Shown: positions 1 through 26,125 of the stretch, piece after piece | Layout of the letters: each line of letters starts with the position of its first letter | Numbering within the stretch: the first letter of the stretch is position 1 | Program-made: the position numbers and the translations under genes | Virus record (IMG/VR): IMGVR_UViG_3300036846_000412 | Coordinates: 1 to 26,125 of that record | Strand: one strand, 5' to 3' | Length of the DNA: 26,125 bases | Source of the DNA: a virus | The notes under the pieces: generated by a model | The model's database searches: none | Told to the model about the DNA's origin: nothing | Seen by the model: the letters and a program-made list of their open reading frames with translations, nothing else

Positions 1-72
1 CGCGATCACGATCACGACCGCGATCACGACGAGCGCGAGTCCTGGCAGCGTGATCACGGGGCCGCCGTTCAT
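1..72 (-). CDS. 30-residue membrane peptide, 5' part (duplicate of the gene at 25978-26070)
   Basis: The start codon lies at 72-70 and the frame runs off the left edge of the window. The complete gene is at the right end (25978-26070), because the window repeats 127 bases. Its ATG overlaps the TGA of the tail gene at 69-806 in an ATGA junction. Confidence 0.6.
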   Translation of the reverse strand, partial: MNGGPVITLPGLALVVIAVVIVIA

Positions 73-127
73 GCGCCGAACACGAGGTGGTCGCCGTTGA
101 TCTGCCACCATCGGAGCAGCCCGACGA
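1..127. repeat. Terminal direct repeat, left copy (circular contig overlap)
   Basis: These 127 bases are identical to the last 127 bases of the window. An exact overlap of 127 bp matches a common maximum assembly k-mer, so it most likely shows that the contig is circular rather than being a biological terminal repeat. Genes cross the join without interruption, which supports this reading. Confidence 0.93.
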
Positions 128-806
128 GGTTGACGCCGGCGGTGAAGCCGACGGTGATGGTGATCTTGACGATCAGTTGGTCGCCGTACTGGGCTTGAAG
201 GTCGGTGAGTGGGACACCGCCGGTTCCTGAGTCGTCGTCCCACCGCCACATGCCTGCTGTTGCGACGAACTCTTGCATCGGTCCTGGTCCGAGGCCCTGG
301 TAGATCTGCGAGCCTGGCGTGAAGACGGCGTCGTGTTGGTCGCCGTTGCTGTCGGTGGTGAAGACGCGGCAGTACGGGGCGTGGCCCTGTGTCGCCTGTT
401 CGTCGTCGCTGCGGTAGCGGATGTTGTAGGCGAGGTTCGTGACGGCCGTGAACGGCTGTCCGTTGAGACCTAGGTAGCGGAGCGAGCTGCCGTCCGACGC
501 GCCGTCCGCGTACGGGCCGAACGTGACGCCGTCGGGTGTCAGCACCGCGTTGGGGTTCGACGGTTGCCACGGGCTTGTGGTGATGTCGTGGACTTTGTGC
601 CAGACGACCTGGTCGAGGATGGCGTCGAGGTCGGCTTGGGTGGGGACGACGGTGAGGGGCGCGACGCCGGTGTTTGCGTCGTAGACGGGTGCTTTGTTGG
701 GGCCGGGTGTGCCGGTGACATCGGTGAGGTCGGTGAGCGTCATAGGGCCGCCGCCGCTTTGGCCTGGGGGCGGTTGGTTGCGGCCTGCCCATTCCGGCTG
801 CGGCAT
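69..806 (-). CDS. Fibre-like minor tail protein
   Basis: This 245-residue protein starts with a proline- and glycine-rich segment. At about residues 23-50 follows an LTDLTDVTGTPGPNKAPVYD-type segment of the kind seen in phage tail-fibre subunits; a similar 'DDVGDVTAPTPSDEQAL' stretch occurs in the collagen-like fibre at 10822-12060. The rest looks like a beta-rich globular domain ending in LRWWQINGDHLVFGA. I infer a virion surface or receptor-contact protein and did not identify a family. Its ATG follows the stop of the 28-residue gene by 6 bases. A second ATG at 743 has no better ribosome-binding site. Its stop overlaps the start of a membrane peptide. On the circle it lies upstream of the terminase, at the head of the late genes rather than with the other tail genes. 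Confidence 0.72.
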   Translation of the reverse strand: MPQPEWAGRNQPPPGQSGGGPMTLTDLTDVTGTPGPNKAPVYDANTGVAPLTVVPTQADLDAILDQVVWHKVHDITTSPWQPSNPNAVLTPDGVTFGPYADGASDGSSLRYLGLNGQPFTAVTNLAYNIRYRSDDEQATQGHAPYCRVFTTDSNGDQHDAVFTPGSQIYQGLGPGPMQEFVATAGMWRWDDDSGTGGVPLTDLQAQYGDQLIVKITITVGFTAGVNLVGLLRWWQINGDHLVFGA

Positions 807-812
807 ATCGGG

Positions 813-899
813 CTACTCGTCGCCGTCGCCGCCGTCGTCCGGAGCGGGCTCCGGGTCGGGCTGCGGCTCGGTCGGCTCCGGTGTTTCGAAAGGCTGCAT
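813..899 (-). CDS. 28-residue acidic Pro/Glu-rich peptide
   Basis: This short frame encodes MQPFETPEPTEPQPDPEPAP followed by DDGGDGDE. It is strongly acidic, with no predicted fold or cysteine. The start is well supported: a full AGGAGG sits seven bases before the ATG, the best ribosome-binding site in this part of the window. The fibre-like tail gene starts six bases after its stop, so the two are probably co-translated. It may be a small scaffolding or chaperone-like peptide, or a leader that helps translate the tail gene. I do not recognise a family. Confidence 0.6.
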   Translation of the reverse strand: MQPFETPEPTEPQPDPEPAPDDGGDGDE

Positions 900-957
900 G
901 CGGTCGCCTCCTGTCGGTTGCCCGCGAAGGCGAAGGTGACTGCCCGGCCGCGACGTG

Positions 958-963
958 AGTATA
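958..963 (-). promoter_or_regulatory. Candidate -10 element for the late genes
   Basis: On the minus strand this reads TATACT, close to the bacterial -10 consensus and rare in such GC-rich sequence. It lies about 60 bases before the start of the 28-residue gene and just after two strong hairpins. I see no good -35 element 16-18 bases upstream, so an activator or alternative sigma factor would be needed. It could drive transcription across the contig join towards the terminase. Confidence 0.35.
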
Positions 964-978
964 GGCGTGTGGAGATAC

Positions 979-1006
979 GACGGCCACCCTGCGACAGGTG
1001 GCCGTC
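979..1006. other. Perfect 10-bp inverted repeat
   Basis: GACGGCCACC at 979-988 pairs perfectly with GGTGGCCGTC at 997-1006 across an 8-base loop. No T-run follows on either strand, so it is not a classic intrinsic terminator. It lies between the early gene at 1093-1674 and the candidate late promoter, and could be an operator or an RNA hairpin. Confidence 0.6.
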
Positions 1007-1024
1007 GCTGCGGCGTTTCGCAGT

Positions 1025-1045
1025 CACCCGTGCTTAGCACGGGTG
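1025..1045. other. Perfect 9-bp inverted repeat with 3-base loop
   Basis: CACCCGTGC at 1025-1033 pairs with GCACGGGTG at 1037-1045 around TTA. With the hairpin at 979-1006 it forms a tandem pair in the 193-base gap between early and late genes. There is no T-run. An end-of-transcript structure or a regulator-binding site are both possible. Confidence 0.6.
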
Positions 1046-1092
1046 CTGGACCCGCGACGATACGTGTTGGGGTGGATGTCTTCTGCCGGCGG

Positions 1093-1674
1093 TCATGCGG
1101 ATGGTTTGCCGGCGAGGCGCCGTGCGAGCTCGAGCCCTGCGTTGGCGTCGATCGGGGCTGTTTGGCTGGGGGCGTGTTGCTGGTAGGCGCCGGCGTTGGG
1201 CCGTGGTTCTGAGCTTTTGCCTCGCGCGCGCGCGCGCGGTTTTTGATCTTTAAGTTCTAGTTCTGCTTGGCTTTTGCTTGCGTTTTGCTTGAGCACTTGC
1301 TTACTTTCGGCTTGAACACTGGGTTTTGAAGCGTTTGCTTGGCCGCCTTTTCGGCCTGCTTCGCTGCGCACCCTGGCCAGCTCGAGAATGTCTGCTTTGG
1401 AGCGTTGGTAGGCGAGGTAGTCGTGGACGACGTAGCCGTCGGCCTTGGGTTCCCAGAGGGCGGCGTCGACGAGCTCCTGTTCGACCTGAAGCGGCTCTGC
1501 CCGGTCGGCGTCGTCGCAGAGGCCGAACGCGACGCGAGCCGGAACGAAGCCGTCAGTGAGGTTGCGGTTCGCGTAGGCGATCGACGAGACGTACGCCCGG
1601 AACGCCTGCGCCGTGAGCACCGTGATCTTCGGATGCTCAGGCATCGCGTCGTCGAGCTTGATCCAGCCCCTCAC
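1093..1674 (-). CDS. Putative replication initiator / replisome organiser
   Basis: This 193-residue protein begins VRGWIKLDDAMPEHPKI. That opening, followed by helical segments to about residue 75, resembles the winged-helix N-terminal domain of phage replication-initiation and DnaD-like proteins. Residues 100-193 are low-complexity, lysine-, glutamine- and alanine-rich, then basic (RARARGK), then a short helix at the end. The layout recalls lambda O-type initiators: a DNA-binding head, a linker whose DNA holds the origin, and a C-terminal helicase-loader contact. The linker DNA here carries a T-rich tract, a CG run and repeated TTTTGCTTG words. The GTG start at 1674 overlaps the stop of the upstream 53-residue gene in a GTGA junction. 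The function is inferred from layout and position next to the ERF gene. Confidence 0.6.
   Translation of the reverse strand: MRGWIKLDDAMPEHPKITVLTAQAFRAYVSSIAYANRNLTDGFVPARVAFGLCDDADRAEPLQVEQELVDAALWEPKADGYVVHDYLAYQRSKADILELARVRSEAGRKGGQANASKPSVQAESKQVLKQNASKSQAELELKDQKPRARARGKSSEPRPNAGAYQQHAPSQTAPIDANAGLELARRLAGKPSA
1223..1342. other. Candidate replication origin inside the initiator gene
   Basis: A run of eight CG dinucleotides at 1223-1238 abuts GTTTTTG and a T-rich stretch that is much less GC-rich than its surroundings. Repeated words follow: TTTTGCTTG at 1272-1280 and 1283-1291 (11 bases apart), CTTGCTTA at 1296-1303 and TTTGCTTGG at 1334-1342. Iterons beside an easily unwound tract inside an initiator gene are the known arrangement of lambdoid origins. 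The lysine-rich protein sequence encoded here would also produce some of these repeats, so this is a hypothesis. Confidence 0.4.
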
Positions 1675-1832
1675 CGGCCGTTGATGCGTTCGAGATAGTC
1701 GAGTGTCCTGAGGATCGGCTCGATGTACTCGTCGGCGGTCATCAGCCGGCCCGGCTCATACGTGAAGATCGCGATCGGACCGACAGCGGCGAGAAGACGT
1801 GAACGGCGAGCGGCGGCCTCATCCGGGCTCAC
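1671..1832 (-). CDS. 53-residue protein of unknown function
   Basis: This short frame fills the gap between the ERF gene and the putative initiator. It starts with GTG at 1832, three bases after the ERF stop, and its TGA overlaps the next GTG. The protein begins VSPDEAAARRSRLLAAVGPI and ends in an acidic helical segment with TADEYIEPILRTLDYLERI. No cysteines or membrane segment are visible. The exact fit between two genes in an operon built from such overlaps is the main support. I do not recognise a family; a small accessory factor for recombination or replication is only a guess from context. Confidence 0.6.
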   Translation of the reverse strand: MSPDEAAARRSRLLAAVGPIAIFTYEPGRLMTADEYIEPILRTLDYLERINGR

Positions 1833-1835
1833 CGG

Positions 1836-2537
1836 TCAGAACGGAACGTCCATCGCCTCAAGCCAGCCGAGCAGGTCGTTCGCCTGATCCCGCGTCAACT
1901 CCTTGCGGCTCTCGACCTGATACCGGGTCGTCAGCAGCGTCTTCAACGCATCAACCCAGCTCTCCGACGTTTTCAGTTCTTCTGGGAACGGGACGGTGTT
2001 CTCGTCGAGCTGCCGGATCGTCTTGCCGATCTTGTCGAACTGCGGCTTCGTCAGCGTCGACCTGTTAGCCGCCGGTTTCGCCTGAGGCTCCTCGGCGGCC
2101 GCGTTGCCGGCGGCGGTGCCGTCATCGTCTTCTTCCGCAGCGACACCGAGCAGCGCGCAGCCGGCGTACCGTTTCATGTAGGTGATGTGGCTGCCCTTCT
2201 GCTGGTCGGTCAGCCCTGAGGTGTTCAACGGGATCCGGCTCTCGAGAACACCGCCGTCGGCGTGGACGAGAAGCGTCCGGAGGATCAGCATCCCCTCGTC
2301 GACGTCGAATGGCTGCGTGAACGCGAGCCCGTTGTCGGCGAGCGGCGCGCGAAGCAGTTCGAGCACGTGATCCCATGACGCCCACGAGAACCGGTACGGC
2401 TTCTCCTGGCTGCGGTTCCGGTCGATCGGCGGGAACGCCGCCTGCGCACGCGCAAGCGCGGAATGCAGAGCGGCCTGCTTGTCCGACCTGACCGCCTGCA
2501 CGTCCTCGACGAGCTGCGCCTCGGCCTGTTCAGCCAT
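1836..2537 (-). CDS. erf: ERF-family single-strand annealing recombinase
   Basis: This 233-residue protein matches the ERF superfamily, phage recombinases that anneal complementary single strands during repair, replication or circularisation. Visible hallmarks are KPYRFSWASWDHVLELLRAP (about residues 46-65), the ADNGLAFTQPF segment that follows, and GSHITYMKRYAGCALLGVA before an acidic linker (EEDDDGT). The C-terminal third is a separate helical region with a TKPQFDKIGKTIRQLDE-like segment. I chose the second ATG (2537): AAGGAG lies seven bases upstream, whereas the ATG at 2543 is only one base from that site. It overlaps the end of the upstream gene. It lies beside the putative replication initiator, as is usual for phage annealing proteins. 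No partner exonuclease or single-strand binding protein is recognisable. Confidence 0.85.
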   Translation of the reverse strand: MAEQAEAQLVEDVQAVRSDKQAALHSALARAQAAFPPIDRNRSQEKPYRFSWASWDHVLELLRAPLADNGLAFTQPFDVDEGMLILRTLLVHADGGVLESRIPLNTSGLTDQQKGSHITYMKRYAGCALLGVAAEEDDDGTAAGNAAAEEPQAKPAANRSTLTKPQFDKIGKTIRQLDENTVPFPEELKTSESWVDALKTLLTTRYQVESRKELTRDQANDLLGWLEAMDVPF

Positions 2538-2736
2538 CCTCATTCTCCTTCTCGATTAGCCTGTCGATCTGCTCGGGCGGATACGGTTTCCGGCCGCCGC
2601 TGTCGAGCGCAACAATCGCCCACACATACGGCAGGGCTTTGCGGGCCACAACGGTTGATCCCTGGTCGATCGCAAGCACCCGGCCGGGCCCGTCGGGTGT
2701 CGTCACGCGGTCGTGCGGCCTGATCGCCTTCTTCAC
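2530..2736 (-). CDS. Small SH3/KOW-like protein, unknown function
   Basis: This 68-residue protein contains PHDRVTTPDGPGRVLAIDQG, followed by short strands and an SGGRKPYPPEQIDRL ending. This looks like a small beta-barrel of the SH3/KOW type found in several phage DNA-associated proteins. I chose GTG at 2736 because it forms a GTGA overlap with the upstream Rpf-like gene; a longer form from GTG at 2769 would overlap that gene by 37 bases. Its end overlaps the ERF start, and its last codons supply the ERF ribosome-binding site. A recombination or replication accessory role is inferred from position only. Confidence 0.6.
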   Translation of the reverse strand: MKKAIRPHDRVTTPDGPGRVLAIDQGSTVVARKALPYVWAIVALDSGGRKPYPPEQIDRLIEKENEDG

Positions 2737-3098
2737 CGCAGCCCGCACAGCCTCGCGGTGTTCGGCCACGGCTCATAACCGCGACCAGACAGATACGCCC
2801 TGATCGCGACCGTCAACTGGACGGCGGGCGGCCACCGGTCGGCGGTTCCGAACGCCTGGAGGAACTCGCGGCCGTAGGTGCGCTGGAAGCTCATGTCCAT
2901 TTGCAGGCCGCCGTAGTAGCCGTTCCCGGTGTTCGCGTCCCAGCTGGCTTCGCTGCGGTGGATGCAAGTGAACGCTTGGATGAGAGAGCCGGCGTCGTAG
3001 CCGCCGGCGAGGCTGCGTGTCGCGGCGATGGCGAGCGCGACGACATAGGCGACGAACAACGCGGCCGCCGTGCGGCGCCGGACGATGAGGGGAGCCAA
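2733..3098 (-). CDS. Membrane-anchored Rpf-like lytic transglycosylase
   Basis: The protein has an arginine patch, a hydrophobic segment at about residues 11-27 (AAALFVAYVVALAIAAT) and then a transglycosylase-like domain of the resuscitation-promoting-factor type. This family cleaves peptidoglycan outside the membrane. The signature NTGNGYYGGLQ is clear, with the catalytic glutamate at about residue 50 (HRSEASW), two cysteines at about 45 and 118 that would form the family disulphide, and a GRGYEPWPNTARLCGL ending. The start is uncertain: TTG at 3098 is the nearest usable codon before the arginine patch, without a good ribosome-binding site. The same frame stays open through the repeat array to 3629, so a longer repeat-bearing N-terminus is possible. 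The gene lies among replication and recombination genes, not with the endolysin. Confidence 0.78.
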   Translation of the reverse strand: MAPLIVRRRTAAALFVAYVVALAIAATRSLAGGYDAGSLIQAFTCIHRSEASWDANTGNGYYGGLQMDMSFQRTYGREFLQAFGTADRWPPAVQLTVAIRAYLSGRGYEPWPNTARLCGLR

Positions 3099-3567
3099 GC
3101 CCAGCCTCGCCCCGGCCCGCCGTGCCTCGCCCAGCCCGGCCGCGCCACGCCCCGCGGCGCCCAGCCAAGCCGCGAGCAGGGAAGCCGTGCCGGGTCGAGA
3201 CCCGCCCGGCCGAGCCGGGCCAAGCCACGCCCTATCTCGCCATGGGGAGCCTTGCCAAGCACTGCCGAGCCGCGCCCAGACCGGCCGAGCCGCGCCGAGA
3301 CATGCCAGGCCCGGGCCGTGCACTGCCGGGCGAAGGGGAGCCTTGACATGCCACGCCCAGCCCAGTCCGGCCAAGCCGACCGAGCCGGGAGAAGGGAAGC
3401 CCCGCCGAGCCATGCCCAGACCGGCCGCGCCGTGCCAAGCCTCGCCGCGCCGTGCCAAGCCGAGCCGGGTGAAGGGACGCCTTGCCCAGCCGTTCCGTGC
3501 CGCGCCGGGACAAGCCCGGCCATGCCCCCTGGGTGGAGGGAAGCCCTGCCAAGCCCAGGGGGCCAAC
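3088..3567. repeat. Pentanucleotide (GGCNN) repeat array 1
   Basis: About 480 bp between two genes consist of degenerate five-base units, GGCNN on the minus strand (GCCNN on plus). Every 57-91 bases a C-rich block interrupts them. On the plus strand the block core is AGGGGAGCC or a close variant, at 3088, 3178, 3243, 3334, 3393, 3473 and 3537. On the minus strand blocks read like GCTTC-CCTTC-TCCCG, which is three pentamers, so the five-base register continues across the blocks checked. Strand asymmetry is extreme. No ribosome-binding site or known domain is evident, and all three minus-strand frames have long open stretches. Confidence 0.9.
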
Positions 3568-3571
3568 CAGG

Positions 3572-3766
3572 TCACCCGAGCTCGGCCTCCACCTGCTCGA
3601 GCAGTTCGAGCAGCGGCTTCGTGGCGCACCGGAACCGTTCGAGCAGCTCCTCCGGCGTCCCGCCGAGCCGCTGGTTGCGGGCGGCGGTTTCGCGGCGGAC
3701 ACGGATGATGCTCGTCGCCCTCGCGATCCTGCCGGCGACCGTTTCGCTGTCGGCGCAGACGGTCAT
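3572..3766 (-). CDS. 64-residue helical protein, unknown function
   Basis: The protein starts MTVCADSETVAGRIARATSI and is largely helical. A basic stretch is followed by TPEELLERFRCATKPLLELL and an acidic end (EQVEAELG), consistent with a helical hairpin or short coiled coil. The ATG overlaps the TGA of the upstream 216-residue gene in an ATGA junction, which fixes the start. Array 1 begins about five bases after its stop. I do not recognise the family. Confidence 0.65.
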   Translation of the reverse strand: MTVCADSETVAGRIARATSIIRVRRETAARNQRLGGTPEELLERFRCATKPLLELLEQVEAELG

Positions 3767-4413
3767 GCCGCCACCTTCTCGGCCTTCTCGGCCTTCTTCG
3801 CGACGGCGGCGTCGATGGTGCCGAGGAACCGGCCGTAGATCGGCCTCATCTCGCCGAGCCCTTCGAACCGGCCCGCGTCGGCCCACGCCTGCTGCAGCTT
3901 GTCCAGATCCCACAGCACCTCGTCGGCTTCGATCGGCAGCTCGAACGTCCACTCCGTGAACATCGGCCGTGTACGCATCGTCCGGGCGCGTTGCACCCCG
4001 ACGGTCTTGCGGAGCCACAGCTTCTCCCGCCACATCCCTTCGGCGTCCTGCGGGCCCGGGTAGCTGAGTTGGCAGAACGTGTCCAACGGATGCACGCCCC
4101 GCAACACGTCTTTGCCTTTGCGTTGCCGGACCGCGCCGTCCTGGAGGCAGCGGATAACGTTCCAGGCCGGAACACCGATCGTTTGACCATCCTCATCGTC
4201 GGGCGTTTCGATCGGCGGGTCCGTATACAGCCCGCCAAGACACTCCAGGTGGCCGATCTCCAAATGGTCGGCCTCCTGCTTCGACCGTTTCTTCGCGATC
4301 GTCTGGATCGCCCGCGTGAACGGGTCCAGCGGATCAGCCAGCCGTTCGTTGTGGCAGATCAACGGCGACCCGCCAACCTCGGCGCGTCCGTCTGCTCTGA
4401 GTACGAGTTTCAC
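3763..4413 (-). CDS. Conserved-looking phage protein, unknown function (216 aa)
   Basis: The 216-residue protein begins VKLVLRADGRAEVGG and continues with a helical ADPLDPFTRAIQTIAKKRSK segment, HLECLGGLYTD, a WNVIRCLQDGAVRQRKGKD stretch and an MRTRPMFTEWTF segment towards the end. It ends GRFLGTIDAAVAKKAEKAEK. The general plan (MRTRP-x-F-x-x-W, GRF near the end) reminds me of uncharacterised proteins in other tailed phages, but I cannot name a function. GTG at 4413 is preferred because AAGGGAG lies five bases before it; an ATG at 4428 is upstream of that site. The frame is also open through array 2. The basic KKAEKAEK tail could contact nucleic acid. Confidence 0.75.
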   Translation of the reverse strand: MKLVLRADGRAEVGGSPLICHNERLADPLDPFTRAIQTIAKKRSKQEADHLEIGHLECLGGLYTDPPIETPDDEDGQTIGVPAWNVIRCLQDGAVRQRKGKDVLRGVHPLDTFCQLSYPGPQDAEGMWREKLWLRKTVGVQRARTMRTRPMFTEWTFELPIEADEVLWDLDKLQQAWADAGRFEGLGEMRPIYGRFLGTIDAAVAKKAEKAEKVAA

Positions 4414-4451
4414 CTGTGCTCCCTTCATGTCTGGTTGAGAGGACGTGCATC

Positions 4452-4466
4452 CGGGCCGTTGGCCCG
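4452..4466. other. Short inverted repeat at the edge of array 2
   Basis: CGGGCC at 4452-4457 pairs with GGCCCG at 4461-4466 around GTT, and AAAA follows on the plus strand. It sits between the array and the start of the 216-residue gene. On the transcribed minus strand the T-run comes before the hairpin, so it is not a terminator for that direction. Confidence 0.45.
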
Positions 4467-4469
4467 AAA

Positions 4470-4948
4470 AGGGGAGAAGAAGCCGCGCCCAGCCAAGCCC
4501 GGACCTGACTCGCCGCGCCCAGCCGCGCCTGGCCCCGCCAGGCCAGGGCCTCGCCCATGCCATGCCGAGCCCCGCCTGAGCCACGCCGTGCCTTGCCACG
4601 AGCAAGGGGAGCCCTGCCGAGCCCTGAAGTAGGGGAGCCCGGCCATGCCGTGCCGGGCCGAGCCTAAGCCGTGCCACGCCGCACCAGGACCGGCCGAGCC
4701 ACGCGAGGTGAAGGGGAGCCCTGCCAGGCCCAGCCTCGCCCAGACGCGCCACGCCATGCCGCGCCCGGCCTGGCCATGGGTAAGGGAGCCATGCCACGCC
4801 ATGCCGGAGCCCTGCCGAGCCTGACCTAGCCGCGACCAGCCGTGCCATGCCGACCGCCGCGCCTTCGAGTAGGGGAGCCATGCCGAGCCGCGGCGCGCCG
4901 GGCCCTGCCGCGCCCTGCCGCGCCAAGCCTGGACGGGCCTTGCCACGG
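4470..4948. repeat. Pentanucleotide (GGCNN) repeat array 2
   Basis: This second array of about 480 bp fills the gap between the 64-residue membrane protein and the 216-residue gene. On the minus strand it is again built from GGCNN pentamers, with blocks such as GGCTC-CCCTT-CACCT, GGCTC-CCTTA-CCCAT and GGCTC-CCCTA-CTTCA. On the plus strand exact AGGGGAGCC occurs at 4605, 4631, 4712 and 4871, with AAGGGAGCC at 4782. A few one-base slips occur, but most units keep the five-base phase. Composition and design match array 1, so the two are related. Confidence 0.9.
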
Positions 4949-5143
4949 TCACGGTTCGACCTGCCGGACGCGCATCCGCAGCCTGCGCATAGCCCTGTCC
5001 AGCTCGTCCCGCCGTTCCGCACGCTCATCCAGCCGGCGTCTGCGGCGGCGTCTGTCACGGACATGCCAGCGGCCCCAGACGACCGTGAATGCGGTCAGGG
5101 TGGCTGCGCCGGCGACGAGCAGGCCGAGCAGCACGGCTGTCAT
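4949..5143 (-). CDS. Small membrane protein with basic cytoplasmic tail
   Basis: The 64-residue protein starts MTAVLLGLLVAGAATLTAFT, one membrane-spanning helix, followed by WGRWHVRD and a very arginine-rich helical tail. The predicted layout is a short N-terminus, one helix, and a charged tail that would stay inside the cell. The ATG at 5143 overlaps the stop of the upstream 70-residue gene (ATGA), so I prefer it to an ATG at 5170. The function is unknown. An early-region single-span protein could act in superinfection exclusion or membrane anchoring, but nothing in the sequence shows this. Array 2 starts at its stop codon. Confidence 0.68.
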   Translation of the reverse strand: MTAVLLGLLVAGAATLTAFTVVWGRWHVRDRRRRRRRLDERAERRDELDRAMRRLRMRVRQVEP

Positions 5144-5352
5144 GCGACGGCCTCGGCGCCGTCGTACCACTCCGCCTCCATCTCGTCCGCCAACCTGTCC
5201 TGCTCGAGCTCGATCACGCGATCGGCGTACAGCTGGATCGCGAGGCCTGCGATGACGCTCAGCTCGATCAAAGGCGGGTCGTTCAAAGCGACAGCGGCGG
5301 CTTCGGCGTCGTGGCAGGCAGCGACGAGCCGGTCGACCAGATCGCCGCTCAC
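5140..5352 (-). CDS. 70-residue helical protein, unknown function
   Basis: The protein begins VSGDLVDRLVAACHDAEAAA and continues as an almost entirely helical, acidic chain with IELSVIAGLAIQLYADRVIE in the middle and DEMEAEWYDGAE at the end. There is no convincing membrane helix. The GTG at 5352 overlaps the methyltransferase stop (GTGA) and its own TGA overlaps the next ATG, so it is held between two coupled neighbours. I do not recognise the family; the operon position suggests an early accessory protein. Confidence 0.65.
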   Translation of the reverse strand: MSGDLVDRLVAACHDAEAAAVALNDPPLIELSVIAGLAIQLYADRVIELEQDRLADEMEAEWYDGAEAVA

Positions 5353-6566
5353 GGCGACGCCTCGGCGAGCAGTGACAGCTGCTGTAACCGGCGTGCGGCG
5401 AGCTGGCCGTACGGCTCGGACAGTTCGACGCCGACGCAGTGGCGCCCTTGTTGACGCGCGACGAGCGCCGTGGTGCCGGAGCCGAGGAACGGGTCGAGGA
5501 CGCGGCCGGGCCGGTAGTCGCCGTGGCCGCAGTCCGACCAGCCGATTGTCGACGTCGACTTCTCGAGCCGCCGGCCGCTGCTCATCACGCGGACGCCTGA
5601 GTTGCACAGCGTCCCGCCCGCGCGTTGGCCGTTGTTCAAGCGGTTGCCGGGGTTCTCGTACTCGACGTCGACGAGCCGCTCGCGCGGCTTCCCACAGACG
5701 CGGCAGACGAGCTCCGGGCAGCCGGCGAGGATGCAGCGGCGCACGAGCTCCTCCGGGAACGTCGCGAAGTGCGCCTCCGCGTACGGCTGCGTCGCGATCT
5801 CCCAGACGTCGCGGACGTTGCGGCCGGCAGCCCGGTAGCGCTCGAGCTCCTCGTCTGTCCATTCGCGCCCGAACGACGCATAGCGGCTGTTGCCGTGCTC
5901 GGAGTGCTTCGGCGTCGTCTGCTTCGATGACCAGCGGTCCCACGACGCTTGCTCTCGGACGGCCTCCTGGTCGAACCAGTACCGCGGCGACTTGCTGAGC
6001 AGAAACACGTATTCGTGCGCGTTCGTCGGCCGGTCTGTCACCGACTCCGGCATCGGGTTTGGCTTCGCCCAGATGACGTCGCTGCGGAGCCACCAGCCGT
6101 CGGCCTGCAAGGCGAACGCGACTCGCCACGGGATCCCGATGAGATCCTTCGGCTTGAGCTCGGCCGGCCGGCTGTTCGGGATGCGAGGGCGGGCGCGCTC
6201 CCGGAGCGACGAGGGCGTCACCTTGAAGGAGCCGTGCATCCCGGCTTCGCGTGTCTCGTTGCGGTTGCCGCCCCACTTCGTCGAGCCATTCGTCGCGTAG
6301 CTGTCGCCGAGGTTCAGCCACAGCGTCCCGTGGTCGGACAGCACCCGCCGTACCTGCCAGAACGCCGCGACGATGTTCTCGACGTACTTCTCCGGCGAGT
6401 GCTCCAGCCCGAGCTGTCCGGCGACGCCGTAGTCGCGGAGGCCCCAGTACGGCGGCGACGTCACCACACAATCCACGGAACCCGTCTCGAACGTCGGCAA
6501 GACGTCGCGGACGTCGCCGAGCCACAGCGTGAAGTCCGTGTCGGCGACGAACGGTGTCACGCGCAC
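5349..6566 (-). CDS. DNA methyltransferase, TSPPY (beta) class, N4-cytosine or N6-adenine
   Basis: This protein of about 405 residues has the motif order of beta-class amino-methyltransferases. The catalytic TSPPYW is near the N-terminus (residues 36-41), followed by WLNLGDSY and WRVAFALQADGWWLRSDVIW. The S-adenosylmethionine-binding DPFLGSGTT is near the C-terminus (358-366), followed by VGVEL. Between them is a target-recognition region with a possible zinc site (Cys283, Cys288, Cys291, Cys346). The enzyme methylates exocyclic amino groups in DNA; the recognition sequence cannot be read from sequence. No restriction enzyme is present, so protection of phage DNA from host restriction, or a regulatory mark, are likelier roles than restriction-modification. 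The start could be GTG at 6566 or 6560. A 17-base element shared with the other methyltransferase lies upstream. Confidence 0.9.
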   Translation of the reverse strand: MRVTPFVADTDFTLWLGDVRDVLPTFETGSVDCVVTSPPYWGLRDYGVAGQLGLEHSPEKYVENIVAAFWQVRRVLSDHGTLWLNLGDSYATNGSTKWGGNRNETREAGMHGSFKVTPSSLRERARPRIPNSRPAELKPKDLIGIPWRVAFALQADGWWLRSDVIWAKPNPMPESVTDRPTNAHEYVFLLSKSPRYWFDQEAVREQASWDRWSSKQTTPKHSEHGNSRYASFGREWTDEELERYRAAGRNVRDVWEIATQPYAEAHFATFPEELVRRCILAGCPELVCRVCGKPRERLVDVEYENPGNRLNNGQRAGGTLCNSGVRVMSSGRRLEKSTSTIGWSDCGHGDYRPGRVLDPFLGSGTTALVARQQGRHCVGVELSEPYGQLAARRLQQLSLLAEASP

Positions 6567-6639
6567 CTCGAATGCACGGGTTCGCCCGTTACCGTGTGTC
6601 CGGCCGGGCCGATGCCCGGCGGATCAGCCCAGTCGGCGT

Positions 6640-6656
6640 TAGACGCCTTGCGAGAC
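6640..6656 (-). promoter_or_regulatory. Shared upstream element, copy 1
   Basis: The plus strand reads TAGACGCCTTGCGAGAC. Fifteen of 17 bases match the copy at 7265-7281. Each copy lies a short way upstream of a methyltransferase gene, with a GC-rich hairpin between element and gene (here arms at about 6602-6619). It may be a promoter part or operator. Short repeats of this quality also occur by chance in 26 kb, so position is the main support. Confidence 0.35.
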
Positions 6657-6660
6657 ACGA

Positions 6661-7236
6661 TCACGTAGCCGCCTCACCGAGCTGGACGTGTTCTAACGCC
6701 TGGTCGCCCCACGTGTCCCACCCGAGTCTTTGGCGACGTGCGAACAGCTCGAGCCGCGGCGCCGGGCTCGCGGCCTCGATCCAATCCATGAAGCAATCCG
6801 GCTTGCTCGAATGCCTACGCATAGGCGGCCGTGGTGTGACAATCACCGACGACGGAAATGTCCACGAGACGTTCGGCGCGCCGCGTTTCCCGACTAGCAG
6901 AAACTCGGCTGCGGACGGTGCTACCGAGCCGACTGGCATCGGATTGTTCTTACCCCAAACCAGCGTTTGACGATAACGGAATCCCCAGGCGTGCATTACA
7001 TCGAAGCTTTCCGGCAAATACTTGTTGGTCGTCCATAGCCAGAGAACGGAATCACGATCGGCAAAGTCGTGCACCGGAATACCTGCGATCCGATCGACCG
7101 TGAGCGTCCCGTACGGGAACGGCTCGGATGTCCCAAACGTGCCCGACTCGGCACCGCCGATCGCGCGACGCTCGTACTCCCACGGCGGGTCGGCGACGAT
7201 GGTGCGGTACCTCACGCCAACCCGCCCGTCGGGCAC
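6661..7236 (-). CDS. MT-A70-family N6-adenine DNA methyltransferase
   Basis: This protein of about 191 residues carries the catalytic DPPW of the MT-A70 family at residues 16-19 (TIVADPPWEY). DSVLWLWTTNKYLPE, the GFRYRQTLVWGKNN strand-helix region and a RRHSSKPDCFMDWIE segment follow, as in phage Dam-like enzymes. It should transfer a methyl group from S-adenosylmethionine to adenine N6 in DNA. A GTG at 7236 gives the full frame; a later GTG at 7215, close before the conserved domain, is possible, and neither has a strong ribosome-binding site. It is the first gene of the leftward early block. The next methyltransferase starts 95 bases downstream. Confidence 0.88.
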   Translation of the reverse strand: MPDGRVGVRYRTIVADPPWEYERRAIGGAESGTFGTSEPFPYGTLTVDRIAGIPVHDFADRDSVLWLWTTNKYLPESFDVMHAWGFRYRQTLVWGKNNPMPVGSVAPSAAEFLLVGKRGAPNVSWTFPSSVIVTPRPPMRRHSSKPDCFMDWIEAASPAPRLELFARRQRLGWDTWGDQALEHVQLGEAAT

Positions 7237-7264
7237 ACTGGCCGCGAACCTGCCCGGTGGGCAG

Positions 7265-7281
7265 TAGACGCCTTAAGAGAC
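7265..7281 (-). promoter_or_regulatory. Shared upstream element, copy 2
   Basis: The plus strand reads TAGACGCCTTAAGAGAC. It is the partner of the element at 6640-6656 and lies about 30 bases before the MT-A70 gene start. A small hairpin (CTGCCC at 7250-7255 with GGGCAG at 7259-7264) separates it from the gene. The paired layout suggests common control of both methyltransferases. Confidence 0.35.
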
Positions 7282-7331
7282 TGGCGGCCGGTTACACTCC
7301 CTGCCGCGCCGCCGCCGGAAACCACGGGTTT

Positions 7332-7406
7332 GCAGGCGAATAACTCCTGCTCAGGGCGGAATCTGTCCGCCGGACGGTAACAGCGGTTCGAATCCGCTAG
7401 GCGCCT
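7332..7406 (+). other. attP: tRNA 3'-end-like sequence, putative attP core
   Basis: A clear tRNA T-arm is present: AGCGG, loop TTCGAAT, CCGCT at 7382-7398, followed by AGGCGCC and T (7399-7406), which would be the 3' acceptor strand and discriminator. Upstream are two further stems, GCAGG/CCTGC (7332-7350) and GGCGGA/TCCGCC (7355-7371). I cannot fold a complete normal tRNA, and no matching 5' acceptor lies at the right distance. A tRNA 3' half beside an integrase gene is the usual form of a phage attachment site: it restores the host tRNA after integration. Confidence 0.6.
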
Positions 7407-7437
7407 CTCTACCTGTATCCAAGCCATTCCTAGCGGA
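7393..7437. repeat. 9-bp inverted repeat spanning the end of the integrase gene
   Basis: TCCGCTAGG (7393-7401) is perfectly inverted as CCTAGCGGA (7429-7437), 27 bases apart. One arm lies in the tRNA-like T-stem and acceptor, the other covers the integrase stop codon. It may be part of the recombinase-binding architecture or an RNA stem at the transcript end. Confidence 0.5.
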
Positions 7438-8350
7438 CTCTTTCCATCAGCGCCGCCATCCTGGCGGCGACGTCATGGACGGACGTGTGGTCGTACGTCG
7501 CGGCCGACGCTTCCGACGCGTGACCCATCACGACCATCAGGTCGTCTTTGGCGAGCCCGAACCGGCGCCACCGGGTCGCGAACGTGTGGCGGGTCGCGTG
7601 GATGTTCCGGTACGGCACATGGGCCTCGTCGAGACACCTGACCCACCAACGGGTGAACGCGGTGTCGGAGCACGGCTGCCGCCGGCGGATCACCCTGTGG
7701 ACGCCGCCTGCGCGGGTGTACCAGAGGTGGTCGCCCGCGTTGAGACCTTCTAGCACGGTCAGTTTCGCGAGCGAACTCGCGAGCCGTAACCCTTCGGAGT
7801 CGGCCGGTGTGGGGACGGCGATCATCGGGACCCGCCGCGGCTTGTCGCCCTTCGTGCCCTTGTTCAACGTGATCATCCGGCTGTCGAAATCGAACCGTCC
7901 AGCGTCGAGGCAGCGGGCCTCTTTCTTGCGGAGCCCGCCCTCGAACAGCAGACACATCAGCGGCCCGTCCAGCAGCGGCAACGCTTCGAGCGCCGCGATC
8001 TCGTCCTCGTCGAACAGCGTCGGGATCCTCGCCGCGTGCCGCCTGATGTCCGGCAGCAGATCAACCGGGTTCGCCGGGATCCGCCGTGTCTTGAATCCCC
8101 ACCGGAACCACGACGCGATATGAGCTTTACGGATCCGCCTCGACTTCTCCGGGAACGCGAGAAGGAACGGCAGCAGATGGCTGTCGGTGAACTCGTCGAA
8201 CGAAACGTTCGGGTACATCACCAACAGCGCTGCGCCGGTGCGTTCGTATGCGTCACGTGTCGTAGCGGCTTTGCCGCCGAGCTCTAGCCATGCGAGCCAG
8301 TCGGCGAGCTGCTGCGCGGCGGCGCTTTCGTGGTGCCGCCGGTCACGCAT
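7430..8350 (-). CDS. int: Tyrosine recombinase (phage integrase)
   Basis: The 306-residue protein has an N-terminal SAM-like core-binding domain (about 10-100; ADWLAWLELGGKAATTRDAY) and a C-terminal catalytic domain. Catalytic residues are visible: Arg141 in EGGLRKKEAR, a lysine in LNKGTKGDKPRRVP, His251 and Arg254 in HATRHTFAT, His277 in VMGHAS and the nucleophile Tyr286 in ATYDH. It would integrate the genome at a host tRNA gene through the adjacent attP-like site. I chose ATG at 8350 because GAGG lies five bases upstream and the fold begins soon after; the frame is open back to an ATG at 8464, but that adds 38 residues that look non-coding. The ribosome-binding site lies inside a perfect 18 bp palindrome, and a 14-codon leader overlaps the start. 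Confidence 0.9.
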   Translation of the reverse strand: MRDRRHHESAAAQQLADWLAWLELGGKAATTRDAYERTGAALLVMYPNVSFDEFTDSHLLPFLLAFPEKSRRIRKAHIASWFRWGFKTRRIPANPVDLLPDIRRHAARIPTLFDEDEIAALEALPLLDGPLMCLLFEGGLRKKEARCLDAGRFDFDSRMITLNKGTKGDKPRRVPMIAVPTPADSEGLRLASSLAKLTVLEGLNAGDHLWYTRAGGVHRVIRRRQPCSDTAFTRWWVRCLDEAHVPYRNIHATRHTFATRWRRFGLAKDDLMVVMGHASEASAATYDHTSVHDVAARMAALMERVR

Positions 8351-8387
8351 GATGTCCTCGAGGACATCCGTAAGATCGTGTGTGCAT
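8343..8387 (-). CDS. 14-codon leader peptide overlapping the integrase start
   Basis: A full AGGAGG (8404-8399) precedes an ATG at 8387 by 11 bases. The frame reads MHTRSYGCPRGHHA and stops at 8345-8343, seven bases inside the integrase gene. Its codons run through the 18 bp palindrome. A ribosome on this leader would melt that hairpin and end at the integrase start, so it could couple or gate integrase translation. The spacing is longer than ideal, so the leader is a proposal. Confidence 0.4.
   Translation of the reverse strand: MHTRSYGCPRGHHA
8351..8368. promoter_or_regulatory. Perfect 18-bp palindrome covering the integrase ribosome-binding site
   Basis: GATGTCCTCGAGGACATC equals its own reverse complement and ends exactly at the integrase ATG (8350). 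The GAGG it contains is the integrase Shine-Dalgarno. It could be the operator of a dimeric regulator. In RNA it could pair with a second copy, or fold with a strained loop, to hide the ribosome-binding site. Confidence 0.65.
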
Positions 8388-8471
8388 GGGAGCTGAGACC
8401 TCCTGTGCCGAGCCCGGGCCGCCCCCAAAGCGGCGCCGGGATTTCTATTGTCGGCCAGGATCATAGAGCGT

Positions 8472-8708
8472 CTACGCCGTCCCGTTCGTGAACCCGGACA
8501 GGTACCGCTCCGCTTCCGGCCGCGGCACCCGCGTCGACGCCCCGAGCTTCACGACGCGTAGCCGGTCGGCGGCGATGTCACGGTGGATCGTGCGCCGCGA
8601 CCGTTTCGACAGCCGGACGAGCTCGTCGATCGTCAACAGCTCGAACGGGTCAGACTGGCCGGATTCGACACACGGACCATCGCTCGCGTGTTCGCGAGAA
8701 GGTTTCAT
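8472..8708 (-). CDS. xis: Excisionase-like helix-turn-helix protein
   Basis: The 78-residue protein has a disordered first 22 residues, then a MerR/excisionase-type winged helix: PFELLTIDELVRLSKRSRRT, IHRDIAADRLRVVKLG and STRVPRPEAERYLSG. This is the family plan in which the helix binds DNA and the wing includes the conserved R-V-P/E-A-E ending. Such proteins bend attachment-site DNA and turn integrase towards excision, or act as regulators. It lies directly upstream of the integrase on the same strand, separated by 121 bases that hold the integrase leader. ATG at 8708 has an AAGGGCAGGGG purine tract just upstream. Confidence 0.8.
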   Translation of the reverse strand: MKPSREHASDGPCVESGQSDPFELLTIDELVRLSKRSRRTIHRDIAADRLRVVKLGASTRVPRPEAERYLSGFTNGTA

Positions 8709-8963
8709 AGCCCCTGCCCTTCTGCTCTCCCAGAACGCCGGTCACGGAGGTGTGCGGCACGACCGGAGGAGGGCCAGTTTCGGCCAAACACCGTTATCTT
8801 GTCAAAGACAAGTTCACGGAATTTGCGGGGAGTTCCCGCGCACCTTGCAACAATTGACACGTCTTGGCACTTCCTGTCACCTTCGTTGGTGTGTCAGGGT
8901 GAGCCGTTCCCGTCCGATCGTCCACGATGCGGCGTGACCGATCCGGCAAAGGGAACGCGCGGC
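8709..8963. promoter_or_regulatory. Divergent control region of the lysogeny module
   Basis: This 255-base gap separates leftward xis-int from two rightward genes. It has a perfect inverted repeat CTTGTC-AAA-GACAAG at 8798-8812, a GCGGG/CCCGC hairpin at about 8825-8839, and TGACAC (8855-8860) inverted as GTGTCA at 8891-8896. TTGACA, a consensus -35, occurs on the plus strand at 8854-8859 and on the minus strand at 8805-8800, but I see no good -10 at the right spacing for either. I read the repeats as regulator-binding sites of the genetic switch. Confidence 0.55.
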
Positions 8964-9230
8964 ATGAACATCCTGGCCGGAAACGAACCAGCAGCAAAAG
9001 GGGCGGCCGGCCAGGATGATGCCGCGCGCAAGATGACCCAGAAACAACTCGACGACATCGAGAAGACAGCGGCTGTGATCGCCCGCGAACGGAAACGCCT
9101 CGAGCAGCTGATCATCGCCGCCGCCCTCTCAGGCGAGACGCACCGCGGCATCGCGAAACGGGCCGGCATCCGCCACCAGCGCGTCGGCGAGCTCGTCCGA
9201 GCCTGGAAACGCGAACATCCCGACGAGTAG
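8964..9230 (+). CDS. Small helix-turn-helix protein, candidate regulator
   Basis: The 88-residue protein starts MNILAGNEPAAKGAAGQDDA, continues with a charged helix (KQLDDIEKTAAVIARERKRL) and ends in a homeodomain-like helix-turn-helix: LSGETHRGIAKRAGIRHQRV then GELVRAWKR. It is one of only two genes on the plus strand, diverging from xis and int, the usual place for a phage repressor or Cro-like protein. It lacks a classic N-terminal repressor domain, so small-terminase-like or resolvase-type DNA-binding roles remain possible. ATG at 8964 is chosen because AAGGGA lies nine bases upstream; a GTG at 8937 in the same frame is an alternative. Confidence 0.65.
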   Translation: MNILAGNEPAAKGAAGQDDAARKMTQKQLDDIEKTAAVIARERKRLEQLIIAAALSGETHRGIAKRAGIRHQRVGELVRAWKREHPDE

Positions 9231-9243
9231 ACGGCCGGCGCCG

Positions 9244-9385
9244 GGAACCTGGACAGGCACCGGCAGCCGGCCAACACGGGACGGTAGCCCACCACGGAAC
9301 CCCCCAAACGGGTGAACCAGCCCGGCCCGGCCCGGGAGTATCGTGGACGCTTGGCCGCCGGCGACGTGCCGGTGGAACCTGGACA
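9244..9385 (+). repeat. 12-bp direct repeat pair in the plus-strand intergenic gap
   Basis: GGAACCTGGACA occurs at 9244-9255 and again at 9374-9385, just before the ribosome-binding site of the next gene. GGCCGGC/GCCGGCC arms at 9233-9239 and 9266-9272 may form a stem after the helix-turn-helix gene. The rest of the 173-base gap is GC-rich with no recognised promoter. Confidence 0.45.
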
Positions 9386-9403
9386 CGAAGGAGAAGAAGT
9401 CTG

Positions 9404-9637
9404 ATGTTGCGCGTCTTCGGTGCGGCGTTCGGAATGGCGATCCTGGTCAGTTTCCTGACGCACGGGAACCATGCGGCGATCCTGATCACGTTCCTCGGTT
9501 GGACCGGTGGACACCTGTGGCTGATGGCAAAGGGGCAGATGAAACTGAAGTGCCCGTACTGCCATAAGCGGGTGAAGCTACGAGCGCCGGTGTGTCACCA
9601 CTGTGGCCGCAGCGTGATTAGCGGGACAACGTCCTAG
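9404..9637 (+). CDS. Membrane protein with C-terminal zinc ribbon
   Basis: The 77-residue protein has one or two hydrophobic segments in residues 1-43 (GAAFGMAILVSFL and AAILITFLGWTGGHLWL). A CxxC-x10-CxxC zinc ribbon at residues 50-67 follows (CPYC and CHHC). AAGGAG lies ten bases before the ATG. It is transcribed with the putative regulator, opposite to nearly all other genes, so it may be expressed in the lysogen. Prophage-expressed small membrane proteins often block superinfection, so that is a reasonable guess, but no family identifies it. Its TAG shares the four bases CTAG with the stop of the convergent gene. Confidence 0.7.
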   Translation: MLRVFGAAFGMAILVSFLTHGNHAAILITFLGWTGGHLWLMAKGQMKLKCPYCHKRVKLRAPVCHHCGRSVISGTTS

Positions 9638-9846
9638 CCGTCATCGGGCCGTTCGGGGCATTCCGGCGTGTCGGCCGGCGGCCCGTCCGGCTCGTCGTAG
9701 CGGTCGCGTTCGACGAAGAACCCGTACCGCGTCCGCCTCACGGTCGGGTCGCGGTTGAGGAGCCGGTAGCCGAGCGCGAGCGCGATCACGACCAGGACCG
9801 CGAGCACGATGACGACGCGGAAGTCGACGCCGAGCTCGGCGGTCAC
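9634..9846 (-). CDS. Single-span membrane protein after the endolysin, possible holin
   Basis: The 70-residue protein starts VTAELGVDFRVVIVLAVLVV, one strong membrane helix (about residues 9-28), then a basic hinge (RLLNRDP, VRRTRYG) and a charged, proline-rich tail. It follows the CHAP endolysin by about 85 bases and is the last gene of the late block, where holins and other lysis factors are usual. One helix with a charged tail also fits spanin-like or anti-holin proteins. The GTG start has no ribosome-binding site of its own; it overlaps the stop of a ten-codon cistron with a strong one, so translation is probably coupled. Confidence 0.65.
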   Translation of the reverse strand: MTAELGVDFRVVIVLAVLVVIALALGYRLLNRDPTVRRTRYGFFVERDRYDEPDGPPADTPECPERPDDG

Positions 9847-9875
9847 GGCTCGGCGACGAGGTTAGGATCGCCCAT
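9843..9875 (-). CDS. Ten-codon mini-cistron coupled to the membrane protein
   Basis: The frame encodes MGDPNLVAEP. GGGAGG lies seven bases before the ATG, and the TGA overlaps the GTG of the next gene in a GTGA junction. The peptide itself is probably not functional. Its likely purpose is to load ribosomes for, and limit expression of, the downstream membrane protein, a kind of control often needed for lysis genes. Confidence 0.5.
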   Translation of the reverse strand: MGDPNLVAEP

Positions 9876-9931
9876 CGCCCTACCTCCCGAGAACGCGCCA
9901 AGACACACTGCGAGCAGCGGCTGCGCCGTCA

Positions 9932-10825
9932 CTAGGGCTCCGCTACTCGAACGAACACGACGGAAGCCTGCGAGCGCGAGCGGTTGCGCCGGCAGACCTC
10001 GCCGCCGTTGCTCTGGCTTCCGCTGCTGCCTTCACCAGAGGTGTTCCCTTCGAGCGCCGTGAATGACCCGGGTGTGCCGGCTTCGAACAGGCCGACGTGG
10101 TCGAACGTGCCGTCCCGTTCCCAGTCGTAACAGACCAGGTCGCCCGGGATCGGTGTCGTGGTGATCGACAAGCCGTAGCGGAGCTGGGCGGCGTCAGCGA
10201 CGATGTAGGGGACATAGGCGTAGCGGCTGCCGCGGGCGAAGCTGGGTGAGCCGTCCGCTTCGACCATGTAGAGATATGTGGCGAAAATCGCACACCACGG
10301 CTGATAGTCGACGCCGTACCACTCCCCGAACGTGGTGTGGTTCGACCCGGCCGGCTGCTCCGTGTAGCCGAGCCAGCCGATCGCACCGTCGAGCGCGCGT
10401 TCCCTGGTCGTCTCCTTCGGCGCAGCCGCGACGTGATGCCGGGCGTACGCCTCGGCGATCAGGTTCGCGGCGGTGGCGTCCATCGCCATCTCGCCGGCAT
10501 GAGGCTTCCCGTCCGGCACGCGGATCGACCTGAGCGTGTTGAACGTCTTCTCGTCGACGACACCGGTGTCAGGCATGTTCTGTTGGCGTTGGATCCCGGC
10601 GATGCCGGTGTCGATCACATTCGGGCCGGCGCCGTTCGCGAACGCGTTGCTGTAACTGTCGTCGAACCTTGACGCCGGTCCTTGCCATCGGCAGGCTCGC
10701 CACACCGTGCGCTTGTAGCCGACGGCGTCGGGGCCGTCCTGATCGCCGACGTGGAGCTCACGCGGGAACCCGGGCACGGGCACCATCGGGCCGCCCTTGT
10801 ACGGCTGCTCGTACCAGGCCGTCAT
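9932..10825 (-). CDS. CHAP-domain endolysin
   Basis: The 297-residue protein has an N-terminal peptidoglycan-binding-like part (about 25-105: YKRTVWRACRW, NVIDTGIAGIQRQQNMPDTG, DEKTFNTL), a linker, and a C-terminal CHAP amidase/peptidase domain. The catalytic cysteine is Cys178 in QPWCAIF, the histidine is His243 in FDHVGLFEA, and EGN (259-261) supplies the third position. It would cut peptide cross-links or the amide bond in host cell-wall peptidoglycan at lysis. No signal peptide is visible, so it needs a holin or equivalent. The ATG overlaps the stop of the upstream fibre gene (ATGA). This is the lysis enzyme of the late operon; the Rpf-like enzyme at 2733-3098 is a separate muralytic protein. 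Confidence 0.85.
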   Translation of the reverse strand: MTAWYEQPYKGGPMVPVPGFPRELHVGDQDGPDAVGYKRTVWRACRWQGPASRFDDSYSNAFANGAGPNVIDTGIAGIQRQQNMPDTGVVDEKTFNTLRSIRVPDGKPHAGEMAMDATAANLIAEAYARHHVAAAPKETTRERALDGAIGWLGYTEQPAGSNHTTFGEWYGVDYQPWCAIFATYLYMVEADGSPSFARGSRYAYVPYIVADAAQLRYGLSITTTPIPGDLVCYDWERDGTFDHVGLFEAGTPGSFTALEGNTSGEGSSGSQSNGGEVCRRNRSRSQASVVFVRVAEP

Positions 10826-12060
10826 GTGCGGCCGTAGATGCGGAGGACGCTGCCGGTGGCGAGGTTTGCGGTGTTGCGGCCGCCGATCTGGACGCGGTTG
10901 ATCGCGGCGGTGCTGTTCCAGGCGCAGCCGCCACGGATCGTCCTCAGGTTGGTCGACAGGTTGGTGTCCATCGAGAATGAGTCGTACATGTAGTGCTTCA
11001 GCCAGCTCGTCGACGCGTACCCGGGGACGACGATCTGCACGATTCCGAACGAGTTCGCGAGGCCGGCGTTTCCGGGGACGCCGCCGCAGGTCGGCTGGGT
11101 TGTCCCGACCGCCTCGGAGCCTGAGGCGCTCGTGGCTGCGGCCTGGATCAGTTCGTTGTAGTAGTGGCCGGCGCCGTCGTTGTTGAAGTTGAGGTAGACG
11201 GTCTCACCGGCGGCGCTGTTGGTGCCGCGGGCGATCAGGACCAGGATCAGATCGTTGTAGCTGCCGCTGATCGACGACACGTCGATGATGCCGGGCGACG
11301 ACAGCGTAGTTGTCGACAGCAGCGTCCAGGCGCCGCCGCCGCCCGCCGCAGCCGCCCATTTCACACCTGTCGTCTGCGTCGAATCGGCGGTGAGGATGGT
11401 GCCGTCCGCGCCGACGGTCAGCTTGGAGGCGGTGTCGGCGCCGGTGCCGACGGCCAGATCTCCTTTCGCGTCCCAGATCGTGTCCGCGACGACGCCGCCG
11501 GACGGGAGCGTCGTCCATTTCACACCGAGCGTCTGCGTCGAATCCGCGGCGAGCACCTGGCCGTTCGAGCCGACGGGCAGCCGGCCGACAACATCGTTGG
11601 CGGAGGCGGCGAACAGGTCGCCTTTCGCGTCCGCGTCGATCCACAGGACCGGCCGCTTCGGCACCCACGATGAGGAGCCGGCGTCCCATGTCAGCGCCTG
11701 CTCGTCGGAGGGTGTCGGGGCGGTGACGTCGCCGACGTCGTCGAGATGCGCGACCGTCCCGCCGGTGGGCGTCACCCAGTGCGTGTCGTAATCCGTGTTC
11801 GAGGCTTTCTCGAGCGCCTGCCCTGTCGTGCCGCCCGCGGGGACACCGACGCCGTCCGTCCCGTCTGTTCCGTCTGCGCCGGCGGCGCCTGTCGCTCCTG
11901 TGGCGCCGGTCGCCCCGGTCGCGCCTGTGGCGCCTGTAGGCCCTGCGGGGCCGGTGCCGCCGCCGCCGGCGACGGTGATGACGGCCGGGTTGGTGGGGTC
12001 AGGGGTGACGGTGAGCCCAGCGCCCCAGATGATCTTCGAGAACTTCGTAGCCTCGGTCAC
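10822..12060 (-). CDS. Collagen-like tail fibre protein
   Basis: The 412-residue protein has a short N-terminal attachment segment, a collagen-like stretch at about residues 35-70 (GPAGPTGATGATGATG, GTDGTDG) and a repeated fibre motif found twice: AKGDLFAASANDVVGRLPVG and AKGDLAVGTGADTASKLTVG. Each repeat continues with an ADSTQT-GVKW phrase. The C-terminal half (from about 245) is a beta-rich domain ending LRIYGRT, a likely host-binding head. Gly-X-Y repeats form trimeric fibre stems in phage tails. The GTG start overlaps the stop of the coiled-coil gene (GTGA). A DDVGDVTAPTPSDEQAL segment is similar to one in the tail protein at 69-806. Confidence 0.85.
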   Translation of the reverse strand: MTEATKFSKIIWGAGLTVTPDPTNPAVITVAGGGGTGPAGPTGATGATGATGATGATGAAGADGTDGTDGVGVPAGGTTGQALEKASNTDYDTHWVTPTGGTVAHLDDVGDVTAPTPSDEQALTWDAGSSSWVPKRPVLWIDADAKGDLFAASANDVVGRLPVGSNGQVLAADSTQTLGVKWTTLPSGGVVADTIWDAKGDLAVGTGADTASKLTVGADGTILTADSTQTTGVKWAAAAGGGGAWTLLSTTTLSSPGIIDVSSISGSYNDLILVLIARGTNSAAGETVYLNFNNDGAGHYYNELIQAAATSASGSEAVGTTQPTCGGVPGNAGLANSFGIVQIVVPGYASTSWLKHYMYDSFSMDTNLSTNLRTIRGGCAWNSTAAINRVQIGGRNTANLATGSVLRIYGRT

Positions 12061-12218
12061 CGCGCCACCGGCTGCTTGCCGTTCTGGGTCGCGTGGTCAC
12101 GCTCGAGCTCGGCGAGCCGGCCGCTGAGGCGGTCGCGTTCGACCTGGAGGCTTTCGGCGCGGATGATGGCTCGGCCGAGCAGCAGCGCGACGCGGTCGTT
12201 GATGTCGTCCGGGTTCAT
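12057..12218 (-). CDS. 53-residue coiled-coil tail protein
   Basis: The protein begins MNPDDINDRVALLLGRAIIR and continues as one charged helix (ESLQVERDRLSGRLAELERD) with heptad-like spacing of leucines and valines, then a polar tail. It fits a short coiled coil. The ATG overlaps the upstream stop (ATGA) and its TGA overlaps the fibre gene start, so it is clearly part of the tail operon. It may be a small trimerisation or assembly factor for the fibre; I do not recognise a family. Confidence 0.72.
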   Translation of the reverse strand: MNPDDINDRVALLLGRAIIRAESLQVERDRLSGRLAELERDHATQNGKQPVAR

Positions 12219-12718
12219 CCGCCGCTGTAAACGAGATGGTCGGTGGCGACGTCGACGTAGATGGCGCCGAGCACGTGCGGGTCGGAGAACGGCAGCCCGG
12301 CCATGATGATGTTGCCGGCCGCGGTGACCGAAATGTCGCCGGACGCTGACAGGCTGATCGGCCCGCCGGACGTGCTGATGTCGACGCCGTCGCTGCCGCT
12401 CGCTTCGATCAGGACCCGGCCGCTGCTGCTGGTGTTGTTGAGGCTGATGTCGCCGTCCGTAATGTTTTTGAGGGTGATGCCGCCGTTGCTGCCGACGTCG
12501 ATGCCGTTCCCGGACGTGTCGAAGATCTCGATGCCGTATCCGGACGGGCTCGTGTCGGTGCCGTCGGTTTCGATGTACAGCCACTGGCCGGCCTGCGGAT
12601 AGGTGTCGAACATGATTCCGCCGGGGCCGGCGCCGCCGACGGACTCGTACTGGATGCGGACGGTGTCGGCGCCGCCGTGCTCATGGTCTCTGCGGTGAAG
12701 GACAGGCTTGTCCGGCAT
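12215..12718 (-). CDS. Beta-helix-like tail or baseplate protein
   Basis: The 167-residue protein has an N-terminal MPDKPVLHRRDHEHGGADTV segment typical of phage tail-fibre attachment sequences (HRRDHEHGGADT-type). A glycine-, serine- and isoleucine-rich region follows with short repeats such as GDISL, GVDIS and GNIIM. These suggest stacked beta turns as in trimeric tail-fibre shafts. The ending (VLGAIYVDVATDHLVYSGG) resembles fibre C-termini. The ATG at 12718 makes a TGATG junction with the upstream gene; a GTG one codon earlier is also present. It is a virion component by context. Confidence 0.75.
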   Translation of the reverse strand: MPDKPVLHRRDHEHGGADTVRIQYESVGGAGPGGIMFDTYPQAGQWLYIETDGTDTSPSGYGIEIFDTSGNGIDVGSNGGITLKNITDGDISLNNTSSSGRVLIEASGSDGVDISTSGGPISLSASGDISVTAAGNIIMAGLPFSDPHVLGAIYVDVATDHLVYSGG

Positions 12719-14127
12719 CACGGGAACATGGTGAGGTCGTCGAAATAGGCGCGCGACGACAGGTCGAGGGTCAGGGTGACGTCGTCGTAGACGGGGTTCA
12801 ACGGGTTGACCTGTTCGTGGACGCCTTCGATGAAGAACTGTGCGGCTGTCCCGTCGGTGTCGGGGTCGAAGCCGCCGCCGCCGGGGGAGCCGACGGTGAT
12901 GTCGACCAGGTCGGCGATCTCAACGCCGCACAGCAGCGCCCACGTCGCAGCTGCGTGCGGCGCGTCGGGACTGACGGTGCGGAACCCGCAGGTCGTAACC
13001 CGGTTTTTCGGCTGCGCGTAGTTGTGGCCGTAGAACGCAGTGAACCGTCCGACCTCATCCACCGACGTGCTGCCGCTGACAAAGGTGCCGCCTTCCCAGC
13101 CGCGCAACGTGAGCAGGCTCTCAGCCGACCAGGCGCGGATCCCGTACTGGTCCTGCGACGTGCTGTTGTCGGTGCGGACCCACGCGATCTCTCGAGCGGG
13201 GATCTGGTAGCCGTCGGTGTTGATCTCGTACGCGGGCGTGCAGTACGCCTGGTTGATGACTTTCGCCAAACCGCGGTTGAACGCGAACTCGCGGATGTGC
13301 GCGACACCTGACCCGCCGGCGACGGCTGCGCCGTCGCCGGCGTGCCAGTGGTGCCAGTCCCACGCGGCGTCGCCGGCGCTGGCGGCGGTGCCAGCCGGGT
13401 CGAACTTCGCCAACCGGCCGTGGACGGCGAGGCGGCCGGTTCTGCCTTCGCAGTAGGCGTTCGACACGGCCGGAAATTCCGCGTCGGTTGCTTCTTGAAT
13501 CACGGTCATGATGTTTTCGGTGGGCGCATAGGTCGACGTGGCCATTTCGACGTTGCCTGTGAACACGACGAACCAGTCCGGGTCGATGCCGGCCTGGCCG
13601 AGAACACCCTGGATGCGCAGCTGCATGCTCTCGTTCGCGAACACGATCTGGCCGACGCTGTCCGGGGCGATGATCGCGGGGTCGCCGCCGAAGACCGGTG
13701 CCCCGTCGGGGCCCGGGGTCATCTGGATCGCCGACAAGATCTCGAACAGGTCGACGCAGCTGATCTGCAGCATGTTGACCTGCTGCGACGGGTCGAACGT
13801 GTAGTCCATCTCCTCGATGAACCCACGGAACCGCGTCACCCACTCGTCCGTGACGGGGTTGTACCGGCCCAACGCGATCTGCAGCAACGGTTCGATCTCA
13901 CCGTAGTAGGGACCGTCCGGGTTCGTCGGGTCCAAGATGCCGTCGCGGTCAGCGATCTGGACGGTCGCGCGGCCGGTGTCGGTGCGGTCCAGCTCGTACT
14001 GGCGGCCACGGTCGATCGTGTACGACGTGACCAGGTTCGGGCTGTCGTCGAGCCTCGTCCAGACGCAGTCGTACAGCAGGCTGGACTGGCCGAACGCAAC
14101 GTTGACGCGCCCGACGGGGTCAGCCAC
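12718..14127 (-). CDS. Minor tail protein (tail tip/baseplate)
   Basis: The 469-residue protein directly follows the tape measure gene, where distal tail and baseplate hub proteins are normally encoded. The N-terminal part includes a strand-rich region (RGRQYELDRTDTGRATVQIA, DRDGILDPTNPDGPYYG) common in actinophage minor tail proteins, then FRGFIEEMDYTFDP, resembling hub-like domains that bind the tail tube end. The C-terminal end (GVHEQVNPLNPVYDDVTLTL) is also characteristic of these tail proteins. The GTG at 14127 overlaps the tape measure stop by 8 bases and has GGAGGGG five bases upstream, a strong start. Confidence 0.8.
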   Translation of the reverse strand: MADPVGRVNVAFGQSSLLYDCVWTRLDDSPNLVTSYTIDRGRQYELDRTDTGRATVQIADRDGILDPTNPDGPYYGEIEPLLQIALGRYNPVTDEWVTRFRGFIEEMDYTFDPSQQVNMLQISCVDLFEILSAIQMTPGPDGAPVFGGDPAIIAPDSVGQIVFANESMQLRIQGVLGQAGIDPDWFVVFTGNVEMATSTYAPTENIMTVIQEATDAEFPAVSNAYCEGRTGRLAVHGRLAKFDPAGTAASAGDAAWDWHHWHAGDGAAVAGGSGVAHIREFAFNRGLAKVINQAYCTPAYEINTDGYQIPAREIAWVRTDNSTSQDQYGIRAWSAESLLTLRGWEGGTFVSGSTSVDEVGRFTAFYGHNYAQPKNRVTTCGFRTVSPDAPHAAATWALLCGVEIADLVDITVGSPGGGGFDPDTDGTAAQFFIEGVHEQVNPLNPVYDDVTLTLDLSSRAYFDDLTMFP

Positions 14128-16738
14128 GGGCGCCCCTCCGGATCTGCGGCCTCGCCTTCGCTCTTTTCGCGATCTGGTTTTCGAGCCCTGCGACGTCTTG
14201 GACGCCGTGCATGTGGACGCCGCCGTGGATCGTGAACAGGTGCGGTGTTCCGGGCGCCGCACCGGTCGGTGTCGTCATCGCCAACCCGACCTCGAGCCGG
14301 TGTTTCTGCTCGTAGGTGAGCCCCTGCCCGAACCTGTTCACCAGCGCCGTCGCGGACATGTACTTGAACACGACCCGCTGCACCTGCTGCGTCGTCTGGT
14401 CGGTCTGCGTTGCGGTGTCGAGCGCGGTCTTCGCGGCGGCGGCGGCGCTGTCGAGCTGCTGCTGCCGCAGATCCTGGATCGTTTTCTGGGTCGCGATGAT
14501 GTCGAGCTGGTCGGCGTGCTGTTTCCTCTGCAACGCCAGATAGTTCTGCTGCGCGGTGATGTCGTCCGACAGCGAGCTCGTGAGACCAGCCCTCGCGATG
14601 GCGACCTGGCCGGCGTGCAACGCAGCCTGCTGCGCCTGCTGCGCCGCGTCCTGTCTCGCCTGTTTCGCGGCGTCGGCCCGTTGCTTCTGCAGATCCCTGA
14701 TCTGCCCTTCGACGTCGAGCAGCTTCTGCTGCAACGTGAGGTTGCCGCGGTCGGTCGACAGCTGCTGCTCGAGCAGCGTCCGTTCCCGCTGCAACGAACC
14801 AAGGATCGCGTTCGTGTTGCCGGCCAAACCCGCCCGTTGGACGGCGAGGTCGGCGACGTCGATCGCGCGTTGCCTGTCCGCCGCCAGCTGCTGCTGCGCC
14901 GCGGCCTGGGCGTCTTTGGCGTTCTGCGCAACCTGTTTCTGGTCGCCGGCGATCTGCCGGGTGATCCCGACCAGCGTGTCGCCCAGCGTCAGCTTCCGGG
15001 TGACGTCCTTCGTCGCGGCGATGCGTTCCTGGACGAGCGCGGCGATCTGGCGGAGTCGGCTGATCTGGCCGCGTAGCGTGGGGATGTCCTGGACGCGGTC
15101 GAGTGACCGGCTGATCATCTGGTCGAACCACGTGTTCCGCTGGCCCACGGACGCGCCCGGCCGCGGCGTACCAGCCGCCCCGGTTAGGCCCGGCGGGCCG
15201 CCCGGGAACGATCCGGCTACCTGCGCCGGCGTGCCGACGGCGCCGGCGAGGCCGGGCGGGTTCATCGGCGTGATCTCCGGGGGCGAGCCGGACGGGCCGG
15301 CCAGATGGAGGAAATGCGCGATGTCGTACGCCTTCGAACCCCACCCGTATGCGGCCTTCCCGAGACCGGCCCTGTCAAGAAGCCCGGCGAGACCTGTCGC
15401 GCCCTTGTAGATCGCGTAGATTTCGATCGTCGCGCGGTACGGGTTCGCAGACAGGTTGGTCAGGCCGCCCTGTAGCCCCTTCACCTTCCCCTTCGACTGC
15501 TCAGCGTTGGCGCCAACCTGTTTCACGCCGCCGGCGATGCCAAGGAACTCTTGCGCGATCTTCGCGGTCTTGAACGCGACCAGCACGCCGAGCAGCAGCT
15601 TCAGCGACTCCTTCGTCGACCCGGTCACCGAGTTCAGCACGTCGAACGCGCCCTTCAGGCCGTCAACGGCGGTCTTCAAGACGGAGATCGCGTCCTTCAA
15701 CACGCCGACGCCTGCAGCAGCGTCCCGTTGGATCTCACCGGTCCTGTTGGCCTTGTCGAGCCATTTCGAGACGGAGTCCAGGTACTTGTTCATGACCGGC
15801 AGCAGTGCGGTGCCGATGATCTTCTCGGTGTCGAACAGGACAGCGCTGAACTTCTCGGACGGTGTCGTCGCTGCGGCGGCCTGGCCGCGGAGCTTCGCGT
15901 ACGCCTCCGCGATCAGCTCGAGCCCGTGCGCCTGCTTGTCCAGCCCCGGCACGGCCCGGCGCAGCGCGGTTTCTTGGCCGCCGAACACCTTCGCGACCAC
16001 AGCCGCCGCCGCCGCCAGGTCGATGTTCTTCGCGCGAGCGAGATTGGCGACGCCGAGCTGCAGCCCCATCGACCGGGTGATGCTCCCGGTCGCCCTATCC
16101 AGGATCGTGAGCGCCTTGGCGGAATCGTCGCTCGTGAACCCGTATTTCGCGAGCGAGTTTTCGGCCTGCTCGATCTTGGCCTGGTTGTCCTTGAACGATT
16201 CGCCGGTTGCGCGCATCTGCGTGGCGAGCGACCGTTCCGCGACGGCGGCGCCCTGCGCAACCTCGATCGTCTTCTGGATCGACTCCGTGACGCCTCTGAA
16301 CGCCAAATATCCGCCGGACGCGAACGCCAGCGACCGGGTCAGCCCCTTGAAGACGCCGGTGCCGGACAGCGCTCCCCGAACGCTTTTCGACAACTCACGC
16401 TCGAAATGGCTGACCGACTCGCTTGCGCGGCCGTAGCTGACGCTGGTCTGTCCGAGCTCGCGTTGCAGCCGGTTCTGCGCGTCCGCCGCGAGCCGGGAGG
16501 CGGCGATCTGTTCTGCGCTGCCCCGTTCCGCGGACGCGGCCACCTGCCTGTAGAGCGTGATCTGTTCCCGCAGCCTGGCCTGCGTTTTCACGCTCGCGGC
16601 GATCTGAGCGTCCACGACTTTCTTCGAGGAGACCGTGACTTCGGCGGCGAACTGGGTCGACGCTTTCTCGGCGCCTTTCAGGCCACGGACGAAGTTGTCG
16701 GCGTCGGCGATGACTTCGACGATCAGCTTGCGGGCCAT
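14120..16738 (-). CDS. Tape measure protein
   Basis: The 872-residue protein is the longest in the window and follows the tail chaperone and its frameshifted extension. It is helical and alanine/glutamine-rich. It starts with ARKLIVEVIADADNFVRGLK and a TQFAAEV segment, the usual start of tape measure proteins. A hydrophobic stretch (RATIEIYAIYKGATGLAGLL) lies in the middle, and long coiled-coil repeats (AQAAAQQQLAADRQRAIDVA and similar) occupy the last 300 residues. It sets tail length and is ejected during infection. By the usual rule of about 0.15 nm per residue, the tail would be roughly 130 nm. ATG at 16738 lies immediately after the stop of the frameshift frame. Confidence 0.92.
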   Translation of the reverse strand: MARKLIVEVIADADNFVRGLKGAEKASTQFAAEVTVSSKKVVDAQIAASVKTQARLREQITLYRQVAASAERGSAEQIAASRLAADAQNRLQRELGQTSVSYGRASESVSHFERELSKSVRGALSGTGVFKGLTRSLAFASGGYLAFRGVTESIQKTIEVAQGAAVAERSLATQMRATGESFKDNQAKIEQAENSLAKYGFTSDDSAKALTILDRATGSITRSMGLQLGVANLARAKNIDLAAAAAVVAKVFGGQETALRRAVPGLDKQAHGLELIAEAYAKLRGQAAAATTPSEKFSAVLFDTEKIIGTALLPVMNKYLDSVSKWLDKANRTGEIQRDAAAGVGVLKDAISVLKTAVDGLKGAFDVLNSVTGSTKESLKLLLGVLVAFKTAKIAQEFLGIAGGVKQVGANAEQSKGKVKGLQGGLTNLSANPYRATIEIYAIYKGATGLAGLLDRAGLGKAAYGWGSKAYDIAHFLHLAGPSGSPPEITPMNPPGLAGAVGTPAQVAGSFPGGPPGLTGAAGTPRPGASVGQRNTWFDQMISRSLDRVQDIPTLRGQISRLRQIAALVQERIAATKDVTRKLTLGDTLVGITRQIAGDQKQVAQNAKDAQAAAQQQLAADRQRAIDVADLAVQRAGLAGNTNAILGSLQRERTLLEQQLSTDRGNLTLQQKLLDVEGQIRDLQKQRADAAKQARQDAAQQAQQAALHAGQVAIARAGLTSSLSDDITAQQNYLALQRKQHADQLDIIATQKTIQDLRQQQLDSAAAAAKTALDTATQTDQTTQQVQRVVFKYMSATALVNRFGQGLTYEQKHRLEVGLAMTTPTGAAPGTPHLFTIHGGVHMHGVQDVAGLENQIAKRAKARPQIRRGARG

Positions 16739-16960
16739 CTACTTGGTCTGCTCCGTCACCCAGCTGTGGCAGGCGTCGAGCTGGTAGGGGGTCATGACAC
16801 CGAGGTCACAGGGTCGGAGGTGGCACCAGTGGCCGAGCCACGGCTGCCAGAACCGTTCGCCGGGGTCGAGTCCGGGGGCTGTTCCCCAGTGGCTTCGGAA
16901 CCGTCGCCAGAACCGTCGTTGGGCGACGTCGGCCCGGTCGCGGTCGGAGGGTCCACATCG
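16739..16960 (-). CDS. -1 frameshift extension of the tail assembly chaperone (gpT-like)
   Basis: In the -1 frame relative to the chaperone gene, the stretch from 16960 to the TAG at 16741-16739 is open. It encodes a tryptophan-rich sequence unlike a chance frame: RRFWRRFRSHWGTAPGLDPG, ERFWQPWLGHWCHLRPCDLG and MTPYQLDACHSWVTEQTK. The L-R-P-x-D-L-G-V-M-T-P ending fits C-terminal parts of phage tail chaperones. A -1 slip by ribosomes in the chaperone gene would join it to that protein, as in lambda gpG-gpT. The slip site is not certain; candidates are G-CCC-AAC (16924-16918) and a run of five C (16878-16874). The fusion would be about 167 residues. It ends directly before the tape measure start. 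Confidence 0.7.
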   Translation of the reverse strand, partial: RCGPSDRDRADVAQRRFWRRFRSHWGTAPGLDPGERFWQPWLGHWCHLRPCDLGVMTPYQLDACHSWVTEQTK

Positions 16961-17241
16961 TCAGCGACCTCTTCGCTGACGTCCATGAACACCTTCTCCA
17001 GATCCGACACGGGGATCCGGCCGACCGTCTTGCGGATGCTGCCGGCCGGTTCGCCGGGTTCGCCTCGGGCCACCGAGATGTGGATGAGGCCGGCGATCAG
17101 GCCGGGATGGAACCCTTCGACGTCGGCGACACGGTCGAGCGTCAGCTTCGACCAGTCGTAAAGGACGATCGCTTCGTCGAGGGTCAAATCGTTGACGGCG
17201 ACGAGGTCGTAGTCGCGGCCGTTCACATGGATCTGAGGCAT
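16792..17241 (-). CDS. Tail assembly chaperone (gpG-like)
   Basis: The 149-residue protein has a folded N-terminal domain (MPQIHVNGRDYDLVAVNDLT, DEAIVLYDWSKLTLDRVADV, HISVARGEP) and then a low-complexity, serine/glycine/threonine-rich tail from about residue 95. The position before the tape measure gene, the acidic helical domain and the change to low complexity where the -1 frame becomes coding all support a gpG-like chaperone, which coats the tape measure protein during tail assembly. The ATG has AGGA seven bases upstream, overlapping the stop of the preceding gene. Confidence 0.82.
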   Translation of the reverse strand: MPQIHVNGRDYDLVAVNDLTLDEAIVLYDWSKLTLDRVADVEGFHPGLIAGLIHISVARGEPGEPAGSIRKTVGRIPVSDLEKVFMDVSEEVADDVDPPTATGPTSPNDGSGDGSEATGEQPPDSTPANGSGSRGSATGATSDPVTSVS

Positions 17242-17250
17242 CGGGTTGTC

Positions 17251-17640
17251 CTAACGGTTGAAGTCGGCGGTGATCCGGTCGACAAGCTCGCCGACGCCCG
17301 CGACGATCTCGTCTGTGTGTCTGTCCAATGCAGGTTGCATGGCGCGGTCCATCAGCAGGTTCGCGAGGTTCGGCCGGGAGCGAGGGTTGCCGCGTCCTCT
17401 CGCTCCGCGTTGTTTCGGGGCGACGTAGATGAGGGTGCGGGTGACACCGACCCGCATCCTCGACCATCTGGGCGACCTGGGCATCCGGCGGATGCTCGAG
17501 CTCGCGAGCCGTTCCGCGTCGGCGGCGACCGGCTCGGCGGCGTGGCGGAGGCCGGTGTTCAGGCCGAACGTCTGCGTTTCAGCGCGGCCGAATCCGGCCT
17601 GCAGTTCCCGCAGCCCCGTGACGGTGACAGCCGGCGGCAT
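17251..17640 (-). CDS. HK97 gp10-like tail component
   Basis: The 129-residue protein begins MPPAVTVTGLRELQAGFGRA, with helical segments, an SSIRRMPRSPRWSRMRVGV strand-rich middle, a glycine/arginine loop (QRGARGRGNPRSRPNLANLL) and a C-terminal helix ending VDRITADFNR. This is the plan of HK97 gp10-type neck proteins. These are usually encoded before the tail tube gene; here the gene lies after it, between tube and chaperone. It is therefore called by pattern with moderate confidence. The ATG lies three bases after the tube stop. Confidence 0.65.
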   Translation of the reverse strand: MPPAVTVTGLRELQAGFGRAETQTFGLNTGLRHAAEPVAADAERLASSSIRRMPRSPRWSRMRVGVTRTLIYVAPKQRGARGRGNPRSRPNLANLLMDRAMQPALDRHTDEIVAGVGELVDRITADFNR

Positions 17641-17643
17641 GGC

Positions 17644-18072
17644 CTACGGGGCGACGGTGCCCCACGCGAACAGCGACCCTGGGGCAGGCCGGAACGTCGC
17701 CGTCGTCTCCGACCGGGCTTCGAGGGCGCCGGAGAGGCCGTTGTAGGCGTACAGGCTGGCGGAGCCGCCGAAGATCGGGTTGGTGGCGCTGGTTCCAGCG
17801 GCGCTGATGGGCTGCAGGAACATCGGGAACGCGCTGCCCGAGTTGTAGAGAGCGTTGAGGGTGGCGTGGACGCTGGCGGCGGCGAAGTCGTTTTCGAACT
17901 GCACCGTGATCGTCTGGTCGGCCAACCCCGGCAGGTATTCCTTGGTGCCGTTCGGGTTGAACCCGGACACGTCGACCTCTGTTTTCGCGGACGGCGTGTC
18001 GACGTTGAACGCGTGGCTGGACAGGTCGACGCCGTTGATCACGACCTTCACATCGTTGAGCAGGAATTTCAT
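17644..18072 (-). CDS. Major tail protein (tail tube)
   Basis: The 142-residue protein starts MKFLLNDVKVVINGVDLSSH, with ATVEV-type strands (KTEVDVSGFNPNGTKEYLPG, QTITVQFENDF), a conserved-looking tail-tube segment and a final ATFRPAPGSLFAWG. The length and beta-rich pattern fit siphovirus tube subunits. AGGAG lies eight bases before the ATG, a strong site as expected for an abundant virion protein. It directly follows two glycosyltransferase genes, so it is a candidate substrate for virion glycosylation; the serine- and threonine-rich loops (SAAGTSATNPIFGGSAS) could be modified, but this is inferred. Confidence 0.85.
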   Translation of the reverse strand: MKFLLNDVKVVINGVDLSSHAFNVDTPSAKTEVDVSGFNPNGTKEYLPGLADQTITVQFENDFAAASVHATLNALYNSGSAFPMFLQPISAAGTSATNPIFGGSASLYAYNGLSGALEARSETTATFRPAPGSLFAWGTVAP

Positions 18073-18075
18073 GGG

Positions 18076-18720
18076 TCATGCTCCTTTCGCTGCGAGCTCG
18101 GTTAGCTGACGCATCATCTGGGCCCTCACCTGAGGCGGGCTGCCAGGGCCGACATGCACGAACCTGGCCGGCTGCTCCGGCGCGTGCGGGTACTGGAGTC
18201 TGAGCGCGTTCCAGCCGACGGGCAGCCAGCAGGTGCGGCCGAGCAACTCGGTGTGTTTCAGCTGCTGGACGGGCCGGCCGCCGTAGCCGAGCAGGTCGTG
18301 GAGGGCGGCTTGTTCCCACCAGGGGTGGAACGTGTACCGGTCGAGCCGCCACATCGCCTCGAGGACGGGCTGCATCGGCTGCCGCAGATACCAGACGCCG
18401 CACGACGGCACGTCGCCTTCCGGTGTCCGGTGGAGGGTGATGCCGTGCCACGCGTCGGCGTCCATGTCGTCGGCGATGTCGACGTCGGGGTCGAGGATGA
18501 GGACGTCGCAGTCGATCCACAGCACCTCGTCGAACTCGTCGAGAGCCTCGAGGAGGCGGGTGATTTTGCCCCACGACGGCGGCCTGGTCAGCATCCTGGG
18601 CGGGTCGGCGACGAGCTCGTAGCCGTGCCGGTCGGCGTAGTCGGCGAACCCGGGGAGGGACAGGTCGAGCAGCTGCTCGAAGTCGCTGCCGACGGCGAAC
18701 GTGACGAGCGCCCGGTTCAC
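18076..18720 (-). CDS. Glycosyltransferase, GMA12/MNN10-like
   Basis: The 214-residue protein has a GT-A-type fold signature. The N-terminal strand ALVTFAVGSDF is followed by a helix and HGYELVAD, then SWGKITRLLEALDEFDEVLW and the metal- and nucleotide-sugar-binding DCD (residues 70-72). A further segment FHPWWEQAALHDLL and a C-terminal FVHVGPG match the galactosyl/mannosyltransferase (GMA12/MNN10) pattern. It should transfer a sugar from a nucleotide sugar to an acceptor; the sugar and target are not readable. The GTG start overlaps the stop of the second glycosyltransferase (GTGA), and the tail tube gene follows four bases after its own stop. It sits inside a virion structural operon. Confidence 0.82.
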   Translation of the reverse strand: MNRALVTFAVGSDFEQLLDLSLPGFADYADRHGYELVADPPRMLTRPPSWGKITRLLEALDEFDEVLWIDCDVLILDPDVDIADDMDADAWHGITLHRTPEGDVPSCGVWYLRQPMQPVLEAMWRLDRYTFHPWWEQAALHDLLGYGGRPVQQLKHTELLGRTCWLPVGWNALRLQYPHAPEQPARFVHVGPGSPPQVRAQMMRQLTELAAKGA

Positions 18721-19913
18721 GCCGCCGCCTTCGTTTTCGCCCGGCGCTGCTGCCGGTTCTGCGGCTGAACGGCGAGCAGCTCGTCAAGCGCGGGCCGCCA
18801 GTACGTGTCGAACACCAGGTCGGCGTCGTAGCCGGCGCCGAACTCGGCGGCGGCGTCCCTGATCACCTGGTCGTCGCGGGCCTGGTAGGCGGCCTCGAGC
18901 GCCTCTGTGATCGCCGCGACCGCCGGGACGGTGAAGAACGCCCGCTGCGCCGCGTTGTACCACGGCTCGCCGGAGACCAGCCAGCCAGCCTGAGCGAGCT
19001 CGGTCATGGCGGAATGGTCGGACGCGATCACCGGCACCCCGGATGCCTGCGCTTCGACGAGCGGGATCCCGAACCCTTCGCCCATGCTGGGCATGACGAG
19101 CACGTCCAATGCCTGGTAGACGTAGGCGACGAACTGGGCGGGCATCCCGAGGTGCCACGCTTTGTCTGCCGGGGTGCGGATCCGGCTGGTGGGGCAGCCT
19201 GTGTCCTCGGCGAGCCAGTGCATGTTCAGGCCGCCCGCCCCGGTCTTCGGGACAGCTTCGGTGTGGGTGTACAGCCAGGCGTCGTCGTGTTTCTTGGCGA
19301 ACTGTGCGAACGCCTGGAAGATCTGCGGGAACGCTTTCCGGTGCACTTCGGGGTTGCCGACGTTCGCGGCGACGACACCGGCGAGGAACACGTCCGGCGG
19401 GATGCCCAGCTCGGCCCGGACGGCCTCTTTGATCTCGGGCTGCGGCCGGAACAGCCGGGTGTCGATGCCGTGAGGCACGTACAGCGGTTTGAGGTCGGCG
19501 TCCAGCATCATCCGTTCCCCGAACCGCGACATGGCCACAGGACGGATCCTGCGGTCTTCCAGGACGTCTTTCACGGCCGGCGGGAGCGGCTGGTGATCGA
19601 CGGGCGCCCACAGGGCCATCCTGAGCCCGTCCGGCCACAGTTTCGGCTGCAGCACCCACGCGTCACACAACGCGATGACGAGGTCTGCGCGGAAATGGTC
19701 GACGAACGTCGCCAGATGCTGGTTGCCCCAGACGTTGTCGGTCGGGTAGCAGACGATGCCGTCCCAGACGGTGTCGCGGCCGTTCAACCCGTAGTTGCAC
19801 AGGATCGCGACCTGGTGGCCGTCGTCGCGGAGCCTGCGGGTGAACAGGGCGGTCTGTTCGCCGTACCCCGAGGCGGCCCAGGGCGCGTTGCTGAGCCAGA
19901 GGATGCGGCTCAC
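18717..19913 (-). CDS. Glycosyltransferase family 4 (GT-B fold)
   Basis: The 398-residue protein begins VSRILWLSNAPWAASGYGEQ, a Rossmann strand and glycine-rich loop of GT-B enzymes. The second domain carries the conserved MPSMGEGFGIPLVEAQASG (E-x7-E motif) and PVIASDHSAMTE of family 4 glycosyltransferases. The enzyme would transfer a sugar from an activated donor, retaining configuration. GTG at 19913 is chosen because it overlaps the stop of the neck gene (GTGA). It is transcribed with the head and tail genes between a neck gene and the tail tube, so its likely substrates are virion proteins. An alanine- and lysine-rich tail (QRRAKTKAAA) ends the protein. Confidence 0.88.
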   Translation of the reverse strand: MSRILWLSNAPWAASGYGEQTALFTRRLRDDGHQVAILCNYGLNGRDTVWDGIVCYPTDNVWGNQHLATFVDHFRADLVIALCDAWVLQPKLWPDGLRMALWAPVDHQPLPPAVKDVLEDRRIRPVAMSRFGERMMLDADLKPLYVPHGIDTRLFRPQPEIKEAVRAELGIPPDVFLAGVVAANVGNPEVHRKAFPQIFQAFAQFAKKHDDAWLYTHTEAVPKTGAGGLNMHWLAEDTGCPTSRIRTPADKAWHLGMPAQFVAYVYQALDVLVMPSMGEGFGIPLVEAQASGVPVIASDHSAMTELAQAGWLVSGEPWYNAAQRAFFTVPAVAAITEALEAAYQARDDQVIRDAAAEFGAGYDADLVFDTYWRPALDELLAVQPQNRQQRRAKTKAAA

Positions 19914-20314
19914 TGGACGGTCTCCAGCCGCCATTCGCAGCCGAGCAGGTCGCCGGGGTACTGGAAGAACCCCGACCGTTCGATGACGCCGCTGCCGCCG
20001 ACGACACCGCCGAACGTCTGGTCAGCCCGCAAAGCCGCCATCACGCTGCCGGGCCCGGCGACGTTCATCATCGACAGCAGCACCTGTTGCGCCCCGATGT
20101 CGTCCGGGGTGGTGACACGGGCACGGATCACGAACACGTCGCGCCACCCGTTCATCGAGATCTGCGGCGGCGCCGCCGCATCCGGATACACGTCGAGGGC
20201 CGGCGGGGTCGGCGACGCGTTCTGGAACCACGTCACCTGCAACCCCGGCACGGTGGCGGTGAGCGTGTCGAGGCTGCCGGCGATCGCTTCCATGATCTCC
20301 TGCAGCCCCGACAC
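19910..20314 (-). CDS. Neck / tail-completion protein
   Basis: The 134-residue protein begins VSGLQEIMEAIAGSLDTLTA, then strand-rich PGLQVTWFQNASPTPPALDV, a VFVIRARVTTPDDIGAQQVL segment and a glycine-rich GVVGGSGVIERSGFFQYPGD near the end. The helix-then-strands plan fits tail-terminator or completion proteins, which are encoded between the head connector and tube in siphoviruses. The GTG overlaps an AAGGGG purine stretch, and the upstream stop lies just before. The call rests on position and general pattern. Confidence 0.65.
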   Translation of the reverse strand: MSGLQEIMEAIAGSLDTLTATVPGLQVTWFQNASPTPPALDVYPDAAAPPQISMNGWRDVFVIRARVTTPDDIGAQQVLLSMMNVAGPGSVMAALRADQTFGGVVGGSGVIERSGFFQYPGDLLGCEWRLETVQ

Positions 20315-20320
20315 GGCCCC

Positions 20321-20641
20321 TTATCCGATGCCTTCGTGGAGGCGGAGCGGCTGCAGCATCACATGCCACCGCCGCCACGAGTCGTTCCCGACATACGCCA
20401 ACAGATCACTGGCCAGCAAGGCTGCGCCGAAGGTGGCGTAGCCGAGGTTCCACAGCTCGCGGGCGCGGCCGTAGCAGACGATCTCCGCCAGCGGGCTGTC
20501 CTGGTCGGTGGTGTAGCCGAGGTCCCAGTTGATCTCGGTCGACGCACCGTCGAGACACAGCTGCGCCTGGTCGGTCTGGTCGACCGTCGGGCTGGTGATG
20601 CTGAGCCGCCGGAGGAGCTCGTCTGTGGTGCCGTACGCCAC
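20321..20641 (-). CDS. Head-tail connector (adaptor) protein
   Basis: The 106-residue protein begins VAYGTTDELLRRLSITSPTV and is mostly helical: QAQLCLDGASTEINWDLGY, a SPLAEIVCYGRARELWNLGY helix and a final SDLLAYVGNDSWRRWHVMLQ. This is the pattern of HK97 gp6-like adaptors, which form the ring below the portal. The GTG start lies one base after the upstream stop. It is in the expected place after the capsid gene. Confidence 0.75.
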   Translation of the reverse strand: MAYGTTDELLRRLSITSPTVDQTDQAQLCLDGASTEINWDLGYTTDQDSPLAEIVCYGRARELWNLGYATFGAALLASDLLAYVGNDSWRRWHVMLQPLRLHEGIG

Positions 20642-20642
20642 G

Positions 20643-20882
20643 TCAGGCCGCCTCCGACCGGTCGATCGACGCGCGGATGTCTTCCTTGCTCATCGCCTGG
20701 TTCGCCGGGGAGATGCCGTGCGCCTGCGCGTACTCGAGCAGCTCCGCTTTCGTCATCTCGTCCAACGTCAGCTCGTCTTTCGGCTGCTCGTTCATGGAGC
20801 CGCCGTCGCCTTCTTCCCACGGGGCCGACTCGTCGGGCCGGACGACCTGCTGGTTCGGGGCGTCCCACAGCTCACCGGCCAT
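20643..20882 (-). CDS. Small head protein with HeH/Rho-N-like domain
   Basis: The 79-residue protein has a disordered acidic start (MAGELWDAPNQQVVRPDESA) and a C-terminal helical domain: LTLDEMTKAELLEYAQAHGI then NQAMSKEDIRASID. That resembles the HeH/Rho-N-type helix-extended-helix found in small phage head-joining proteins. The ATG overlaps the capsid stop in TGATG, so it is translated directly after the capsid gene. A role in head assembly or completion is inferred from location. Confidence 0.7.
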   Translation of the reverse strand: MAGELWDAPNQQVVRPDESAPWEEGDGGSMNEQPKDELTLDEMTKAELLEYAQAHGISPANQAMSKEDIRASIDRSEAA

Positions 20883-22108
20883 CACGCGACCGTGACCTTC
20901 ACGATCCCGCCGGCGGCGGTGACGAGGTCGGCGAAGTAGCCGGCGTAGGCGACCTGGACGCCGAGCACGGACGGCTCGACGACCTGCAACGCACCGATGC
21001 GGTCCTCGTAGATCTCGCCGGCCGCCGTCGACATGACCATCAGCCGCTTCGTCGCGGTGCCGAACCCGTTCGTGACGTAGACGGGGATGCCGCCGATCGC
21101 GCCCATCATCCCCTGCCCGAACACGCCGGCGGTGAAGCCGGTCGACTGCGCGTCGATCGGGTTGACCGGCGCGAACAGGCCTCCGAGGCTGCCGAGAACG
21201 TCCGGGCTGGCGGCGGCGATGATGCGGCCCTGCCCCTTCACGGCTGTGTACACCTGCGCGGCCGCACCCCAGAACGCCGCCGCGACGTTGTCGCTGGTGG
21301 GTGTGCCCGGGATCGAGACGGCGCCGGCGGTGCCTGCCGTGTAGAACGCCTGCACGGCGACCTGCTCCGTCTTGATCGCGTACTGCGCCGCGAGGTCCTG
21401 GATCACGATGTCCATCACCTGCGGCTGCGTCCAGTCGATGTCCTGACGGCTGACGTTCACATAACCGCCGTACGTGCTGGGGGTGACGGTCAGCTTCGTG
21501 ATCGTCATCTTCTGGCTGACGAGCTCGGCCTTCTCCGCCGACTGCACATCGACGCTCGTCGACTGCGTCACCTTCGGCCGGCTGAACCCGGTCCCGGGCA
21601 GCTGCCTCGGGCCGAGCGCCGACACGACAGGGCGGGCCGCGTCGATGAAGTTGATGACCGGCCCGAGGATCGGGGTCGGCAGCAGACCGGTGTTGTCGGA
21701 GGTCGTCTGGTGCGACGCGGCCCGGTGCTCCCGGTTCCACAGTTCCATCCGCTGGCGGGCCTCGTCGTTGCCGAGGCTCGCCCGCCACATGTCGATCGCG
21801 TACTCGCCCGCCGACCGGTACTCCACCTCCGTCGGCTGCTTGTCCTTGCCGGACATGTATTTCGCGAGCTCCGCGATCCGCTTCGCCGAGTCGCCCGAGA
21901 TGCGACGCGACTCCTCGAGCGGCTGCATCAGCTCGTTCACCGCGTGGATCCGGTCGCGGGCGCGGGTGACGAGCTCGAGCTCCTGCGGGCTCAGGTCGCG
22001 CGGGTCGTTGACGTTTTCGGCCGCCTCGACGATCCCGTCGATGAGCGCCTGCTTCTCCTCGATCTCGTGGACGTACCGGGCGAGCATGGTGTCTGTGCTG
22101 CTTGCCAT
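20882..22108 (-). CDS. Major capsid protein, HK97 fold
   Basis: The 408-residue protein starts MASSTDTMLARYVHEIEEKQ, a long charged helical segment to about residue 125, equivalent to the delta (scaffolding) region removed by the prohead protease in HK97-type phages. The mature capsid body then follows: LLPTPILGPVINFIDAARPV, the strand-rich VTPSTYGGYVNVSRQDIDWT (E-loop/P-domain), IIAAASPDVLGSLGGLF and GIPVYVTNGF, ending GGIVKVTVA. The ATG at 22108 has AAGGAG eight bases upstream and is clearly preferred to a longer frame from 22267. The protease is encoded 125 bases upstream. Confidence 0.93.
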   Translation of the reverse strand: MASSTDTMLARYVHEIEEKQALIDGIVEAAENVNDPRDLSPQELELVTRARDRIHAVNELMQPLEESRRISGDSAKRIAELAKYMSGKDKQPTEVEYRSAGEYAIDMWRASLGNDEARQRMELWNREHRAASHQTTSDNTGLLPTPILGPVINFIDAARPVVSALGPRQLPGTGFSRPKVTQSTSVDVQSAEKAELVSQKMTITKLTVTPSTYGGYVNVSRQDIDWTQPQVMDIVIQDLAAQYAIKTEQVAVQAFYTAGTAGAVSIPGTPTSDNVAAAFWGAAAQVYTAVKGQGRIIAAASPDVLGSLGGLFAPVNPIDAQSTGFTAGVFGQGMMGAIGGIPVYVTNGFGTATKRLMVMSTAAGEIYEDRIGALQVVEPSVLGVQVAYAGYFADLVTAAGGIVKVTVA

Positions 22109-22233
22109 TGCGCGGACTCCTTCGGGTTGCGCGAGTAGGGACGGGATCCCTTGCTCGAGCGCTTCCCCCGCAACAGCCGGCCCACCCAGTGGTCTACAAC
22201 GGCTGGTAGTTCCGCGTCTAAGCAGCCGTGATG

Positions 22234-22821
22234 CTAGACACTGCCGAACCTGTCCGCAAGCAGCCACGACCGGACAAGGTCAAGGTTGGGTGTCGGCGGC
22301 CGCTCGCCTCTCCGGGCTTCCTGCGCGTTCCTGACGGCCAACACGCGGGCGTCCGTGTACGCCGGGTCGGGTGTCATCGCGATATGGCCCAGCCACAGTT
22401 TCGTGAGGCGGCGTTCGTTCCGTGACGGCCATGATTCGCCGCCCGGCATCGGCAGGAACCCGGCCGACGCGTCGAGGATCTCCTCGTCCGCGAGCGTCAG
22501 CGTTTCGTCGCCCAACGGCGTCTGCGCGATCCTGAGCTCGGCGACCAGCCCCTCGTCGCGGGAGGGGTGGAACACGACGGCGCGGCCGATCGTCCTGGTG
22601 ACGTCATGGTCGCGGTTGACTCTGATCCTGTTCGCGCGACGCTCGATCCCGTCGAACGCGCCCGGCGCGACCGATTCCCTGACCATCCGGCCCTTGTGTT
22701 CCACCACCGTCTCGGAGTCGTACGGCATCACGATCAGCTCGATCGTGCGGTTCGGAAAATCGACGCCGACCTGGGTCGCTGTCCGGTATTCGAGCTCGCC
22801 AACCGGCATGTCTTCGTTCAT
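22234..22821 (-). CDS. Prohead protease (HK97 gp4-like, S78)
   Basis: The 195-residue protein has the serine-protease pattern of the S78/U35 family: RTIELIVMPYDSETVV, GAFDGIE, NRDHD with the catalytic histidine at about residue 72, and DASAGFLP with the catalytic serine at 119, followed by LGHIAMTPDPAYTDARVLAV. It would mature the prohead by cutting the delta region from the capsid protein. The ATG overlaps the portal stop (ATGA). A 125-base gap before the capsid gene has no recognised feature beyond the capsid ribosome-binding site. Confidence 0.9.
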   Translation of the reverse strand: MNEDMPVGELEYRTATQVGVDFPNRTIELIVMPYDSETVVEHKGRMVRESVAPGAFDGIERRANRIRVNRDHDVTRTIGRAVVFHPSRDEGLVAELRIAQTPLGDETLTLADEEILDASAGFLPMPGGESWPSRNERRLTKLWLGHIAMTPDPAYTDARVLAVRNAQEARRGERPPTPNLDLVRSWLLADRFGSV

Positions 22822-24077
22822 CTGAGCACCCCGCTTGCAACGTCGGAAGGTGTGCTGTTGTCCAATCGTTCCGCGTCCCGGATCTCCTGGACGGTCAGGG
22901 CGGGCTGGCCGGTCGTCGGGTCGATGATCGAGTTCAGGATCTGCGCCGTCTGCGCCCGCTCCAACGGTTCCGCGGCGACGTACTCGTCGCGGTTCAGCTC
23001 CACCATCGTGCCCCTAGGCAACGCCCAGTTCGACAGGGCCGACATCACATGCTGCGCCTTCGGCCGGAGGCCTGAGCGCCAGTGCATGTCGAACCACATC
23101 GTCACGTTCTTGTACGTCATCGGGTCGGTGCCGGTCGGGATCCCGACGAGCTCGCTGGGGACACCGAGGAGATGCGCGATGCGGCCTTCTTCGCGGTCGA
23201 GCAGCGACGAGAGCGCCATGTCGTGCGGGTTGATCTGCGTCGGCGTGAACGTGATTCCGCCGGACAGCACCGCCGGTTCGCCGAGCGTCGACATCCGGCG
23301 GGTGACCCAGTCGGTCTGCAGCTGCGCCGCCTGATCCGCGCTCAGTTCTTCCGGGTGGGTGAGGACGCCGGCGGGGAAGCTGCCGCCGGCCGCGACTTTC
23401 ATCCCGTACTGGATCAGCATCCGCGCCGCGACCATCCGGTACCGGCCCGCGTCCAACGGCCCTTGGCCGTGCGGGAACCCAACCTGCGACTGATACCGCA
23501 CATGGAGGAGATCCTCGGTGACGTCCTGGCCGCCGATCATGTACGTCCGCTCCCCGGCTTCCATCGTGATCTCAACCCACCACGGCGGCACCACATGAAA
23601 CCGGGCCGGCCAGCCGGTCGAATACCGGGCGGTCGAGAGGACGAACGCCTCGCCGAGCTGGTAGTCCCAGAACAGCTGCTTCGCGAACTCCTCCCACGAC
23701 GTGTAACAGTCCGGGTCCGGGTTGTTCAGCCAGTCCGCCGACAAAGTGGGCGCCGCGTTCTTCAGATACGGCGGCATCGACGACAGCTGGTTCGCGTTCA
23801 AGTCGACGCACATCCACGCCGTGTCCGTCAACGGCTGCGTAATGCCGCCGCTGTTCCAGATCGGCGTCCACCAGTCCTCCGGCCACCCCGACCACGGCAT
23901 CGCCCGGACCCGCGGCGGATCCCAGGATCCGTCATCGCCCTCCAACGTCACCCCGGACGGATCCCCCGGTGTCATCAGCTGATCAGGGCCGACCGTCGAC
24001 GGCGGCACGCTGGCCGGGTCGTTCGGGTTCGGAACGATGTCGTCCGGCGGCCGAATGCTCCTGGAGAACAGGCCCAT
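22818..24077 (-). CDS. Portal protein (HK97 type)
   Basis: The 419-residue protein starts MGLFSRSIRPPDDIVPNPND. Typical portal segments follow: QPLTDTAWMCVDLNANQLSS, the LFWDYQLGEAFVLST and GWPARFHVVPPWWV region, a QIEH-like DLLHVRYQS, and SLLDREEGRIAHLLGVPSEL near the end. A portal is a dodecameric ring at one head vertex that the DNA passes through. The ATG at 24077 overlaps the terminase stop by one base (TGATG). It lies between terminase and prohead protease, the usual order. Confidence 0.92.
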   Translation of the reverse strand: MGLFSRSIRPPDDIVPNPNDPASVPPSTVGPDQLMTPGDPSGVTLEGDDGSWDPPRVRAMPWSGWPEDWWTPIWNSGGITQPLTDTAWMCVDLNANQLSSMPPYLKNAAPTLSADWLNNPDPDCYTSWEEFAKQLFWDYQLGEAFVLSTARYSTGWPARFHVVPPWWVEITMEAGERTYMIGGQDVTEDLLHVRYQSQVGFPHGQGPLDAGRYRMVAARMLIQYGMKVAAGGSFPAGVLTHPEELSADQAAQLQTDWVTRRMSTLGEPAVLSGGITFTPTQINPHDMALSSLLDREEGRIAHLLGVPSELVGIPTGTDPMTYKNVTMWFDMHWRSGLRPKAQHVMSALSNWALPRGTMVELNRDEYVAAEPLERAQTAQILNSIIDPTTGQPALTVQEIRDAERLDNSTPSDVASGVLR

Positions 24078-25837
24078 CAGTACACCGCCGGCATCGGCAC
24101 AGGCCGGTGCGCCGCGTTCACAGCCCACACCAGCGCCTTTACGAGATGCGTCGACGCGGCCGGGACGAGCATCAGCCCCGCTGACAGCTCTTTCACCTGG
24201 GCGGCGTTGACGGCCTGGTCGAGCTCGTCGGTGTCGGTGTCGTGGCAGAGGATCTCGCCGGCGGCCAGGTCGCGCAGAAGCGGCAGCCCCAAACGCGTCT
24301 CCTGGCTGCCGGCGGGCTTCGGCGCCGGCACCGTGCCAGGCGGCACCCGGGACAGGAGGCTAGCCCCCACAAGCAGCAGCCTGACCCGCCGCACACCGCC
24401 GAGCCTGTCAACGTCTTCGATCGCCGAGTCCCAGTCATCGCGGGTCCACCCGGCAACCTCGATCCGGCCGTCGTCCAACACCGCCGCCGCGGCGACGGCG
24501 GCGCCGTCGCCGTAGTCGTCCTCGACCGCCACGAACAACGGCCCGTCACCGTGCACCCCCGGTTCGGCCAGGTGCGCCCACAGGCCGGCCGGCAGCAGCT
24601 GCTCGCCCGGCCCGATCGGGATGATCCGGTCAGGCCACTGGTTCAGCCATTGCGCCCTGAACGCCTCCACGGGGTCGGCCTCGTCCTCGACGACATCGCC
24701 CTCGCCGGACAGCGCCGCCTCGAGCTTCCGGCGGATCAGCCGTTCCCGTTTCGCCGTCCAGTGCGGCGACGCGGCCCGCCACCCGGCCACGTCGTCGAGG
24801 TCGCCGCTCTTCGAGGTCGACCATTCGATCAGCAGATCACCGTCACCGGTCTCGAGCTGGTCCAGCGCCGCCTTGCGTTTCGCCAGCATCAGGGCGGTCG
24901 CCTGCCGGTGCGCCGTCGAGATCAGCCACAGCTGCGACTGCTCCCGCTCCACCATCGTCGGCTCCAACCCCTCGTCGATGATCTCCGGCATCACCTTCCA
25001 CGCCTCATCAACCGCGCCCACCGACACGCTGTAGCCGTATACGGACGACTTCGCCCGCAGCAGCCACCTCGACTGCGCCTCCACATGCTCGATCTGCATC
25101 TGCCCGGCGCCGCGGCTGATCTTGTACTCCGGCCGGTTATCCGCCCAGATCAACGCCGGCCGCATCACCTCCTTACACACCATCAAATCCTTGCCGGTGT
25201 GCAACACGTCCTGCGGCTCACCGAACAGGTCCGTCTGATGCATCCGCCACAACAACAGCTCCCGCAGCAACCAGGATTTCCCTAGCTGCCTCGCCATCGT
25301 CAGCAGCAGCGTCTCCCACACCAGCCGGCCGTCAACGTCGGTCTCGAGCAGCCTGGTCGCGACGAGCCGCTGCCACCATCGCAACGGCCGACCGTCGCGC
25401 GCCTCCGCCGCCCGGATGAACTCCGGCCCCAGAGAGCCCGTCGCCTGCGGATGCGGCACCGTCATGAACCGCGGCCACACCGCGTCCGCCGGCACGTCCA
25501 GGAGCTCCTCGAGCCACGGCCGTCGCCAGCGCCGGTCATCAGCCGTCACGCCGGCCCGTTCTGGCTCCGGCTCAGCCAACGGCGGCGCCTGCCACCGGCC
25601 CCGATGAGACTTCACAGCGCCCGCAGACGTGTTGCACCGCGCATGCTCCGGCCCCGAATAGCCCGACCGGTCATCGGTGTGCCCCAGATGCCACTCGTCC
25701 GTCGGCGCGATCGGCTCACCGCACCGCGCGCAGTTCACACCGCCGGCGAGCACAAACGGCTCGAGGCCTCGCCGCGTCGCCTGATGTCGCGCCCCGTAGC
25801 CGCGTCCCGCCGTCGCTGCCCTCAACCCAACCGGCAT
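24077..25837 (-). CDS. terL: Terminase large subunit with N-terminal HNH nuclease domain
   Basis: The 586-residue protein is unusual in starting with an HNH endonuclease domain (about residues 12-75): a zinc pair CARC (36-39), the catalytic WHLGH (49-53) with TDD, a GPEHARCN ending (62-69) and the GYGARHQATRRGL basic stretch. The terminase follows: Walker A ARQLGKS (182-188), Walker B VDEAW (276-280), coupling motif LISTAH (305-310), and an RNase H-like nuclease part that includes VAVEDDYGDGAA and HDTDTDELDQAVNAA. It packages DNA into the prohead. In HK97-like phages a separate HNH protein assists cos cleavage; here it is fused. The ATG at 25837 has GGAGAG about ten bases upstream. No small terminase was found nearby. 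Confidence 0.92.
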   Translation of the reverse strand: MPVGLRAATAGRGYGARHQATRRGLEPFVLAGGVNCARCGEPIAPTDEWHLGHTDDRSGYSGPEHARCNTSAGAVKSHRGRWQAPPLAEPEPERAGVTADDRRWRRPWLEELLDVPADAVWPRFMTVPHPQATGSLGPEFIRAAEARDGRPLRWWQRLVATRLLETDVDGRLVWETLLLTMARQLGKSWLLRELLLWRMHQTDLFGEPQDVLHTGKDLMVCKEVMRPALIWADNRPEYKISRGAGQMQIEHVEAQSRWLLRAKSSVYGYSVSVGAVDEAWKVMPEIIDEGLEPTMVEREQSQLWLISTAHRQATALMLAKRKAALDQLETGDGDLLIEWSTSKSGDLDDVAGWRAASPHWTAKRERLIRRKLEAALSGEGDVVEDEADPVEAFRAQWLNQWPDRIIPIGPGEQLLPAGLWAHLAEPGVHGDGPLFVAVEDDYGDGAAVAAAAVLDDGRIEVAGWTRDDWDSAIEDVDRLGGVRRVRLLLVGASLLSRVPPGTVPAPKPAGSQETRLGLPLLRDLAAGEILCHDTDTDELDQAVNAAQVKELSAGLMLVPAASTHLVKALVWAVNAAHRPVPMPAVY

Positions 25838-25974
25838 CAGCCGATCTCTCCGAGGGTGTGTGCGCCTCTTACGGCTGGGGTCACCGGGCGGTCGCCGCCA
25901 AAAAAACGGGCGCCTATTGGCGCCCGCGGATCAAGTTGTGACTGCTCGACCCGCGTGCAATCTAGCGCGGCCAT
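25837..25974 (-). CDS. 45-residue frame before terL, spanning a terminator
   Basis: The frame starts with ATG three bases after the stop of the membrane peptide and ends with TGA overlapping the terminase ATG (TGATG). It encodes MAALDCTRVEQSQLDPRAPI followed by GARFFGGDRPVTPAVRGAHT and LGEIG. No domain is recognised. The exact fit between neighbours favours a real gene, but it contains the strong terminator at 25900-25925 and has only a weak GGGG ribosome-binding site. It may be an attenuator leader, a short terminase accessory protein, or a chance frame. Confidence 0.4.
   Translation of the reverse strand: MAALDCTRVEQSQLDPRAPIGARFFGGDRPVTPAVRGAHTLGEIG
25900..25925 (-). terminator. Intrinsic terminator upstream of terL
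   Basis: On the minus strand GGGCGCC pairs with GGCGCCC around a four-base loop (25925-25908), followed by G and seven T (25906-25900). This is the clearest intrinsic terminator in the window. It ends leftward transcription after the membrane peptide gene, about 60 bases before terL, so readthrough or a separate promoter is needed for the late genes. Confidence 0.85.
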
Positions 25975-25977
25975 CGG

Positions 25978-26070
25978 TCAGCCCCAGCCGTGGAACAGCG
26001 CGATCACGATCACGACCGCGATCACGACGAGCGCGAGTCCTGGCAGCGTGATCACGGGGCCGCCGTTCAT
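25978..26070 (-). CDS. 30-residue single-span membrane peptide
   Basis: The frame encodes MNGGPVITLPGLALVVIAVV then IVIALFHGWG: a short polar start and one strongly hydrophobic helix of about 20 residues. The ATG overlaps the TGA of the fibre-like tail gene in an ATGA junction, so it is translationally coupled. The valine/isoleucine-rich span resembles that of the protein at 9634-9846. It could be a small lysis or membrane-modulating peptide (holin-like), but it is too short to assign. The terminator lies about 55 bases after its stop. Confidence 0.65.
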   Translation of the reverse strand: MNGGPVITLPGLALVVIAVVIVIALFHGWG

Positions 26071-26125
26071 GCGCCGAACACGAGGTGGTCGCCGTTGATC
26101 TGCCACCATCGGAGCAGCCCGACGA
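25999..26125. repeat. Terminal direct repeat, right copy
   Basis: This is identical to 1-127. Removing one copy gives a 25,998 bp circle in which the membrane peptide and tail genes are continuous. Confidence 0.93.
26067..26125 (-). CDS. Fibre-like tail protein, C-terminal fragment (duplicate of 69-127)
   Basis: This is the last part of the gene at 69-806, repeated because of the circular overlap. It ends with the TGA that overlaps the membrane peptide ATG. Confidence 0.8.
   Translation of the reverse strand, partial: VGLLRWWQINGDHLVFGA

What the first reader, a model, noticed from the sequence alone, without database searches (positions are those of the whole stretch)
3088..4948. Two ~480-bp arrays of phase-locked pentanucleotide repeats in an otherwise compact genome
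Seen: 3088-3567 and 4470-4948 are built from GGCNN units on the minus strand. C-rich blocks (minus strand GGCTC-CCCTT-type) interrupt them every 57-135 bases, with one 28-base interval. The blocks are multiples of five bases, so the register is mostly kept, with rare one-base slips. Plus-strand core AGGGGAGCC recurs exactly at 3088, 3334, 4605, 4631, 4712 and 4871. Both arrays have almost the same length and fill exactly the gaps around one gene pair. A phage that overlaps nearly all other genes would not keep 960 bases without use. Inference: a five-base period gives two units per helical turn, so a filament-forming protein, an R-loop or G-rich RNA structure, a packaging or partition site, or a recombination scaffold are all possible. 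I do not know a described element of this kind.
Basis: partly seen in the sequence, partly recalled or inferred. Interest (0 to 1): 0.78.

Follow-up and report, generated by a model that had tools for sequence, protein, structure and literature searches.

The report
Phage VIPR guide-RNA arrays and Vipr gene
The repeat blocks are two sets of guide RNAs of a recently reported phage weapon called VIPR, in which a small CRISPR-like protein uses the two variable letters of each five-letter repeat to recognise, and probably silence, the DNA of rival viruses.

Summary
In detail: 3088-3567 and 4470-4948 are GGCNN arrays on the minus strand, with a strong period of 5. They are not an undescribed DNA element. 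The same sense-strand arrays, with near-random NN, occur in many unrelated phage contigs. In 85 of 104 IMG/VR loci with good arrays they lie near one small protein family (phrog_4652), within 751 b and, with one exception, on the same strand. The window member is the 216-aa gene between the two arrays. Its family profile matches the solved 'SUSP1 Vipr protein' (E=3e-42). Its AlphaFold model (pLDDT 93.5) has the Csm3/Cas7 RAMP fold. A 2026 preprint (PMC13142463) describes this system: VIPR, a Vipr protein plus vrRNAs of 9-16 GGY/NN repeats with a 3' tail. There the NN pairs read double-stranded DNA with a one-base skip and repress competing phages. The 'C-rich blocks' fit the vrRNA 3' tails, which gives about 13 segments here, about 11 of them long enough to be guides. 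I searched cores of six guides through IMG/VR and one guide through 396 actinobacterial genomes and found no convincing target, so the targets are unknown. This is a new member of a known, very recently described kind.

The parts
3763..4413 (-). vipr gene, 216 aa, GTG start behind an AAGGGAG ribosome site; Csm3/Cas7-like RAMP
   Evidence: phrog_4652 E=1.2e-32; family profile against PDB 36pp_D 'SUSP1 Vipr protein' E=3e-42; AlphaFold pLDDT 93.5, Csm3 fold
3572..3766 (-). 64-aa ORF overlapping the vipr stop codon as ATGA; candidate accessory gene (vap) by position only
   Evidence: sequence; no match in Pfam, PHROGs or PADLOC and no relative among the fetched loci
4462..4948 (-). Array 2, upstream of vipr: about six vrRNA segments (approximately 4865-4944, 4776-4863, 4706-4775, 4625-4700, short 4599-4624, long 4462-4598)
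   Evidence: unit parsing and tail positions; the exact RNA ends are inferred
3082..3567 (-). Array 1, downstream of the gene pair: about seven vrRNA segments (short 3531-3560, then approximately 3467-3526, 3387-3466, 3328-3386, 3237-3327, 3172-3231, 3082-3171)
   Evidence: unit parsing and tail positions; the exact RNA ends are inferred
3387..3401 (-). Example of the C-rich tail, GGCTTCCCTTCTCCC; others at 3467-3481, 3328-3342, 3237-3251, 3172-3186, 3082-3096, 3531-3545, 4865-4879, 4776-4790, 4706-4720, 4625-4639, 4599-4613
   Evidence: read as the vrRNA 3' tail by position, not measured
3534..3563 (-). Hairpin GCCCCCTGGG...CCCAGGGGGC at the 5' edge of array 1, around the short first segment (coordinates approximate)
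   Evidence: fold of 3520-3580, -36 kcal/mol

Best explanation
The locus is a phage-encoded VIPR system: [array 2]-vipr-(64-aa ORF)-[array 1], all in one transcription direction. Inferred from the preprint and not shown here: the arrays are transcribed into vrRNAs, each about 9-16 GGC-NN units ending in a C-rich tail; Vipr subunits bind the GGC triplets and hold the NN pairs free; the string of NN pairs recognises double-stranded DNA in the pattern xNNxNN... (one base skipped); and the bound complex represses genes of competing phages, prophages or satellites. Shown here: the arrays, the tails as sequence, the sense-strand rule, the association with Vipr across phages, and the homology and fold of the protein.
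For: Period-5 arrays. Near-uniform NN over 2930 units in array-bearing loci. Array strand follows transcription: 27 of 28 records have matches on one strand only, and the one with both strands has divergent arrays. 85 of 104 viral loci with good arrays carry the family, nearest array same strand in 83 of 84, median distance 45 b. All 84 aligned members are phrog_4652. Profile match to SUSP1 Vipr, E=3e-42. RAMP fold. Six of seven named phages picked by the protein alone have adjacent GGY/NN tracts. The preprint describes the same anatomy and tests the mechanism in SUSP1.
Against: No convincing target found for the window guides. The accessory ORF has no known relative. Two segments have only about three units and one about 23, outside the reported 9-16. 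One-base-longer units occur inside guides. The C-rich tail does not resemble the structured SUSP1 tail described in the preprint. Nineteen viral loci with arrays lack a detectable Vipr.
Confidence: 0.9

Rival explanations
1. The arrays are RNA scaffolds or sponges for Vipr (or another triplet-reading protein, as TRAP reads its spaced NAG triplets), with NN simply unconstrained and no DNA targeting.
For: GGC conserved and NN free would look the same; no target found.
Against: The preprint shows NN-dependent DNA binding and repression in SUSP1, and the window protein belongs to the same family.
Confidence: 0.07
2. A DNA-level element: packaging, partition or origin site, or a recombination scaffold with two units per helical turn.
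For: Long intergenic repeats in a compact genome.
Against: Strand follows transcription even where operons diverge; the neighbour is an RNA-type RAMP; segments end in tails.
Confidence: 0.02
3. Low-complexity protein-coding sequence, a neutral microsatellite or an assembly error.
For: One minus-strand frame is open through each window array; 38 of 52 long arrays elsewhere also have an open sense frame.
Against: Open frames are expected, since GGCNN units permit only TAG. Arrays recur in many contigs and in isolated, complete phage genomes. A neutral satellite would not keep GGC while NN is near random; arrays in bacterial contigs of the parallel scan are mostly low-entropy simple repeats.
Confidence: 0.01

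Closest known systems
VIPR of Escherichia phage SUSP1 and of a Pseudomonas fulva prophage (PMC13142463)
   Same: Vipr homologue, GGY/NN units mostly in groups of 9-16, a tail after each tract, arrays on both sides of the vipr gene, phage-encoded
   Different: Units here are almost all GGC; the tail is about 15 nt and C-rich; about 13 segments instead of four; no recognisable accessory protein; targets unknown
Gordonia phage MakoManhole gp78, Mycobacterium phages prophiBWHA-1 and LittleE, cluster F mycobacteriophages (Quico gp57)
   Same: phrog_4652 protein with adjacent GGY/NN tracts in named phages of actinobacteria
   Different: MakoManhole, prophiBWHA-1 and LittleE have longer tails with a tRNA-like T-arm; cluster F uses GGCA separators; the window has neither
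Csm3/Cas7 backbone of type III and VII CRISPR complexes
   Same: Fold (VIA Z about 10 over about 160 residues)
   Different: 11-15% identity; no identical repeats with spacers at this locus
TRAP (trp RNA-binding attenuation protein); from my own knowledge
   Same: Reads triplets spaced by two free bases, a five-base period
   Different: Different protein fold and triplet; number of units fixed by the ring

Membership tests
VIPR | Vipr protein, a RAMP homologue with RRM core and glycine-rich loop | tested here: met
   36pp_D E=3e-42; phrog_4652; conserved AGxxxGxGDxRP loop; RAMP fold. The thumb was not examined separately
VIPR | Tracts of 9-16 GGY/NN units with hypervariable NN | tested here: met
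   most segments have 9-16 units; two have about three and one about 23
VIPR | Invariable 3' tail after each tract | tested here: inconclusive
   A recurrent C-rich block follows each tract, but it varies and its RNA structure and ends were not established
VIPR | Arrays in the intergenic stretches flanking vipr, in a phage genome | tested here: met
   phage structural genes
VIPR | Accessory gene vap | tested here: inconclusive
   Only a 64-aa ORF without known relatives
VIPR | vrRNAs expressed and bound by Vipr | not testable with these tools
   Needs RNA sequencing and pull-down
VIPR | One-base-skip targets in rival mobile elements | tested here: inconclusive
   Six guide cores in IMG/VR and one guide in 396 genomes gave no convincing target; host unknown, search not exhaustive
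CRISPR-Cas | Array of near-identical repeats with unique spacers | tested here: not met
   Tandem-repeat and direct-repeat searches show no such array at this locus
CRISPR-Cas | cas genes | tested here: inconclusive
   vipr and nine other ORFs against PADLOC: no cas match except a weak one (Cmr1, E=0.0016) of a 73-aa arginine-rich ORF, probably spurious; not all genes were scanned

The most novel reading that the evidence does not exclude
This locus is a VIPR variant of a type not yet described: two multi-guide arrays with minimal C-rich tails, some one-base-longer units inside guides, and either no vap or a new very small one. I could not read the preprint's supplement, where its seven types are laid out.
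Probability: 0.3. Interest if true: 0.65.

Novelty: new member of a known kind. Interest (0 to 1): 0.57.

Why it matters
VIPR is proposed as a form of RNA-guided recognition older than CRISPR, and is known to me so far from one 2026 preprint. This window gives a compact, apparently complete 26-kb temperate phage with about 13 guide segments. The scan also shows that the system sits without annotation in well-known phages (cluster F mycobacteriophages, LittleE, Gordonia phage MakoManhole) and that it can be found from raw DNA by a sense-strand GGCNN pattern alone.

Tried and rejected
TRAP-like ring binding at a fixed number of units: segment lengths vary. Tweety gene 54, recalled as a repeat gene at a similar place: it is an ordinary coding repeat, not GGCNN. 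Target searches: exact 8-unit cores of six guides in IMG/VR, with extension scores mostly at chance; the best outlier, L408 for guide A1-7 (11 of 16 flanking bases, 27 of 32 in all), was not followed up. One guide in 396 actinobacterial genomes: none. A guide shared by cluster F phages in 401 genomes of the Nocardia family: four hits with 3 mismatches, much alike and so probably one conserved gene, against two for the reversed control; not significant. 345 guides of other loci against all fetched DNA: one-base skip no better than other skips or shuffles. An earlier run of that test was inflated because it included loci fetched by the guides themselves, so I discard it. Host search by capsid: nearest named phages are mycobacteriophages such as MadKillah at 47% identity, and one genome fragment at 53%; host unresolved. 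Rfam: nothing reliable. Relatives of the window protein by a single-sequence scan of IMG/VR: none confirmed.

Full report
What is there. The two stretches are GGCNN arrays on the minus strand. Period-5 autocorrelation is 0.55 and 0.54 against 0.33 and 0.32 (s.d. 0.02) in base shuffles, and the top windows for this score in the whole record all fall in or at the edges of the arrays. All six stated AGGGGAGCC copies exist, each the complement of a GGCTCCCCT block. The record is a virus record whose two ends are a perfect 127-base repeat, so it is probably a complete circular genome of about 26.0 kb, with terminase, portal, capsid, CHAP-domain, integrase, ERF recombinase and two DNA methyltransferase genes.

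Same thing elsewhere. A distant DNA search found like arrays in cluster F mycobacteriophages, a little downstream of the antirepressor gene. The pattern (GGCNN)7GGC gave at least 120 stretches of IMG/VR (the scan stopped at its limit). In the array-bearing loci the NN pairs are close to uniform over 2930 units, and in the cases read each array lies between genes, starting shortly after a stop codon. Arrays in bacterial contigs of the parallel scan are mostly low-entropy simple repeats. In 27 of 28 whole records all matches lie on one strand, with almost no matches to the reversed control. The one record with both strands has divergent arrays: one beyond minus-strand genes and one before plus-strand genes. 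Strand therefore follows transcription, which points to RNA.

The partner protein. The 216-aa protein between the window arrays has relatives beside the arrays of other phages; in G020 the homologous gene is also flanked by arrays on both sides. An iterated HMM settled at 92 ORFs in 92 loci, one each. Of viral loci with a good array, 85 have the protein and 19 do not. In 84 loci the nearest array is on the same strand in 83, median distance 45 b, maximum 751 b. All 84 aligned members match phrog_4652, of unknown function. The family has a G-rich loop (AGxxxGxGDxRP...GRF) near the C terminus.

Identity. The family profile finds one significant solved structure, 36pp_D, 'SUSP1 Vipr protein', E=3e-42. 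AlphaFold2 with 82 sequences gave pLDDT 93.5 and pTM 0.86; the nearest folds are Csm3/Cas7 subunits of type III and VII CRISPR complexes (Foldseek E down to 2.5e-5; VIA Z about 10). [quoted passage not shown] The anatomy of the window matches in all main points.

Anatomy here. Transcription order (minus strand): array 2, vipr (3763-4413), a 64-aa ORF overlapping its stop as ATGA (3572-3766), array 1. Cutting at the C-rich blocks gives about 13 segments. Most have 9-16 units; two have about three and one about 23. I read the C-rich blocks as vrRNA tails. That is inference from position: RNA ends were not measured. In-phase GTC, GAC and TGC units and one-base-longer units occur inside guides. 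The 64-aa ORF may be the accessory gene, but nothing supports that except position.

Function. That the RNAs are made, bind Vipr, recognise DNA with a one-base skip and repress it is inferred from the preprint. My own test of the code failed to find targets: six 8-unit cores in IMG/VR gave hits whose flanking units match mostly at chance level, and one 26-base guide gave none in 396 genomes. Own-genome matches do not exceed the best shuffles by more than one base. The host is not known, so these negatives carry little weight.

Independent check. Searching named phages by the protein alone found 129 records. Of seven read, six have in-phase GGY/NN tracts beside the gene (MakoManhole, prophiBWHA-1, LESphi2, LittleE, Medea1, wV8); wV8, a Felix O1-like phage, uses mostly GGT. 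Trine shows none in the two stretches read.

Verdict. Real and, by every comparative sign, functional; already explained in kind by a system described in 2026. New member of a known kind. The tail type and the missing accessory family may make it a variant, which I could not test because the preprint's supplement could not be read.

Noticed in passing
L030 upstream of vipr, L118 4719-4787, L104 1719-1811; MakoManhole L427, prophiBWHA-1 L428, LittleE L431: GGY/NN tracts in several actinophage loci are followed by a tRNA-like piece (acceptor-like stem plus T-arm..GGTTCGACTCC..); ARAGORN calls weak tRNAs in L118 and L104. It may serve RNase P or RNase Z processing; the main text of the preprint does not mention it.
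   Followed up: partly
L009, L010, L011 (cluster F mycobacteriophages Quico, James, Donkeykong): A phrog_4652 (Vipr-family) gene annotated hypothetical with one 250-350 b array; GGCA four-base units split the array (GGCA is 216 of 240 four-base units over all loci).
   Followed up: partly
L012, L016, L020, L033, L038, L043, L065, L076-L078, L093, L095, L102, L103, L114, L116, L123, L125, L131: Nineteen viral loci have good GGCNN arrays but no detectable Vipr: cut contigs, divergent proteins, or arrays that act in trans.
   Followed up: no
L157 and L169 (bacterial MAG contigs: Fibrobacteres, Patescibacteria): Vipr-family gene with adjacent arrays in MAG contigs; prophage or cellular origin not checked.
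   Followed up: no
window 24077-25837: 586-aa terminase-like ORF with an HNH-like N-terminal part, residues 7-83.
   Followed up: no
window 18717-19934: GT4-type glycosyltransferase inside the structural gene region.
   Followed up: no
window 5349-6566 and 6661-7236: Two DNA methyltransferases, N6_N4_Mtase and MT-A70 type, next to the VIPR locus.
   Followed up: no
window 1-127 and 25999-26125: Perfect 127-base terminal repeat, so the record is probably a complete circular genome of about 25,998 b.
   Followed up: no
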